Below, piece after piece: positions 1-64,000 of a stretch of 64,000 bases of DNA (position 1 is the stretch's first letter; each line of letters starts with the position of its first letter). The stretch comes from Humitalea rosea (GTDB lineage Bacteria; Pseudomonadota; Alphaproteobacteria; Acetobacterales; Acetobacteraceae). Where the stretch lies: NCBI RefSeq assembly GCF_003253705.1, contig NZ_QKYU01000022.1, positions 1 to 64,000 of the forward strand, written 5' to 3'. Below the pieces are notes generated by a model. The model ran no database searches and was not told where the DNA came from. It saw nothing but the letters and a program-made list of their open reading frames with translations. Both the position numbers and the translations under genes were made by a program.

Positions 1-145
1 CCATCGCCAATCGTCCCAAACAGAGCAAAATGCCCAGCAATGCTCAGGCGAAAGCCAGGAAATCGGCCAATCTCGACACGTATTTCCGCAGCCTGCTAAC
101 TCGTGGATCGCCGATGCGATCCTGCCTTTCACTGACCCCGCCGCC
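1..145. other. non-coding left edge downstream of trpS
   Basis: No convincing gene is seen here. The stretch is somewhat less GC-rich than its surroundings and lies 3' of trpS. A forward open frame crosses it, but that frame is an arginine/serine-rich shadow running into trpS antisense. It could hold the trpS 3' end and the start of whatever lies to the left. Confidence 0.4.
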
Positions 146-1150
146 TCACCGTCGCGGCGGCAAAAACCCCACCAGGCGCTCCGCCTCGGCCACGATCGGG
201 TCGGCGATGGCCGCCGCCCGCTCGGCGCCCAGGTGCAAGGCGGCATCGACCGCCCCCGGATCGGCCAGCAGCCGCCGCATCTCGCCCGCGATGGGGGAGA
301 GGTGGGCGACCAGCGCCTCGGCCAGCGTGTCCTTGAAGGCGCCGAAGCCGCTGCCGCCATACAGGCGCAGCACGCCCGCCGCATCGGTGTCGGTGATCGC
401 GGCCAGGATGCCGACCAGGTTGCGCGCTTCCGCCCGCCCCTCCAGCCCCGCGACCTCGGAGGGCAGGGGCTCGGCATCGGTGCGGGCGCGGCGGATCTTC
501 TGGGCGATGCTGTCCGCGTCATCGGTCAGGTTGATGCGCGACTGGTCCGAGGGGTCGGACTTGCTCATCTTCTTGGTGCCGTCGCGCAGCGACATGACCC
601 GGGCGGCGACGCCGAGGATCATCGGCTCGATCCGCGGGAAGAAGGCCACGCCATAGTCGTGGTTGAATTTTTCCGCGATGTCGTTGGCGAGTTCGAGGTG
701 CTGGCGCTGGTCATCGCCGACCGGAACCGAGGTCGCATGATACGCGTGGATGTCCGCCGCCATAAGATTTGGATAGACATAGAGGCCCGTCGAGGCGGCT
801 TCCCGGTCCTTGCCGGCCTTGTCCTTGAACTGCGTCATCCGGTTCAGCCAGCCGAGGCGGGCCACGCAATTGAAGATCCAGGCGAGCCGGACATGGGCCG
901 GCACATGCGACTGCACGAAAAGGATGCAGCGGGCGGGATCGAGCCCGCAGGCGATCAGCGCCGCGGCCATTTCCCGTGTCGCCTGAGCGAGTTCCGCGGG
1001 ATTCTGGAAGACGGTGATGGCGTGCTGGTCGACCACGCAGAACAGGCTCTCGTCGCCATTCTGCATCGGCACCCAGTTGCGGATGGCGCCGAGATAGTTG
1101 CCGAGGGTGGGGACGCCGGACGGCTGGATGCCGGAAAACACGCGGGGCAT
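146..1150 (-). CDS. trpS: Tryptophanyl-tRNA synthetase
   Basis: Charges tRNA-Trp with tryptophan using ATP; cytoplasmic class I synthetase, usually a homodimer. The 334-residue product has the usual bacterial TrpRS length. It shows an N-terminal SGIQPSG segment followed by TLGN (HIGH-type nucleotide site) and a KKMSKS loop near residue 200. The open frame continues upstream to 1417, but the ATG at 1150 gives the normal family start, MPRVFSG. It is divergent from the ABC transporter operon that begins at 1306. Housekeeping gene; identification is firm. Confidence 0.97.
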
Positions 1151-1219
1151 GGCTGGCTTTCTGGTGTGCTGCAGGTGCGGTCTGTTCGTCCTCCATTGCC
1201 GGCGCGTCAAGGTCAGGCA

Positions 1220-1249
1220 TTGCGCAGGGGGCCCCGGCCTGCCTAGCAT
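1220..1249 (+). promoter_or_regulatory. candidate sigma70-type promoter for the ABC operon
   Basis: TTGCGC (1220-1225) and TAGCAT (1244-1249) are separated by 18 bases, in the divergent region between trpS and the binding-protein gene. An imperfect hairpin (about 1263-1284, CCCCG/CGGGG arms) and a strong AGGAGGAG ribosome site (1291-1298) follow. The match to consensus is only partial, so this is a suggestion. Confidence 0.22.
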
Positions 1250-1305
1250 CACCGTGGGAAATGGTACCCCGACAAACGGGGACCGGTCTGAGGAGGAGTT
1301 CAAGA

Positions 1306-2664
1306 ATGGCAAGCAACGGGATTTCCCGTCGCGCGGCGCTGGGCGCCGGCGTCGCGGGTGTGGCGGCTTCGGCCCTGCCACTGGTGAATGTTCACGCGCA
1401 GGGAACCGCCGGCACATTGCGCTGCGGCTTCTGGGACCATTGGGTCCCCGCCGGCAATGGTGCGATGCGGGAACTCTGCGCCGAATGGGGCGAAAAGAAC
1501 CGCGTCAACGTCCAGGTCGATTTCATCACCTCGGTCGGCAACCAGAACCTGCTGACCATCGCGGCGCAGGCGCAGGCGCGCAGCGGCCACGACATCCTCG
1601 CCTTCCCGACCTGGGAGCCGGCGGCCCATGCCGAGCTGCTGGAGCCGGTCGATGACGTCGTCAACCGTCTCATCGGCAAATACGGCCCGATCAACTCCGC
1701 CGCCGAATTCCTCGGCAAGCGCGACGGCCATTGGCGCGGCATCCCGACCGTATCCGGCTCGCAGCAGAAAGTGTCCTGCGCGCGCTTCGACCTGATGCAG
1801 GAGCATGCGGGGCTGGACATCCGCGCGATGTGGCCGGCCGCCGACGTGCGCGGCCCTGGCGCCGACAACTGGAACTGGGCGACCTTCCTGACCGCGGCGC
1901 AGAAGTGCCATGCGGCGGGCTTCCCCTTCGGCCTGCCGATGGGCTCCTTCACCGATGCCGTCGACTGGCTCGGCGCGCTGTTCACCTCGTACAACGCGAA
2001 GTTCATCGACGCGGACGGCAAGGTCACGGTCAAGACCGATCCGGGCGTGCGCGCCGGCCTCGAATACATGATCCAGCTGTCGAAGTACCTGCCGGATGAC
2101 GTCTGGGCCTGGGATGATGCCAGCAACAACCGGGCGCTGATCTCCGGCCGCTCGGCCCTGATCTTCAACCCGCCGTCGGCCTGGGCCGTCGCCAAGCGCG
2201 ACTCGCCCGATGTGGCCGAGAAGTGCTGGTACATGCCGATGCCCTCGGGCCCGGCCGGGCGCTTCACGCCCTACCTGCCGTATTTCTGGGGCATCTGGAG
2301 CTTCAGCCGCAACAAGACCGCGGCCAAGGGGTTGCTGGAATTCCTCTCGGAACGCAGCAGCGCCGAGAAGCAGACCACGATCAGCAGCGGCTACGACATC
2401 CCGCCCTTCGCGACCATGTCCGACTTCCCGATCTGGAAGACGGAAGGCCCGCCGGTCGGCGTCGTCTACAACTACCCGATCAAGCCGCATCACAACGCGA
2501 CCCAGAGCGTCGCCTTCGCGCCCGCGCCGGCGGAGATCGCCGTGCAGGCCTACAACCAGGCGATCAACACCAAGCTCGTCGCCCGCGTGGCGAAGGGTGG
2601 CGAGACGATCGACCAGGCCCTGGACTGGGCGGCGCGCGAATTGCGCAACTTCGCCCGCGGCTGA
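1306..2664 (+). CDS. Sugar-type ABC transporter substrate-binding protein
   Basis: Periplasmic receptor that would deliver a solute, probably a sugar or sugar derivative, to the two permeases encoded next. It has 452 residues, normal for cluster-B (MalE/UgpB-like) binding proteins. The N-terminus carries a twin-arginine-like SRRAALGAG segment and a hydrophobic stretch ending near HAQG, so Tat export is likely. ATG 1306 is chosen because AGGAGGAG sits just upstream; the open frame from 1261 adds no signal-peptide logic. First gene of an operon running to 10085. The substrate cannot be read from the sequence; the downstream dehydrogenases suggest an oxidised sugar or polyol. Confidence 0.9.
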
Positions 2665-2676
2665 TGCGGAACCGGC

Positions 2677-2698
2677 CGGGGGGGCGTTCTCCCCCCCG
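2677..2698 (+). other. GC stem-loop between binding protein and permease genes
   Basis: CGGGGGGG (2677-2684) and CCCCCCCG (2691-2698) form a perfect 8-bp stem with a 6-base loop. It lies directly after the binding-protein stop, and no T-run follows. In malE-malF type operons such intercistronic structures protect the upstream mRNA so that the receptor is made in excess. That role is inferred here. Confidence 0.6.
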
Positions 2699-2725
2699 TG
2701 CCCTCCTGCCTGGAGGATCTGACAC

Positions 2726-3664
2726 ATGGCCGCAGACGGCAGCATGGTAGTGCCGGAGACGGGCGACTCATCGGGCAAGGTGGGGTCGCTGCGGCGATTC
2801 ACGCGGCGTCGCTCGACGATCGCCTTCCTGATGACGACGCCGTTGTTGATCGTGATCGGCGGGCTGGTCGCCTATCCGGCGATGTACGCGATCTATCTCT
2901 CGACCCTGAACCGCCGCATGACCCAGAATATCGGGCTCGGCAATTTCGAGATCCTGCTGGATACCGAAACCTTCTGGATGGTGATCTGGCAGTCCTGCAT
3001 CTTCGCGGTCACCGCGGTGCTGGCCAAGGCGCTGATCGGATTCTGGCTTGCCCACAAGCTGCATGACATCCCGACCAAGGGGCAGCGCAAATGGCGCGGC
3101 ATGCTGCTCGTCCCCTGGGTGATCCCGCCGGCGCTGTCCACGCTCGGCTGGTGGTGGATGTTCGACCCTTCCTATTCCTCGATCAACTATCTGCTGAACA
3201 TCTTCGCCGTGCCCTCGGTGCCCTGGCTGGGCGAGGCCAATTGGGCGCGGGTTTCGGTGATCATGGTCAACGTCTGGTATGGCGCGCCCTTCTTCATGAT
3301 CATGTATCTGGCGGCGCTGAAATCGGTGCCGGAGCAGCTCTATGAGGCCGCGGCCATCGATGGCGCGACCGGCGTGCAAAGGCTGCGGTACGTGACCCTG
3401 CCGATGATGCGCAACATCATCTCGATCACCGTGCTGTTCAGCCTGATCGTCACCTTCGCGAACTACGACATCGTGCGCGTGCTGACCAATGGCGGGCCGC
3501 GCGACCTCACGCATGTCTTCGCGACCTATGCGTTCCAGGTCGGCATCCTGTCGGGCAACGTGCCGCGCGGCGCGGCTGTCAGCCTCTTCATGTTCCCATT
3601 GCTCGCCATCTTCGCCTTCTTCGTGCTGCGTGGCGTGACGAAGCGCACCAAGGAGGAACAGTGA
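2726..3664 (+). CDS. Sugar ABC transporter permease (MalF/UgpA type)
   Basis: Inner-membrane subunit of the importer. The 312 residues contain about six hydrophobic segments, the first at residues 34-60. A cytoplasmic EAA loop (EAAAIDGA, residues 207-214) docks on the ATPase. The start is preceded by TGGAGG (about 2711-2716). The stop overlaps the start of the second permease by one base (TGATG), implying translational coupling and 1:1 stoichiometry. The N-terminal 30 residues are polar and cytoplasmic, as usual for this family. Confidence 0.93.
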   Translation: MAADGSMVVPETGDSSGKVGSLRRFTRRRSTIAFLMTTPLLIVIGGLVAYPAMYAIYLSTLNRRMTQNIGLGNFEILLDTETFWMVIWQSCIFAVTAVLAKALIGFWLAHKLHDIPTKGQRKWRGMLLVPWVIPPALSTLGWWWMFDPSYSSINYLLNIFAVPSVPWLGEANWARVSVIMVNVWYGAPFFMIMYLAALKSVPEQLYEAAAIDGATGVQRLRYVTLPMMRNIISITVLFSLIVTFANYDIVRVLTNGGPRDLTHVFATYAFQVGILSGNVPRGAAVSLFMFPLLAIFAFFVLRGVTKRTKEEQ

Positions 3665-4557
3665 TGTCCGCTGTCACGAGCCGGGAAGAACCCGGCATCT
3701 ACCACAAGGCGGGATCGCTGCATGGCGAGCGACGCTGGGCGATGTGGAGCGCCTATATCTCGCTGATCCTGGCCTCGATCATCTTCCTGGCCCCGCCGGT
3801 CTACATGTTCATCACCAGCCTGAAGACGAGCGCCGAGGTCGCCAACCCCGTCGGCAGCCCCTGGCTGGTGCGCGAGCCGACCTTGGACAACTACATCGAT
3901 CTGCTGACCGACCCGACCTTCCTCGGCTTCTTCTGGAACAGCACGAAGATCACGATCTGCGTCGTGGTGCTGACGATGGTGATCTCCACCCTCGCGGCCT
4001 TCGCGCTGGCGCGGATGCGGTTCTGGGGCAGCCAGGCGCTCGCGACCGGTGTGTTCCTGACCTATCTGGTGCCGGAGACGCTGCTGTTCATCCCGCTGTA
4101 CCAGATCGTCGGCGGGCTTGGGCTGCTGAACTCGGCCTGGGGGCTGGTGCTGGTCTATCCCACGCTCACGGTGCCGTTCTGCACCTGGATCATGATCGGC
4201 TATTTCGCCTCCATCCCGAAGGAGCTGGATGAGGCGGCGCTGATCGACGGGGCCAATTGGATGCAGATGCTGACGAAGATCTTCATCCCCGTGGCGATGC
4301 CCGGCATCATCGCGGCGACGATCTTCGCCTTCACCGTCTCCTGGGCGGCCTTCGTCTATCCCACCGCCTTCGTCACCACGCCGGACCAGATGCCACTGAC
4401 CATCGGCGTCGTCTCCACGCTGGTGCGGGCCGATACCTTCGTCTGGGGAAAGATCATGGCAGGTGCGTTGCTTGCGGCCACGCCACCGGTCATCGTCTAT
4501 GCGTTTCTCATGGATTATTACATCGCGGGCCTTACGGCCGGCGCGACAAAGGGCTGA
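3664..4557 (+). CDS. Sugar ABC transporter permease (MalG/UgpE type)
   Basis: Second membrane subunit of the importer, 297 residues, with the EAA loop EAALIDGA at residues 190-197 and hydrophobic segments starting near residue 28. A GTG at 3661 is in frame, but ATG 3664 has AGGAGG (3651-3656) at ideal spacing and is preferred. It pairs with the upstream MalF-type protein to form the channel. The ATPase gene follows after six bases. Confidence 0.93.
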   Translation: MSAVTSREEPGIYHKAGSLHGERRWAMWSAYISLILASIIFLAPPVYMFITSLKTSAEVANPVGSPWLVREPTLDNYIDLLTDPTFLGFFWNSTKITICVVVLTMVISTLAAFALARMRFWGSQALATGVFLTYLVPETLLFIPLYQIVGGLGLLNSAWGLVLVYPTLTVPFCTWIMIGYFASIPKELDEAALIDGANWMQMLTKIFIPVAMPGIIAATIFAFTVSWAAFVYPTAFVTTPDQMPLTIGVVSTLVRADTFVWGKIMAGALLAATPPVIVYAFLMDYYIAGLTAGATKG

Positions 4558-4563
4558 TCCCAG

Positions 4564-5664
4564 ATGGCTGAAGTATCGCTGCGCAAGATCGTCAAGGCCT
4601 ATGAGGGCAACGTCCAGGCCGTGAAGGGCATCGACCTTGAGATCGCGGACCATGAGTTCGTGGTGCTGGTCGGCCCGTCCGGCTGCGGCAAATCCACCAC
4701 CCTGCGCATGATCGCGGGGCTGGAGGAGATCACCTCGGGCGATATCGCGATCGGGGGCAAGGTCGTCAACGACATCCCCCCGCGCGACCGGGACATCGCG
4801 ATGGTGTTCCAGAACTACGCGCTCTATCCGCATATGACGGTCGCGGAGAACATGGCCTTCGGGCTGATGCTCCGCAAATTCCCCAAGGATGAGATCCTCC
4901 GTCGCGTGACGAATGCCGCGAAGATCCTCGACATCACGGAGCTTCTTGGCCGCAAGCCGAAGGCGCTCTCCGGCGGGCAGCGGCAGCGCGTGGCCATGGG
5001 CCGCGCGATCGTGCGCGACCCCAAGGTCTTCCTGTTCGACGAACCGCTCTCGAACCTCGATGCCAAGCTGCGCGTGCAGATGCGCACCGAGATCAAGAAG
5101 GTCCATCAGAAGGTCCGCACCACCACCGTCTATGTCACCCACGACCAGGTCGAGGCGATGACGCTCGCGGATCGCGTCGTCGTCATGAACGGCGGGATCA
5201 TCGAGCAGGTCGGCCCGCCGCAGGAACTCTACCACCATCCGGCGACGCGCTTCGTCGCGGGCTTCATCGGCAGCCCGGCGATGAATTTCTTTCCCGCGCA
5301 TCTGATCAATGGTTCGGGCGCGCTGCGGGTGCGGCTGCCCGATGGCACCGAGCTTGCGGTGCCCGCCGAGCGCAGCGCGCGCTACGCGGCCTATGCCGGG
5401 CGTGACGTGACCTTCGGCCTGCGCCCCGAACACCTGACCGAGGCCAAGAACCTCGCGCGGGAAAATGTCGAGACGCTGACCTGCACGCCGGAGGTGATCG
5501 AGCCGATGGGCATGGAGACGCTGATCCACTTCCGCGTGGGGGGCGAGGAGATCTGCGGTCGTATTGACCCGACCACGGAAGCGGCACCCAATGTGCCTTT
5601 GGCGATGGCGGCGGATATGAACTACATGCATTTGCTCGATCCCACGACGGGGCGCGTTCTTTGA
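4564..5664 (+). CDS. Sugar ABC transporter ATP-binding protein (UgpC/MalK type)
   Basis: Energises the importer by ATP hydrolysis. Walker [10 protein letters not shown] is at residues 37-45, the Q-loop VFQNY near 81, the signature LSGGQ at 135-139, Walker B VFLFDEP around 155-161, and the H-loop is THDQ. The C-terminal third is the TOBE/regulatory domain typical of MalK and UgpC (GLRPEHL), giving a length of 366. The family often serves several importers, which matters because the second sugar importer in this window (58958-61961) has no ATPase. Its stop overlaps the TTG start of the next gene. Confidence 0.95.
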
Positions 5665-6410
5665 GCCTCGCCGGGAAGCGCATCTGGGTCACGGGTGCGG
5701 GGTCGGGCATCGGGCGCGCGGTCGCCCAGGCGCTGGCCGCCGAGGGCGCGCGGCTCATCCTCTCTGGCCGCCGGGAGGCCCCGCTGCGCGAGACGGCGGT
5801 GCTGGCCGGGCAATCGGATGCGATGATCCTGCCGATCGACCTCACCGATGCCGCCGCGGTGCAGGCCGCGGCCGATGCGGTGGGCGAGATCGACATCCTG
5901 GTGAACAACGCCGGCGGCAATCTTCTGCGCCGGCACTGGCACCAGCTGACCGCCGAGGCCGCCCAGGGGATGATCAACCAGAACCTGGTGGCGCCCTTCC
6001 TGACCAGCCTCGCCGTGTTGCCGGGGATGCGGGAACGCGGTGGCGGGCTGTTGGTGCAGATCGCTTCCATGGCCGGCAAGCATACGCATCCGGTCTCGGG
6101 GCCGACCTATATCGCGGCCAAGCACGGGGTGGTCGCCTTCTCGGCCAGCATCAATGCCGAGAACGGCATCTTCGGCATCCGCTCCACCGCGATCTGCCCG
6201 GGCGAGGTGAATACCCCGATCCTCGACCTGCGGCCGCAGAAGATCGCGGCGGATGAGCTGGCGCGCATGTTGCAGCCGGAGGATATCGCCGCCGCGGTGC
6301 TCTACGTCTGCCAGCAGCCGCCGCGTGTCTGCATCAACGAGATGCTGGTGACGCCGACGCGGAATCGCGCGAACCTCGCCCTCGCCGAAAGTCTTGCCGC
6401 ACTACCCTGA
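5661..6410 (+). CDS. SDR-family oxidoreductase
   Basis: NAD(P)-dependent short-chain dehydrogenase of 249 residues. It has the classical TGAGSGIG cofactor motif near residue 12, the structural NNAGG, a serine in QIASMAG, and the catalytic Y-x3-K in TYIAAKHG. It starts with TTG inside TTGA, overlapping the ATPase stop, so it is translationally coupled to the importer. It probably oxidises or reduces the imported compound or a product. The substrate is not predictable. Confidence 0.88.
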
Positions 6411-6418
6411 AGGATATC

Positions 6419-7504
6419 ATGGCCAGCTACGTCACTGTTCCCATCCCGGTCGCGACCCTGCAGTCGGTGATCGAATCGATTTTCCAGGCGACCGGTTGCG
6501 ACGCCAAGGAAGCGCATCGCGTCGCCGAGCATCTGATCGGCGCCAACCTCGCCGGCCACGACAGCCACGGCGTCGGCCGCGTGCCGCGTTACGTCGAATG
6601 GCTGCAGCAGGGCTTCGTCCTGGCCGGGCAGTCGGTCGAGACCATCACCGATGGCGGCGCCTTCGTGCTGCTGGATGGGAAGTTCGGCCTCGGCCAATCC
6701 GTCGCCAGGCAGGCGGCGGCGATCGGCATCGAGCGGGCGCTGGCCAATGGCTCCTGCATCGTGGGCCTGCGCAGCGCGGGCCATGTCGGGCGCATCGGCG
6801 AATACGCCGAGCAGGCGATCGAACAGGGCATTCTCTCGATCCATTTCGTCAATGTCGGCGGCAGCGTGCTGGTGGCGCCCTTCGGCGGCGTCGAGCGCCG
6901 CTTCTCCACCGCCCCCTGCTGCATCGGCGTGCCGCTGGATGGCGAGCCGGTGGTGCTGGATTTCGCGACCTCGCGCGTCGCGGAGGGCAAGGTCCTGGTC
7001 GCCTCCAACGGCGGCAAGCCGCTGCCGGGCGATGCGCTGATCGAGGCGGACGGCACCCTCTCCGGCGATCCGCACACGCTCTATGGCGATTACGAACAGA
7101 TCGGCCCGCGCAACGCCGCCGGCGGCACCGGCGCGATCCGCGCCTTCGGTGACCACAAGGGCAGCGGGCTTGCGATGATCTGCGAATTGCTGGGCGGCGT
7201 GCTGACTGGCAGCGGCGCCTGCGGGCCGATCACCGAGCGTGGCCGCATCTGCAACGGCATGCTGTCGATCTACCTCAGCCCGAAGCATTTCGGCGATGAG
7301 GCCGCCTTCCGCGCCGCCGGCCGCGCCTACGTCGATTGGGTGCGCAGCGCGCAGCCCGCCGATCCCGCTTTGCCCGTGCTGGCGCCGGGCGATCCGGAGC
7401 GCGCCCTGCGCGCCGAGCGCACGGCCAATGGCGTGCCGCTAAGCCCTGACACCTGGGAAGGAATACGTCGTTGCGCGCAATCACTTGGGGTGGCCGTTCC
7501 CTGA
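6419..7504 (+). CDS. Ldh family (malate/lactate/ureidoglycolate-type) dehydrogenase
   Basis: NAD(P)-dependent 2-hydroxyacid dehydrogenase of the Ldh2/MDH2 fold, unrelated to classical LDH. It has 361 residues with family blocks GHDSHGVGRVP, GHVGRIGEYAE and DHKGSGLAMICELLGG. Members act on malate, sulfolactate, ureidoglycolate, delta1-piperideine-2-carboxylate or sugar acids. The genomic setting (importer plus SDR plus GMC oxidoreductase) favours a hydroxy or sugar acid. ATG 6419 has a weak AAGGA site upstream. The 3' end overlaps the next gene by 34 bases in another frame. Confidence 0.9.
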   Translation: MASYVTVPIPVATLQSVIESIFQATGCDAKEAHRVAEHLIGANLAGHDSHGVGRVPRYVEWLQQGFVLAGQSVETITDGGAFVLLDGKFGLGQSVARQAAAIGIERALANGSCIVGLRSAGHVGRIGEYAEQAIEQGILSIHFVNVGGSVLVAPFGGVERRFSTAPCCIGVPLDGEPVVLDFATSRVAEGKVLVASNGGKPLPGDALIEADGTLSGDPHTLYGDYEQIGPRNAAGGTGAIRAFGDHKGSGLAMICELLGGVLTGSGACGPITERGRICNGMLSIYLSPKHFGDEAAFRAAGRAYVDWVRSAQPADPALPVLAPGDPERALRAERTANGVPLSPDTWEGIRRCAQSLGVAVP

Positions 7505-8490
7505 CCAGCCGGCGTTCGCTGCTGGCCGCACCAGCACTGTTGCTGGCACGGCCGGCCTTCGCGGCCTTTCCTGACCGCGCCATCACGCTCGTCACCGGCT
7601 TCGCGCCCGGTGGCAGCACGGATGTCGCGGCCCGGCTGGTGGCCGACCGGATGCAGACCTACCTGCCGGCCGGCACCCGCATCGTGGTGGAGAACCGCGC
7701 CGGGGCGGGCGGCACCGTCGCCAGCGAGTGGATGAAGCGCCAAAACCCCGACGGGCACATGCTGATGCTGGTCGAGGCCTCCAGCCACGCGGTCGCGCCC
7801 AACGCGATCCGTGGCGGCACGCGCTACGATCCGTTGGCCGATTTCACCCCGGTCGCCATCGTCGGCACCGGGCCGCTGGTGCTGATCACCACCCCGGCCT
7901 TCCCGGCGCGGACGCCGCAGGAGGTTGTGGCGGCGATGCGGGGGCTGGGCACGGATGGCATCACCTATGCCTCCTCCGGCGTCGGTTCCATCCCGCATCT
8001 GGCCGCCGAGATGTTCCGCCTGGCGACCGGCAGCACCGCGCCCTTCCTGCATGTGCCCTATCGCAGCGGCGGGCAGATGGTCGAGGCCATCGCCAAGGAT
8101 GAGGGCAGCTTCGGCATCGCCGTGCTGGCCAGCGCCGCGCCGCAGATGCGGGATGGGCGGGTGCGCGGCATCGCCCTGACCAGCGCGCGCCGCAGCCCCG
8201 CCTTCCCCGACCTGCCGACCCTGGGCGAGACGGCGCTGCCGGGCTTCGACCTCGGCACCTGGAACGTCATCCTTGCCCCCAAGGGCGCGCCGCCCGAGGT
8301 CGTGGCGGTGCTGAATGAGGCGATCACCCGCGCCATCGCCGATCCCGCGCTGAAGCAGCGGCTGCTGATCGCCGGGGTGGATGCATGGGAGGGGCCGAAC
8401 AGCCCCGCCGATACCGGCGCCTTCATGGCCGCCGAGCTGGCGAAATTCCGCGAGGTGGTGGCGCGGACCGGCGTCCAGCTCGACGCTTGA
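7471..8490 (+). CDS. Bug-family (TTT) periplasmic substrate-binding protein
   Basis: Tripartite tricarboxylate transporter receptor, the TctC/Bug family that binds carboxylates in a two-lobed pocket. It has 339 residues with an N-terminal signal peptide (SRRSLLAAPALLLARPAFA), then the family pattern FPDRAITLVTGFAPGGSTD and a YASSGVGSIPHLAAEMF block. A TTG start at 7471 with GGAAGG upstream is the only sensible start. No TctA or TctB membrane gene lies nearby, so it either borrows a distant permease or acts as a sensor. Co-operonic with a hydroxyacid dehydrogenase, suggesting a carboxylate ligand. Confidence 0.9.
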   Translation: MRAITWGGRSLTSRRSLLAAPALLLARPAFAAFPDRAITLVTGFAPGGSTDVAARLVADRMQTYLPAGTRIVVENRAGAGGTVASEWMKRQNPDGHMLMLVEASSHAVAPNAIRGGTRYDPLADFTPVAIVGTGPLVLITTPAFPARTPQEVVAAMRGLGTDGITYASSGVGSIPHLAAEMFRLATGSTAPFLHVPYRSGGQMVEAIAKDEGSFGIAVLASAAPQMRDGRVRGIALTSARRSPAFPDLPTLGETALPGFDLGTWNVILAPKGAPPEVVAVLNEAITRAIADPALKQRLLIAGVDAWEGPNSPADTGAFMAAELAKFREVVARTGVQLDA

Positions 8491-10085
8491 GCGACGCGGA
8501 TGTCCTGCCCGATGTCCTGATCGTCGGTGGCGGCAGCGCCGGCTGCCTGCTGGCCGCGCGGCTGTCGGAGGACCCTAGCCGCCGCGTGCTGCTGCTGGAG
8601 GCGGGGCCCTCGGGCAAGGGCGATCCCTGGATCGCGCTGCCCATGGGCTATGCCAAGCTCTTCGGCAGCGGCAAGTACAACTGGGGCCATGAGACCGAGC
8701 CCCAGGCCCATCTGAACGACCGCCGCATCCCCTGGCCGCGCGGCAAGGTGCTGGGCGGCAGCGGCAGCGTGAACGGGCTGGTCTTCCTGCGCGGCGCGCC
8801 GACCGACTATGACCGCTGGGCCCAGGCCGGCGCCCGCGGCTGGGCCTATGCCGATGTCGAGCCGGTGTTCCGCAGCCTGGAAACCTGGGCCGGGCCACCC
8901 AATCCGGCGCGCGGCGCGGCGGGGCCGATCCATGTGACCGAGCCGCGCCGGCTGGCCCCGGCCGCGCGCGCCTTCATGGAGGCCGCCATTGCCGCGGGCC
9001 TGCCGCGCAACCCCGATTTCAACGCCGGCACCCCGATCGAGGGGGTGGCGCCGGTGCAGATGAACACCGAGAACGGCTACCGCTCCTCCTCCGCCCGCGC
9101 GCTGCTGGCCCCCGCCATGGGGCGGCCGAACCTGCGCGTCGAGACCGGGGTGATGACGCATCGCATCCTGATCGAGGACGGGCGCGCCGTGGGGGTCGAA
9201 ACCTCGCGCGGCGTGTTCCGCGCCGCCAAGGAGGTCGTCATCTGCGCCGGGGCGATCGAAACGCCGAAACTGCTGATGCTGTCGGGCATCGGCGATGGCG
9301 CGGCGCTGAACGGGCTGGGCATCCCGGTGGTGCATCACGCGCCCGATGTCGGCGCCAATCTGCAGGATCATCTGGTCGGCAAGTTCATCTACCGCACCCG
9401 CCCCTGTGGCACGCTGAACGAGATCATGGCCAGCAATGTCGCCAAGGCGCGGATGGGGCTGGACTGGCTTTTCGCCCGGCGCGGCCCGCTCTCGATCGGC
9501 GCCGGCGAGACCAATGCCTTCGCCGCCGTGACCCCGGGGGCGGAGGAGGCCGAGGTGCAGTTCCTCTTCGTGAATTTCTCGACCTTCAACTACGCCGAGG
9601 GGCTGCATCCCTTTCCCGGCGTGCTGTTCAACTATGGCCAGTGCCGGCCGGACAGCCGCGGGACCATCACCCTGCGCAGCCCCGAGCCCTCCGACAAGCC
9701 GCTGATCGACCCCAACTACCTCGACCATCCCAATGATGTGCGGGTGATGCTGGCCGCCGCCCGCATGGGCCGGAAGATCGCCGCCCAAGACCCCTTCGCC
9801 GGGCTGGTCGAGGCCGAGCTGCGCCCGGGGCCCGAGGCGCAGGATGACGAAGCGCTGCTGGCCAATATCCGCGCCACCGCCACCACCGTCTTCCACCCCT
9901 GCGGCACCGCCCGCATGGGCAGCGACGACCGCGCGGTGCTGGACCCGCAGCTGCGGCTGCGCGGGGTCGCGGGGCTGCGGGTCGCCGATGCCTCGGCGTT
10001 TCCGCTGATCCCCTCGCCGAACATCCAGCCGGCGGTGCTGATGGTGGCCGAACGCGCGGCGGCGTTTATCCGCGCCGGGCGCTGA
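8487..10085 (+). CDS. GMC-family FAD-dependent oxidoreductase (choline/alcohol dehydrogenase type)
   Basis: Flavoprotein oxidising a primary alcohol. It has 532 residues with the FAD Rossmann motif IVGGGSAGCLLAARL, GMC signature 1 (PRGKVLGGSGSVN) and signature 2 region (GAIETPKLLMLSGIG). The C-terminal HPCGTARMGSD block carries the active-site histidine region. An in-frame ATG exists at 8385 but lies deep inside the receptor gene. TTG 8487, in TTGA overlap with the preceding stop, gives the expected N-terminus. Last gene of the catabolic operon; it ends six bases from the convergent tlpA-like gene. Confidence 0.93.
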   Translation: MSDADVLPDVLIVGGGSAGCLLAARLSEDPSRRVLLLEAGPSGKGDPWIALPMGYAKLFGSGKYNWGHETEPQAHLNDRRIPWPRGKVLGGSGSVNGLVFLRGAPTDYDRWAQAGARGWAYADVEPVFRSLETWAGPPNPARGAAGPIHVTEPRRLAPAARAFMEAAIAAGLPRNPDFNAGTPIEGVAPVQMNTENGYRSSSARALLAPAMGRPNLRVETGVMTHRILIEDGRAVGVETSRGVFRAAKEVVICAGAIETPKLLMLSGIGDGAALNGLGIPVVHHAPDVGANLQDHLVGKFIYRTRPCGTLNEIMASNVAKARMGLDWLFARRGPLSIGAGETNAFAAVTPGAEEAEVQFLFVNFSTFNYAEGLHPFPGVLFNYGQCRPDSRGTITLRSPEPSDKPLIDPNYLDHPNDVRVMLAAARMGRKIAAQDPFAGLVEAELRPGPEAQDDEALLANIRATATTVFHPCGTARMGSDDRAVLDPQLRLRGVAGLRVADASAFPLIPSPNIQPAVLMVAERAAAFIRAGR

Positions 10086-10091
10086 GGCCGG

Positions 10092-10664
10092 TCAGGTCTG
10101 GCTGGTGGCCGCCGCCGCCGCCCCGCCCAGGCGCCGGATCGCCGCCACCAGCTCCGGCTGGTCCCACGCCGCCCCACCTTCCAGCCGCGCCCGCTCCCGC
10201 CCCATCCGGTCCACGATCACCGTGGTCGGCAGCCCGCGCACGCCCAAGGCCCGCGCCGCCGCCCCGCGCGGGTCGAGCCAGATCGACAGGCTCCGCAGCC
10301 GGGTCCGCTCATAGAAGGGTGCCACCTGCGCCCGCCCGCCGCGATCGGAGGAGAGCGGCAGCACCACCACCCCCTCAGGCCCCAGCATCGCCGCCAGCCG
10401 GTCCAGCGCCGGCATCTCGGCGACGCAGGGCGGGCACCAGGTCGCCCAGAGGTTGATCACCAGGATTTTCCCCGCGTATTGCGCCGGCCCGGCGGGCGCG
10501 CCCACGCCATCGGTCCAGGCCAGCCCCTCCGGCAATGCCTTGGGCGGCGATTCCTCCAGCCGGCCCAGCCCCTCCGCCGCTGCGAATGCTGGACGCGCGG
10601 CGCCCAGCATGGTGAGAGTGCCCAGGGATGCCAGCATCGCGCGGCGTCGGGTCACGAACGGCAC
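10092..10664 (-). CDS. TlpA-family thiol-disulfide oxidoreductase
   Basis: Membrane-anchored or periplasmic thioredoxin-like reductant, as used in cytochrome c maturation and copper or disulfide handling. It has 190 residues with an N-terminal [10 protein letters not shown] Tat/secretion signal, the active site WATWCPPC (cysteines 77 and 80), and the cis-proline loop GLPTTVIVD. Start GTG 10664 has a GGAAGGA ribosome site. Longer readings would run into the divergent argH start. Only 17 bases separate the two start codons, so each promoter must overlap its neighbour's 5' end. A tlpA-like gene beside argH recurs in related genomes (from memory). Confidence 0.9.
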
Positions 10665-10681
10665 AGGGCGTTTCCTTCCAG

Positions 10682-12079
10682 ATGTCAGCAACGAAAACAG
10701 TCGGTAACGCGTCATGGGGCGGCCGCTACGCGGAAGGCCCATCCGCCATCATGCAGGCGATCAATGCCAGCATCGGCTTTGACCGCAAGATGTGGCGCCA
10801 GGATATCCGTGGCAGCCTCGCCCATGCCGCCATGCTGCATCATGTGGGGATCCTCACCGCCGCGGAGGAGGCCGCGATCCGCGACGGCCTCGCCGCCATC
10901 GGTCACGAGATCGAGGAGGGCAGCTTCCCCTTCTCCGAGGCGCTGGAGGACATCCACATGAATGTGGAGGCGCGGCTGACCGAACGCATCGGCGAGCCCG
11001 GCAAGCGCCTGCACACCGGCCGCAGCCGCAATGACCAGGTGGCGCTGGATGTGCGGCTCTGGGTGCGGGATGCGATCGACGGGCTGGACGGCCAGATCGC
11101 CGATTGCATGGCCGCCCTGGTGGACCGCGCCGAGGAGCATGCGGCGAGCGTGATGCCCGGCTTCACCCATCTGCAACCGGCGCAGCCGACCACCTTCGGG
11201 CATCATCTGCTCGCCTATGTCGAGATGCTGGGCCGCGACCGCTCGCGGCTCGCGGATTGCCGGGCGCGGATGAACGAGAGCCCGCTGGGGGCGGCCGCGC
11301 TCTGCGGCACCGGCTTCCCGATCGACCGGCACATGACGGCCACCGCGCTTGGCTTCGACGCCCCGATGCGCAACAGCCTCGATGCCGTCGCCTCGCGCGA
11401 CTATGCCATCGAGTTCCTGTCGGCCTGCGCCATCTGCGCCACCCATCTGTCGCGGCTGGCGGAGGAGATGGTGCTCTGGACCAACCCCTATTTCGGCTTC
11501 GTGAAGCTGTCGGACGCCTTCACCACCGGCAGCAGCATCATGCCCCAAAAACGGAACCCGGATGCGGCCGAGCTGGTGCGCGCCAAGACCGGACGCATCA
11601 ACGGCAGCCTGGTCGGGCTGCTGACGGTGATGAAGGGCCTGCCCATGACCTATGGCAAGGACATGCAGGAGGATAAGGAAGGCCTGTTCGACGCCGCCGA
11701 ATCCCTCGCCCTGGGCCTCGCCGCCACCGCCGGCATGGTGCGGGACATGAAGCCCGATGTGGCCCGGCTGCGGGAGGCCTCGCGCGCCGGCTTCTCCACC
11801 GCGACGGATCTGGCCGATTGGCTGGTGCGGGAGCTGCGCCTGCCCTTCCGCGACGCGCATCACATCACCGGGCGTCTGGTCGCCGAGGCGGAGCGCCAGG
11901 GCTGCGACCTGCCCGAATTGTCACTGGCCACCATGCAGGCGGCCCATCCGGGGATCACCATGGACGTGTTTTCGGTTCTGAGCGTGGAGGCCTCGGTCGC
12001 CTCGCGCACCTCCTTCGGCGGCACCGCGCCCGTGAATGTGCGGCGCGCGGCGGCGTGGTGGCGGGAGCGGCTGGCGTGA
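10682..12079 (+). CDS. argH: Argininosuccinate lyase
   Basis: Last step of arginine biosynthesis: argininosuccinate to arginine plus fumarate; cytoplasmic homotetramer of the fumarase/aspartase superfamily. It has 465 residues with the N-terminal [10 protein letters not shown] block, HTGRSRNDQ, and the signature [15 protein letters not shown] containing the flexible catalytic serine loop. ATG 10682 matches the family start; the open frame from 10628 is antisense to tlpA. No clear Shine-Dalgarno precedes it. Its stop overlaps the next gene's GTG. Confidence 0.97.
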
Positions 12080-12195
12080 AAGCGGCGCTGCTGCTGGCGA
12101 TCCTGGCCCTGGCCGCCTGCGGCAAGGTCGGGCCGATCCACCCGGCCGGGCCGCCGGAGCAGATCATCTATCCGCGGAGTTACCCGACGCGCTGA
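12076..12195 (+). CDS. small LptM/YifL-like lipoprotein
   Basis: A 39-residue lipoprotein too short for most gene finders. It starts with GTG in GTGA overlap with the argH stop. A hydrophobic signal ([12 protein letters not shown]) ends in a lipobox with Cys15, then [11 protein letters not shown]. The CGKVGP context and the position between argH and lysA match the LptM (YifL) family, which in Escherichia coli assists oxidative folding and assembly of LptD. Orthology is inferred from position, lipobox and length. Confidence 0.82.
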
Positions 12196-12241
12196 GGGAA
12201 CTTCTTGGCAAGGGCCGGGCACCCGCCCCATTATCTCCCCC

Positions 12242-13591
12242 ATGGCCCTGCCTTTGACCGCCCTTCCGGGCGCCGATTCCGTCGATGATCCCTCCTACGC
12301 CGAGCTGATTGCCGCGCGTCCCTCGCTCTCGGTCGATCCCGTCGCCGGGCTGATGCTGGAGGAGGTGTCGCTCGCGCGCATCGCCGCGGTCGTCGGCACC
12401 CCGGTCTGGGTCTATTCCGCCGGCACCTTGCGGCGGCGGCTGGCCAGCCTGCGCGCGGCCTTGGAGGGCGCGGGGCTCAACGCCACCATCCACTACGCCA
12501 TGAAGGCGAATGACAACCTCGCCGTCGCCCGCGTGCTCGCGGCTGGTGGGGCGGGGGCGGATGTGGTCAGCGAGGGCGAGCTGCGCGCCGCCCGCGCGGC
12601 CGGCATCCCGGCCTCGGCCATCGTCTTCTCCGGTGTCGGCAAGACCGAGCGCGACCTGCGGCTGGCCCTGGCCGAGGACATCTTCCAGATCAATGCCGAG
12701 AGCGCCGAGGAGATCGAGATGATCTCGGCGCTCGCGAGCAGCCTCGGCCGCGTCGCGCGGGTCTGCCTGCGGGTGAACCCGGATGTGGATGCCCGCACCC
12801 ACGCCAAGATCACCACCGGCAAGGCCGAGAACAAGTTCGGTGTCGCGATCGGCGATGCGCCGGCGATCTATGCCCGCATGGCGGCGCTGCCGGGGATCGA
12901 GCCGATCGGCATCGCCATGCATATCGGCAGCCAGATCACGGCCGGGATGTCGGCCTATCGCGCCGCCTATGCCAAGCTGGCCGACCTCGTGCGGGCCTTG
13001 CGCGCGGCGGGGCTGCCGGTCAGCCGGGTGGATTGCGGCGGCGGGCTCGGCATCCCCTATCGCGACGAGATCGCGCCGCTGCCCGAGGCGCTGGCCGGCG
13101 CGATCAAGGCGACACTCGGTGACCTCGGCCTGCCGGTGATGATCGAGCCGGGGCGCTGGCTGGCCGGCCCCGCCGGGGTGCTGGTCGCGCAGGTCATCCT
13201 CCAGAAGGGTGCCACGCGGCGCTTCGTGGTGCTGGATGCGGCGATGAACGACCTGCTGCGCCCCGCGATGTACGACGCCTGGCACGGCATCCTGCCGGTC
13301 GGGGCGGCGGCGCTGACCGCGCCGCTCTCGCCCGCCGATGTGGTGGGGCCGGTCTGCGAGACCGGCGACACCTTCGCCCGTGGCCGCGCCATGCCGGCGC
13401 TGCCGCCGGGGTCGCTGGTCGCCCTGCTGGATGCCGGCGCCTATGGCGCGACGATGAGCAGCACCTACAACGCCCGGCCATTGGCCGCCGAGGTGCTGGT
13501 GGATGGCGCCCGCTTCGCCGTGGTGCGGGACCGGCAGTCCTATGAGGATCTGCTCGCCCGCCAGCGCCTGCCGGCCTGGCTTTCCCCGTGA
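12242..13591 (+). CDS. lysA: Diaminopimelate decarboxylase
   Basis: PLP enzyme converting meso-diaminopimelate to lysine plus CO2, the last lysine step. It has 449 residues with the PLP lysine in YAMKAN (about residue 84), HIGSQI, the phosphate-binding GGGLGIPY, EPGRW, and CETGDTFARGR with the active-site cysteine. ATG 12242 is used, although no good ribosome site is seen; a second ATG at 12353 would cut the N-terminal strand. GTGA overlap couples it to the DUF4175 gene. Confidence 0.96.
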   Translation: MALPLTALPGADSVDDPSYAELIAARPSLSVDPVAGLMLEEVSLARIAAVVGTPVWVYSAGTLRRRLASLRAALEGAGLNATIHYAMKANDNLAVARVLAAGGAGADVVSEGELRAARAAGIPASAIVFSGVGKTERDLRLALAEDIFQINAESAEEIEMISALASSLGRVARVCLRVNPDVDARTHAKITTGKAENKFGVAIGDAPAIYARMAALPGIEPIGIAMHIGSQITAGMSAYRAAYAKLADLVRALRAAGLPVSRVDCGGGLGIPYRDEIAPLPEALAGAIKATLGDLGLPVMIEPGRWLAGPAGVLVAQVILQKGATRRFVVLDAAMNDLLRPAMYDAWHGILPVGAAALTAPLSPADVVGPVCETGDTFARGRAMPALPPGSLVALLDAGAYGATMSSTYNARPLAAEVLVDGARFAVVRDRQSYEDLLARQRLPAWLSP

Positions 13592-16149
13592 CCGACCGGC
13601 TTCCCGCCCGGCTTGCCCGTCGCCGCCGCGCGGCGCGCATGGCGCTGTGGTGGGAGGCCTTGTGGCCGCGCCTCTGGCCGGTGCTGGGGGTGGTGGGGCT
13701 GTTCCTGGTGGTGGCGCTGCTGGGGCTGCCGCTGCTGCTGCCGCGCTGGCTGCATCTGCTGGGGCTGGCGGGGTTTGCGCTCGCGCTCGTCTGGGTCGCG
13801 CGCCGGGCCTTCCGAGGCTTGCGGCCGCCCGCGCCCGGTGCGGCCGACCGGCGGCTGGAACGCGCCTCGGGGCTGCGGCACCAGCCGCTGGAAACCCTGG
13901 ACGACCACGCGGCGGGGGATGATCCGCTGTCCCGCGCGGTCTGGGCCGAGCACCAGCGCCGCGCCCGCGCCATGATCGGCCGGTTGCGGGTCGGGATTCC
14001 CCGGCCCGGGCTGGCGGGGCTGGACCGGCGGGCGCTGCGCGGGGCGCTGGTGGTGGCGCTGGTCGCCTCGGCCGGGGTTGCCGGGGAGGAAGCGCCGGAG
14101 CGCCTCCGCCGCGCCTTCCTGCCCCAAATGGCGCTGCCCCCCGCGCCCGAGGCGCTGCGGCTGGAGGCCTGGGTGACGCCCCCCGCCTATACCCGCGCGC
14201 CGCCGCTGTTCCTGGATGCCGGCGGCGGGGCAATCACCGTGCCGACCGGCAGCCGGTTGCATCTGGCGCTCTCGGGCGGCAGCGGCGGGGTGCCGGATCT
14301 GCTGGTCGATGGCGTCGCCGCCCCCTTCCGGGGGCTGGACGCGACCTCCTACGCCGCCGAAGCCGTGTTGGACCACGGGCTGACCGCCGCCATCCGCCGC
14401 GATGGCAGCGAACTGGTGCGCTGGGTGCTGACCGCGCGGGCCGATGCGCCGCCGGTCGTGGCCTTCAGCGAACCCCCGGCGCGGGCGGCGCGCGGCCTCG
14501 CGATCCGCCTGCCCTGGCGGGCGGAGGATGACTGGGGCCTCGCCTCGGTGCGGGCCGATCTGCGGCTGGTCGGCCGCCCCGGCGCGGCACCCATGGCGGT
14601 GGACCTGTCGCTGCCCGCGGGGGCGGCGAAGCAGGCGCGCGGCACCGCGCAGCCCGATCTCTCGGCGCATCCCTGGGCCGGGCTGGATGTGGCCGTGACC
14701 CTGGTCGCGACCGATGGCGCCGGCCAGGAGGGGCAGAGCGAGCCGGCGGTGCTGACCCTGCCCGAACGCGCCTTCTCCCACCCCGTCGCCCAGGCGCTGA
14801 TCGCGCAGCGCCGCGCGCTGTCGCTGGACCCCTCGGCCCGCACCGCGGCGCGGCTGGAGCTGGACCGCATCACCGGCAATCCCGAGACCTTCGAGGATGA
14901 CGTCGCGATCTTCCTGACCCTGCGCGCCGCCCGCGCCCGCCTCACCCGCGACCGGCGGCCCGAGGCGGTGCCCGAGGTGCAGGAGATCTTCTGGGATGTC
15001 GCCGTGGCCCTGGAGGAAGGTCGCACCGATCGCACCGCCCGCGCCCTGGCCGAGGCCCGGCAGGCGCTGCGCGAGGCGCTGGAGACCGCCCGCCAGCGCG
15101 AGGAGGCCGCCACCGCCCGCGACCAGGAGGCCCGCCCCGACGCCGAGCGCGCCGAGGCCGAGCGTCGCATCCAGGAATTGCGCGAGGCGATCCGCCGCCA
15201 CCTCGAAGCCCTGGCCGAACGGTTGCAGCGGGAGAATGGCGAGGCGCTGCCCTATGACCCCGCCAACCGGCTGATGGATCAGCGCGACCTCGACCGCCGC
15301 ACCGAGCGCATGCGCGAGGCCAATCGCGAGGACCGCCCCCGCGACGCGCAGCAGGAGCTGGCCGAGCTGGAGCGGATGCTCGACCAGCTCGAACAGGGCC
15401 AGGCCAGCCGCGGCGAAAGTGCCGAGCGCCAGCAGCGCCGCGAACGCGGGCAGCAGCAGATGGGCGTGATGCAGGACATGGTGCGCCGCCAGCAGGCCCT
15501 GCTGGACCAGGGCCACCAGCGCGCCGAGGCCGCCGACCAGCGCCGCCAGACCGCCCGCCGCCAGCCCGGCCGCCAACCGCCGGCGGGCGAGGAGGCCTCG
15601 CCCGGCGATGCCGCGCATGACGCCCGGGTGCAGCGCGCCCTGCGCCGTGCCCTGGGCGAGGTGATGCAGCAATTCGGCGATGTCACCGGCGAGGTGCCCG
15701 AGCCTCTCGGCCGCGCCGACCAGGCGATGCGGGATGCGCAGGCGCGGCTGGGCGCCGGCGGCGACGCCCGCCCCGACCAGCAGCGCGCCTTGCGTGAACT
15801 GGCCGAGGGCAGCCGCCAGATGGCGCAGCAGATGCAGCGCCAGTTCGGCCAGTCCGAGCCCGGCGACGACCAGGGCGAAGGCGAGGGCGAGGGCATGGCC
15901 GATGGCGACCAGCAAGGCGGCCAGGGCCAGGCGCAATCGGCCGAGCAGGGCCAGGGCCGCGACCCGCTCGGCCGGCGCGCGCGGGAGGCCCCGGGGGCCG
16001 CCGAGAACAATGGCGACACCCGCGTGCCGGATGAGGCCGAGCTGCTCCGCTCGCGCCGCATCCAGGAAGAACTGCGCCGGCGCGGGGCGGAACGGGCCCG
16101 GCCGGTGCAGGAACTGGATTACATCGACCGGCTGTTGAAGCGGTTCTGA
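13588..16149 (+). CDS. DUF4175 / TIGR02302 family membrane protein
   Basis: Large protein of 853 residues and unknown function, characteristic of alphaproteobacteria and usually next to lysA. Two or more hydrophobic helices lie near residues 25-62, with a further one near 150-165. A beta-rich middle follows, then a long charged, glutamine/arginine-rich helical region (about 490-770) that is probably coiled coil. The C-terminus ends LDYIDRLLKRF. GTG 13588 overlaps the lysA stop. The strongly biased composition creates long open frames on the opposite strand (for example 13540-15936), which are shadows. Function unknown; an envelope role is likely. Confidence 0.85.
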   Translation: MTDRLPARLARRRRAARMALWWEALWPRLWPVLGVVGLFLVVALLGLPLLLPRWLHLLGLAGFALALVWVARRAFRGLRPPAPGAADRRLERASGLRHQPLETLDDHAAGDDPLSRAVWAEHQRRARAMIGRLRVGIPRPGLAGLDRRALRGALVVALVASAGVAGEEAPERLRRAFLPQMALPPAPEALRLEAWVTPPAYTRAPPLFLDAGGGAITVPTGSRLHLALSGGSGGVPDLLVDGVAAPFRGLDATSYAAEAVLDHGLTAAIRRDGSELVRWVLTARADAPPVVAFSEPPARAARGLAIRLPWRAEDDWGLASVRADLRLVGRPGAAPMAVDLSLPAGAAKQARGTAQPDLSAHPWAGLDVAVTLVATDGAGQEGQSEPAVLTLPERAFSHPVAQALIAQRRALSLDPSARTAARLELDRITGNPETFEDDVAIFLTLRAARARLTRDRRPEAVPEVQEIFWDVAVALEEGRTDRTARALAEARQALREALETARQREEAATARDQEARPDAERAEAERRIQELREAIRRHLEALAERLQRENGEALPYDPANRLMDQRDLDRRTERMREANREDRPRDAQQELAELERMLDQLEQGQASRGESAERQQRRERGQQQMGVMQDMVRRQQALLDQGHQRAEAADQRRQTARRQPGRQPPAGEEASPGDAAHDARVQRALRRALGEVMQQFGDVTGEVPEPLGRADQAMRDAQARLGAGGDARPDQQRALRELAEGSRQMAQQMQRQFGQSEPGDDQGEGEGEGMADGDQQGGQGQAQSAEQGQGRDPLGRRAREAPGAAENNGDTRVPDEAELLRSRRIQEELRRRGAERARPVQELDYIDRLLKRF

Positions 16150-16319
16150 TGCGCCCGGATGCCCTCGGGCATCCTGCGCGCCCCTCGCTGTCCCCCGCCA
16201 TCCCGACCGTCCCGGTCCCCAAGGCCCCGCGCCCGGCGCCCGTCAACCATGCCGATGCGGGCATGTGCAGCGCACCGCCGCTTATGTCAGCCTTGATGCC
16301 ATATCTGGAGGAAACCCAT

Positions 16320-16916
16320 TTGGACGCCGCCTGGTTCGCCTCGGTGCTCGCCTTCGCGCTGTCCACGACGGCGACGCCGGGGCCGAACAACGCCATGGTC
16401 ATGGCCTCGGGCGCGACCTGGGGGCTGCGGCTGACGGTGCCGCATATCCTGGGGATCTCGCTCGGCTTCGCGGCGATGATGCTGGCGCTGGCGCTGGGCG
16501 TCGGGGGTGTGTTTCGCGCGGCCCCCTGGCTCTATGGCGTGTTGCGCTGGCTGGGTGCTGCCTATCTGCTCTGGCTTGCCTGGCGCATCGCCACGGCCCG
16601 GCCGGGGGTGGCGCGCGGGCGCAGCGCCTCGCGGCCCTTCGGCTTCTTCCAGGCGGCGGCGTTCCAATGGGTGAACCCCAAGGCCTGGGCGATCGGCGTG
16701 GGCGCGGTGGTGACCTTCCTCGGCGATGCCGGGCCGCTGGTGCAGGCCTTCACCCTGACCGGCCTCTTCCTGGCCGTGACCCTGCCGATCACGATCATCT
16801 GGGCGCTGATGGGGGTGGGGGCGGGGCGGATGCTCCAGAGCGAAGGGGCGTTGGTCTGGTTCAACCGGGTGCTGGCGGTGCTGCTGGTGGCGTCACTGGT
16901 GCCGATGCTGCTTTAG
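16320..16916 (+). CDS. LysE-family amino acid exporter (RhtB-like)
   Basis: Inner-membrane exporter of amino acids or homoserine-type compounds; 198 residues, six hydrophobic segments. The family motif TATPGPNNAMVMASG lies just after the first helix. TTG 16320 is preferred because TGGAGGA (16306-16312) stands seven bases before it and gives the usual family length. In-frame ATGs at 16284 and 16296 would add an atypical leader. The 170 bases upstream (16150-16319) show no gene. The cargo cannot be read from sequence; proximity to lysA is suggestive only. Confidence 0.88.
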   Translation: MDAAWFASVLAFALSTTATPGPNNAMVMASGATWGLRLTVPHILGISLGFAAMMLALALGVGGVFRAAPWLYGVLRWLGAAYLLWLAWRIATARPGVARGRSASRPFGFFQAAAFQWVNPKAWAIGVGAVVTFLGDAGPLVQAFTLTGLFLAVTLPITIIWALMGVGAGRMLQSEGALVWFNRVLAVLLVASLVPMLL

Positions 16917-16926
16917 GGTGGTCCTT

Positions 16927-16985
16927 CGAGGGGCTGGCCCCTCGGGCACCCCAGCAGAAACAGGGTGTTTCTGCACTTCCCCCTT
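16927..16985 (+). repeat. double-hairpin dispersed repeat, copy A
   Basis: A 59-base element with two palindromes: CGAGGGG/CCCCTCG (16927-16944) and GCAGAAACA/TGTTTCTGC (16954-16974). It ends in CTTCCCCCTT. A near-identical copy in the opposite orientation lies at 22305-22366; outside the first loop only three bases differ. It fills most of the gap between the LysE-type gene and the convergent PhnD-like gene. Possible roles are a bidirectional terminator, an mRNA 3' stabiliser or a REP-like mobile palindrome. Confidence 0.88.
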
Positions 16986-16989
16986 GGGG

Positions 16990-17943
16990 TTACCGCCGCC
17001 TGCGCTCGGCGGCCTCGGCCCGGCGCATGTCCACGAATACGGCATACTCCTCATGCCGCGTTGGCGCCCAGCCGATGGCGCTGCCGCGCTCGATCGCGCG
17101 ATGGATCTCGGGCGCGGCGCTGGGCAGGGCCAGATGGAAGGCGATGAAATCCGCCTTGAAGCTGGCCGGCAACTCGGTCCGCACCACCAGCGGCCCGTTC
17201 TGGATCGGGCGCGAGTGCCAGATGATCCGCAGGTCGGACATCTTCACCAGCCCCTTGTCCACCGCCGCCCGCAGCGCGCCGCGGGAAAACCCCTCGGACT
17301 GCTCGCCCTGGCCGCTGGCCCAGGCGACCCCGGCATCGAACTGCCGCCCGAGCACGGCGACCATCAACTGCTCATGCCCGCCGGCGAAGCCGGTGCGGCC
17401 GAAGAACTGGTCGGGGTTGATGCCTTGCGCCCGCATCTCGGCGCGGGGGATCAGATAGCCGCTGGCGGAATTGGGATCGGCCCAGCCCATCGCCTTGCCG
17501 CGCATCTCCTCCAGGCTGGTGATCCCGCTATCGGCGCGGACATACATGACGGAGACATAGGAGGTGCTGCCATCGGCCTCCTTGGTCACCAGCAGCGGCT
17601 CGACGCCGCCATTGGTGTCCATCCAGGTGCCGGCATAGGCGGCGGGCGACATGTAGGAGGCTTCGAGCTGCTTCGCGGCAAAGGCCTGCTGCACGCCGAG
17701 GTAGTCCGCCGCGAAGAACAGCCGCACGGGGATGCCGAAAATGGTCTCCATCAGCGCCCGATAGCCTTCGTAGCGGCCAAGGCGGTCGGCCTCGTTCTCC
17801 CCGCCCAGGATGCCGAAGCGCAGCACCGGGATCTGCGCCGCCCAGGGGCGGCGGCCCGGCGCTGGCATCGGGTAGGTGGCAGGCTGCGCCATCGCCGGCA
17901 GCGCGCCGAGGAAGGGCAGGGTCAAAAGGGCGCGGCGGTGCAT
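16990..17943 (-). CDS. PhnD-like phosphate/phosphonate ABC substrate-binding protein
   Basis: Periplasmic binding protein of the PhnD/PtxB superfamily, 317 residues. A signal peptide (MHRRALLTLPFLGALPAMA) is followed by RFGILGGENEADR, where the family has its first beta strand. SPAAYAGTW and WADPNSASGYLIPR correspond to the ligand-contact loops (D-x-NSxSG type). No permease or ATPase lies beside it, so it is an orphan receptor. The true ligand could be phosphonate, phosphite or another small anion. Its stop lies four bases past copy A of the repeat. Confidence 0.85.
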   Translation of the reverse strand: MHRRALLTLPFLGALPAMAQPATYPMPAPGRRPWAAQIPVLRFGILGGENEADRLGRYEGYRALMETIFGIPVRLFFAADYLGVQQAFAAKQLEASYMSPAAYAGTWMDTNGGVEPLLVTKEADGSTSYVSVMYVRADSGITSLEEMRGKAMGWADPNSASGYLIPRAEMRAQGINPDQFFGRTGFAGGHEQLMVAVLGRQFDAGVAWASGQGEQSEGFSRGALRAAVDKGLVKMSDLRIIWHSRPIQNGPLVVRTELPASFKADFIAFHLALPSAAPEIHRAIERGSAIGWAPTRHEEYAVFVDMRRAEAAERRRR

Positions 17944-18066
17944 CGCTGGGCTCCGGGCAGGGCGTGTGTCCTCAGAATGTCATACTCGCCTGGGGCGGAC
18001 CATGACTTCCCAGGGGGCGCCGCGCGGCCGCATCCTCCACCGGACACAGCGTTGTTGCGGAGCAGC

Positions 18067-18861
18067 ATGGACAAGACCGAACTCGGGGCCCGGCGCGATG
18101 CCGCGGCGGCCATTGCGGTGGAGGCCGCCGCCCTGGCCGCCTGGATGCGGGAGGAAGGCGGGGGCGTCGGGCGGCTGAAGGGGCCGCAGGATTTCGTCAC
18201 CGAGGCCGATGGCGCGACCGAGGCCTTCATCCGCGACCAACTGGCCAAGGCCTACCCCGGCGAGGCGGTGATGGGCGAGGAGATGGGCGGCTCGACCGAG
18301 GCATCGGGGCTGCTCTGGGTGGTGGACCCGATCGACGGCACCTCGAATTTCGCGCGTGGCAGCGATCGCTGGTGCGTCTCCATCGGGCTGGTGCGGGACG
18401 GGCGGGCCGTCGCCGGCGCCATCGCCCGCCACGCGCCCGCCGAGGTGTTTGCCGCCGCCGAGGGCTGCGGCGCGACCCTGAACGGGCAGCCGATCCATGC
18501 GGCACCCACCACCGACATGACGCGCGCCATCATCGAACTCGGCTGGTCCCGGCGGGTGCCGACCACTGCCTTCATCGCCCTCGCCGGCCGGGTGATGGCC
18601 GGGGGGGCGGCCATGCGCTGCGGTGGCTCGGGCTCGCTGGGGCTGGTGGAGACGGCGGTGGGGCGGCTGGATGCCTATCTGGAACTGCACATCAACTCAT
18701 GGGACGCCGCCGCCGCCTTGGCCATCGCCCGGGAGGCCGGGTGCTGGACCAATGCCTTCGACAGCGGCGACTGGCTGGCCCATGGCAATCCGGTCGGCTT
18801 CGGCGCCCCGGGCCTGGCCGGGGCGCTGGAGCGGCTGTTGGACGAGGCTCAGAACCGGTAG
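18067..18861 (+). CDS. inositol monophosphatase family protein
   Basis: Mg-dependent, lithium-sensitive-fold sugar or inositol phosphatase, 264 residues. Metal ligands are seen in TEADGATE, GEEMG and the core DPIDGTSNF; the C-terminal motif is SWDAAAALAIAREAG. It may act on inositol-1-phosphate, fructose-1,6-bisphosphate, histidinol phosphate or PAP. A second family member at 50665 looks more like the histidinol-phosphatase branch, so this one is likelier suhB-like. ATG 18067 has GCGGAG upstream. The 3' end overlaps the convergent ompW by 13 bases. Confidence 0.88.
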   Translation: MDKTELGARRDAAAAIAVEAAALAAWMREEGGGVGRLKGPQDFVTEADGATEAFIRDQLAKAYPGEAVMGEEMGGSTEASGLLWVVDPIDGTSNFARGSDRWCVSIGLVRDGRAVAGAIARHAPAEVFAAAEGCGATLNGQPIHAAPTTDMTRAIIELGWSRRVPTTAFIALAGRVMAGGAAMRCGGSGSLGLVETAVGRLDAYLELHINSWDAAAALAIAREAGCWTNAFDSGDWLAHGNPVGFGAPGLAGALERLLDEAQNR

Positions 18862-19505
18862 CGCACGCCCATGCCGACCACCCAGGGGTCGAGGTTGGTG
18901 GTCGCGTTGATCCGGCCGACCGAGGTTTCGACCGCGACATCCGGGCGCAAATAGAACTTCTTCACATCGAAGTTCAGCAGCCAGTTCGGCGCGAACTCGA
19001 TGTCGAGGCCGGCATTCAGCGCGGCGCCGAAGGCGTTCTCGACATCGACCTTGGTCACCGGCGCGGTGCGCCCGCCGCCCTCGCCGTAGAAGACGGTGTA
19101 GGTCACGCCGACGCCGACATAGGGGCTGTACCGGGACTGCGGCATCGGGTGGTATTGCAGGGTCAAGGTCGGCGGCAGCGCCCAGACGCGGCCGAGATCG
19201 ACGGTGCCGAGGGCGGAGCCGCGGACCTCGACATCATGGCGGGTGGTCGCCGCGATCAGGTTCAGCGAGATGTCGTTCCTGACGAAATAGGTGAAATCCA
19301 ACTGCCCGGTCACCGAATCGGAGACGTTGGGGGTGCCGTCGATCATCGAGACATGCCCGCCATTCATCGGCAGCAGGCCGATGACGCTGGCGCCGATCAT
19401 GAAATCGCCGGTCTGGTGGCCGCGCGGGGCGGTATCCTCCGCCATCGCCGGCAGGGCCAATAGCGAGAGCGCCGCGGCGCCGGCGAGTACGATCTTGTTA
19501 CGCAT
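18849..19505 (-). CDS. ompW: OmpW-family outer membrane protein
   Basis: Eight-stranded beta-barrel with a hydrophobic channel for small nonpolar molecules. A signal peptide (MRNKIVLAGAAALSLLALPAMA) is followed by GDFMIGASVIGLLP and the alternating barrel pattern with YSPYVGVGVTYT. It ends in phenylalanine (GVRYRF), the BamA recognition signal. ATG 19505 gives the neatest signal peptide; ATG 19517 is also possible. Two inverted repeats lie just upstream, so expression may be regulated. Confidence 0.92.
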   Translation of the reverse strand: MRNKIVLAGAAALSLLALPAMAEDTAPRGHQTGDFMIGASVIGLLPMNGGHVSMIDGTPNVSDSVTGQLDFTYFVRNDISLNLIAATTRHDVEVRGSALGTVDLGRVWALPPTLTLQYHPMPQSRYSPYVGVGVTYTVFYGEGGGRTAPVTKVDVENAFGAALNAGLDIEFAPNWLLNFDVKKFYLRPDVAVETSVGRINATTNLDPWVVGMGVRYRF

Positions 19506-19510
19506 AACAC

Positions 19511-19555
19511 GTTCCATTTCTACTTGGTGTGCAATGGAACGCTATTGGCGCCAAT
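19511..19555. promoter_or_regulatory. inverted repeats upstream of ompW (possible operator)
   Basis: Two symmetric elements lie in the ompW upstream region. One is the perfect 12-base palindrome ATTGGCGCCAAT at 19544-19555. The other is a 7-bp inverted repeat, GTTCCAT (19511-19517) with ATGGAAC (19534-19540), which covers the alternative start. This is consistent with an operator or a 5' UTR structure. No known regulator consensus was recognised. Confidence 0.4.
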
Positions 19556-19590
19556 TTTCCGCGACTGTCCTTGCGCCGAATCAAATCCCG

Positions 19591-19628
19591 CAAAAGAAAA
19601 GCCAGGTGTCGCCACCTGGCTTTTTCTT
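19591..19628 (-). terminator. bidirectional intrinsic terminator
   Basis: GCCAGGTG (19601-19608) and CACCTGGC (19613-19620) form a perfect 8-bp stem with a four-base loop. It is flanked by AAAAGAAAA on the left and TTTTTCTT on the right, so a U-rich tail exists in both directions. On the - strand it terminates transcription of the DUF1269 gene before ompW. A small palindrome, GACCGA/TCGGTC, lies just to the right. Confidence 0.88.
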
Positions 19629-19649
19629 GACCGATTAGTCGGTCTGCAA

Positions 19650-20135
19650 TCAGTCGGCGTGCAGCGCCGCGCGCAGCTTGCTCTCCTGCTCGGAGGATAA
19701 ATTCGTCCGCAGCACCGTGCCGCCGAACTGCGCCATGGCGGGCAGCACCTTGTCGGCCGTCGCCTTGCGGACCAGCACGCAGAGCGCGGCCTGGCCGGGC
19801 GACAGGGCGCTGGTCGCGTCCTTCATGAAGGTGTCGTCGATGCCGAGGTCGGAGAAATGCCCGCTCAGCGCGCCGGCCCCGGCGCCCAGCGCCGCGCCGA
19901 TCAGCGGGTTGAGGAACAGCAGACCGATCAGCGCGCCCCACATGCCACCGGCGGCGGCCCCGGCGGCGGTCGTGTTCACAAGCTGGTTGAGCTTCACACT
20001 GCCATCGGGCTGGCGCACCGCGACCACGGCGTCCCCAAGCTCGACCAGATATTCCTTCTGCAACTCGAACAGCTTGGCCCGCGCGGCCTCCGCGATTTCT
20101 TCCGACGGGTAGGCGACGATGATGAGGTCGGCCAT
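19650..20135 (-). CDS. DUF1269 domain-containing membrane protein
   Basis: A 161-residue protein of unknown function. The N-terminal part is an alpha/beta-like segment with LQKEYLVELGDAVVAVR. A glycine-rich transmembrane hairpin follows (GMWGALIGLLFLNPLIGAALGAGAGALSG written in pieces: residues about 65-93). Then come GIDDTFMKD and a C-terminal ALCVLVRKATADKVL segment. This arrangement defines DUF1269, sometimes noted as stress-linked. ATG 20135 is chosen because AGGAG lies seven bases before it; an ATG at 20141 is too close to that site. Confidence 0.88.
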   Translation of the reverse strand: MADLIIVAYPSEEIAEAARAKLFELQKEYLVELGDAVVAVRQPDGSVKLNQLVNTTAAGAAAGGMWGALIGLLFLNPLIGAALGAGAGALSGHFSDLGIDDTFMKDATSALSPGQAALCVLVRKATADKVLPAMAQFGGTVLRTNLSSEQESKLRAALHAD

Positions 20136-20244
20136 GGGCATGCTCCTGCGCACAATATCGGCCTTGTATCTTGGTCGAGGCGAGGAGCGGAACAAGGCAC
20201 GCGCCCCCGGTGCCGCCGAAGCGTCACCGGGGGCGGCGTGGGGA

Positions 20245-20577
20245 TCAGCCGACGCCGAGCAGTTCCACGTCGAACACCAGCGTCGCATTCGGCGGGATCA
20301 CCCCGCCGGCGCCGCGCGCGCCGTAGCCCAACTCGGGCGGGATCACGAGGGTGCGCTGGCCGCCGACCAACATGCCGGCAACGCCCTGGTCCCAGCCCTG
20401 GATCACATGGCCGGCGCCAAGCTGGAAGACGAAGGCATCGCCGCGGTCGCGGGAGCTGTCGAACTTGCGGCCCTTGTTGTCCGGCGCCGCGGCGTCGAAC
20501 AGCCAGCCGGTGTAGTGCACCGAAACCTGTTGGCCGGGCGTCGCGGCCGCGCCTGTACCGAGCTTCACATCCGTCAT
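20245..20577 (-). CDS. FKBP-type peptidyl-prolyl cis-trans isomerase
   Basis: Proline isomerase and folding helper of 110 residues, a single FKBP domain without signal peptide and hence cytoplasmic. Active-site landmarks are [31 protein letters not shown] and [13 protein letters not shown], ending in FDVELLGVG. It matches the compact FKBP12-like class common in proteobacteria. It is followed at 110 bases by the DUF1269 gene on the same strand, with no overlap. Confidence 0.95.
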
Positions 20578-20619
20578 GGCATTTGCCTCCGTTTCACGAG
20601 GCGCGGGTGTAGCGGAGGC

Positions 20620-21126
20620 TCAGGCGTAGATGAAGCCCAGTGTCGGATAGGCCGAATGCCCCCAGTCGCTGACCGGCGGATACCAGACCCGCACCAGCGA
20701 CCAGTCGTTGCGGGCGGAGAGATCCATCACCGGCTGGTCCCGCGCGACGCGGCCGCGGGTGGAGCCGCTGGCCCAATTGGCGTGGTCCACGCGGATCTCG
20801 CGCGGGCCGACGATGCGCGACACCACCGAGAGATGGCCGCTGCGGTTGCGGGAGGTGCGCTGGAACACCAGCACCGCATCGCGTTGCGGCGAGCGGCCGC
20901 GCCGGTAGCGCCCCTCCGCCGCATCCCACCATTCCCAGGCATCGCCTTGCAGCCGGATGCCGGAACGCTCCCGCGCGAAGGGGACGCAGGTGGTCGGCCC
21001 GCTCCAGGCCATCGAGGCCCCCGGCACGTCGCGCCGCGCGCCTGTGCTGCCGCAGGCGGCGGCCAGCAGCGGCAGGCCGAGGATCAGCCGGCGCGGCGCA
21101 AGCAATACGGGAGGATCATTCGCCAT
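20620..21126 (-). CDS. CHAP-domain lipoprotein (putative peptidoglycan amidase)
   Basis: A 168-residue exported protein. The N-terminal RRLILGLPLLAAAC is a lipoprotein signal (lipobox LAAAC, Cys about 25). A CHAP (NlpC/P60-like) domain follows with the catalytic cysteine in TTCVPFARE, then GDAWEWWDAAEG, DAVLVFQRT and the histidine in SGHLSVVSRI, plus VDHANW. Such enzymes cut cell-wall peptides or amide bonds. ATG 21126 gives the best signal; longer frames are poorly supported. Confidence 0.85.
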   Translation of the reverse strand: MANDPPVLLAPRRLILGLPLLAAACGSTGARRDVPGASMAWSGPTTCVPFARERSGIRLQGDAWEWWDAAEGRYRRGRSPQRDAVLVFQRTSRNRSGHLSVVSRIVGPREIRVDHANWASGSTRGRVARDQPVMDLSARNDWSLVRVWYPPVSDWGHSAYPTLGFIYA

Positions 21127-21316
21127 GGCGTTGGAGTCATAGCAAAACCTGCCCAGGCGATGCCACGGGGGATTTTCCGCAACCCGGCGCGGGGCCGGGG
21201 CGGTATACTGGGGGTGCCCTCCCACGGGGCGTCCGGGAAAGGATGTAAGGAAGTAAGATGGTAAGGCGGGCCTGAAGAGGCGGGCACCATTGACCACCCC
21301 CTGAGCCGTTCCTAGC

Positions 21317-21364
21317 GTGCAAGCGTGGCTGTCGCCTGGGCGTGTCGGACGACACGGCTTGCAC
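21317..21364 (+). promoter_or_regulatory. nested inverted repeats in the acetamidase leader
   Basis: Outer arms GTGCAAGC (21317-21324) and GCTTGCAC (21357-21364) are perfectly complementary. Within them CGTGTCG (21341-21347) and CGACACG (21350-21356) form a second perfect stem. The structure ends 23 bases before the ATG at 21388. It could be a structured RNA leader or an operator pair. It matches no riboswitch I recognise. Confidence 0.45.
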
Positions 21365-21387
21365 CAAAGAGAGTTCCGGGGAGCCCG

Positions 21388-22296
21388 ATGGCCACGCACC
21401 GCTTTCATCCCATCCGATATTACAACGCCATCGGCACCGCCGAGCCCTGCCTTCGCGTCGCCGATGGCGACACGGTGGTGACGGATACGGTCGACGCCTC
21501 AGGTCTCGATGCCAGCGAGGTTGCCGTCGCGAGCCGGCCAAACCCGATGACCGGGCCATTCTACGTCGAAGGTGCGGAGCCTGGTGACACCCTCACCGTC
21601 CACATCGACCGGCTGACGCCAAGCCGGGCGACCGGTTGGACCAATTCGCCGCTCGCCCTCACTGTGCTGGACCCGGCCGCGATCCTGGATCGGCCGCCGA
21701 CGCAACGGGTGGTGTGGGATATCGACGGCAAGGCCGGGTCGGTCCGGCTGCAGGAGCCGGTGAAGGGGCTGGAGTCCTTCTCCCCGCCGCTCCAACCCAT
21801 GATCGGCTGCTTCGGGGTCGCGCCGGCGGGCGGGCAGGCGCTGTCCACCGCGACCAGCGCACAGAATGGCGGCAACATGGACTATCGCCTGTTTGCCCCG
21901 GGAACGACGGCCTGGTTCCCGGTCTCCGTGCCGGGAGCGCTCTTCTATCTGGGCGACGGCCACGCCTGCCAGGGTGACGGTGAGATCGTCGGCACCGGCA
22001 TCGAGACGTCCTTCGAGATGGAGGTCACCTTCCGTGTGCTGAAGCGCAGGATCCTCTGGCCGCGCGGCGAGACGGCCGATGATATCTTCACCGTCGGCAA
22101 TGCCCGGCCGCTCGATCAGGCCCTGCAGCACGCCACCACCGAGATGATGCGGTGGCTCGGCGAGGATTATGGGCTGGACGCGCGGGCGGCCAGCCATCTG
22201 ATGGGCCAGGTCGTGCGCTATGATGTCGGCAATGTCTTCAACCCCGCCTACACGGTTGCCTGCCGCATTGCGAAGCGCTGGCTGACGAAACCGTAG
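21388..22296 (+). CDS. acetamidase/formamidase family protein
   Basis: Zn-dependent amidase of the FmdA/AmdA fold, hydrolysing short aliphatic amides to ammonia and the acid. It has 302 residues with NPMTGPFYVEGAEPGDTL, PMIGCFGVAP, NGGNMDYRLF and LGDGHACQGDGEI, the family's metal and substrate blocks. ATG 21388 follows GGGGAG. The gene is monocistronic: a structured leader upstream, an intrinsic terminator downstream. It may supply nitrogen from formamide-like compounds or act in a catabolic pathway. Confidence 0.92.
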   Translation: MATHRFHPIRYYNAIGTAEPCLRVADGDTVVTDTVDASGLDASEVAVASRPNPMTGPFYVEGAEPGDTLTVHIDRLTPSRATGWTNSPLALTVLDPAAILDRPPTQRVVWDIDGKAGSVRLQEPVKGLESFSPPLQPMIGCFGVAPAGGQALSTATSAQNGGNMDYRLFAPGTTAWFPVSVPGALFYLGDGHACQGDGEIVGTGIETSFEMEVTFRVLKRRILWPRGETADDIFTVGNARPLDQALQHATTEMMRWLGEDYGLDARAASHLMGQVVRYDVGNVFNPAYTVACRIAKRWLTKP

Positions 22297-22304
22297 GGGC
22301 GGCT

Positions 22305-22366
22305 AAGGGGGAAGCGCAGAAACACCTTGTTTCTGCTGGGGTGCTCGAGGGGTGAACAGCCCCTCG
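22305..22366 (-). repeat. double-hairpin dispersed repeat, copy B
   Basis: A 62-base element in the opposite orientation to the copy at 16927-16985. Palindromes are GCAGAAACA/TGTTTCTGC (22316-22336) and CGAGGGG/CCCCTCG (22346-22366). Both stems are perfect, and the differences from copy A fall in loops and linkers. It again lies between two convergent genes (acetamidase and the HMG-CoA-lyase-like gene). Confidence 0.88.
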
Positions 22367-22376
22367 ATCTTTTTCC
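22345..22376 (+). terminator. intrinsic terminator of the acetamidase gene
   Basis: TCGAGGGG (22345-22352) pairs with CCCCTCGA (22360-22367) and is followed by TCTTTTTCCC. On the + strand this is a standard stem plus T-run, ending acetamidase transcription. It is built from one half of the dispersed double-hairpin repeat (copy B). Confidence 0.8.
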
Positions 22377-22378
22377 CG

Positions 22379-23272
22379 CTACGCCGCCTTGCGCACCGCA
22401 GGCACGCCCCGCATCCGCCCGCCCGGCATGCCGCCCGGCACCGCGGCCGCCAGATCCGCCGCCGTCAGCAGGGTGCGGTAGTCGAAGCCGGTCTCGACCC
22501 CCATGCGGGAGAACATCCAGGCGACATCCTCGGTCGCGACATTGCCGGTGGCGCCGGGGGCGAAGGGGCAGCCGCCGAGCCCGCCCGCGGCGCTGTCGAT
22601 CACCCGCGCGCCCGCCCGCCAGGCTGCCGCGACATTGGCCAGCCCCATGCCGTAGGTGTCATGGCCATGGAAGGCGAAGCGCGGCCCGAACAGCGCGACG
22701 GCGTCGGCGAACACCCGCTCCACCTGGTCCGGCGCCGCATTGCCGGTGGTGTCGCAGAGCGCGATCTCCATGGCAGGGTCCAGCTCGGCGATGCGCGCCA
22801 CCCAGTCGATCACCATCGGCTCCGGCACCACCCCCTCGAAGGGGCAGTGGAAGACGCAGGAGAGGTTGAAGCGCAGCGCCACCTCCGGCGGGGTGTCGAG
22901 GATGATGGCGGAGAGGCCGGCGAAGCTTTCCTCCCGCGTCGCATTCAGATTGGCGCGGTTGTGGCCTTCGGTCGCGCTCATGAACAGGCCGAGGCGATGC
23001 GCGCCATGGGCCAGGGCCAGGTCGAAGCCGCGCCGGTTCGGCACCAGCACGCAGCATTCCAGCCCCGGCAACTGGCGCGCGGCGGCGAGGACCTGGGCGG
23101 TATCGGCCATCTGCGGGATGGCGCGGGGGGAGACGAAGGCGCCGACCTCCATCCGCCGCGCGCCGGCGGCGTGCAGGGCGCGGACCAGCGCGATCTTGGT
23201 GTCGGTGGGCACGAAGCCGTCGATGGACTGAAGCCCGTCGCGCGGGGCGACCTCGCTGATGGTGACCTTCAT
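22379..23272 (-). CDS. hydroxymethylglutaryl-CoA lyase family protein
   Basis: DRE-TIM metallolyase of 297 residues. It opens with EVAPRDGLQ (metal-binding RDG), then GAFVSPRAIPQMAD. The HMG-CoA lyase pattern AAGGLGGCPFAPGATGNVATED carries the catalytic cysteine (seen at about residues 228-250). It cleaves HMG-CoA to acetoacetate and acetyl-CoA, or a related acyl-CoA. ATGA overlap with the upstream CoA-transferase gene suggests a two-step route: activate an acid as its CoA ester, then cleave it. Citramalyl-, HMG- or similar CoA substrates fit. Confidence 0.92.
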   Translation of the reverse strand: MKVTISEVAPRDGLQSIDGFVPTDTKIALVRALHAAGARRMEVGAFVSPRAIPQMADTAQVLAAARQLPGLECCVLVPNRRGFDLALAHGAHRLGLFMSATEGHNRANLNATREESFAGLSAIILDTPPEVALRFNLSCVFHCPFEGVVPEPMVIDWVARIAELDPAMEIALCDTTGNAAPDQVERVFADAVALFGPRFAFHGHDTYGMGLANVAAAWRAGARVIDSAAGGLGGCPFAPGATGNVATEDVAWMFSRMGVETGFDYRTLLTAADLAAAVPGGMPGGRMRGVPAVRKAA

Positions 23273-24450
23273 GCCGCATCCCCCAGAAGAGTGCCGAAGA
23301 CATGTTCGTTGTGCGCCCCGATGGCCGGCGCGGTCCAGCGCACCATCTCGGGCGGGGTGACGCCGTCGAAGCGGAACGGCGGCGCCGGGTGCAGCACCGG
23401 GCCGAGCAGCGGGTCCTGCACCGGGATCACCATCTCGCGGGCCTGGAAATGCGGGTCCTCGACGCAGTCGCGCATGTCGAACAGGCGGGAGCAGGGCACC
23501 TCGGCCGCCTCCAGCACCGCCTGCGCGTCCTTGGCGGAGAGGGTCCGCGTCCAGTCGGCGATGGCGCCATCCAACTCGCCCACATGCAGGCAGCGGCTCG
23601 TGTTGTTGACCATGCGCGGGTCGGCCGCCAGCTCCGGCCGCCCGATGGCCCTCATCAGCCGGCCGAAAATCAGATCCGAATTGCCGGCGACGCAGAGCCA
23701 TTTGCCATCGCCGCAGGGGTAGGTGTTGGTGGGGGCCGCGGTCGGGATCGCCGCCCCGGCCGGCTGGCGGATGGCCCCGGTCAGCCCGTATTCCGGCAGC
23801 ATCCCCTCCATCAGCGAGAAGACGCTGGAGACGAGGTCCAGATCCACGATCCGCCCCCGCCCGGCCTCCCCCTTGCGGTCGCGCCCCCAGCAGGCCGAGA
23901 CCACCGCCATCGCCGCATACATCCCCGCGAGGTCGTCGCTGATCGAGACGCCGCAGCGCGGGGGCGGGAACTCCGCCTGGCCCGGATTGGCGGTCAGATG
24001 CCGCAAGCCGCCCATGGCCTCGCCGATCGCACCGAAAGCCGGCTTGTCGCGATACGGCCCGTCCTGGCCGTAGCCGGAGACGCGGGCGATCACGAGGCGG
24101 GGGTTGGCCGCCTGCAACACCAGGGGGCCGAGGCCGATGCGTTCGAGATAGCCGGGGCGGAAATTCTCGACCAGCGCATCGGCGCGTGCGCAAAGGGCGA
24201 TGACCCTGGCCCGCCCCTCGGGGGATTTCAGGTCCAGCGTGACCGACATCTTGTTGCGGCCATGGATGCTGAACCAGACCGGATGGCCGTTGTGGGTCGA
24301 TCCCCAGCCGCGGATCGGGTCGCCCTCGGGCGGTTCGACCTTGATGACCTCCGCCCCCATGTCGGCCAGCAGGCGGGTCGCGAAGGGGCCGGCGATATAA
24401 TGGCCAAGTTCAACGACCTTGAGCCCTTCAAGTGGCAGCATTCGCCCCAT
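23269..24450 (-). CDS. CaiB/BaiF (Frc) family CoA-transferase
   Basis: Class III CoA-transferase moving CoA between acyl-CoA and a free acid. It has 393 residues with LEGLKVVELGHYIAGPFATRLLADMGAEVIKVE (residues about 7-39), the nucleotide-like block GDPIRGWG, and the KSPEGR and VENFRPG segments. The catalytic aspartate lies in SISDDLAG. ATG 24450 is used; an in-frame ATG nine bases later is possible. Two-gene operon with the HMGL-type lyase. Confidence 0.93.
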   Translation of the reverse strand: MGRMLPLEGLKVVELGHYIAGPFATRLLADMGAEVIKVEPPEGDPIRGWGSTHNGHPVWFSIHGRNKMSVTLDLKSPEGRARVIALCARADALVENFRPGYLERIGLGPLVLQAANPRLVIARVSGYGQDGPYRDKPAFGAIGEAMGGLRHLTANPGQAEFPPPRCGVSISDDLAGMYAAMAVVSACWGRDRKGEAGRGRIVDLDLVSSVFSLMEGMLPEYGLTGAIRQPAGAAIPTAAPTNTYPCGDGKWLCVAGNSDLIFGRLMRAIGRPELAADPRMVNNTSRCLHVGELDGAIADWTRTLSAKDAQAVLEAAEVPCSRLFDMRDCVEDPHFQAREMVIPVQDPLLGPVLHPAPPFRFDGVTPPEMVRWTAPAIGAHNEHVFGTLLGDAA

Positions 24451-24542
24451 ATCCCCCCTGCGTCAGGCGCCATTCCTAATCCCTGCCCGGCTCGGCTAGA
24501 AGGGGTGGCCGGCGACACCGCCGGGAATCGAGAGGGCCCACC

Positions 24543-25223
24543 ATGCGTATGCTGCTGGTCGAGGATGACGTCGAAGTCGCCCGCTTCGTGAAGAAGGGGC
24601 TGATGGAGGCGGGCCACGCCGTCGAACACGCGCCGAATGGGCGGGACGGGCTGTTCATGGCCGCCTCCGAGCCCTTCGATCTGCTGGTGCTGGACCGGAT
24701 GCTGCCGGGCGGCGTCGATGGGGTGCGCCTCGTGGAGACGCTCCGCAGCCAGGGCAACAAGACCCCGGTGCTGTTCCTGACCGCGATGACCGCGGTGGAT
24801 GAGCGGGTGCGGGGCCTCAAGGCGGGCGGGGACGACTACCTTACCAAGCCCTTCGCCTTCGCCGAGCTGCTGGCGCGCTGCGAGGCGCTGGGCCGCCGCC
24901 CGGCCTCCGATGCCCCCGCGACCCGGCTCAAGGTCGCGGATCTGGAGCTGGACCTGCTCTCCCGCACCGTCACCCGGGCGGGGAAGAAGGTGGATGTGCA
25001 GCCGCGCGAATTCCGCCTGCTGGAGCATCTGATGCGCCATGCGGGGCAGGTCGTGACCCGGACGATGCTGCTGGAGAAGGTCTGGGACTACCACTTCGAC
25101 CCCCAGACCAACGTCATCGACGTCCACGTCTCCCGCCTGCGGCAAAAACTGGACAAGGGGCATGACCGGCCGCTGATCCATACCGTGCGCAACGCCGGCT
25201 ACATGATCCGGGCGGAGCCCTGA
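24543..25223 (+). CDS. OmpR/PhoB-family response regulator
   Basis: Two-component output protein of 226 residues. The receiver domain has the acidic pair EDD at 7-9, phospho-acceptor Asp51 in LVLDRMLPG, and Lys102 in TKPF. The C-terminal winged helix contains FRLLEHLMRHAGQVVTR and the wing HVSRLRQKL. It sits 14 bases before its likely partner kinase. Such pairs in this class respond to metals or envelope stress, but the signal cannot be predicted here. Confidence 0.94.
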   Translation: MRMLLVEDDVEVARFVKKGLMEAGHAVEHAPNGRDGLFMAASEPFDLLVLDRMLPGGVDGVRLVETLRSQGNKTPVLFLTAMTAVDERVRGLKAGGDDYLTKPFAFAELLARCEALGRRPASDAPATRLKVADLELDLLSRTVTRAGKKVDVQPREFRLLEHLMRHAGQVVTRTMLLEKVWDYHFDPQTNVIDVHVSRLRQKLDKGHDRPLIHTVRNAGYMIRAEP

Positions 25224-25237
25224 CCGGGCGGGCGCCC

Positions 25238-26635
25238 ATGCCCGCCCCCTTCACCCGCCAGCGCGTGATGCTGGTGCTGCGCAGCGCCGGGCTGCGCTTC
25301 GCGCTGTTGTTCGCCGCCCTGTTCCTGCTGGCGGGGCTGGCCTTCTCGGCGGTGCTCTGGTGGGGCACGGCGGGGGCGCTGGACCGGCAGACCGCCGCCG
25401 CGATCCGGGCGGACACCACCGCCTTGATGGAACGCTGGCGCGACGGCGGCCGGCCGGCGCTGATCGAGGCGATCGAGGCGCGCCTGGCCGCGGATATCGA
25501 GGACCAGACCCTCTATCTGCTGCTGGACCGCGAGGGCACGCGCCTCGCCGGCAACCTCGAAACCCCGCCGGCGCAGGCCGATACCGACCCCGCCTGGTTC
25601 AACATCACCTTGGCGCGGGAGGGCGAGCCCTCCGAGGCGCGGCTGTTCCGGCTGGACCTGCCTAGTGGCTCGCGCCTGTTCGTCGGCCGGGATGTGGCGG
25701 AGAAGCAGCGGCTGCGGGCGCTGCTGACCGATGCGCTGGCGCTCTCGGCCGCGGCCGCCGCCTTCTTCGCCGGGCTCGGGGCCTGGCTGCTGCGCCGGGC
25801 GCTGTCCCAGCGCCTGGCACCCGCGACCTTGACGGCCGCGGCCATCGCCTCGGGCGACCTCGCCCCCCGCGTGCCGCTGAGCGGGCGGGGGGATGAGTTC
25901 GACCGCATGGGCGAGACCATGAACACCATGCTCGACCGCATCGCGACCCTCATGGAGGGCGTGCGCGGGGTCTCGGACGCCATCGCGCACGACCTGCGCA
26001 CGCCCATCGCCCGCGCCCGCGCCAAGCTGGAGGAGGCGCTCTCCGGCAGCCCCGCCGACAGTGCCGCGCTGCGCTCCGCGATCGAGCAGGGCATCGCCGA
26101 TCTGGATGGCGTGACGCGGGTGTTCCAGGCGGTGCTGCGCATCGCCGAGGTCGAGGCCGGCGCCCGCCGCGCGGCGTTCTCAAGCCTCGACCTCTCCCCG
26201 CTGCTGGAGGATGCGGCCGATCTGTATCTGCCCTCGGCCGAGGCGCGGCAGATTTCGCTGGAGACGGAGATCGCGCCGGGGCTGGTGATGCGCGGGGACC
26301 GCGACCTGCTGCTGCAGGCGGTGGCGAACCTGCTGGACAATGCGGTGAAGTTCACGCCGGAGGGTGGCTCCATCCGCTTGGTCGCCCGCCGGGGCGCGCG
26401 GGCGATCTGGGTCGATATCGCCGATGCCGGGCCGGGGCTGAGCGAGGCCGACCTGCCGCGCGCCGGCACCCGATTCTTCCGCGCCGACAGTGCGCGGACG
26501 ATGCCGGGCTCGGGCCTCGGCCTGTCGCTGGTGCGGGCCGTGGCGGTGCTGCACCGGGGCGAGTTGCATCTGGCGGAGGCGCGGCCCGGCGAGGACCCGC
26601 CGGGGCTGCGCGCGACCTTGAGGCTGCCCGCATGA
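25238..26635 (+). CDS. HAMP-domain sensor histidine kinase
   Basis: Membrane sensor of 465 residues. Transmembrane helix 1 is at about 20-42, a periplasmic loop 43-160, and helix 2 about 165-187. Then come a HAMP domain (about 185-240), an H-box with His251 in AIAHDLRTPIARAR, an N-box NLLDNAVKF, and G-boxes with DAGPGLS and GSGLGLSLVRA. It autophosphorylates and passes phosphate to Asp51 of the preceding regulator. A small secreted-protein gene lies 69 bases downstream and may be in the operon. Confidence 0.93.
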   Translation: MPAPFTRQRVMLVLRSAGLRFALLFAALFLLAGLAFSAVLWWGTAGALDRQTAAAIRADTTALMERWRDGGRPALIEAIEARLAADIEDQTLYLLLDREGTRLAGNLETPPAQADTDPAWFNITLAREGEPSEARLFRLDLPSGSRLFVGRDVAEKQRLRALLTDALALSAAAAAFFAGLGAWLLRRALSQRLAPATLTAAAIASGDLAPRVPLSGRGDEFDRMGETMNTMLDRIATLMEGVRGVSDAIAHDLRTPIARARAKLEEALSGSPADSAALRSAIEQGIADLDGVTRVFQAVLRIAEVEAGARRAAFSSLDLSPLLEDAADLYLPSAEARQISLETEIAPGLVMRGDRDLLLQAVANLLDNAVKFTPEGGSIRLVARRGARAIWVDIADAGPGLSEADLPRAGTRFFRADSARTMPGSGLGLSLVRAVAVLHRGELHLAEARPGEDPPGLRATLRLPA

Positions 26636-26704
26636 GAGTGTCGTTGCGAAAAAGTCATGCCGCGCCCACCGGCAGGTGGCCCGCCGGGGGTTATGACGCC
26701 CCCC

Positions 26705-26995
26705 ATGAATCTGGTCCTGCTGGCAGCGGCACTCCTGTTGCTTGCGCCTCCGCTCCGTGCCGGGGCCGCTGCCCAGGGGCAGCCCCAGCCCCTGCGGGTG
26801 ACGACCGACAGCGCCGAATATTGCGATGTGCTGGCCCGGCGGATCGCCGCGGCCCCCGAGGCCGGCTCGGAGCCCGCCTTCACCTTGGCCGAGGAGGGGC
26901 GGCGCCTCTGCGAGGCCGGGCACATCCGCACCGGCATCGCCAGGCTGCGCCGGGCGCTACGGGCGGCGACACCGGGTGTGACGCCCGGGCATTGA
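26705..26995 (+). CDS. hypothetical small secreted protein
   Basis: A 96-residue protein with a clear signal peptide (MNLVLLAAALLLLAPPLRAGAAA). The short mature part is helical, with two cysteines (EYCDVLARR and RRLCEAGH) that could form one disulfide. In-frame upstream ATGs at 26657 and 26693 exist; 26705 gives the cleanest signal sequence. It lies directly downstream of the two-component genes on the same strand and may be a regulon member or accessory sensor. I do not recognise the family. Confidence 0.65.
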   Translation: MNLVLLAAALLLLAPPLRAGAAAQGQPQPLRVTTDSAEYCDVLARRIAAAPEAGSEPAFTLAEEGRRLCEAGHIRTGIARLRRALRAATPGVTPGH

Positions 26996-27023
26996 AGTCC
27001 CCGCGGGATGCCGGGATCGGGCC

Positions 27024-28163
27024 GTGACCGAGACTGTTGCCTGGCTTCGCCCCGCGCTCGCGGGGTCGGTCGCACTCGGCTGCTGCATCGGCTTCGCCCG
27101 CTTCGGCTTCGTCCCGATGTTCCCGGCCATGGTGGGCGCGGGCTGGGTCGAGGGCGCGGGGGCGGGGCTGCTGGGGGCGGCGAACCTCACCGGGTATCTG
27201 CTCGGCGCCTTGTGCGCGCAGCGGGTGGCGCGGCGGATCGGCTTCCGCCCGACGCTGGAGCTGGCGATGGGGGCGGCGGGGGTGTCGCTGCTCGCCTGCG
27301 CCACCCCCGCGCCGCTGCTGTGGTTCGTGATCTGGCGGGCGCTGGCCGGGGTCGCGGGCGGGTTGCTGATGTCGCTCGCGGGGCCTGCGGTGCAGGCGGC
27401 GGTGGCGCCCCGTTTTCGCGGGGCGGCCTCCGGCGTCGTGATCGCGGGCGTCGGCGCGGGGGTGATCGTGCTCTCGCTGGTGCTGCCCTGGCTGCTGATG
27501 CTGGGCGTTGGGGCGGGCTGGGCCGGGCTCGGCGTGCTGACCCTGCTCGGCTGGGCCTGGTCGCGCAGGCATTGGCCCCCGGCGTCGCCGCCGCGCGATT
27601 CGGCCGCGCCCGCGGTCCCGGCGGTGCAGCTTGTGGTGGCCTATGGGTTCTCGGGGGCGGGGATGGTGCCGCCTATGGTCTATCTCGCCGATCTGGCGGT
27701 GCGCGGGCGCGGCCTCGGGGTGGGGATGAGTTCGGGCGTCTGGCTGCTGTTCGGGCTCGGCGGGATGATCGGCACGGTCCTCGGCGGGCGGGCGGTGGAT
27801 GCGCTGGGGCCGAGCCGGGCGCTGCGGCTCTGGCTCACGGCGCAGGTCGCCGCATTGTGCTTCGCGCTCTGGCCCGGTGGGGGGGCCGCCTGGCTCGGGG
27901 CCGCGGCGATCATGTCGGGGTTTTCCGGCGTCGGTGTCTCGGCGGTGGCGCTGGCGGCGCTCAGGCGGCAGGCCGGGCCGGGGGCGGCGGGGCTGTGGCC
28001 GCGCGCCACCGCGGCCTATGCGGCGGCCCAGGCGGCCACCGGCTTTGCACTGGCCTGGCTTTTCGCGCAGAGCGGACAGGAGCACTGGCCGGTGTTCTCG
28101 GCGGGGCTGGTGTTCTCGCTGGCGGCACTGGCCACCGGCTGGCGGGCGAGCCGCGATGGCTGA
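27024..28163 (+). CDS. YbfB/YjiJ-family MFS transporter
   Basis: Major facilitator carrier of 379 residues with about 12 hydrophobic segments. The N-terminal CCIGFARFGFVPMFPAMV is the hallmark of the YbfB/YjiJ subgroup, sugar-MFS-like permeases of unknown cargo. ANLTGYLLGALCA is the second helix and GMIGTVLGGRAVDALGPSRALR the A-like loop of the second half. GTG 27024 is the only start that keeps the first helix. It stands alone between the small secreted gene and an alcohol dehydrogenase. Confidence 0.88.
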   Translation: MTETVAWLRPALAGSVALGCCIGFARFGFVPMFPAMVGAGWVEGAGAGLLGAANLTGYLLGALCAQRVARRIGFRPTLELAMGAAGVSLLACATPAPLLWFVIWRALAGVAGGLLMSLAGPAVQAAVAPRFRGAASGVVIAGVGAGVIVLSLVLPWLLMLGVGAGWAGLGVLTLLGWAWSRRHWPPASPPRDSAAPAVPAVQLVVAYGFSGAGMVPPMVYLADLAVRGRGLGVGMSSGVWLLFGLGGMIGTVLGGRAVDALGPSRALRLWLTAQVAALCFALWPGGGAAWLGAAAIMSGFSGVGVSAVALAALRRQAGPGAAGLWPRATAAYAAAQAATGFALAWLFAQSGQEHWPVFSAGLVFSLAALATGWRASRDG

Positions 28164-28217
28164 ACGACTTGCCCCGGCGACGGGGCGGCACAATCTCAAC
28201 GCACTTTCCTCGGGGGC

Positions 28218-29225
28218 ATGATCATGAAAGCTGTCGGCTATACGCATTGTCATCCGGTGACCCATCCCGAAGCCCTGCTGGATCTGGTGCTGCCCGATCC
28301 TGCGGCGCCCAAGGGGCATGACATCCTGGTCGAGATCCGCGCCGTCGCGGTCAATCCGGTCGATACCAAGGTGCGCCGCGCCGCCGATCCGGCCGGCGAG
28401 CCGCGCGTGCTCGGCTTCGACGCCGCGGGCGTGGTGCGGGCCAAGGGCCCGGATGTGACGCTGGTCGCCGTGGGGCAGGAGGTCTTCTTCGCCGGCTCCA
28501 TCGCCCGGCCCGGCAGCAATGCCGAGCTGGAACTGGTCGATAGCCGCATCGTCGGGCCGAAGCCGAAGTCGCTCTCCTTCGCCGAGGCGGCGGCGCTGCC
28601 GCTGACCACCATCACCGCCTGGGAGGCGCTGTTCGAGCGCCTGGCCATCCCGCGCGGGGCCAAGGGCGCCATCCTGATCGTGGGCGGCGCCGGGGGCGTC
28701 GGCTCGATCGCGGTGCAGCTGGCGCGCCAGCTCACCTCGCTCACCGTCGTCACCACCGCCAGCCGGCCGGAGACCAAGGCCTGGGTGGAATCCCTCGGCG
28801 CGCATCACGTGCTGGACCACAGCAAGCCGCTGGGGCCGCAGGCCAAGGCGCTGGGCTTAAGCTTCCCCTACATCCTCTCGACCACCGAGACCGAGAGCCA
28901 CTGGGCCGAGATCGTGGACATCATCGCGCCCCAGGGCGCGCTCTGCATGATCGACGACCTGGGTGCGGCGCCGGTCGGCGCGCTGAAGCCGAAATCGGCC
29001 AGCCTGCATTGGGAATACATGTTCGCCCGCCCGGTCTGGGGCACGCCGGACATGGTCGAGCAGCACCGGCTGCTGGTCGAGGTGTCGCGCATGATCGATG
29101 CGGGGACGCTGAAGACCACGATCGGGCAGAATTTCGGCCGCATCAACGCCGAGAACCTGATCCGCGCCCATGCCTTGCAGGAAAGCGGCAAGGCGCGCGG
29201 CAAGATCGTGCTGGAGGGGTTTTGA
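28218..29225 (+). CDS. zinc-binding alcohol dehydrogenase / quinone oxidoreductase family (MDR)
   Basis: Medium-chain NADPH-dependent reductase of 335 residues. The N-terminal GroES-like domain includes VRAVAVNPVDTKVRR-type blocks (seen as IRAVAVNPVDTKVRR). The cofactor loop VGGAGGVGSIAVQLAR lies near residue 155, and TTITAWEALF precedes it. It lacks the catalytic zinc cysteine pattern, so it is the quinone-oxidoreductase-like branch (TIGR02817) acting on enones or quinones. ATG 28218 or 28224 are equally possible. The next SDR gene follows after two bases. Confidence 0.88.
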   Translation: MIMKAVGYTHCHPVTHPEALLDLVLPDPAAPKGHDILVEIRAVAVNPVDTKVRRAADPAGEPRVLGFDAAGVVRAKGPDVTLVAVGQEVFFAGSIARPGSNAELELVDSRIVGPKPKSLSFAEAAALPLTTITAWEALFERLAIPRGAKGAILIVGGAGGVGSIAVQLARQLTSLTVVTTASRPETKAWVESLGAHHVLDHSKPLGPQAKALGLSFPYILSTTETESHWAEIVDIIAPQGALCMIDDLGAAPVGALKPKSASLHWEYMFARPVWGTPDMVEQHRLLVEVSRMIDAGTLKTTIGQNFGRINAENLIRAHALQESGKARGKIVLEGF

Positions 29226-29227
29226 GC

Positions 29228-29977
29228 ATGCTCGCTCTCATCACCGGCGCCTCGGCCGGCTTTGGTGCCGCGATCGCCCGGCGTTTCGCCGAGGACGGCG
29301 CGAAGCTCGTGCTGGTCGGGCGGCGGGGGGAGCGGCTGCGGGAACTGGCCGATGAGTTGGGCGGCTGCCATGTGCTGGTGCTCGACGTGCGGGACCGCGC
29401 GGCGGTGGCGGCGGGGATCGCCGGGCTGCCGGCGGACTTCCAGGCCATCGACCTGCTGGTGAACAATGCCGGGCTGGCGCGTGGGCTGGCCCCGGCGCAA
29501 TCGGCCGACCTCGATGACTGGGACGCGATGGTGGACACCAACATCAAGGGGCTGATGTATATGACCCGCGCCATCCTGCCGGGGATGGTGGAGCGCGGCC
29601 GCGGGCATGTGGTGAACATCGGCTCCACCGCCGGGGAGTTCCCCTATCCCGGCGGCAATGCCTATGGCGCCAGCAAGGCCTTCGTCCGCCAGTTCAGCCT
29701 GAACCTGCGGGCCGACCTCTGGGGCACGCCGGTGCGGGTCACGGATGTCGAGCCGGGGCTGGTCGGCGGCACCGAATTCAGCACGGTGCGCTTCGGCGGC
29801 GATGCGGCCAAGGCGGCGGCGATCTACGAGGGCGCGGATGCGCTGACGCCGGAGGACATCGCCGATACCGTGCATTGGGTCGCGACGCGCCCGGCGCGGG
29901 TGAATGTGAACGTGGTGCAGGTGATGCCGGTGACCCAGTCCTTCGGGCCGCTGCGGGTGCACAAGCCGGGCGCCTGA
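29228..29977 (+). CDS. SDR-family oxidoreductase (YdfG-like)
   Basis: NADP-dependent short-chain dehydrogenase of 249 residues. It has TGASAGFGAAIARRF, NNAGLARG, the catalytic Ser in NIGSTAGEFPYPGGN, and Tyr-x3-Lys in AYGASKAF. The VEPGLVGGTEFS segment after the active site is typical of YdfG enzymes, which oxidise L-allo-threonine or serine and reduce malonic semialdehyde. Paired with the preceding MDR reductase, probably in one operon. Confidence 0.9.
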   Translation: MLALITGASAGFGAAIARRFAEDGAKLVLVGRRGERLRELADELGGCHVLVLDVRDRAAVAAGIAGLPADFQAIDLLVNNAGLARGLAPAQSADLDDWDAMVDTNIKGLMYMTRAILPGMVERGRGHVVNIGSTAGEFPYPGGNAYGASKAFVRQFSLNLRADLWGTPVRVTDVEPGLVGGTEFSTVRFGGDAAKAAAIYEGADALTPEDIADTVHWVATRPARVNVNVVQVMPVTQSFGPLRVHKPGA

Positions 29978-30043
29978 TGCGCGCCCCGGTGGACCTCCAC
30001 CGGCAGGCGTTTCATGCTGTGGGCATCAACAGGAGCCCACTGC

Positions 30044-30379
30044 ATGATCGTCGATCTTCGTATCTACACCTGTGCCCCGAACCGCATGGCCGAGTTCGTG
30101 AAGCTCTATGAGGAGGCCGCCTGGCCGATCCAGAAGAAGTATCTCGGCCGCTGCCTCGGCTGGTACACCACGGCCGAGGGCGCGCTGAACACGGTCGTCC
30201 ACATGTGGGCCTATGAGAACCAGGGCGACCGCGAGCAGCGCCGCGACGCGATGGCCGCGAGCCCGGAATGGCAGGGCTACCTGGCCAAGGCGGCGGCGCT
30301 CGGCGCGCTTCAGAAGATGGAAAACCGTATCCTGAAGCCGACCGGCTTCTTCGCGGCCTATGATTCCGCCAAGCCGTAA
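30044..30379 (+). CDS. NIPSNAP family protein
   Basis: A 111-residue ferredoxin-like alpha/beta barrel protein, opening with MIVDLRIYTCAPNRMAEFV and containing VVHMWAYENQGDREQRR, both typical of NIPSNAP domains. Bacterial members have no settled function; some sit with catabolic enzymes. ATG 30044 is preferred over 30014 because AGGAGC precedes it and the family starts with the first beta strand. It lies in the same direction as the SDR and lrgA genes. Confidence 0.9.
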   Translation: MIVDLRIYTCAPNRMAEFVKLYEEAAWPIQKKYLGRCLGWYTTAEGALNTVVHMWAYENQGDREQRRDAMAASPEWQGYLAKAAALGALQKMENRILKPTGFFAAYDSAKP

Positions 30380-30391
30380 ACGGCCAGGCCC

Positions 30392-30736
30392 GTGATCGCG
30401 GGCCTGACCACGCTGCTCGCCTGCCAATTGGCGGGCGAGCTTCTGGCCCGGGCCTTCGGCCTGCCAGTGCCGGGGCCGGTGGTGGGGATGGTGCTGCTGT
30501 TCGCGGCGCTGATGCTGCGCCGCAGGCCGGTGCCGGCGGGGCTGAACACCACGGCGGATGGGCTGCTCGCCAATCTCGGGCTGCTGTTCGTGCCGGCCGG
30601 GGTCGGCGTCGTGCTGTATCTGCCGCTGCTGGCGCGCGAGGGGCCGGCGATCGCGCTGGCTGTGGTCGGCGGCACCTTGCTGACCATCGCCGCCACCGGG
30701 CGCCTCGCCCAGGCGCTGCTGCGCCGGTTCGGATGA
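30392..30736 (+). CDS. lrgA: CidA/LrgA family holin-like protein
   Basis: Small inner-membrane protein of 114 residues with about four helices. The family signature is FGLPVPGPVVGMVLLFAAL, with LLFVPAGVGVV in the third helix. CidA/LrgA proteins act with LrgB/CidB in murein-hydrolase control, pyruvate or glycolate transport, and programmed lysis. GTG start at 30392; ATGA overlap with lrgB. Confidence 0.88.
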   Translation: MIAGLTTLLACQLAGELLARAFGLPVPGPVVGMVLLFAALMLRRRPVPAGLNTTADGLLANLGLLFVPAGVGVVLYLPLLAREGPAIALAVVGGTLLTIAATGRLAQALLRRFG

Positions 30737-31461
30737 GCGACCTCGCGCAGATCTGGGTCTATCTGGCGCGCGAGCCGCTGGCCGCGCTGACCGTCACGCT
30801 GGTCGCCTGGCTGATCGCGCTGCGCGTCGCCGATGCCGCGCGCTGGCATCCGGTCGCCAATCCCACGCTGATCTCGGTGGTGCTGCTGTCGCTGCTGCTG
30901 CTCGGCGGCGGGATCGCCTATCGCGACTATTTTTCCGGCGCGCAATTCGTGCATTTCCTGCTCGGCCCCGCGACGGTGGCGCTGGCGGTGCCGCTCTACC
31001 GGCAGTGGCAGGATGTGCGGCGCTCGGCCGTGGCGGTCGTGGCCTCGGTGGTGGGCGGCGGGGCGCTGGCGGCGGCCTCGGGCATCGCCATCGCCTGGGC
31101 GATGGGGGCGACGCCGCAGGTGATCGCGACCCTGGCCCCCCGCTCCGTCACCACCCCGGTCGCCATGGGCATCGCCGAGCGCCTCGGCGGTCTGCCGAGC
31201 CTGACGGCGGTGGTGGTGATCTCCTCCGGGATATTGGGCGCCGCGGTCGGGCCGCTGGTGCTGGACCTCGCCCGGGTGCGGGACTGGCGGGCGCGGGGGC
31301 TGGCCATGGGCACGGCGGCCCATGGCGTCGGCACCGCCCGGGCGTTGCGGGTGAATGAGACGGCGGGCGCCTTCGCCGGGCTGGCGATGGCGCTGAACGC
31401 GCTGGCGACCGCGCTGTTCCTGCCGCTGATCTGGCGGCTGGTGGTGGGGCTCAGCCGATGA
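30733..31461 (+). CDS. lrgB: LrgB/CidB family protein
   Basis: Integral membrane partner of LrgA, 242 residues and about seven helices. Family blocks include LLGPATVALAVPLY and LAPRSVTTPVAMGIAE, with AAHGVGTARAL near the C-terminus. In plants and bacteria the fused or paired form exports glycolate or pyruvate. The 3' end overlaps the convergent L,D-transpeptidase gene by 11 bases, so transcripts of a lysis-control pair and a wall-crosslinking enzyme run head-on. Confidence 0.92.
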   Translation: MSDLAQIWVYLAREPLAALTVTLVAWLIALRVADAARWHPVANPTLISVVLLSLLLLGGGIAYRDYFSGAQFVHFLLGPATVALAVPLYRQWQDVRRSAVAVVASVVGGGALAAASGIAIAWAMGATPQVIATLAPRSVTTPVAMGIAERLGGLPSLTAVVVISSGILGAAVGPLVLDLARVRDWRARGLAMGTAAHGVGTARALRVNETAGAFAGLAMALNALATALFLPLIWRLVVGLSR

Positions 31462-31954
31462 CCTCGATGGCGCGCAGCCCGGCGGCGAGCAGCGCCCGCA
31501 CATCGGGTTCGGAGAGCGCGATGCAGCCCTCGGTCGGGGCATAATCCGGCCGGGCGACATGCAGGAAGATCGCGCTGCCACGCCCGCGCACCACCGGCGC
31601 GTCGTTCCAGCCGAGGATGCCGATCAGGTCGTAGATCGCATCCCGCCGCCACAGCTCCTCATGGCTCGCCTCGTAGGGCAGCTTCACGCGGGTGTTGTAG
31701 GCAGGATCGCGCGGGTCGTCGCACCAGCCATCCTCGGGGGCCAGGGGCTCCACCGGCACGACGGACCGGGGCGGCACGCCGCGATCGGCGCGGTAGAGCA
31801 CGCGCCGCAGCGGCAGGATCCCGGTGGGGGTGGCGCCGTCGCCCTCCTCCTTGTCCACCTTGATGCCGCCATGGCCGAGGGCGCAGCGCATCAGCAGCCC
31901 CTCCATCCGCAGCAACCCATCCGGGGTGACGCGGGCGGTGCCGGGCTCAGGCAT
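31451..31954 (-). CDS. L,D-transpeptidase (YkuD) family protein
   Basis: A 167-residue YkuD-fold enzyme expected to make 3-3 crosslinks or attach proteins to peptidoglycan. The catalytic block reads HVARPDYAPTEGCIAL: the His...T-x-GC order fits, with TEGC in place of the usual SHGC. GDGATPTGILPLRRVLYR is the early substrate loop. No signal peptide is evident with start 31954 (or 31969), so export is unclear. The preceding gene's stop overlaps this start. Confidence 0.83.
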   Translation of the reverse strand: MPEPGTARVTPDGLLRMEGLLMRCALGHGGIKVDKEEGDGATPTGILPLRRVLYRADRGVPPRSVVPVEPLAPEDGWCDDPRDPAYNTRVKLPYEASHEELWRRDAIYDLIGILGWNDAPVVRGRGSAIFLHVARPDYAPTEGCIALSEPDVRALLAAGLRAIEVIG

Positions 31955-32318
31955 GGGGGGTGCCGGCATAGCGTCGCGCGGCCATGGCGGGAGAGACGGG
32001 GGGGGGCGAGGCCTCGCGCAGCACCGACAGCCCGGCGGTGACCAGCCCCGCGATCGGGCCGCCGAGGATCGTCGCACCGATCACGGCGATCGCCGGCAGC
32101 ACCGTCTCCCCGGTCGCGGCCCGGTAAAGGCTGCCGACCCCCGGCAGGTGGTGCAGCGGGTTCAGCGACCGAAGGACATCCTCGAAGCTGGCATTGGAGG
32201 GGATGGGGATCGCCGCATCCTCGGCCAGCGGCGGCCCGCCATCGGCCGGGTGCAGCCGCGCCTGGATCGCGGCGGCGGTCGGGCCGGGAGGTGGGGCAGG
32301 GGGGATGGTGGTGCTCAT
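31947..32318 (-). CDS. hypothetical membrane protein
   Basis: A 123-residue protein. The proline/alanine-rich N-terminus is followed by SFEDVLRSLNPLHHLPGVGSL and then one hydrophobic stretch (LPAIAVIGATILGGPIAGLVTAG across residues about 74-96). It ends in a short polar tail. ATG 32318 has GGGGGC upstream. It overlaps the L,D-transpeptidase start, so the two are probably co-expressed and may act together in the envelope. Family not recognised. Confidence 0.65.
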   Translation of the reverse strand: MSTTIPPAPPPGPTAAAIQARLHPADGGPPLAEDAAIPIPSNASFEDVLRSLNPLHHLPGVGSLYRAATGETVLPAIAVIGATILGGPIAGLVTAGLSVLREASPPPVSPAMAARRYAGTPHA

Positions 32319-32345
32319 GCCCCCATATGCCTGCAACCGGCGTGC

Positions 32346-33512
32346 CTAGGCCAGCAGATGCCCGAAGCGGTCCTGCTTGGTCGCGAGGTAGCGGTCATTG
32401 ACGCCATTGCCCTCGAATTTATGGGATTCGCGGCCCAGCACCTGGATCCCGCAGGCCGCGAGCCCCGCCAGCTTGTCGGGATTGTTGGTCAGCAGCCGGA
32501 CGCGGGGGATGTCGAGCTGTTCCAGCATCGTCGCCGCGACCAGGAAGGAGCGTTCATCCGCGCCATAGCCGATCGCCCGGTTGGCATCGAGCGTGTCCAG
32601 CCCCGCATCCTGCAAGGTATAGGCGCGCAGCTTGTTCACGAGGCCGATGCCGCGGCCTTCCTGGGCGAGATACAGCAGCACCCCCGCGCCATCCTCGTGC
32701 ATCTTGGCGATGGCGCCGCGCAGCTGCGGCCCGCAATCGCATTTCAGCGAACCGAGCAGGTCGCCCGTAAAACATTCGGAATGGATGCGGGCGAGCGGCG
32801 CGCCGCCGGCCGCGAGCAGCGCCGCGACATCTCCGACCAGGATCGCCAGATGCTCGATGCCGCCATCGGCGGCGCGGAAGGCGATGATACGGCTGTCGGG
32901 GGCATCCTCCAGCGGCACGCGGGCCTCGGCGACGCGGGTCAGGCTGGTGGCGGCGTGGTGGGGATAGGCCATGACATCGGCCTGATCGACCGCGAGCAGC
33001 GACAGCCGCAGCGCCGCCGTCTCGCTGACCGGGGCCGCGACCAGGGCGGGCAGCAACCGGCCGAGCTTGGCAAGCGCGATCGCCGCGGCCCCCAGGGCGG
33101 GGATGATGGTCAGTTCGGGCATTTCGGGCAGCAGCCGCTCGGCCACCGGATCGGCGAGGGAGCGCAGCACGGCGGGATCGAGCAGGCTCGCGGGCAGCCG
33201 CAGCGCGACCGCGCCTTCCTCGGCCCCCTGGCCCTGCGGCACCGGGCGCTGCAACACCGCTGCGGCCCGGACCGGGGCCAGCAGCAGCACGGGCGGGGCG
33301 AGGGCGACTTCGGCCAGTTCGGCCAGGCCCCGGGCACCGACAACCTCGGCCGCGGCGACGACCAGCGGCCCCTCGGGCCCCCGCAAGACCACCGGCGTGC
33401 CGCGCCGCAGGTCGCTCACGGCACGATGGACCAGGCGCATGGACAGGGCGCTTGGGTCCGGCACCGACAGGTTCGGGCGAAGGTCGGTAGCGAGATTGCC
33501 AGGGCTGGTCAT
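32346..33512 (-). CDS. ribA: GTP cyclohydrolase II with degenerate N-terminal domain
   Basis: First committed step of riboflavin synthesis: GTP to 2,5-diamino-6-ribosylamino-pyrimidinone phosphate plus formate. It has 388 residues. The C-terminal half carries the zinc cysteines in SECFTGDLLGSLKCDCG, YLAQEGRGIGL, and RLLTNNPDKLAGL. The N-terminal half resembles a DHBP synthase (RAVSDLRRGTPVVLRG) but lacks the DDEDRENEGD acidic loop, so that domain is probably inactive. ATG 33512 is selected with GGAAGC upstream. Confidence 0.9.
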   Translation of the reverse strand: MTSPGNLATDLRPNLSVPDPSALSMRLVHRAVSDLRRGTPVVLRGPEGPLVVAAAEVVGARGLAELAEVALAPPVLLLAPVRAAAVLQRPVPQGQGAEEGAVALRLPASLLDPAVLRSLADPVAERLLPEMPELTIIPALGAAAIALAKLGRLLPALVAAPVSETAALRLSLLAVDQADVMAYPHHAATSLTRVAEARVPLEDAPDSRIIAFRAADGGIEHLAILVGDVAALLAAGGAPLARIHSECFTGDLLGSLKCDCGPQLRGAIAKMHEDGAGVLLYLAQEGRGIGLVNKLRAYTLQDAGLDTLDANRAIGYGADERSFLVAATMLEQLDIPRVRLLTNNPDKLAGLAACGIQVLGRESHKFEGNGVNDRYLATKQDRFGHLLA

Positions 33513-33829
33513 GGAGTCGTGCTTCCGTTCGGATCGGGCTGCTTGGCGCCGGCATCTGCCGTCAACGGAATGTGGCGTTGATTCCGCATCTGAAACCCCC
33601 CCGACATTGGCCGCCACCTATGCTTGGGATCATGGCGATCCCATGGCGTCATCCGCCAGGGGGAACGCCCGATCGCAGGGCGCGGTTGCGTTACGTTCGG
33701 AAGCGGGGGATGGATGCCGCACTTGCGGCCGGCAGGCCATGGCGGCACCATCACGAAACGTTTCCGGCTCGGCCGGTGGATTCCATTCATTCGGGCGGCG
33801 CCGCCCGAGACCAGGGAGTGCTCGCGCGC
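33513..33829. other. 317-base divergent intergenic region
   Basis: Lies between ribA (-) and the orphan response regulator (+). No convincing gene is present; short frames here are arginine-rich shadows. It must contain both promoters. The clearest element is a perfect 18-base palindrome at 33791-33808. No FMN riboswitch (RFN) structure was recognised before ribA. Confidence 0.5.
33791..33808. promoter_or_regulatory. perfect 18-bp palindrome upstream of response regulator
   Basis: TCGGGCGGCGCCGCCCGA is its own reverse complement and ends 21 bases before the regulator ATG at 33830. It could be an operator, possibly for autoregulation, or a very stable hairpin in the mRNA leader. GC-only palindromes also arise by chance in such DNA. 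Confidence 0.4.
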
Positions 33830-34543
33830 ATGTCCGCACGTCCGATCCTGATCGTGGACGACGATCCCGCGCTCCGTGCCACGCTGGTCGAACAGCTCGC
33901 CGTGGATGGGGAGTTCCTGCCGACCGAGGCTGGCACGGCCGCCGAGGCCCAGGCGATCCTGGTCGCCGATGGCGCCCGCTTCGATGCGGTGCTGCTGGAC
34001 ATCGGCCTGCCCGATGGCGATGGGCGCGACCTTTGCGCCCGGCTGCGGCGTGCCGGGGTGAAGGTGCCGATCGTCATGCTGACCGGCGCGGATGCCGAGG
34101 CCGATGTGGTCAAGGGGCTGGATGCCGGCGCCAACGACTACATCGCCAAGCCGTTCCGGCTGAACGAGCTGCTGGCGCGGCTGCGGGCGCAGTTGCGGGT
34201 CTTCGACAACAGCGAGGACGCGGTCTTCACCATCGGGCCCTATATCTTCCGCCCGGCGTCGAAGCTGCTGCTGGAGCCGGTGAAGAACCGCAAGATCCGG
34301 CTGACCGAGAAAGAGGCGGCGATCCTGAAATACCTCTATCGCGCCGGCGCCCGGCCGGTGGCGCGCCAGGTCCTGCTCAACGAGGTCTGGGGCTACAACG
34401 CCAATGTGACGACGCATACGCTGGAGACGCATATCTATCGTCTGCGGCAGAAGGTGGAGCCGGACCCCAGCAACACCTGCCTGCTGCTGACCGAGGCAGG
34501 GGGCTACAAGCTCGACCCCCGCGGCGGCAAGCTCGCCGCCTGA
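33830..34543 (+). CDS. orphan OmpR-family response regulator
   Basis: Two-component output protein of 237 residues with no kinase gene alongside. The receiver has DDD at 10-12, phospho-acceptor Asp57 in VLLDIGLPDGDG, and Lys107 in IAKPF. The winged helix contains KEAAILKYLYRAGARPVARQ and ends near HIYRLRQKV. The linker around residues 120-140 (FTIGPYIFRPASKLLL) resembles the pattern seen in some alphaproteobacterial regulators of envelope or phosphate genes. ATG 33830 fits best; upstream frame extension is unlikely. Confidence 0.9.
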   Translation: MSARPILIVDDDPALRATLVEQLAVDGEFLPTEAGTAAEAQAILVADGARFDAVLLDIGLPDGDGRDLCARLRRAGVKVPIVMLTGADAEADVVKGLDAGANDYIAKPFRLNELLARLRAQLRVFDNSEDAVFTIGPYIFRPASKLLLEPVKNRKIRLTEKEAAILKYLYRAGARPVARQVLLNEVWGYNANVTTHTLETHIYRLRQKVEPDPSNTCLLLTEAGGYKLDPRGGKLAA

Positions 34544-34578
34544 CCGGCCCGCCCTCCCTCGCGGGAGGTGGGCCGGTC
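34542..34578. terminator. bidirectional terminator-like hairpin
   Basis: GACCGGCCC (34542-34550) pairs with GGGCCGGTC (34570-34578). Inside it, CCTCCC (34553-34558) pairs with GGGAGG (34563-34568) around a TCGC loop. It begins at the regulator stop codon and lies between two convergent genes. No T-run follows, so it may rely on Rho or simply protect both 3' ends. Confidence 0.65.
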
Positions 34579-34585
34579 GGTTGGT

Positions 34586-35197
34586 TCAGACGATGATGGC
34601 GGCTTCATCGAAGGACAGCCGCGGGCTGCGCGGAAACAGCCCCTCGGGATCGCCGTAGCCGAGGTTGACCAGGAAGTTGGACTTCCAGCCCTGTTCCTTC
34701 AGGAACAGCTCATCGACCTTGCTGTTGTCGAAGCCGCTCATGGCCCCGGTGTCCAGCCCGACCGCGCGCGCCGCCAGGATGAGGTAGGCGCCCTGCAGCG
34801 TGCCGTTGCGGAAGGCCGTGGTGTCGGAGAAGGCGGCATTGCCGGCGAACCAGGACCGCGCATCGGCATGCGGGAACAGCGTCGGCAGCTTGTCGTAGAA
34901 CAGCGGGTCATGCGCCACGATCACCGTGACCGGCGCGGTCATCGTCTTCTCGACATTGCCCGGGGACAGCGATTCCTTGAGCTTGGCCTTGGCCTCGCTG
35001 CTGCGGACGAAGACGAAGCGCGCCGGCGAGGCATTGGCCGAGGTCGGGCCCATCTTCAGCAGGTCGTAGAGTTCCAGCAGCTTGGCCTCCGGCACCGGCC
35101 GGTCCTGCCACTTGTTCTGGGTGCGGGCGGTGCGGAACAGCTGGTCCAGCGCCGCATCATCGAGAGTGGTCGCGGTCGGGGTGACGATATCATTCAT
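34586..35197 (-). CDS. malonic semialdehyde reductase / nitroreductase family protein (RutE-like)
   Basis: FMN-dependent NAD(P)H oxidoreductase of 203 residues. It has [31 protein letters not shown] (flavin phosphate contact) and [16 protein letters not shown], all matching the RutE/HadB branch. RutE reduces malonic semialdehyde to 3-hydroxypropionate during pyrimidine degradation. No other rut genes are nearby, so the substrate here is open. ATG 35197 follows AAGGAA. Confidence 0.9.
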
Positions 35198-35299
35198 GGC
35201 AAGGGGTTCCTTGGGGGTACGTGCCCCTGTATGTGGCGGCGCCGCGGGCGGGTCCAACCCGCACCGCCCATCGCCACCATCACCGCCATGAATGTGGCG

Positions 35300-35863
35300 T
35301 CAGGCTTCGACCTGTTCCACCGACAGCACTTCGGGCACATAATGGCGAAGCATCGTCTCCACCCCATGCTTCAGCGTGGCGCGGGAGGAGGGGCAGCCGC
35401 TGCACGCGCCCTGCATCCGCAGCTTCACCACCCCGTCGCGGAAGCCGCGGAAGATGATGTCGCCGCCGTCGCTGGCGACCGCGGGGCGGACCCGGGAATC
35501 CAGCAGCTCCTTGATCAGGGCGACCACCTCCTGGTCGGCGGGGTCCACATCCTCGGCTTCCTCTTCCTCGGCCTGGGTCGCGATGACGCTGTGCCCGGCG
35601 AGGTAATGCTCCATGATCGCGCCCAGCACCTGCGGCCGCAGCCCCTGCCAGTCGCCGTCACCGGCCTTGGTGACGGTCACGAAATCCGAACCCAGGAAGA
35701 CCCGCGCCACACCCGGCAAGGTGAACAGCCGCTCGGCCAGCGGCGAGCGGCCGGCGGTGGCGGCGGAGGTGAAGTCGGCGGTGCCGCCCTCGCCCATCAC
35801 CGCCTCGCCGGGCAGGAACTTCAGCGTGGCGGGGTTCGGGGTGGCTTCGGTCTCGATGAACAT
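35300..35863 (-). CDS. NifU-family Fe-S cluster carrier (Nfu)
   Basis: Carrier for 4Fe-4S clusters, 187 residues. The N-terminal Nfu_N domain starts IETEATPNPATLKFLPG, as in mitochondrial NFU1. The C-terminal NifU-like domain has the cluster cysteines in GACSGCPSSRATLK. An acidic linker (ATQAEEEEAEDVDPAD) joins them. ATG 35863 is used; a TTG three codons upstream is possible. It may help mature lipoyl synthase and respiratory enzymes. Confidence 0.94.
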   Translation of the reverse strand: MFIETEATPNPATLKFLPGEAVMGEGGTADFTSAATAGRSPLAERLFTLPGVARVFLGSDFVTVTKAGDGDWQGLRPQVLGAIMEHYLAGHSVIATQAEEEEAEDVDPADQEVVALIKELLDSRVRPAVASDGGDIIFRGFRDGVVKLRMQGACSGCPSSRATLKHGVETMLRHYVPEVLSVEQVEA

Positions 35864-35951
35864 GGCGCGCAATCCGATAGCGATTTTGAGAGGTAGATGT
35901 GGCGCGACGCCACCGGATGCAAGCCGTTTGCAGCCACGCGCCCGGTTCGCC

Positions 35952-36431
35952 TCAGGTCACGCGTTCCAGCTCCGCCGCGGTGATCCCGGCCGGGACGATG
36001 GTGATGGGGACCCGCACCCGGCTCGCGAAGCGCCCGGTCAGGGCCGAGATCAGCGGCCCCGGCCCGCCGGAATCCGCACCGGCCGCCAGCACCAGGATGG
36101 AGATCGGGCTCTCCTCGGCCAGCAGCGCCAGCAACTCGTCCCGGGGATCGCCCTCCCGGATCAGCAGGATCGGATAGCCCCCGGTCAAATCCTGCACCTG
36201 GACGGCCAGGCCCGAGAGCAGCTTTTCCGCCTCGTCCCGCTGCTCCTCGGCCATCAGCGCGCCGACGCCGGCCCATTCGGTCTGCCCGGGCGGCTCGATC
36301 ACGCGCAGCAGGGCGACCCGCCCGCCGGATTTGCGGACGCGCAGGCAGGCGTATTGGAGCGCCACATGGTGCTCCTCGCTATTGTCGACGACGACGAGGA
36401 AGACGCGGTCGCGCCGGGCGGCTTCGGTCAT
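35952..36431 (-). CDS. universal stress protein (UspA family)
   Basis: A 159-residue UspA-fold protein. It has VFLVVVDNSEEHHVALQYAC at the N-terminus, a middle block LLIREGDPRDELLALLAEE, and the C-terminal loop LTGRFASRVRVPITIVPAG. The ATP-type G-2x-G-9x-G(S/T) pattern is only partly kept. It is eight bases from the TIGR02186 gene and presumably the last gene of a three-gene operon with the TauE-type permease. Confidence 0.88.
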   Translation of the reverse strand: MTEAARRDRVFLVVVDNSEEHHVALQYACLRVRKSGGRVALLRVIEPPGQTEWAGVGALMAEEQRDEAEKLLSGLAVQVQDLTGGYPILLIREGDPRDELLALLAEESPISILVLAAGADSGGPGPLISALTGRFASRVRVPITIVPAGITAAELERVT

Positions 36432-36439
36432 GGGGGCAA

Positions 36440-37210
36440 TTACCCTCTTCTGAACACGACACTGCCGAGCCAGCCGGCAAAGGCCGCGATGGCGATGCAG
36501 AGCAGACCGTAGAGGGCCGGCTGCTGCCGGGCGAGGGCATTGATGCTCGCCGCGGTGCCGACCCGCTGGACGTTGAAGATCAACTCCTGCCGCGCCACCA
36601 CCCGCGACTGGCGGACGAGCAGCACCTGCACCGCATATTCGCCGGTCGCGACGGTCGCGGGCAAGGGCAGGCGGGCGTTGAACAATTGCCCGCCGGAGAC
36701 GGCGACCGGCGCCACCTGCTCGGCCCAAAGCCCCTCCTGCTGCTTCAGGTCGAGCAAGGCGGCGCGGAAGGCCGGCGAGGCCTGCCCGCCCCGCGCCCGC
36801 AGCGGCAGGGTGTCGAGGCCGAGGCGGCGCTCCAGCCGGTCGGGCTCGGCCAGCATCTCCCAGGGCGCGCGGGTGCCGACGATGGCGTAGTAGCCGGGGA
36901 CGTTCGGGAAGGTCGCAGAAGGCCCGTTGAGCCAGAAGCCGAGCACGCGGATCTTCCGCCGCACCACCATGGGCTGCACCGGGCCGGTCGCGACGATCAG
37001 GATCTCATCGCCCGGCGCCGTCGCGGGGGTGGCGGAGATCGGGCGGGCGGTGGTGCCGAAGACGAGGATCGAGGCGCCGGTGAAGCCGGTGGTGATCTCG
37101 ACCGTGGTCTCGGCAAGCTCGGCGACCAGTGCTGGCTGCGCCAGGGCCAGCTTCGTCAGGGCCGGTAGCGGCGCCGACAGGAGCAGGGCGAGGAGGATCG
37201 CCCGCCGCAT
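36440..37210 (-). CDS. TIGR02186 family membrane protein
   Basis: A 256-residue protein of unknown function that accompanies TauE/SafE permeases. The N-terminal signal is RRAILLALLLSAPLPALTKLALA. The periplasmic beta-rich region contains TTVEITTGFTGASILVFG and VVRRKIRVLGFWLNG. A C-terminal transmembrane helix (GLLCIAIAAFAGWLGSVVF) precedes RRG. Start ATG 37210 overlaps the permease stop by one base (TGATG); GTG 37213 is the alternative. The tail topology suggests a periplasmic partner for sulfur-anion transport. Confidence 0.88.
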   Translation of the reverse strand: MRRAILLALLLSAPLPALTKLALAQPALVAELAETTVEITTGFTGASILVFGTTARPISATPATAPGDEILIVATGPVQPMVVRRKIRVLGFWLNGPSATFPNVPGYYAIVGTRAPWEMLAEPDRLERRLGLDTLPLRARGGQASPAFRAALLDLKQQEGLWAEQVAPVAVSGGQLFNARLPLPATVATGEYAVQVLLVRQSRVVARQELIFNVQRVGTAASINALARQQPALYGLLCIAIAAFAGWLGSVVFRRG

Positions 37211-38118
37211 CACGGCGCCGGTTCGGTCACGAAGGGCTGGCTCGGCGTCTGCACCAGCCCCCAGAGCAGCAGCCCCGCGACCGCCAGCACCAGCAGCCCG
37301 AGCAGGAAGCGGGTCTCCTCGCCGCGCAGCTTGGCACCCATCGCCGCACCGAATTGCGCGCCGGAGACGCCGCCCGCCAGCAGCAGCACCACCAGCACCA
37401 CATCGACGCTGCCGGTCTGGATCGATTGCAGCAAGGTGACGTTGGCGGAGACGAAGACGACCTGGAACAGGCTGGTGCCGATCACCACCGCGGTTGGCAT
37501 GCCGAGGAGGTAGATCATCGCCGGCACCAGCATGAAGCCGCCGCCGACACCCATCACCGCCGAGAGGATGCCGATGCCGAAGCCGACCAGCATCGGCGGG
37601 ATGATGGAAATATAGAGCCGCGACTTGCGATACCGCACCTTCAGCGGCAGCCCATGCATCCAGAAATGCTCATGCAGCCGGACCTGGCCATCGCGCTTCC
37701 GGTTCAGGATGGCGCCGAGGGATTCCCGCACCATCAGCGCGCCGACCGAGCCCAGCACCACGATGTAGAAGAAGGCGACCGCGAGATCGACCTGGCCCAG
37801 CCGGCGCAGCAGCGCGAACAACTGCACGCCAAGCGCCGATCCGATGAAGCCGCCGGCGAGCAAGGTCAGCCCCATCCGCGCATCCACATTGCCCCGCCGC
37901 CAATGCGACATCAGCCCCGAGACCGAGGCCCCGAGCGTCTGGCAGGCACCGGAGGCGACCGCGATGGGGGAGGGGATGCCGGTCAGGATCAGCAGCGGCG
38001 TCATCAGGAAGCCGCCGCCCACGCCGAACAGTCCTGAAAGCCAGCCCACGCCAAAACCGATGCCCAGCAGCAGCAGGGCATCCACACTCATTTCGGCAAT
38101 GGGCAGATAGACTTGCAT
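37210..38118 (-). CDS. TauE/SafE family sulfite-type exporter
   Basis: Membrane permease of 302 residues with about eight helices. Two glycine-rich repeats, GWLSGLFGVGGGFLMTP and LSAVMGVGGGFMLVP, show the family's internal duplication. Relatives export sulfite, sulfoacetate or organosulfur compounds. ATG 38118 is chosen; the longer frame to 38187 lacks support. First gene of the TauE-TIGR02186-Usp operon; the stress protein suggests protection against sulfite or similar. Confidence 0.93.
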   Translation of the reverse strand: MQVYLPIAEMSVDALLLLGIGFGVGWLSGLFGVGGGFLMTPLLILTGIPSPIAVASGACQTLGASVSGLMSHWRRGNVDARMGLTLLAGGFIGSALGVQLFALLRRLGQVDLAVAFFYIVVLGSVGALMVRESLGAILNRKRDGQVRLHEHFWMHGLPLKVRYRKSRLYISIIPPMLVGFGIGILSAVMGVGGGFMLVPAMIYLLGMPTAVVIGTSLFQVVFVSANVTLLQSIQTGSVDVVLVVLLLAGGVSGAQFGAAMGAKLRGEETRFLLGLLVLAVAGLLLWGLVQTPSQPFVTEPAP

Positions 38119-38278
38119 GATGCGGCTGCCGTCACGGGCGAGAGGCCCAACCTCGGTGTGTTTGAACCCGGAGTCCTTGCGCGGCAAGGCCGTGGCCGCG
38201 TGAATTCACCACGCAAGGCAAGGCTGCCCCGCGAAGGTTCGGGCTACCGCCGGCGGCCGGAGCGGGCAGGATGGAAGC

Positions 38279-38977
38279 ATGCAAGTCATCTTCACGCGGG
38301 CTGGGGTCCGATCCGGCGCGCGTGCCGCCGTGCCGTTGCTGCTGGGCATGGCGCCCTTCGGCCTCGTCACCGGCGTCGTCGCCCAGCAGCACGGGTTGAG
38401 CCTGCTGGAAACCGTGCTGATGAGCGCGCTGGTCTTCGCCGGATCGGCGCAATTGCTGGCGCTGGAATTCTGGGCCGATCCCGTCCCCTTCGGCACCGTG
38501 GTGCTGGCGGCCTTCGCGGTGAACCTGCGCCTGGCGCCGATGGGCCCGGCGCTGGCGCTCTGGCTGGACCGGCTGCATGGCTGGCGGCTCTGGGGCACGC
38601 TGGCGACGATGGTGGATCACTCCTTCGCGCTCTCGATCGGCGAGCAGCGCGCGGGCGGGCGGGATGCGGGCTTCATGCTGGGCGTCGGGCTGCTGCTCTG
38701 GGCGGTCTGGAACGGGCTGGTCATCGCGGGCTTCCTGGCCGGTAGCGCGGTGCGGGTGCCGGCGGGGCATCCGCTGTTCTTCGCGGCGACCGCGACCTTC
38801 CTCGCGATGCTGGTGCCGCTGTGGCGGGGCCGGGCGCGCGACCTCTGGCCCTGGCTGGTGGCGGGCGGCCTCGCGCTACTGGCGCGCGGACTGGAGGTGC
38901 CGGCGCCGGCGCCGCTGCTGCTCGGCGCCTTTACCGGGGCAGCCCTCGGCGCCTGGCGCGACGGGCGCGCGGCGTGA
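38279..38977 (+). CDS. azlC: AzlC family branched-chain amino acid exporter subunit
   Basis: Larger subunit of the AzlCD/BrnFE exporter, 232 residues, with family blocks VPLLLGMAPFGLVTGVVA, VFAGSAQLLALEFW and AFAVNLRLAPMGPAL. The small AzlD partner normally follows directly; here it is separated by an opposite-strand gene (38986-39378). Starts at ATG 38279. The gap of 160 bases upstream holds no gene. Confidence 0.92.
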   Translation: MQVIFTRAGVRSGARAAVPLLLGMAPFGLVTGVVAQQHGLSLLETVLMSALVFAGSAQLLALEFWADPVPFGTVVLAAFAVNLRLAPMGPALALWLDRLHGWRLWGTLATMVDHSFALSIGEQRAGGRDAGFMLGVGLLLWAVWNGLVIAGFLAGSAVRVPAGHPLFFAATATFLAMLVPLWRGRARDLWPWLVAGGLALLARGLEVPAPAPLLLGAFTGAALGAWRDGRAA

Positions 38978-38985
38978 GGACGGTA

Positions 38986-39378
38986 TCAGGCATGGCCGGC
39001 ACAGCCGGCCTCGGCCAGGCGCGTCGCGATCCAGGCGGTCATCGGGCTGGAGACGGCCTCGAAGGTCAGATGGTCGGGGGCGGCTTCGGAATAGGCGGCC
39101 GAGCGGTCCAGCATATGCGCCAAGGCGGCGAGCAGCGCGCCACGGTCCGGCGCGGCGGCATCTTCGCCCTGCGCCAGGGCCTGCTGCACGAAGACGCGGT
39201 AGAGCAGGGCCGTCGCCGCATCGCGCGACAGCGCGGCCTGGGCGGCCATGCGGTCGAAGGCGGCATGCACGTCGCGGCCGAAGGGGCTCTGGTCCAGATC
39301 CAGGCCGAAGTCGCGGCCGAAGCGGGTGACGGCGATGCGGCCACAGTCGCGGCGGGCGGAAAGGTTGAGCTTCGTCAT
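38986..39378 (-). CDS. hypothetical protein between azlC and azlD
   Basis: A 130-residue, probably cytoplasmic, mostly helical protein with RFGRDFGLDLDQSPFGRDVHAAF near the start (split across residues 19-41) and a cysteine near each end. No signal peptide or membrane segment. It runs opposite to azlC and azlD and ends eight bases from azlC. I do not recognise the family. Codon use and composition look normal, so it seems a real gene. Confidence 0.65.
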   Translation of the reverse strand: MTKLNLSARRDCGRIAVTRFGRDFGLDLDQSPFGRDVHAAFDRMAAQAALSRDAATALLYRVFVQQALAQGEDAAAPDRGALLAALAHMLDRSAAYSEAAPDHLTFEAVSSPMTAWIATRLAEAGCAGHA

Positions 39379-39518
39379 GGTCCTGAACTCCCTGTCCCGT
39401 GGGGGCGCCCGGTTGGGGGCGCCTTGGTGACAGACAGGAGTGCAAGGGCAGGACCGCCAGTTTGCCTCGCATTCTGCAAATCCCGGCCTGGGGCCATGCA
39501 GGCTGCGGGGCGCGTTGC

Positions 39519-39824
39519 ATGATGCTGCGCTCAGATGTGCTGCTGGCCATCCTGGGGATGGCTGCGGTGACCTACCTCTGCCGCGCCGGGGGCTATGCCG
39601 CGCTGCGGGCGATGCGGCCGCCGCCCTTCGTCGAGCGGCTGCTGCAATACCTGCCGGGCTGCCTCTTCGTCGCCTATGTCGTCCCGGGCGTGGCCCAGCT
39701 GGGGCTGGCGGGCTGGGCCGCGGCCGTCGCCTGCGTGCTGGTGCAGGCGCGGACGCGGAATTACGCGCTCTCGGCCGTGGCCGGGGTGGGGACGGTCTGG
39801 CTGCTGCGCCTCGCCGGTCAGTAG
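39519..39824 (+). CDS. azlD: AzlD family branched-chain amino acid exporter subunit
   Basis: Small subunit of the AzlCD exporter, 101 residues with three or four helices. It has TYLCRAGGYAALR near the first helix and LPGCLFVAYVVPG in the second. ATG 39519 and 39522 are tandem and either could serve. The 140 bases upstream contain the hypothetical gene's promoter region. The 3' end overlaps the convergent dehydrogenase by seven bases. Confidence 0.88.
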   Translation: MMLRSDVLLAILGMAAVTYLCRAGGYAALRAMRPPPFVERLLQYLPGCLFVAYVVPGVAQLGLAGWAAAVACVLVQARTRNYALSAVAGVGTVWLLRLAGQ

Positions 39825-40750
39825 CCGGCGGAAAAGTCCACGAGGTTCATCAGCGGCTCGCCCGCCCGCGCGCGGCGCAGGTTCTCCACCACCTGGGGTG
39901 CCGCGCTGGCGGCGATGGTGATGCTGGCGGCATGGGGGGTCAGCACGATGCCGGGATGGCGCCAGATCGGGTGCTCGGGCGGCAGCGGCTCGGGTTCGGT
40001 GACATCCAGCGCGGCGCCGGCCAGATGGCCGCTGTCCAACGCCGCCAGCAGATCCGGCTGCACCACATGCCCGCCACGGGCGGCGTTGAGCAGGTAGGAC
40101 CCGCGCGGCATCGCGGCGAAAGCCGCCGCATCCAGCACCCCGCGCGTCTCCGGCGTCAGCGGCAGCAGGCAGACCAGGATGTCCGACCCCGCGAGCACGG
40201 CGCGGAACCCCTCCGGCCCGTGATGGCAGGCGATGCCATCCAGCGTCTTTGCCCGGCGGGACCAACCGCTGACCGGGAAGCCGAGCCCCGCGAGCGCCCG
40301 GGCGGCGGCGGTGCCAAGCTCGCCCAATCCCAAAATGCCGATGCGGCGGGCGGCGGTGGCGGGCGCGGGCAGTTCCTCCCAGATCGCCGCGGCCTGCTGC
40401 GCGCGATAGGCCGGGTCCTGCCGGTGGAAGCGCAGCGTGTTGAGCAATACCCATTCGGTCATGCCCGAGGTCAGCATCCGGTCCACCAGCCGCGCGACGG
40501 GCACGCCCGGCGGCATCCCCGGCGGGCGCAGCAGATGATCCACCCCGGCACCCATCGAGACCACGAGGCGCAGCCCCGGATAGCGGCGCAGATCGGCGAG
40601 GTCATGCGTGCCCCACATCACCACCGCCTCTATGGTCGCGGGATCGCCGGTCTCGGGCCAGAGGCGGATGTCGAGCGCGGGGTCCAGCGCCAGCAACGCG
40701 TCGCGCCATTCGGCCTGGGCGGCGGGCTTGGTCGCGAGCAGCACGGCCAT
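39818..40750 (-). CDS. D-2-hydroxyacid dehydrogenase (glyoxylate/hydroxypyruvate reductase A-like)
   Basis: NAD(P)-dependent 2-hydroxyacid dehydrogenase of 310 residues. It has the cofactor loop GILGLGELGTAAARAL, the active-site Arg in NAARGGHVVQ, the Glu in VTEPEPLPPEHPIW and the His in LTPHAAS. The N-terminal SMGAGVDHLL is characteristic of GhrA, which reduces glyoxylate and hydroxypyruvate. ATG 40750 shares its first base with the TGA stop of the upstream membrane-protein gene. Confidence 0.92.
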   Translation of the reverse strand: MAVLLATKPAAQAEWRDALLALDPALDIRLWPETGDPATIEAVVMWGTHDLADLRRYPGLRLVVSMGAGVDHLLRPPGMPPGVPVARLVDRMLTSGMTEWVLLNTLRFHRQDPAYRAQQAAAIWEELPAPATAARRIGILGLGELGTAAARALAGLGFPVSGWSRRAKTLDGIACHHGPEGFRAVLAGSDILVCLLPLTPETRGVLDAAAFAAMPRGSYLLNAARGGHVVQPDLLAALDSGHLAGAALDVTEPEPLPPEHPIWRHPGIVLTPHAASITIAASAAPQVVENLRRARAGEPLMNLVDFSAGY

Positions 40751-41178
40751 CAGGCAGCCTCCTCCCAGGCGGGTTCGTCCTCGCTGGGGGGCAGGTCGCG
40801 GATGAAGCTGCGCCAGTTTTCCTTGCGGGTCGCGGCGAGTTTCGTGCCGTCAGGCAATTCGGCGAAGAGGCTCAGCACGCCCTGGGACCAGAGCGCGTCG
40901 AAATGCGTCTCCGATTGCAGCGCCCAGGCCGAGGCGCGGTCGAACACGCCATCCTTGATGTCCGGCTGCACCTTGGCGATCCACCAGTAGCACCCCGCCG
41001 CCAGTAGCACCGCGCCGAGGTAGAAATGCACCAGCGACGTCGCGGCGAAGGAAAGGCCGAGGATGGCCGCGACCGGCCAGATGTTCTCGGCGTAGCGATA
41101 GACCGGGCTGCCCGGGCTGTTCATCTTGCGGATGTGGACGCCGAGCTTGATGCGCTCCCGATCCAGCAACCAGGCCAT
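40750..41178 (-). CDS. hypothetical membrane protein
   Basis: A 142-residue protein. The polar N-terminus (MAWLLDRERIKLGVHIRKMN) is followed by two hydrophobic segments (about residues 36-66 in total) and a soluble C-terminus with acidic tail. ATG 41178 is preferred because AGGGAG stands nine bases before it; GTG 41196, overlapping the yejF stop, is the alternative. Apparently co-transcribed with yejF and the hydroxyacid dehydrogenase. Family not recognised. Confidence 0.68.
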   Translation of the reverse strand: MAWLLDRERIKLGVHIRKMNSPGSPVYRYAENIWPVAAILGLSFAATSLVHFYLGAVLLAAGCYWWIAKVQPDIKDGVFDRASAWALQSETHFDALWSQGVLSLFAELPDGTKLAATRKENWRSFIRDLPPSEDEPAWEEAA

Positions 41179-41192
41179 CCGGTCCAACTCCC

Positions 41193-42803
<1,611 letters not shown>

Positions 42804-42833
42804 GCGGAGAGGCTCAGGCGCATATCCTGCTTT

Positions 42834-42860
42834 GCCTTGCCGCGACCATCGCGGCAAGGC
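42834..42860 (-). other. perfect 12-bp stem-loop before yejF
   Basis: GCCTTGCCGCGA (42834-42845) and TCGCGGCAAGGC (42849-42860) are exactly complementary around a CCA loop. It lies between the stop of the secreted-protein gene and the yejF start. No T-run follows on the - strand, so it is either a Rho-type or attenuating structure, or an mRNA-stabilising one. Confidence 0.7.
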
Positions 42861-42870
42861 GGGCGCAGGC

Positions 42871-43368
42871 TCAGTTGCGCGGCGGGATTTCCGAGATGCG
42901 CAGGGAGGCGCGCTGCGGCGTGCCGCGCTCGAAGGTGCCGATCCAGAAGTTGTAGTTCCCGCTGCGCGGATTCTGGATGACGATGCCGGGGTTCACCCCT
43001 TCCAGGTCGTCGTTGCAGATCCAGTTGCCGGCCGGGTCGTTGATCACCAGCGTCGTGTCGGTGTTCGCCACGACCGAGATGTAGAGCGGGTATTCGCCGG
43101 CCGTGTAGTTCAGGTCCACATCCGGCTTGCTGAAGTCGATCCAGCCGCCGCATTCCGGGCCGATCCCCGTCGCCTCGCCATCGCCGCCCGCCTCGACCGC
43201 GACCACCGTCGGATCGGGCTCGAAGCCCGAACGCAGGTTCAGCGTGGTGTAGCGGGGCGGCGCCTGCCAGTTCGGGGTGGCGCTGGGCTGCGCGCCCTTC
43301 GACTGGGCAAGGACATCCCCACCGGCGAGAAACACGAAGACGGCAGCGGCGACGGCTGTTTTCAGCAT
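42871..43368 (-). CDS. hypothetical secreted protein inside the yej cluster
   Basis: A 165-residue exported protein with a clear signal peptide (MLKTAVAAAVFVFLAGGDVLAQ). The mature part is beta-rich: TTLNLRSGFEPDP, GWIDFSKPDVDLNY, TTLVINDPAGNW, and GNYNFWIGTFERG. It has two cysteines, in ECGGW and WICND. The pattern recalls pre-peptidase-C-like beta-sandwich domains, which is an inference. It interrupts the standard yejABEF order between yejE and yejF. Family not recognised. Confidence 0.72.
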   Translation of the reverse strand: MLKTAVAAAVFVFLAGGDVLAQSKGAQPSATPNWQAPPRYTTLNLRSGFEPDPTVVAVEAGGDGEATGIGPECGGWIDFSKPDVDLNYTAGEYPLYISVVANTDTTLVINDPAGNWICNDDLEGVNPGIVIQNPRSGNYNFWIGTFERGTPQRASLRISEIPPRN

Positions 43369-43495
43369 AGCGGTTCATCCCTGTTCGACCGGCCCGGCAG
43401 AAGGCGGGGGCGTGCTCGGCGCCCCGGAGCATGGCGCAATACGGCCCCCCCCGCCAATCGGGGTCCCCGCGGGTGACGAAGATATCATTGCGATC

Positions 43496-44536
43496 TCAAC
43501 CTCCCCCGCCCGGCAGCTTGCGCGGGTCGAAGGCATCGCGCACCGCCTCGCCGACGAAGATCAGCAGCATCAGCACGCCCCCCAGCACGACGAAGGCGGT
43601 CACCCCGAGCCAGGGCGCCTGGAGGTTGTTCTTGCCCTGCGCCACCAGTTCCCCCAGCGAGGGCGAGCCCGGCGGCAGGCCGAAGCCCAGGAAGTCCAGG
43701 CTGGCGAGCAAGGTCACCGAGCCCGAGAGGATGAAGGGCAGGAAGGTCAGCGTCGCGACCATGGCGTTGGGCAGGATGTGGCGGAACATCAGCGCCGCAT
43801 CGGAGACGCCCAGCGCCTTGGCCGCCCGCACGTAATCGAGGTTGCGGCCGCGCAGGAATTCGGCGCGGACCACCCCGGTCAGCCCCATCCAGGAGAACAG
43901 CAGCAGGAAGATCAGCAGGGTCCAGAACCCCGGCTGCAACACGCTGGCCAGGATGATCAGCAGGAACAGCTGCGGCATCCCCGACCAGACCTCGATGAAG
44001 CGCTGGAAGGACAGGTCCACCCAGCCGCCATAGAACCCCTGCACCGCCCCCGCCGCGACCCCGAGCACGGAGGAGGCGATGGTCAGCGCGAAGCCGAACA
44101 GCACGCTGATGCGGAATCCCCAGATCACCCGCGCCAGCACATCCCGCGCCTGGTCGTCGGTGCCGAGCGGATTGCGCCAGGACGGCGGCGCCGGGGAGGG
44201 GCGGCCGAGGTCGGCCACCACGCTGTCATGCCGGTAGGGCACCAGCGGCCACAGCATCCAGCCGTCATGCGCGGCGATCTCGGCGCGGAATTCCCGGTCG
44301 CGCCAATCGGCGGCGGTGGGCAGCCCGTCGGGGAGGATGTCGCTCTCGGCGTATTCGGTCGGCACGGGGAAGAAGAAATGCCCGTCCACCCGCGCGATCA
44401 AAGGCCGGTTGTTGGCGACCCCTTCGGCGAAGAGCGTCAGCAGGAACAGCACCACGAAAATCCACAGCGACCACCAGCCCCGGCGGTTGGCGCGGAAATT
44501 CGCGAGGCGGCGGCGCGTGATCGGCGACAGGCTCAT
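43496..44536 (-). CDS. yejE: peptide ABC transporter permease (YejE type)
   Basis: Inner-membrane subunit, 346 residues. It has a long periplasmic insert after the first helix ([21 protein letters not shown]), typical of Yej[22 protein letters not shown] is the OppC-type N-terminal motif, and [21 protein letters not shown] the EAA-like loop. ATGA overlap with yejB. The 127-base gap before the secreted-protein gene has a short GGGGCG/CGCCCC inverted repeat. Confidence 0.94.
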
Positions 44537-45624
44537 TGGCGGGCCGAGAAATCGATGCGCGGATCGACCACCGTGTACATCAGGTCGCCGACCAACTGCA
44601 TGACCAGCCCCAACAGGGTGAAGATGTAGAGGGTCGCGAACATCACCGGGTAATCGCGCCGGATCGCCGCCTCGAAGCCGAGCAGCCCGAGCCCGTCCAG
44701 GCTGAAGACGATCTCCACCAGCAGCGCCCCGGTGAAGAGGATGCCGATGAACGCGGCAGGGAAGCCCGCGATGATCAGCAGCATCGCGTTGCGGAAGACA
44801 TGGCCATAGAGCACCCGAGTCTCACCCGCCCCTTTGGCCCGGGCGGTGACGACGTATTGCTTGCCGATCTCATCCATGAAGGCGTTCTTGGTCAGCATGG
44901 TCAGCCCCGCGAAGCCGCCCGCGACCAGCACCAGGGTCGGCAGCGCCATGTGCCAGGCATAGTCCGCGGCACGGCTCCAGAAGGGCAGCAACTCGGCGCC
45001 GGGGCTCGCGAGCCCCCGCAGCGGGAACCACTGCACGAAGGAGCCGCCGGCGAAGAGCACCACCAGCAGGATCGCGAACAGGAAGCCCGGGATGGCATAG
45101 CCGGTCAGCACCGCGACGCTGCTCCAGACATCGAAGCGCGAGCCGTCCCGCACCGCCTTGCGGATGCCGAGCGGGATCGAGATCAGATAGACCAGAAGCG
45201 TGGACCACAGCCCGAGCGAGACGCTGACCGGCATCTTGTCCCGGATCAGCGCGATCACCGGACGGTCCTGGAACAGGCTGCGGCCGAAGTCGAAGGTCAA
45301 GTAGCCCTTCATCATCTCGTAGAAGCGGACATGGGCGGGCTTGTCGAAGCCGAACATCTTCTCGATGTCGCGCACGATCGCCGGGTCCAGGCCGCGGGCG
45401 CCGCGATAGGTGGCGCTTTCATTGCCCCCCTGCTGTGGCGCACGGACCTCGCCGCCGCCCTCGCCACTCAGCCGGCCGAGCGTGGCACCCTCGCCCTTGA
45501 TCTCGGCCAGCAACTGCTCGACGGGCCCGCCGGGGGCGAGCTGCACCACGGCGAAATTGATCAGGATGATGCCGAACAAGGTCGGGATGATCAGCAGCAG
45601 CCGCCGGAAAAGGTAGGCCCCCAC
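44533..45624 (-). CDS. yejB: peptide ABC transporter permease (YejB type)
   Basis: Inner-membrane subunit, 363 residues. It begins [21 protein letters not shown], the OppB-type first helix, with the family insert [18 protein letters not shown]. The EAA-like segment reads [20 protein letters not shown] 45624 overlaps the yejA stop by one base (TAGTG) and is clearly the start; the upstream frame to 45678 is yejA antiphase. Coupled to yejE. Confidence 0.94.
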
Positions 45625-47498
45625 TACAGCGACCGCCGCGCTTCCGCCGTCGCCGCATCGCGCGCCGCATCGATCCACCAGGAGGTGGGGAAGCCGAGCC
45701 CGTAGCGCGGATTTTTCTCAGGCCGCCCGAAGCGGTCCCAATAGGCGAGGCGGAAGGTGCGGCTGTGCCAGTTCGGGATGACGAAGTGGTTCCACAGCAG
45801 CACCCGGTCCAGCGCGCGGACGCTGGCGGTCAGGCTCGGCAGGTCGGGGGCGGCGATCACCTTGTCCACCAGCGCATCGACCACCGGGTCGCAGATGCCG
45901 ACGACGTTCTGGCTGCCGCGCTGGGCCGCGGTGGCGCAGGTGAAGTAGTCGCGCTGCTCATTGCCCGGGCTGTTGGACTGCGGGATCACATCGACCGTCA
46001 TGTCGTAGTCGAAGGCATCGGTCCGCACCTGGTATTGCGCGGGATCGACCGTGCGGACCCGCGCCTCCACCCCGATCCGCGCCAGGGCCTGGACGAAGGG
46101 CAATGCGACGCGTTCGAAGGATGGCCCGTTCAGCAGGATCTCGAAGTCGAAGGGCTGGCCTTGGGGGCCGACAAGGCGGCGCTCGCGGATGGTCCAGCCG
46201 GCCTCCCGCAGCAGCCGCAGGGCGGCGCGGGTGCCGTCGCGGTTGCTGCCGCTGCCGTCGGTCTTGGGCAGATGGAATTCCTGGGTGAAGACCTCGGGCG
46301 GCAGTTGCGCGCGGAAGGGCTCCAGCAATGCGCGTTCATCGCCCTGCGGCAGCCCGCGTGACGAAAAATCGGAATTGGAGAAGTAGGATTCGGTCCGCGC
46401 ATAGGCGCCATAGAACAGGTTGGCGTTCATCCATTCAAAGTCGAACACCAGCCCCAGCGCCTCGCGCACGCGGCGGTCCTGGAACATCGGCCGGCGCAGG
46501 TTCATGGCGAAGGCCTGCATGCCCGTGGGCAGCTCGTGGCGGATCTCGTCCAGCTTCACGAGCCCGGCGCGGCGGGCGGGGAAGTCATAGGCGGTGGCCC
46601 AGTCGCGGGCGATGTTCTCGGTGCGGAAATCCACCTGACCGGCCTTGAACGCCTCCAGCGCCACGGTGCTGTCGCGGTAGTAGTCGTAGCGGATGGTGTC
46701 GAAGTTGTTCTGGCCGCGCTGGGTCGGCAGGTCGCGGCCCCAGGCATCGGGGACGCGGGTATAGGTCACGCCGCGCCCGGCCTCGAAGCTCTCGATCCGG
46801 TAGGGGCCGGAGCCGAGCGGCACCTCCAGCAGCGGGCGGGAGAAATCCCGCCCCTCCCACCAATGGCGGGGCAGCGGCGAGATCTGGCCGATGATCAGCG
46901 CCAATTCGCGGTTGTCGCCGTTCTTGAAGCCGAAGCGCACCCGGCGTGGCGTTTCGGCGACGCATTCGGCGACATCGGTGTAATAGGCGCGGAACCCCGG
47001 CCGCCCGTGCTCGCGCAGCACGCCGAAGGTCCAGGCGACGTCATCGGCGGTGATCGGCTTGCCGTCGTGCCATTTGGCGCTCTCACGCAAGGTGAAGGTG
47101 ACCGAGAGCCCATCGGCGGCGAGGTCGAGGTATTCCGCCAGATGCGCGTATTCGACGCTGGCCTCATCCGGATTCGAGGCCATCAGGCTGTCGTAGAGCA
47201 GCCCGAGGCCAACCGCCGCGGTGCCGCGCAGGATGAACTGGTTGAAGCTGTCGAAGGAGCCGAGCGCGGTCAGCGCGATCGCCCCGCCTTTGGGCGCCTC
47301 GGGGTTCACCCAAGGGAAGGCCGGGAAATCCGCGGGCAGGGCCGGGGGCGCCAGCAGGGACAGCGCGTGGCGGCGTTCGGAGGGCGCGGGCGCCGCGGTC
47401 TGGGCCTGGACCTGGGTCTGGGCCTGGGCCTGGGGGGCCAGCGAGGGAAGCGGCAGCCCGGTCGCGAGACCGGCGGCGAGGAGGTGGCGTCGGTGCAT
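45624..47498 (-). CDS. yejA: peptide ABC transporter substrate-binding protein (YejA type)
   Basis: Periplasmic receptor of 624 residues in the cluster-C (OppA/YejA) class. The signal peptide [21 protein letters not shown] is followed by a low-complexity [11 protein letters not shown] spacer. Family blocks are [30 protein letters not shown], and [15 protein letters not shown]. It binds oligopeptides and peptide antibiotics such as microcin C for the YejBEF permease. The spacer DNA (about 47401-47440) is a degenerate TGGGCC-type hexamer repeat. Confidence 0.94.
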
Positions 47499-47533
47499 GG
47501 GTGCAGAGTGGGGGCGCCCGCCGCCGCCCGCAA

Positions 47534-47929
47534 CTAGGCGGGGAAGACCGCTTCGGCCTCGACCTCCACCAGGAAGGCCGGATCGGCCAGCCCCGCGACG
47601 ATCAGCAAGGTGCTCGCGGGCGAATGATCGCCGAAGGCCGCCGTCCGCGCCTCGCGCCACAGCCCGATCAGCGCGGGATCGGTCAGGAACACCGTGACCT
47701 TGATCACATCCGCGAAGCCAAGCCCGCTGCCCGCCAGAACCGCCCCGAGATTGGCGACGGCCTGGGCGATCTGGGCCGCCGGATCGGCCGGCACCGTGCC
47801 CTCGGGCGTGATGCCGATCTGGCCGGACATCACCAGCCGCTCGGCGCCGGCGGGGATGCGGGCGGCATGCGAATACCGCCCACCGGCGGGCGGGCGGACG
47901 CCCGGCGGGTTGCTGAAGCCTACGGTCAT
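47534..47929 (-). CDS. RidA family enamine/imine deaminase
   Basis: A 131-residue YjgF/YER057c/UK114 protein hydrolysing reactive enamines formed by PLP enzymes. It has RYSHAARIPAGAERLVMSGQIG, LGAVLAGSGLGFADVIKVTVF and SPASTLLIVAGLADPAFLVEVEAEA (long blocks split across residues 18-40, 64-84 and 105-129). The RidA catalytic arginine usually sits in the last block; here it reads STLLIV, so it may belong to a subgroup lacking it. ATGA overlap with the lipoprotein gene. Confidence 0.88.
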   Translation of the reverse strand: MTVGFSNPPGVRPPAGGRYSHAARIPAGAERLVMSGQIGITPEGTVPADPAAQIAQAVANLGAVLAGSGLGFADVIKVTVFLTDPALIGLWREARTAAFGDHSPASTLLIVAGLADPAFLVEVEAEAVFPA

Positions 47930-48690
47930 GGCGTCACCCGCATGGTGCCGAGTGATTGCGTGAAGGGCGAGGCCCCCGGCTGGGTCGGCGTCAGCACGGA
48001 GGTGGTGGGGGCGCTTGGCGCCGGGGCCGCCGCCGCAGGGGGCGCGGGCGCCGGGCGGGTGCCGGGGCCGCCCAGATCCTCGCGCTCGATCGGCGCCGAG
48101 CCCGCGCCCGAGGGGGCGGCGCGCAGCCAGTCGCGCAAATTCTGGCGCAGCTGGAACTCGAATTCGACGTTCAGATCGTCCATCGCGTTCCGCACCAGCG
48201 TCTCGGCCGCCCGCGCGCGGGCCCCGGACTCCGAAGGGTCGCCGAGGGTGAAGATCCGCCGCACCTCGGCCGCCGCGAAGGCCACCCTGCGCCCGTCGCT
48301 GCCCAGGATCTCGACCCGGCAGCGCAGCGCGCAGGTGAAGCGTTCCGGTGCTGTGGTGAAGATGCCGTCCTCGCCCAGCTTCTCCCGCAGCAGGCTCGCC
48401 TGCTCGACCAGGAAGCGGGCGCGGCCGGTGGTGCCATCGGCGAAGAGCCGCTCGCGGCCCATGCGCGCCACCTCCTCGGGCGGGCGCAGGGGCGCGGGCT
48501 CATCCACCCGCGTCGCCGGGCCGATGCCGGGGGTCATCACCTCGATGTCCAGCACGTTCAGCCGCAGCGGGGTCAGATGGGCATAGCCCGCGACCAGCGG
48601 GCGGGGCGTGGGCGGCGGCTCGCTGGCGCAGGCCGCGACCAGGGCCGGAAGCAGGAAGGTCGCGCGACGGGAGAGGGCTCGGCTGGTCAT
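47926..48690 (-). CDS. hypothetical lipoprotein
   Basis: A 254-residue exported protein with signal RRATFLLPALVAAC and lipobox cysteine near residue 21. The middle is alpha/beta (LTPLRLNVLDIEVMTPG; CALRCRVEILGSDGRRVAFAAAEV). A proline/alanine/glycine-rich tail follows (about residues 195-235). It lies between hslO and ridA on the same strand. Function not recognised; an outer-membrane-associated role is likely. Confidence 0.75.
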   Translation of the reverse strand: MTSRALSRRATFLLPALVAACASEPPPTPRPLVAGYAHLTPLRLNVLDIEVMTPGIGPATRVDEPAPLRPPEEVARMGRERLFADGTTGRARFLVEQASLLREKLGEDGIFTTAPERFTCALRCRVEILGSDGRRVAFAAAEVRRIFTLGDPSESGARARAAETLVRNAMDDLNVEFEFQLRQNLRDWLRAAPSGAGSAPIEREDLGGPGTRPAPAPPAAAAPAPSAPTTSVLTPTQPGASPFTQSLGTMRVTP

Positions 48691-48730
48691 TCTGGTCCCC
48701 AAACTCCGTTCTGATATCCGGCGTAGCCGA

Positions 48731-49699
48731 TCACGCCCGCCCTGCGCCAGAGAGCACGTCCTCGCGGTCGAAGTGGAAGCCAAGGTTGCAGAACTCGCAG
48801 GTCATGGTGATGACCCCTTCCTCCGCCATATGGTCCAGGTCATCGGCCGGGAACCCGGTCAGCAGATGCGCCAGGCGCGCCCGCGAACAGCGGCAGCCGT
48901 AGGAGAGCGGGCGCGGCCGGCCGAGCGCGATCCGCTCCGCGCCGAATTCGCCGCCGAACAGGCGCAGCAGCAGGGCCTCGGGCGTCAGCGCGTCATCCAG
49001 CAGCTCGGCCTCGGTGACGGTGGTGGCCAGGGCCAGGGCCGTGGTCCAGGCGTCCTCCTCCGACTCCTGCTCCTCCTGCGGGATGCCGCCCTCGGCGGCG
49101 ATCTTCTCCAGCACCAGGGCGGAGGCGCGCCAGCCATGCGGCGTGCGCCCCGCCGCCAGCCAGACGCGGGAGGCAAGCTGCTCCGAGCTGTCGAAGTAGC
49201 TGGCGGTCATCTCCGCCAGGGTGCCGCCCTCGATCGCGACCAACCCCTGGTAGCGGTCCATGTCCGGCCCCTGGTCGCAGGTGAAGGCGAGGTAGCCCGC
49301 CCCCAGCATGGTCGCGGCATCGGCGCTGTCATCCAGCCGCGCGGCATCGACGCGGGCATGGCCGCGCAGTTGGCCGTCATCGGTGCAGTCGGAGAGCAGC
49401 ATGCCGACCGGCCCCTCGCCCTTGGCCTGCAGGCTGAAGGAGCCCTTGAACTTCAAGGCCGTCGCCAGCCCCGCCGTCAGCGCCATGGCCTGGCCGAGCA
49501 GCGCGGTGACCCCCGGCGGATAGGCGTGGCGGCCGAGCAGCGCCTCGGCCAGGGGCCCGAGGCGCACGAGCCTCCCGCGCACCGGCCGGCCCTCGATGAA
49601 GAAGGGCAGCACGCCGCGCGCCATGACGATGTCGGGCACAGGGGGCCGTTCGTGGTTCTGGAAATCGGGGGTCGCGGAGGGCTCGGTCGGGTTGGCCAT
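48731..49699 (-). CDS. hslO: Hsp33 redox-regulated chaperone
   Basis: Holdase activated by oxidation, 322 residues. The C-terminal zinc site is CRCSRARL...CEFCNLGF (C-x-C and C-x2-C), which releases zinc on oxidative stress. The N-terminal domain contains the GRLVRLGPLAEALL-type and FKGSFSLQAKGEGP blocks. ATG 49699 overlaps the pheA stop by one base (TGATG); a TTG at 49702 is in frame. Confidence 0.95.
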   Translation of the reverse strand: MANPTEPSATPDFQNHERPPVPDIVMARGVLPFFIEGRPVRGRLVRLGPLAEALLGRHAYPPGVTALLGQAMALTAGLATALKFKGSFSLQAKGEGPVGMLLSDCTDDGQLRGHARVDAARLDDSADAATMLGAGYLAFTCDQGPDMDRYQGLVAIEGGTLAEMTASYFDSSEQLASRVWLAAGRTPHGWRASALVLEKIAAEGGIPQEEQESEEDAWTTALALATTVTEAELLDDALTPEALLLRLFGGEFGAERIALGRPRPLSYGCRCSRARLAHLLTGFPADDLDHMAEEGVITMTCEFCNLGFHFDREDVLSGAGRA

Positions 49700-50553
49700 C
49701 AATCGGCACCAGTCTGCGAAAGGCGATAGGCATGGGCCGGATAGGCACCCAGCACGGTCACCTCCTTGGAGAAGAACCGCAATTCCTCCAGCGCCCGCTT
49801 CAGCCCCGGCTGGTCCGGGTGCCCATCCACGTCGCAGAGGAACTGCACCGCGAAGAAACGCCCATCCAGCATATAGGATTCGAGCTTGGTCATGTTCACG
49901 CCATTGGTCGCGAAGCCGCCCAGCGCCTTGTAGAGCGCGCCCGGAATGCTGCGGACCCGGAAGATGAAGGTGGTCACGGTATGGGGTGCCGCCACCGGCG
50001 GCAGCTTCGGCTCGCGCGACATCACGTAGAAGCGGGTGGTGTTGTGCTCGGCGTCCTCGACATTGTGGCGCAGGATTTCCAGCCCGTAGATCTCGGCGGC
50101 AAGCGCTGAGGCGATGGCGGCATCCTCGACGCCGCCGCGCTCGGCGATCAGCTCGGCGGCACCGGCGGTATCGGCCTCGATCACCGGGGTCAGCTTCAGC
50201 TCGGCCAGGATGTTCAGCACCTGGCCGAGGGCCACCGGATGGCTGTGGGCGCGGCGGAGCGTGGCCAGGGTCGCGCCCTTGGGCGCCATCAGGCAGTGCT
50301 CCACCCGCTCGAAATGCTCGCCGACGACGGACAGGCCGCTGTCGGGCAGCAGGCGGTGGATGTCGGGGACGCGGCCGGCGAGGCTGTTCTCGCAGGGCAG
50401 CATCGCCAGTTCGGCGCGGCGGTCGCGCACCGCCGCCATCGCCGCCTCGAAGGACGGGCAGGGCAGCGTGGCCCAGCCGGGATAGGCCGCGCGGCAGGCG
50501 AGGTCGGAATAGGCGCCGGGCAGGCCCTGGAAGGCGATGGTCTGAGCTGTCAC
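49699..50553 (-). CDS. pheA: Prephenate dehydratase
   Basis: Converts prephenate to phenylpyruvate in phenylalanine biosynthesis. It has 284 residues: a periplasmic-binding-protein-like catalytic domain with LPCENSLAGRV and the NTTRFYVM active-site motif, then an ACT domain (TTFIFRVRSIPGALYKAL, with ESYMLDGRFFAVQF as the ESRP-type effector loop). GTG 50553 starts the frame, but no good ribosome site is seen. Head of the long pheA-hslO-yej - strand block. Confidence 0.95.
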   Translation of the reverse strand: MTAQTIAFQGLPGAYSDLACRAAYPGWATLPCPSFEAAMAAVRDRRAELAMLPCENSLAGRVPDIHRLLPDSGLSVVGEHFERVEHCLMAPKGATLATLRRAHSHPVALGQVLNILAELKLTPVIEADTAGAAELIAERGGVEDAAIASALAAEIYGLEILRHNVEDAEHNTTRFYVMSREPKLPPVAAPHTVTTFIFRVRSIPGALYKALGGFATNGVNMTKLESYMLDGRFFAVQFLCDVDGHPDQPGLKRALEELRFFSKEVTVLGAYPAHAYRLSQTGAD

Positions 50554-50664
50554 TGGGGGGCTTTCAGGGGGGGGCTTTCGCAGGCAAATGGATGCTGCAT
50601 CTTAGGATCGCGCTAGCTTTTACGGGGCCGCCCGCGCCCAGGCAAACCGACCGGAGAAACCGCC

Positions 50665-51447
50665 CTGACCCTCGATCCCGCCTTCATTGAAATGGCCCAT
50701 GCCGCCGCCGACGCCGCGGGGGCGGTGATCCGCCCCCTGTTCCGCTCCGCATTGCTGGTGGAGGCCAAGGGCGATGCGAGCCCGGTGACCGAGGCCGACC
50801 GCGCCGCCGAACGCGCCATCCGCGCCCTGCTGGCCGAGCATTTGCCGCGGCACGGGGTGATCGGCGAGGAATATGGCAGCGAGCGGGAGGATGCCGAATG
50901 GGTCTGGGTGCTGGACCCGATCGACGGCACCCGCGCCTTCGTCACCGGGCGGCCGCTGTTCGGCACGCTGGTCGGGCTGCTGCATCGCGGGCGGCCGGTG
51001 CTGGGGCTGATCGACCAGCCGGCGACCGGCGAACGCTGGCTGGGGGTGGCGGGGCAGCCGACGAGTTTCACCGCCCCCTTCGGCGGCACCGCCGGCTGCC
51101 GCCCCTGCGCGCGGCTGGCCGATGCCGAGCTGTCCTGCACCGCGCCGGACATGTTCGCCCCCGGCCGGCAGGCGAAGTTCGAGCAGGTCCGCGCCGCCGC
51201 GCGGCGCACCACCTGGGGCGGGGATTGCTACGCCTATGGGCTGGTGGCGCTCGGGCTGATCGATGTGGTCATCGAGGACACGCTGAAGCCCTGGGACTGG
51301 GCGGCGCTGGTGCCGGTGATCGAGGGCGCCGGCGGCCGCGTCACCGACTGGGCGGGGCGGGATCTGGTGCTGGGCTCGGCGCAGGGGGATGTGGTGGCGC
51401 TGGGGGATCCGGCGCTTCTGCCGGAGGTGCTGGCGCTGCTGGCGTAG
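50665..51447 (+). CDS. hisN: histidinol-phosphatase-like inositol phosphatase family protein
   Basis: Mg-dependent phosphatase of the IMP fold, 260 residues from the proposed CTG start. Metal sites are SPVTEADRAAE, GEEYG and LDPIDGTRAF; the C-terminal KPWDWAALVPVIEGAGG closes the pocket. The branch resembles HisN, which dephosphorylates histidinol phosphate. ATG 50692 would drop the conserved LDPAFIE helix start; CTG 50665 has GGAG at eight bases and restores it. An antisense ompA-like gene overlaps the last 107 bases. Confidence 0.85.
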   Translation: MTLDPAFIEMAHAAADAAGAVIRPLFRSALLVEAKGDASPVTEADRAAERAIRALLAEHLPRHGVIGEEYGSEREDAEWVWVLDPIDGTRAFVTGRPLFGTLVGLLHRGRPVLGLIDQPATGERWLGVAGQPTSFTAPFGGTAGCRPCARLADAELSCTAPDMFAPGRQAKFEQVRAAARRTTWGGDCYAYGLVALGLIDVVIEDTLKPWDWAALVPVIEGAGGRVTDWAGRDLVLGSAQGDVVALGDPALLPEVLALLA

Positions 51448-51979
51448 CCGGGGCGGGCACGGGCGGAGCCGCCGGGGTTGGCGTAACCGGCGTCAGTCTG
51501 GTCGGGGGCAAAGGAGCCGGCCGAACCGGCGGTGCCGCGCCGACCGGCGCCGGCAGCACCACGATCACCACCGCCCGCCGCGCCTGGGAGGCGGCGGCAC
51601 GGCGGCTGAAGCCCGCATTGCGTGCCTCGGCCCGGATGCGGTCGCGCTCGATCCCGCCATCGCCCGACAGCGCCAGCGCCACCGCCCGCGCCCGGCGGGC
51701 GGCCAACTGGGTGCCGGTGGTCTGCCCACCCTCCTGCCGCGCATAGCCGAGCACGCAGATGTTGCGGCTGGGGTCCTCACGCGCCACGGCCAGGGCCGCG
51801 GCGAGCGGGGTCCGCATCGCCTCGGGCTGCGGATCGGCGTGGCCGGCGCGGAAGGCGACCTCGAAGACGTCATCCTCCAGCCGCTCCGCGCCGATGCAGG
51901 AGAAGCTGCGTGGCTGTGCCAGCGCGGGGACGGCCAGCAGCGGCAGCAGGAGGAGGGGGGCCAGGAGGCGGTGCATCAT
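51341..51979 (-). CDS. OmpA-like domain protein with proline-rich tail
   Basis: A 212-residue exported protein with signal peptide MMHRLLAPLLLLPLLAVPALA. An OmpA-C-like region (about residues 50-130) includes LGYARQEGG and the TQLAARRARAVALAL helix that in OmpA binds peptidoglycan. The last 70 residues are almost all proline, alanine and serine. That tail is encoded antisense to the 3' end of hisN. It may span the periplasm or anchor to the wall. ATGA overlap with the cupin gene. Confidence 0.7.
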   Translation of the reverse strand: MMHRLLAPLLLLPLLAVPALAQPRSFSCIGAERLEDDVFEVAFRAGHADPQPEAMRTPLAAALAVAREDPSRNICVLGYARQEGGQTTGTQLAARRARAVALALSGDGGIERDRIRAEARNAGFSRRAAASQARRAVVIVVLPAPVGAAPPVRPAPLPPTRLTPVTPTPAAPPVPAPATPAAPAPPAEAPDPPAPPHPPAPSPAPDPAPPSR

Positions 51980-53190
51980 ATCCCGACCACAACACTGGCC
52001 TGGGCAAGACGTTGCAACAGCGTCGCCGAATCCACGCCCGGATGGGCGGCGGCGAGTTCGGCGGCGGTGACCTCGGCGCGGGCCAGCAGCCAGGTCGCGG
52101 CCTCGGCCTCGGCGGGCGAGAGGGCGAGCGTGCCGGTGGCGGTCTTCAGCACCATCTCGGCGCCGCGCCGCACCGGCTTTTGCCCGGCGACGAGGATGCG
52201 GAAGCCCGGTGCGTCATCGGCGGGCGCCGGCCCGGTCGCGATCCCGCGCGCCGCCAGCAGATCATTGCCGCCGCGCCGGAAGCGATGCCCGGCGACGAAG
52301 CCGACCAGCGCCTCCATCACCTTGGGATCGCGGGAGAATTCGGAGAGGCGCTGGCCCAGCAGCCCGGCGCGGCTGGTCAGCGCGAATTTCGCGGCCGCCG
52401 AGCCATCCTGGCGCGGCAGCGGCTGGCGGAAGACCGGGTCATGCAGCGCGCGTTCCATCAGGATGTTCAGCACATCCATGCCGAGCGGGGCATGCACGCC
52501 ATAGGCGATGTGCACGCTGGCCGGCGCCTCGGCCAGGGCGTCGTGATACCAGCCGCGCGGCAGATACAGCAGGTCGCCCGGCCGCATCAGCACCTTCTCC
52601 CGCAGCTTGCCGCGGGCCTGGTCGTGATGCGCCTGCGGCTGGCCGCGGAACATCGGATGCGCGATCGGGTACTCCGCGCGCCCTTCCCAGATGTTCCAGT
52701 ACTTCTCGCCCTCGACCTGCACGGCCCAGACGTCATGCGTGTCGTAATGGGTGTGGAAGGCCTTGTGGCTCTGCCAGGAGATATAGACGTTCGCCTGGGA
52801 CTTGCCGAAGCCCGCGCTCTCGATCGCCTCCGAGACGCTGGCCAACCCCGGGGTCAGGCTGTCCACATCATTCATCACCACGCTGGCCCCGCGCGCGACC
52901 CATTGCCGCACCAGCGCGGCATCGGGCTGCAGCACGGGCGTGCCGTCGCGCCCGGTCTCCCGCCGGCAGAACTGCTCGGCGGGCACGGCCTGGCTGTCGA
53001 TGACCAGCTTGAGGCTGGTGCCCGTCCAGATATGGGTCATGTCCAGCAGCCGGTTGATCTGGCGCCAGGACAGGACGGCCGCGAATTTCGCGGCCCCGCC
53101 CACCACATGCAACGGCGCGCGGTCGTAGTGCTGGGCCATGAAGGCCTCGGGCGTGACCGGCGCGAGCAGGGCGGACAGGTCGCGGATCAT
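51976..53190 (-). CDS. JmjC/cupin-4 domain protein (putative ribosomal or protein hydroxylase)
   Basis: Fe(II)/2-oxoglutarate oxygenase of 404 residues. The cupin iron triad reads H148-Y-D150 within FHTHYDTHDVW, with a distal histidine at 216 in LPRGWYHDAL. VQVEGEKYWNIWEG is the family core. It resembles bacterial RoxA/YcfD, which hydroxylate ribosomal proteins, and broader cupin-4 proteins. The C-terminal 150 residues may be a winged-helix dimer domain. ATGA overlap with the hydrolase gene upstream. Confidence 0.85.
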   Translation of the reverse strand: MIRDLSALLAPVTPEAFMAQHYDRAPLHVVGGAAKFAAVLSWRQINRLLDMTHIWTGTSLKLVIDSQAVPAEQFCRRETGRDGTPVLQPDAALVRQWVARGASVVMNDVDSLTPGLASVSEAIESAGFGKSQANVYISWQSHKAFHTHYDTHDVWAVQVEGEKYWNIWEGRAEYPIAHPMFRGQPQAHHDQARGKLREKVLMRPGDLLYLPRGWYHDALAEAPASVHIAYGVHAPLGMDVLNILMERALHDPVFRQPLPRQDGSAAAKFALTSRAGLLGQRLSEFSRDPKVMEALVGFVAGHRFRRGGNDLLAARGIATGPAPADDAPGFRILVAGQKPVRRGAEMVLKTATGTLALSPAEAEAATWLLARAEVTAAELAAAHPGVDSATLLQRLAQASVVVGI

Positions 53191-54191
53191 ACGGCGTCCT
53201 CGAACAGCGCGCGGATGGCGGTCTGGTCCACCGCGCCGATCGTGGGCGGCGTCCAGCGCGGCGTGTTGTCCTTGTCCACCAGCACCGCGCGCACGCCCTC
53301 GATGAAATCGGGATGCACGGTGATGCGGCGGGTCAGGGTGCGTTCCATGGCGAGGCAGCCTGCCAGATCCAGCGCCATTCCGCGACGCAGGAGTTCGAGC
53401 GTCACGAACAAGGCGGTGGGCGACACCCGCCGCATCGCGCGGGCCTGGCTCATGGCCCAGTCCGAGCCATCGGCCTCCAGCGCCGCCAGTATGTCGGGCA
53501 CGTCGGGCTGGCCGAAGCAGCGGTCGATCACCGGGGCTTCCGCCATGCGGGCACCCTGCCGGGGAAGCGCGTCCAGCACGCTCAGATCCCCCGCGACCAG
53601 CGCCGCGCGCAGCGCCGGCAGCGCCTCGCGCGTCGTGGAATGGGTGGCGAGCCCGGCCTCGACCGCGGCAGCCCCTTCCAGCCGCGCCCCGGTCAGCCCG
53701 AGCCAGGCGCCGGTCGCGCCCTTGAGCCGCGGCAGCACATAGGAGGTGCCGACATCGGGGAAGAAGCCGATGGCGGTTTCCGGCATCGCGAGCATCGCGT
53801 GTTCGGTCACGATCCGGTGGCTGCCATGGACCGAGACGCCGATGCCGCCGCCCATGCAGACCCCGTCGATCAGGCTGATCCAGGGCTTCGGCATTTCGGC
53901 GATGGCGCGGTTCAGGGCGTATTCGGCCTCGAAGAAGCCATCCACCGTCGCGGTATCGCCGTCCAGCGCGGCCTGGCGCATGGCGCGCACATCGCCGCCG
54001 GCGCAGAAGGCGCGGCCGCCGGCCCCCTCCAGGATGACGAGCGCGACCTTGGGATCGTCGCGCAACTCCGCCAGTGCGGCGGCCATCGCATCGATCATGG
54101 CATGATCCAGCGCGTTCAACGCACGGGGGCGGTTCATCAGGATGGTGCCGGCAGCACCGCTCCGACCCCAAACCACGGTGGCTTCGCTCAT
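53187..54191 (-). CDS. 3-hydroxyisobutyryl-CoA hydrolase (enoyl-CoA hydratase family)
   Basis: Crotonase-fold thioesterase of valine degradation, 334 residues. The oxyanion segments are GAGGRAFCAGGD and DGVCMGGGIGVS. The catalytic pair Glu138 and Asp146 lies in MPETAIGFFPDVG, as in HIBCH. ATG 54191 is preferred with AGGGA nine bases before; ATG 54224 would add 11 residues. First gene of a three-gene - strand operon with the cupin and OmpA-like genes. Confidence 0.9.
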   Translation of the reverse strand: MSEATVVWGRSGAAGTILMNRPRALNALDHAMIDAMAAALAELRDDPKVALVILEGAGGRAFCAGGDVRAMRQAALDGDTATVDGFFEAEYALNRAIAEMPKPWISLIDGVCMGGGIGVSVHGSHRIVTEHAMLAMPETAIGFFPDVGTSYVLPRLKGATGAWLGLTGARLEGAAAVEAGLATHSTTREALPALRAALVAGDLSVLDALPRQGARMAEAPVIDRCFGQPDVPDILAALEADGSDWAMSQARAMRRVSPTALFVTLELLRRGMALDLAGCLAMERTLTRRITVHPDFIEGVRAVLVDKDNTPRWTPPTIGAVDQTAIRALFEDAV

Positions 54192-54490
54192 ATCCGTGAG
54201 TCCCTGCTTCTCTGTCGCCGTCATGCCCTGTTCACGCAGACGCGTGCGGATCAGGCCCGAAACAGCCTTGTGCCGACGCGGCCAGCGAGACCAAAAAGAT
54301 AGGCGCGTTGCGCGCGCACCTCCGCGTAACCCGATGGGGCGGCAGCGTCCAGGCGGGCGGGCGGGGCTGCGCGCGGGGATGACGCGCCCATAAGGAATAT
54401 TCCGGGACGTGGGGGCGCAGCCTGTCGCAGCGCCATGGTTTCGCCGCAGCCTTCGTTCAGGCTGCCGCAATCGATGAAAGGGGCGTGCCG
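54192..54490. other. 299-base divergent intergenic region
   Basis: Contains the promoters for the hydrolase operon (-) and the PotD-like gene (+). A small AT-rich island with the palindrome GGAATATTCC (54394-54403) stands out from the GC-rich surroundings and may mark a promoter. No gene is seen. Confidence 0.4.
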
Positions 54491-55597
54491 ATGCTGCGCC
54501 GTTCACTGCTGTCCCTGGGCGCCGGCCTGGCCTTGCCGGTGGGGAAATTGCGTGCCCAGCCCGATACCGTACCGGGCGCGCCCGTGCCGCTCACGCCGGC
54601 CGAGGCAGCGATCGCCGCGACCAATGAAGGCCGCGACCTGACCATCGCCTCCTTCGGCGGGGCCTGGCAGGACGCGCTGCGCGAGACCGTCTTCCGCCCC
54701 TTCCAGAGCCGCACCGGGGCCCGCCTGCTGGAAGAAACCCGCGAGGGCGGCATCGACGAACTGCGCGTCCGCACCACCATGCACCACACCTGGGACGTCG
54801 CGCAGGTCGAGGGCAATGAGCTGATGATCGGCGCGACCCAGGGGCTCTTCGCCCCGATCGACTGGGAAGCGCTGGGCGTCACCGACCAGCTTCAGCCCGA
54901 TGCGGTGACCCCCTTCGGCCTCGGCGCGATGCGGGTGGCGCTGGTGCTCGGCTACAATCCCGGCGCGACGCAGCAGGCGGTGACGGGCTGGGGCGACATC
55001 TTCGACCTCGCGCGGTTCCCCGGGCAGCGCGCCTTGCGCCGCTCCGCCCGCGGCACGCTGGAGATCGCGCTCTTGGCCCACGGCGTGGCGCCCGATGCGC
55101 TCTACACCACCCTGGCGACCGAGGCGGGGGCCGACCTCGCCTTCAGCCACCTCGGGACCATCCGCCGCGATGTGATCTGGTGGGACCAGGGCAGCCTGCC
55201 TGGCCAATGGCTGGCGCGGCGGGAGGTCGTGCTGGCGGCCTCGCTCAACGGGCGCATTGCCGCCGCGGCCATCAGCAACGACCTGCCGCTGGAGATGATC
55301 TGGGAGCAGGCGCTGGTCTCGATGGAATACTGGGCGCTGCCGCGCACCGGCTCCGCCCCCCGCCGCAGCAATGCCTTCCTGCGCATCGCCGCCGATCCGG
55401 TGGTGCAGGCGGCGCTGGCCGCGCGGGTGCCCTTCACCCCGACCGCCATCGGGGCCGCGGCCCTGCTGACCCCGGATGTCGCCGCACGTCTGCCGAGTGC
55501 CCATGCCGCGCAGGCGGTCACGCTGGACGACAGCTTCTGGGCGCGCGACGCCGGGCGGTTGGAACAGCGCTTCGAAACCTGGCTGGCCGAGGTCTGA
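54491..55597 (+). CDS. PotD-like ABC transporter substrate-binding protein
   Basis: Periplasmic receptor of the polyamine/Fe(III) binding-protein class, 368 residues. The N-terminal signal is MLRRSLLSLGAGLALPVG. The first strand is DLTIASFGGAWQDALRE, with TWDVAQVEGNELMIGA and WWDQGSLPGQWLARREVVLA as ligand-lobe blocks. No permease or ATPase follows; argJ comes next. Polyamine, 2-aminoethylphosphonate or similar ligands are possible. ATG 54491 is preferred over GTG 54485. Confidence 0.88.
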   Translation: MLRRSLLSLGAGLALPVGKLRAQPDTVPGAPVPLTPAEAAIAATNEGRDLTIASFGGAWQDALRETVFRPFQSRTGARLLEETREGGIDELRVRTTMHHTWDVAQVEGNELMIGATQGLFAPIDWEALGVTDQLQPDAVTPFGLGAMRVALVLGYNPGATQQAVTGWGDIFDLARFPGQRALRRSARGTLEIALLAHGVAPDALYTTLATEAGADLAFSHLGTIRRDVIWWDQGSLPGQWLARREVVLAASLNGRIAAAAISNDLPLEMIWEQALVSMEYWALPRTGSAPRRSNAFLRIAADPVVQAALAARVPFTPTAIGAAALLTPDVAARLPSAHAAQAVTLDDSFWARDAGRLEQRFETWLAEV

Positions 55598-55664
55598 ACG
55601 CCGCCCCCCTTGGCGCGGCGCCGGGGGGAGGGTTAAGCAGGGCGGCCTCACAAGGAAACGCCCG

Positions 55665-56903
55665 ATGGCCAAGGCCCTGCCTGTTTCGCCGCTGCTGGTC
55701 CCGATCCCCGAGATGCCACCCGTCGCGGGCGTGCGCCTCGCCACCGCGGCCGCGGGCATCCGCTACCAGGGCCGCACCGATTCGACGCTGATCGAATTCG
55801 CCCCCGGCACCACGGTCGCGGGGGTGTTCACCCGCAGCCTCTGCCCCGGCGCGCCGATCGACTGGTGCCGCGCCGCGCTGAAGAACGGCAAGGCGCGGGC
55901 GCTGGTGGTCAATGCCGGCAATGCCAATGTCTTCACCGGCCGCGCGGGTGTGGAGGCGGTGAAGGCCACCGCCGCCGCCACCGCCGAACTGCTGGGCTGC
56001 AAGCCGCGCGACGTCTTCCTGGCCTCGACCGGGGTGATCGGCGAGCCGCTGCCGTATGAGCGCCTGACCGCCGCCTTGCCGGAGCTGCTGGCGGGGCTCT
56101 CGCCCGATCGCTGGCATGACGCGGCGCGGGGCATCATGACCACCGACACCTTCCCCAAAGGCGCGCGGCGCACGGTGATGCTCGGCGGCACCGAGGTCAC
56201 CATCGCCGGCATCGCCAAGGGCAGCGGCATGATCGCGCCGGATATGGCGACGATGCTGTGCTTCGTCGCGACCGATGCGAAGCTGCCGGCGCCGGTGTTG
56301 CAGGCGGCGCTGAAGGCGGCGGTGGATGCGAGCTTCAACCGCACCACGGTCGATTCCGACACCTCGACCAGCGACACGGTGCTGCTGTTCGCGACCGGCC
56401 AGGCGAAGCACGACAGGATCGCCGCCGATGCACCCGGCAGCGCGGTGCGCGGCTTCCGCGCCGCACTGACGGATCTGCTGCTGGATCTGGCATTGCAGGT
56501 CGTGCGCGATGGCGAGGGGGCCCAAAAACTGGTCCGCATCGATGTGACCGGGGCGGTCACCGCCAAATCCGCGCATCGCATCGGCATGGCCATCGCCAAT
56601 TCGCCGCTGGTGAAGACCGCCATCGCCGGCGAGGACGCGAATTGGGGCCGCATCGTCATGGCCGTCGGCAAGGCCGGCGAACCCGCCGATCGCGATACCC
56701 TGTCCATCGGCGTCGGCGGCACCTGGATGGCGCGCGAGGGCGGCGTGGTCCCCGGCTACGACGAAGGCCCGGTGGTCGCGCATATGAAGGGACGCGAGAT
56801 CGAGATCGCCGTGGACATCGGCCTGGGCAAGGGCAAGGCCACGGTGTGGACCTGCGATCTGACGCATGGGTACATCGATATCAACGGGGCGTACCGGTCC
56901 TGA
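55665..56903 (+). CDS. argJ: Ornithine acetyltransferase / glutamate N-acetyltransferase
   Basis: Makes ornithine from N-acetylornithine by passing the acetyl group to glutamate, recycling acetyl groups in arginine synthesis. It has 412 residues. The self-cleavage site KGSGMIAPDMATMLCF supplies the catalytic threonine (ATM). Other blocks are VNAGNANVFTG, NRTTVDSDTSTSD and EDANWGRIVMAVGKAG. ATG 55665 with AAGGAAA upstream is clear. The GNAT-Nudix gene follows after two bases. Confidence 0.96.
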   Translation: MAKALPVSPLLVPIPEMPPVAGVRLATAAAGIRYQGRTDSTLIEFAPGTTVAGVFTRSLCPGAPIDWCRAALKNGKARALVVNAGNANVFTGRAGVEAVKATAAATAELLGCKPRDVFLASTGVIGEPLPYERLTAALPELLAGLSPDRWHDAARGIMTTDTFPKGARRTVMLGGTEVTIAGIAKGSGMIAPDMATMLCFVATDAKLPAPVLQAALKAAVDASFNRTTVDSDTSTSDTVLLFATGQAKHDRIAADAPGSAVRGFRAALTDLLLDLALQVVRDGEGAQKLVRIDVTGAVTAKSAHRIGMAIANSPLVKTAIAGEDANWGRIVMAVGKAGEPADRDTLSIGVGGTWMAREGGVVPGYDEGPVVAHMKGREIEIAVDIGLGKGKATVWTCDLTHGYIDINGAYRS

Positions 56904-56905
56904 GC

Positions 56906-57877
56906 ATGCCGGGGTTCGCGCCACTGGTGACGTCACGGCTGCTGTTGCGGCCGTTGCGGCCCGAGGACGCGCCCGATCTGCATCGCCTGGTGAATGACTG
57001 GGACATCGCGAAGAACCTCGCGCATGTTCCCTTCCCCTATCCGCGCGACCTCGCCGACCGCTGGATCGCGGATACGGCGGAACGGCTGGCCGCCGGGCGC
57101 GGCTATTCCCTGGCCATCGAGCGCGATGGCGCCCTGGTCGGCTGCATCGGCCTGACCATGGCGGGGGAGGAAGCCGAGCTCGGCTACTGGATCGGCCGCC
57201 GCTACTGGGGGCAGGGGCTGGCGGCCGAGGCCGCGGGGCGGCTCGCGGCCTGGGCGCTGGCGACGCTGCCGCTGCGCCGCATCCGCGCCGAGGCGCTGGT
57301 CGACAATGCCCGCAGCATCGCCGTGCTGCGCCGCATCGGCTTCTCCGAAGCCGGCGAGGGCGAGGCGGAATTCGCCTCCCGTGGCGGCATGATGCCGGTG
57401 CTGAGGTTCGTCGCGACCCGGGAGAGCCTGCCGGCGCTGGCCCCCACGCCTGTCGCCCCCGTGGCCGAAGCCCCCGGCCTGCGGATCCTGCTGGTGGCCG
57501 CCTGTGCCTTGATCGATTCGGATGGCCGGGTGCTGCTGGCGCGCCGGCCGGAGGGCAAGCCGCTGGCCGGCCTCTGGGAATTCCCCGGCGGCAAGGTCGC
57601 CCCGGGCGAGACGCCGGAGGATGCGCTGATCCGTGAATTGCAGGAGGAACTGGGCATCGAGGTCGCGAGCCCCTGCCTCGCGCCCTTCACCTTCGCCAGC
57701 CACGCCTATCCGGGCTTCCATCTGCTGATGCCGCTCTACCTCTGCCGCCGCTGGCAGGGGAAGGTGACGGGGCGGGAAGGCCAGGCGCTGGCCTGGGTGC
57801 GGCCGGACAAGCTCGGCACCTACCAGATGCCGCCCGCCGATGTGCCGCTGGTCGCGTTGCTGCGGGATTTTCTGTAG
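56906..57877 (+). CDS. bifunctional GNAT acetyltransferase / Nudix (MutT-like) hydrolase
   Basis: Fusion of two enzymes, 323 residues. Residues 1-170 form a RimJ/RimL-type GNAT domain (TSRLLLRPLRPEDAP; acetyl-CoA site GRRYWGQGLAAEAA). After a proline/alanine linker (about 176-190), residues 193-323 form a Nudix domain with a full Nudix box at 228-250 (GGKVAPGE then RELQEELG). MutT-type domains remove 8-oxo-dGTP. It follows argJ, where a stand-alone mutT is common. Both catalytic patterns look intact. Confidence 0.9.
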   Translation: MPGFAPLVTSRLLLRPLRPEDAPDLHRLVNDWDIAKNLAHVPFPYPRDLADRWIADTAERLAAGRGYSLAIERDGALVGCIGLTMAGEEAELGYWIGRRYWGQGLAAEAAGRLAAWALATLPLRRIRAEALVDNARSIAVLRRIGFSEAGEGEAEFASRGGMMPVLRFVATRESLPALAPTPVAPVAEAPGLRILLVAACALIDSDGRVLLARRPEGKPLAGLWEFPGGKVAPGETPEDALIRELQEELGIEVASPCLAPFTFASHAYPGFHLLMPLYLCRRWQGKVTGREGQALAWVRPDKLGTYQMPPADVPLVALLRDFL

Positions 57878-57883
57878 CGGCCG

Positions 57884-58897
57884 TCAGCCCCGCAGCGGGT
57901 TCTCGGCGCTGCGATACCAGGCGACGAAGCGGGCAAGCCCCTCCTCGATCGGGGTGCGCGGGGCGAAGCCGACGGCGCGGTGCAGCGCCGCCACATCGGC
58001 ATAGGTCCGCTCCACATCGCCCGGCTGCATCGGCAGCAGCCGGGTCCGCGCCGTCTGGCCGAGGGCCGTCTCCAGCACCGCGACAAAGCGCTCCAGTGCC
58101 ACCGGGGTATGATTGCCGATGTTGAACAGGCAATGCGGCACGGCGGGATCGACGCGGCCCGGCGCCTCGGCCGGGGCCTGATCGGCCGGCGGCGTGCCGA
58201 CCAGCCGCAGGATCGCCTCCACCACCTCGTCGATATAGGTGAAGTCGCGCCACATCTTGCCGTGGTTGTAGAGGTCGATCTCCCGCCCGGCGGTGATGGC
58301 GTCGGTGAACTTGAAATAGGCCATGTCCGGCCGGCCCCAGGGGCCATAGACGGTGAAGAAGCGCAGGCCCGAGGCCGGGATGCGGAAGAGATGGCTGTAG
58401 GTCTGCGCCATCAGCTCATTCGCCCGCTTGGTCGCGGCATAGAGCGAGACCGGACGCTCCACCGGGTCCTTCTCCGAGAACGGCACCTTCGTATTCGCGC
58501 CATAGACCGAGGAGGAGGAGGCATAGACCAGATGCGCCACGGGATGCGCGCGGCAGGCCTCCAGGATCGATAGGAAGCCCTCGACATTCGCGGAGGTATA
58601 GGCGCGCGGATGGTCCAGCGAATGCCGCACCCCCGCCTGCGCCGCGAGATGCACAACGGCCTGCGGCAGCACCTCGGCGAAGGCCGCCAGGGTCGCCGGC
58701 CCATCGGCGAGGTCGATCTGGCGGAAGGAGAATCCGGCGCGGCCGCGCAGGTCGGCGAGGCGCGCCGCCTTCAGCCGTGGGTCGTAATACGGGGTGAGGT
58801 TGTCCACCCCGAACACCGCGCGGCCCTGCGCCAGCAGCGCGCGGCTGACGGCATGGCCGATGAAGCCGGCGGCGCCGGTGACCAGGATGGGCTGCAT
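57884..58897 (-). CDS. NAD-dependent epimerase (UDP-glucuronate 4-epimerase-like)
   Basis: Extended SDR nucleotide-sugar epimerase of 337 residues. It has TGAAGFIGHAVSRAL, the catalytic Ser in YASSSSVYG, and Tyr-x3-Lys in YAATKRAN. GLRFFTVYGPWGRPDMA and YNHGKMWRDFTYIDE match UDP-glucuronate/UDP-galacturonate epimerases used for capsule or LPS sugars. ATG 58897 starts the Rossmann strand. It ends six bases from the convergent fusion gene and is separated by about 60 bases from the ABC permease gene upstream. Confidence 0.92.
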   Translation of the reverse strand: MQPILVTGAAGFIGHAVSRALLAQGRAVFGVDNLTPYYDPRLKAARLADLRGRAGFSFRQIDLADGPATLAAFAEVLPQAVVHLAAQAGVRHSLDHPRAYTSANVEGFLSILEACRAHPVAHLVYASSSSVYGANTKVPFSEKDPVERPVSLYAATKRANELMAQTYSHLFRIPASGLRFFTVYGPWGRPDMAYFKFTDAITAGREIDLYNHGKMWRDFTYIDEVVEAILRLVGTPPADQAPAEAPGRVDPAVPHCLFNIGNHTPVALERFVAVLETALGQTARTRLLPMQPGDVERTYADVAALHRAVGFAPRTPIEEGLARFVAWYRSAENPLRG

Positions 58898-58957
58898 GCA
58901 AAACTCCGGCGTCGGCCGATGCCTGCCACCGAACACGGCGGGGTTCAACGGGGTCTG

Positions 58958-59800
58958 TCAGTGGTGCCCCTGGGTGAGCCCCCCGATGAAGTGCCGCTGC
59001 AGCCAGAGGAAGACCCCGGCGACGGGCAGCGCCGCCAGGAGGGAGACCGCCATGACGCGGTTCCATTCCATCTCGGTCTCCGAAAGGAACTGCGTGGCGC
59101 CCACGGTCAGCGTCGTATCCGCACCCCCCGGCAGGAAGGAGCGCGCGAAGAGAAAATCATTCCAGGTGATGATGAAGGCATAAAGCGCCACCGCCGCCGT
59201 CCCCGGCAGCGCCAGCGGCAGCACCACCCGCCACAGCGCGCCCAGCGGCCCGCAGCCATCGATCAGCGCCGCTTCCTCGATCGCCGGCGGGATCGAATCG
59301 AAAAACCCCTTCATCATCCAGGTCGCGAAGGGGGTCGCGAAGGCGAGGTTGGCCAGCACCACCCCCAAGGGTCCGCCCAGCAGCCCGGCGCGATGGAACA
59401 TCACATAGAGCGGCACCACCAGCAGCGTGGAGGGCAGCATCTTGGCCACCAGGATCACCGAGCCCATGCCCCGCGCAACACCACCTTGCGCGCGGGAGAG
59501 CGCGTAGCCGGCGAGGGTGGAGACCGCGACGATGGCCAGCGTCCCCGGCACCGCGACGCAGACCGACATCCAGGCCCAGCGCAGGGCGGGCGTCTCGGTC
59601 AGCACGCCGAGCAGCGTGGCCAGGGACAGCTCGGACACATCCGGCAGCAACCGCGGTGGCCAGACCATGGTCGCCGATTTCTCGCGCAGCGCCGTGAGCA
59701 CCATCCAATAGACCGGCAGCAGCGCCACCCCGACCATGGCGGCCAGCGCCAGCCCCATGCCGGCGCGCGCGGCCAGCCGCTCCAGCCCGCGCCGGCTCAT
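58958..59800 (-). CDS. carbohydrate ABC transporter permease (MalG/UgpE type)
   Basis: Inner-membrane subunit of a second sugar importer, 280 residues with six hydrophobic segments. The EAA loop reads EEAALIDGCGPLGALWRVVLP. It is coupled by ATGA overlap to the MalF-type permease upstream. No ATPase gene accompanies this trio; the UgpC-type protein at 4564 or another could serve. Confidence 0.93.
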   Translation of the reverse strand: MSRRGLERLAARAGMGLALAAMVGVALLPVYWMVLTALREKSATMVWPPRLLPDVSELSLATLLGVLTETPALRWAWMSVCVAVPGTLAIVAVSTLAGYALSRAQGGVARGMGSVILVAKMLPSTLLVVPLYVMFHRAGLLGGPLGVVLANLAFATPFATWMMKGFFDSIPPAIEEAALIDGCGPLGALWRVVLPLALPGTAAVALYAFIITWNDFLFARSFLPGGADTTLTVGATQFLSETEMEWNRVMAVSLLAALPVAGVFLWLQRHFIGGLTQGHH

Positions 59801-60711
59801 CCCCAGAAACTCCGGGACAGGCGGCGGAAGGCGAAGAGCACCAGCAGCAGCGACAGCACGAAGGCCACCACCCCCTGCGCCGCGCCGAAGCCCACGTCAT
59901 AGAAGCGGAAGGTCTCGTTGTAGATGCGGATGGCCAGGGTCTCGGTGGCCCGCCCCGGCCCGCCGCCGGTCATGACCAGGATGGTTTCGACATCCCGGAT
60001 CGCCGCCAGCAGGCTGAGGAAGCCCGAGACCAGCATCACATCCGCCAGCGCCGGCAGCGTGACATGGCGCAGCCGCTGCCACGGGCTGGCGCCATCCACC
60101 CGCGCCGCGTTCAGCAATTCGGGCGACAGGCGCTGCAACCCCGCCAGGAACATCACGGTGAAGAAGGGATAGGATTGCCAAGCATGCGCCAGCACCACCG
60201 CCACCATGGCGAAGCGGGCATGCACGAGGAAGGCGATCGGCTGCTCCACCACCCCCGCCGACAGCAGGATATGGTTCACCAGCCCCAGGTTTCCATCGAA
60301 CAGGAACATCCACACCAGGCTGCCGATGGTCGCCGGCACGGCCCAGGGCAGGATCACCGCCAGCCGCACCGCCGTCCGCCCGGCAAATTGCCGCGCCAGC
60401 AGCAAGGCGCTGCCCAGGCCCCACAGAAAGGCGAGCCCCACGGAGCCGACCACGAAGACCAGCGTGTTCAGCAGCGAGTCCCAGAACCGCGGTTCCACCA
60501 GCAGGCGCTGGTAATTGGCCAGTGAAAACGCCAGCGGGCGGTCGCGCAGGATGTCGAACAGCCGCACCCGATGCAGGCTGAGATCCACCGTCAGCCAGAT
60601 CGGCCAGGCGATCAGCACCAGCACGATGGCCGCTGCGGGCAGCGCGCAAAGGGCCAGCAGGCGGGCGCGCTGCGCCGCCAGCCCCCGCCTGCGGAACAGG
60701 ACCCCGATCAG
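59797..60711 (-). CDS. carbohydrate ABC transporter permease (MalF/UgpA type), probable CTG start
   Basis: Inner-membrane subunit, about 304 residues. The EAA-type loop is LLNAARVDGASPWQRLRHVTLP. The first standard in-frame start, GTG 60624, falls inside transmembrane helix 1 (LALCALPAAAIVLVLIAWPIWL) and would cut it. CTG 60711 overlaps the binding-protein stop as CTGA, gives an RRRG-type cytoplasmic N-terminus and keeps the helix. No ATG, GTG or TTG lies in frame between them. The start is therefore inferred. Confidence 0.82.
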   Translation of the reverse strand: MIGVLFRRRGLAAQRARLLALCALPAAAIVLVLIAWPIWLTVDLSLHRVRLFDILRDRPLAFSLANYQRLLVEPRFWDSLLNTLVFVVGSVGLAFLWGLGSALLLARQFAGRTAVRLAVILPWAVPATIGSLVWMFLFDGNLGLVNHILLSAGVVEQPIAFLVHARFAMVAVVLAHAWQSYPFFTVMFLAGLQRLSPELLNAARVDGASPWQRLRHVTLPALADVMLVSGFLSLLAAIRDVETILVMTGGGPGRATETLAIRIYNETFRFYDVGFGAAQGVVAFVLSLLLVLFAFRRLSRSFWG

Positions 60712-61961
60712 AAGAAGGCGCTGCTCAGGTCGCGATGCAGCTCGACCGCTGCCGCTGCCGCATCGATCCGGCCCGCGACCATGGCGGTGACGGCCTCGCC
60801 GACCATGGCGTTCCAGCGGTTGAAGTCGCCCTCATGCCCGTGCGGCATGAAGCTGCCGGTGCTTTCGGCGGCCGCCTTCTCGAAGATCGGCAGCTCGGGC
60901 CAGCGGCGCCGCGCCTCGTCGGTTAGCATCCCGAGGCGGGCCGGCGGGTTGCCGCCGATCTCGCCGTATTTCTGCTGCCACTCCGCCGACTGGATCAAGG
61001 CGAGGAAGCGGAAGGCCGCATCCTTGCGTGCCGCCGGCCGGTCGGCCGGAATGGCGAGGACATTGGAGGGGCCGGCCGCCTGGTTGCGAAATGGCAGCGG
61101 CACGACGCGCAGCGCGGGCTTCAGCGCGTCCGGGCTGTCCTTGCGATAGGCCACACCCCAGGAGCCATCGATGATCATCGCCGCATTGCCCTGCCAGAAC
61201 AGCTGGCGGGCGGGGTTGCTGTCCAGGCCGGGCGGGGTGGCGCGGTCGCGCAGCAGGGTTTGGACCACCTCCAGCGCCTGTTGCAGCGCCTCGCGCGGCA
61301 AGAGCTTCCCACCCTCCACCCAATCCCGGCCCATGCCGGTGATGAGATAGGTCAGATAGACATAGCTCGCCGAGGTATTGGCGGTCGGCCAGGCGATGCC
61401 GAACTGGTCGGTGCGGCCATCGCCGTCGCGGTCGCGGGTCAGGCCCTTCGCCGCCGCCAGCAGTTGCGGCAGATCCCGCGGCGGCGCGATGCCCGCCGCC
61501 TCGAACATCGCGGCATTGTAGTAGAGCCCATAGGCGTAGCCGAGCAGGAGCTGGGCGAAGACCTTGCCGTCGCGGCGCATGTCGCGCTGGGCGGGGATGA
61601 AATCCGTCTCCTTCCAGCCGATCGCCGCGAGACGCCGGTCGAGCGGCTCCAGGAAGCCCTGGTCGGCGAAGCCATAGAAGAAGCGCGCGCTGATATGGCA
61701 GAGATCGGGCGGGTTGTTCGCGATGAAGCGCGTCGTCAGCTGCTGGTGGTGCTGTTCGAACGGCACCTCGATCAGGTTCACCCGCAGCCCGTCATTGGCC
61801 TGGTTGAAGGCCTCGGCCGCCGCGTGCCACCAGGGGCCGAACCCTTCGCGCAGCTGGTAGCACGGCATGTCCAGCACCATGACCTGGGTCTGAGCCAGGG
61901 CGGGCGCGGCGAGGGTGGCGGCACCCAGGGCCAGGGCGCCACGGCGCGTTGTCCGGATCAT
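60708..61961 (-). CDS. carbohydrate ABC transporter substrate-binding protein
   Basis: Periplasmic receptor of 417 residues in the sugar cluster-B class. A twin-arginine-like N-terminus (TTRRGALALGAATLAAPALA) is followed by EAFNQANDGLRVNLIEVPF and CHISARFFYGFADQG. A calcium-loop-like DRDGDGRTDQFG, common in these receptors, lies near residue 175. First gene of the operon, followed by the two permeases. The ligand is unknown. Confidence 0.92.
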   Translation of the reverse strand: MIRTTRRGALALGAATLAAPALAQTQVMVLDMPCYQLREGFGPWWHAAAEAFNQANDGLRVNLIEVPFEQHHQQLTTRFIANNPPDLCHISARFFYGFADQGFLEPLDRRLAAIGWKETDFIPAQRDMRRDGKVFAQLLLGYAYGLYYNAAMFEAAGIAPPRDLPQLLAAAKGLTRDRDGDGRTDQFGIAWPTANTSASYVYLTYLITGMGRDWVEGGKLLPREALQQALEVVQTLLRDRATPPGLDSNPARQLFWQGNAAMIIDGSWGVAYRKDSPDALKPALRVVPLPFRNQAAGPSNVLAIPADRPAARKDAAFRFLALIQSAEWQQKYGEIGGNPPARLGMLTDEARRRWPELPIFEKAAAESTGSFMPHGHEGDFNRWNAMVGEAVTAMVAGRIDAAAAAVELHRDLSSAFF

Positions 61962-62107
61962 CTGCGTCTCCTGCTGACTGCGTCAGCGGGGCGGATAGCA
62001 TCGCCGCGAGACGGTGGCGTGACGGCGCCACGATGCCTTGATGACGCTAACCCTTGCGCAATGTCCTTCCGGCTATGTCGCATGCTGCATCGCAGCGCGG
62101 AGCCGTC

Positions 62108-63226
62108 ATGAACCATGTCGTGAAAGGGACCGGGACCCCCGGCACTGCCGCGGGCGAGGCGACGCCCGAACGGGTCCTGGCGCTGGCCGACCGGGCCGCG
62201 GCGGTCGCCTCGGCCAAGGTGCGGGCGATCCAGGCGATCACCAGCCAGACCCGCATCCTGGCGCTGAACGCGACGATCGAGGCCGCCCGCGCCGGCGAGG
62301 CCGGGCGCGGCTTCGCCGTCGTCGCCGGTGAGGTGAAGGCCATCGCCGGCGAGGTCGCGCGGCTGTCCACCGAGATGGATGGCGAGCTGCATGACGCGCT
62401 CTCGGCGCTCCGCGCCGTGGGCCTGCGGATGACGGAGGAGGTGCGCGGCCAGCGCCTGGTCGATCTGGCCCTGAACGCGATCGAGATCATCGACCGCAAC
62501 CTCTACGAACGCACCTGCGACGTGCGCTGGTGGGCGACGGATGCGGCAGTGGTGGAGGCGGCGGCCGAGCCGGCGCCGGCCCGCGTCGCCTACGCGACCA
62601 AGCGGCTGGGGGTGATCCTCGCCGCCTACACGGTCTATCTCGACCTCTGGCTCTGCGACGCGCGGGGCAAAGTGGTCGCGACCGGGCGGCCGGAGCGCTA
62701 TCCCGGCGCGCTCGGGCTGGATGTCTCGGGCGAGGGCTGGTTCCGCGATGCGCTCGCCTCGGCCAGCGGCGATGACTTCGCGGTCGCCGATGTCGCGCGC
62801 TGTGCCGCCCTCGGCGGGGCGCCGGTCGCAACCTATGCGGCGGCGGTGCGGGAAGGGGGCGAGGCGCGTGGCCGCCCGATCGGCGTCCTCGGCATCCATT
62901 TCGACTGGGAGCCGCAGGCGGAGGGGGTGCTGCGCGGCGTCCGCCTGACCCCGGATGAGGCGACGCGGACCCGCGTGCTGCTGGTCGATGGCGCGGGGCG
63001 CATCCTCGCGGCCTCGGACCGGCGCGGGGTGTTGCAGGAAAAGCTGGTGCTGGCGCGGGACGGGAAGCCATCGGGCTTCGGACGCGACGCCTCGGGCAGC
63101 ACCCTCGCCTTCCATCTGACCCCTGGCTACGAAACCTATCGCGGCCTGGGTTGGTACGGCGTGCTGGTCCAGGCGCCCGACCTGCGCAGCACGGGTCCCA
63201 TCCGCGTGGACCCCATCCGGGCGTAA
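62108..63226 (+). CDS. soluble chemoreceptor-like protein (MCP tip plus sensory domain)
   Basis: A 372-residue protein with no transmembrane helix or signal peptide. Residues about 25-115 are a methyl-accepting-protein hairpin; the tip reads [21 protein letters not shown] and [15 protein letters not shown] (43-80), which contacts CheA/CheW. A conserved-looking block [16 protein letters not shown] (130-145) leads into a Cache/PAS-like region (about 165-350) with [18 protein letters not shown] and [17 protein letters not shown]. The tip precedes the sensor, the reverse of classical receptors. It may sense a cytoplasmic signal. Confidence 0.82.
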
Positions 63227-63237
63227 CCCGCCCGGAT
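63215..63237. terminator. terminator-like hairpin between convergent genes
   Basis: ATCCGGGCG (63215-63223) and CGCCCGGAT (63229-63237) form a perfect 9-bp stem with loop TAACC that contains the stop codon of the chemoreceptor-like gene. It ends 11 bases from the convergent Bug-receptor stop. There is no T-run. Confidence 0.6.
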
Positions 63238-63248
63238 AGGGCCGCCGC

Positions 63249-64000
63249 TCAGTTCACCGCGAGGTTGGCCGAGCGCGCGATCGTCTGCCAGAGCTGCGCG
63301 CTATGGGTCACATAGCTGTCCAGCTCCGCCGGCGGCACCCTGAGCGGATCGACATAGATCGTGCGCAGGCGCTCATCGAACTCGGGCGTGGCGATGGCCT
63401 GCATCGCCGCCTTCAGCCGCGCGACCACCGGCACCGGCAGGCGGCGGGACCCGAAGGTACCGAACCAGATGCCCATGTCGTAGTCGGGCAGCCCGGATTC
63501 CTTCAGCGTCGGCACATCCGGCAGCGCCGAGGCCCGACTGGCCGTGGTCACCGCCAAGGCCCGGATCGCGCCCGACTTCACATGCGCCGCCGAGGTCGCG
63601 GTGGTGTCGAAGGCGAAGTCGATCTCATTCGACAGCATCGCCGCGACCAGCGGCGAGGAGCCGCGATAGGGGACGTGCGTCGCCTCGATCCCGAAGCCCT
63701 GCATGAACAGCACCGCCGACATATGCGACGAACTGCCATTGCCGACCGAGCCGAACAGCAGCGGCTGTGCCTTGGCGGCGGCGACCAGCTCGGCGACCGA
63801 GCGCGCCGGCATCCGGCGCGGCATCACCGAGAGGACATTGGCCACCTCCCCCGTCAGGCCGAGGGGCTGCAAGTCGCGCAGCGCATCGACGCCGCTGGTG
63901 GCATAGATCAGCGGATTGACGCCGAACAACGCGGTGGTGCCGAGCATCAGCGTATAGCCATCCGGCTCCGCCTGCACCGCCGCCTGGGTGCCGATGTTGC
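63249..64000 (-). CDS. Bug-family (TTT) substrate-binding protein, truncated by window edge
   Basis: Tripartite tricarboxylate transporter receptor. Only the C-terminal 250 residues lie in the window; the frame stays open through 64000 (NIGTQAAVQAEPDGYT). Family blocks are DGYTLMLGTTALFGVNPLIY, LLFGSVGNGSSSHMSAVLF and HVPYRGSSPLVAAMLSNEID. The ligand is probably a carboxylate. No TctA or TctB gene is visible on this side, as with the receptor at 7471. Confidence 0.92.
   Translation of the reverse strand, partial: NIGTQAAVQAEPDGYTLMLGTTALFGVNPLIYATSGVDALRDLQPLGLTGEVANVLSVMPRRMPARSVAELVAAAKAQPLLFGSVGNGSSSHMSAVLFMQGFGIEATHVPYRGSSPLVAAMLSNEIDFAFDTTATSAAHVKSGAIRALAVTTASRASALPDVPTLKESGLPDYDMGIWFGTFGSRRLPVPVVARLKAAMQAIATPEFDERLRTIYVDPLRVPPAELDSYVTHSAQLWQTIARSANLAVN

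Follow-up and report, generated by a model that had tools for sequence, protein, structure and literature searches.

A dispersed double-hairpin repeat beside stop codons in Humitalea rosea and other Acetobacteraceae

Introduction

The described systems closest to the element studied here are the REP/BIME sequences, which are short, extragenic, multicopy palindromes that sit near gene ends, frequently pair up in inverted orientation and occur for the most part where genes converge or run in the same direction (PMC3733652; PMC12306157). E. coli REPs are described as exonuclease barriers, and ribosome stalling is reported for those no more than 15 nt from a stop codon, with nrdAB as one reported example (PMC12306157, citing Liang 2015). 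A 2013 survey places the Acetobacteraceae among the families without CGTC repeats (PMC3733652). In a 2025 survey of palindromes, 1,369 REPs are predicted for Lichenicola cladoniae, a member of this family; the accessible text of that survey does not describe such a double-hairpin element (PMC12306157). Also relevant are IS5, for which YTAR is the reported duplication motif (PMC10359306), and terminators, which are repressed by the ribosome when they lie a few nucleotides past the stop codon and work when more distant (PMC4824070).

Here we analyze the first 64,000 nucleotides of contig NZ_QKYU01000022.1 of Humitalea rosea (the window and the host, respectively), which carry two copies, A and B, of a double-hairpin repeat. 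Like REP/BIME elements, this repeat is multicopy (about 26 sites in the host genome), extragenic, palindromic and located near gene 3' ends, and its units form inverted pairs at many sites of the family, A and B being solo. Unlike the REP/BIME elements of E. coli and Pseudomonas, its unit comprises two hairpins; by description it resembles EFA-1 and Pae-1 of other genera, for which a double hairpin is likewise predicted (PMC2267715). The host has no RAYT gene, which sets the repeat apart from REPIN-type REPs, and inspection of an alignment of 52 sequences found no conserved tag of the GTAG/CGTC REP superfamilies. The 220-bp units of one relative (G387), with 22-bp TIRs and 4-bp YTAR duplications, resemble IS5-type MITEs (PMC10359306), whereas the host copies, including A and B, are without TIRs. 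With bidirectional intrinsic terminators the repeat shares a GC hairpin between convergent genes and, in some copies, a T-tract; in contrast to them it is dispersed, its copies have unpaired sequence in common and most are without a T-tract.

Repeats of this general kind are already known. Our literature search found no published description of this element, and likewise none of a REP or MITE in Roseomonas. A and B are members of a large family of short palindromic repeats that appears to be undescribed. It gives the Acetobacteraceae, reported without one main REP superfamily, a REP-like repeat of their own that differs in anatomy and comes without a REP transposase.

Two double hairpins between convergent genes

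Copy A (16927..16985, + strand) is a solo half-element consisting of a first hairpin (H1), a linker, a second hairpin (H2) and a tail, as seen by direct reading and by a match to our wider family model, R2, at 16921-16985 (66.0 bits, E 1.1e-11 in the window). H1 (16927..16944, +), CGAGGGG-CTGG-CCCCTCG, has a 7-bp stem closed by a CTGG loop, and H2 (16954..16974, +), GCAGAAACA-GGG-TGTTTCTGC, a 9-bp stem closed by GGG; the C-rich tail, ACTTCCCCCTT (16975..16985, +), is conserved in the family. A LysE-type translocator gene (16149..16916, +) ends at this copy and a gene for a phosphonate-binding periplasmic protein (16990..17943, −) converges on it. H1 begins 11 nt past the final base of the TAG of the + gene and H2 38 nt past this stop, with 15 nt separating H2 from the stop of the − gene.

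Copy B (22305..22366, −), likewise a solo half-element by direct reading, is matched by R2 at 22305-22372 with 62.7 bits. On the − strand it has an H1 with a 7-bp core stem and a 7-nt loop (22346..22366), an H2 with a 9-bp stem and an AGG loop (22316..22336), and a tail identified by direct reading (22305..22315). An acetamidase/formamidase gene (21388..22296, +) converges on it and an HMGL-like lyase gene (22379..23272, −) ends at it. Outside the first loop A and B differ at exactly three places (CCCCTCGG/A, ACAG/AGG and CTGCA/G), and all stem pairs are intact in both. RNA folding predicts both hairpins in each copy, with z-scores against shuffled sequences of −1.7 for A and −3.3 for B, modest values that reflect the GC-rich region. 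Two perfect hairpins per copy, a nearly identical copy on the opposite strand with three differences outside the first loop, and placement between convergent genes had all been proposed in a sequence-only reading of this DNA; direct reading, RNA folding and gene calls bear them out.

Scanning the 64-kb window with the family model gave A and B as the only good-scoring copies. Rfam gave no match at the gathering score in the window, and its hits in 12 loci stayed below threshold. In the 4.97-Mb host genome the exact 21-nt H2 pattern was found six times and a reversed control pattern not once, which argues that its recurrence is not due to chance.

A repeat family of the Acetobacteraceae

Two covariance models were built, R1 from 8 host copies and R2 from 52 half-elements. 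R1 gave 13 host matches at E<1e-6, together with matches in relatives, and R2 gave 30 host matches at E<0.003. R2 matches are present in 269 of 397 Acetobacteraceae genomes and 69 of 102 genera; among other alphaproteobacteria they were found in 4 of 285 genomes. The large scans scored at most 13-18 candidates per genome, so that copy numbers are lower bounds, and used a short calibration that makes the E-values rough. A family-wide 3' element, as first suggested from A and B, is strongly supported: the scans of the host and its relatives returned many copies beyond these two, and, as described below, stems change in compensating fashion and copies lie close to stop codons, the opposite of what would have refuted the suggestion. 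The host-type H2, GCAGAAACANGGTGTTTCTGC, was found in the host only among the 397 genomes, bar one isolated match with one mismatch. No match was found in the plasmid collection searched. Two of the four outside genomes, both of one genus in another alphaproteobacterial family (G655 and G558; loci L149, L150, L153 and L154), each have at least 10-12 model matches.

Anatomy and compensating stem changes

The consensus half-element has an H1 of about CGAGGGGCnCTGCCCCTCG, the linker nCCCCnsC, an H2 of about GCAGGAAnCTGAGnTTCCTGC and a tail of about ACCTYCC. Over the 52 halves, 94.8% of the pair cells hold standard pairs and double changes occur at 15 of 18 pairs. The covariation score is 0.444, compared with 0.173 for shuffled and at most 0.158 for slid alignments. 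GU pairs are rare (9 of about 845 paired cells, or about 1%), which suits a DNA palindrome or use of both strands over an RNA read from one strand.

At many sites two unlike halves stand face to face in the order H1-H2-spacer-H2'-H1'. The spacer is short and AT in the host and in G387, a few bases in G396, and a long locus-specific palindrome in G010, G001 and G019. In G010 (L033, L043, L048, L051, L053 and L055) the pairs are centred on a long palindrome that is near-perfect and has arms of a different sequence at each locus. A conserved composite of about 250 bp in G403 (L080 and L128-L134) has extra hairpins beyond the half-element, and a piece resembling it lies past the HMGL gene in L247. 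In genus g44 (L061, L064, L121, L125, L126 and others), the H1 stem (TTGAGGGGC...GCCCCTCAA) contains the TGA stop of the adjacent gene. Two host contig ends that adjoin elements (L013, 1672-1794; L100, 1-123) have 123 bp in common at 99% identity, probably an unresolved repeat or a contig overlap.

Copies beside stop codons

To place the copies we called genes with a custom codon-usage finder, which recovered the window genes sensibly; sites were chosen for this tally by model score and not at random. Convergent gaps hold 18 of the 22 resolvable host sites (26 in total) and divergent gaps none, against a background in which 11 of 98 gaps are convergent and account for 10% of non-coding length. 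A stop codon lies within −12 to +15 nt of the element at 24 of the 26 host sites; among the 127 sites in relatives, 115 have a stop next to them and 84 of these fall within the same range. In tandem gaps of relatives the element is nearer the stop side in 55 of 72 cases, and solo copies there show a moderate orientation bias (21 sense to 12 antisense). Only 3 of 173 sites are intragenic.

Convergent gaps of the host that lack an element have a median length of 8 bp, and half of the element-bearing convergent gaps fall to −13..14 bp once the element is removed; this closeness to the empty-gap median points to insertion into existing small gaps. Host stops near elements show a slight excess of TAA/TAG (17 of 37, compared with 27 of 105 elsewhere). 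In relatives other than G387, stops near elements are TGA in 96 of 126 cases, compared with 162 of 202 elsewhere. YTAR-targeted insertion into stop codons was considered as a general cause of the abutment; it fits G387, where five of five stops are TAG, but not the other relatives, whose TGA frequency near elements is similar to that elsewhere. In this GC-rich genome, element-bearing ends do not clearly surpass other gene ends in hairpin energy, and we dropped this measure as a marker of such ends because it is uninformative at this GC content.

A MITE form in one relative

In G387 the repeat core lies within 219-220-bp units with 22-bp TIRs (TAGCAGGCTGCGGAAATTCGCC). Of 14 complete copies, ten are flanked by the same 4 bp on both sides, in every case of the form YTAR. 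The five stops adjoining MITE copies are TAG without exception, and it is the duplicated target that forms them. The repeat thus links a MITE with YTAR duplications to stop codons, where an insertion of this kind can leave the stop intact. About 45 copies of the 220-bp MITE are present in this genome (L060, L101-L110 and L308), L308 being a longer variant of about 345 bp with two like halves.

By inspection, no TIRs or target duplication were seen at the host copies, A and B included, and no parent IS with the G387 TIRs was found in the draft G387 genome. A REP transposase was rejected as the mover: neither the host nor 8 of 9 element-bearing relatives has PF01797, the family of Y1 transposases that includes RAYT. 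The earlier suggestion of a REP-like mobile palindrome holds in kind, though with the mover of true REPs missing and the G387 core sitting in an IS5-type MITE instead.

Proposed function at 3' ends and alternative explanations

On balance we lean towards a REP/BIME-like, MITE-related 3'-end repeat that may serve as a two-way barrier, protecting mRNA 3' ends and causing partial termination. A and B are solo halves of a palindromic repeat that is dispersed and modular and whose full unit has two unlike double-hairpin halves facing each other. The repeat would have spread in MITE or REP fashion, with copies almost only beside stop codons and, in the host, chiefly between convergent genes. There it would be transcribed as a 3' UTR common to both genes, and each mRNA would form two GC-rich hairpins past its stop codon, a near one that the terminating ribosome can reach and a far one, about 35-50 nt on, that is free to fold. 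Approached from either side, the element may block 3'-5' exonucleases, slow or stop RNA polymerase and insulate the convergent genes. Since ribosomes repress stop-proximal terminators, the near hairpin would terminate its own gene poorly and the far one would be a better candidate, a division that fits the two-hairpin design. A role as mRNA protector, also raised by the sequence-only reading, would fit. Its bidirectional terminator finds support in some copies only: read on the + strand, the H1 of copy B is followed by a T-tract (TCTTTTTCCC), together forming an intrinsic-terminator-like site for the acetamidase gene (22345..22377, +). T is enriched after H1 in the host (2.6 versus 1.4 per 9 nt), but a clear T-tract follows only 4 of 27 host halves, and classical termination therefore cannot be general. 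The scarcity of GU pairs, the hairpin energies at element-bearing ends, the moderate sense bias of tandem solo copies in relatives and the opposite orientations found at one gene end in different genera also weigh against the barrier reading.

The barrier reading has to be weighed against a neutral or selfish MITE/REP-like repeat that inserts regardless of function, its hairpins serving its own transposition, and that survives only beside stops since promoters, operons and coding sequence are purged of copies. We regard this as possible but doubtful. It would account for the complete G387 copies with TIRs and duplications, for the host convergent gaps of which half return to empty-gap size as insertion predicts, and for the variable presence of elements at orthologous gene ends; the near restriction of the host-type H2 to the host also implies that this type spread within the host lineage. 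It sits less easily with the concentration of host copies in small convergent gaps, despite their small share of non-coding length, and with the use of identical gene ends in several genera, and neither a parent IS with the G387 ends, nor RAYT, nor host TIRs were found. That the hairpins act instead as a REP-type translational brake, in which a stable hairpin no more than 15 nt from the stop would stall the terminating ribosome and cut output of the upstream gene, is unlikely in our judgement. In its favour are the E. coli REPs reported to stall ribosomes within that distance (PMC12306157, citing Liang 2015); most copies here lie that near a stop and the nrdA 3' end is a recurrent site, but such proximity would also follow from very small gaps.

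An action at the DNA level, with the palindrome bound by a protein such as gyrase or a nucleoid factor on supercoiled DNA between convergent genes, seems to us quite improbable. Some E. coli BIMEs are sites bound by gyrase or a nucleoid factor, and the near-perfect 21-bp H2 palindrome, the very few GU pairs, the use of either orientation and the convergent placement are all in keeping with such a site, yet conservation covers two hairpins and also their separate, unpaired C-rich parts. An independent origin as ordinary intrinsic terminators, gene by gene, is scarcely credible: beyond the T-tracts of copy B and a few others, most copies have none, and the unpaired linker and tail sequences common to unrelated loci contradict it. 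The many natural copies beside known genes provide material for testing REP action at mRNA ends.

Matching gene ends in several genera

Comparison of flanks shows that the nrdA-nrdB gap bears an element in the host (L021) and at L194, L035, L071 and L059. Further gene ends match across genera (L010/L072, L018/L162 and L077/L157), and at the last two pairs the elements are oppositely oriented; this sharing was weighed against chance by rough judgement only. Presence varies among orthologous gene ends: a survey of nrdA 3' ends in 30 genera found clear elements in G000, G043 and G080 and none in most, and at the HMGL 3' end, where the host has copy B, G003 has an apparent piece of the G403 composite. 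L072, whose gene end matches that of L010, carries an H2 type other than the host's, which implies that copies were re-inserted or homogenised within a genome.

As a rather speculative extension, an IS5-type MITE lineage could have been adopted across the Acetobacteraceae as a standard two-way 3'-end module. Its second hairpin would drift in concert within each genome, with the host type GCAGAAACA at many sites and a different type where the same gene end is occupied in another genus, and it might follow a binding factor specific to the lineage. At L021 and L059, the two halves in the nrdA-nrdB gap are separated by an unrelated extra 255-289 bp.
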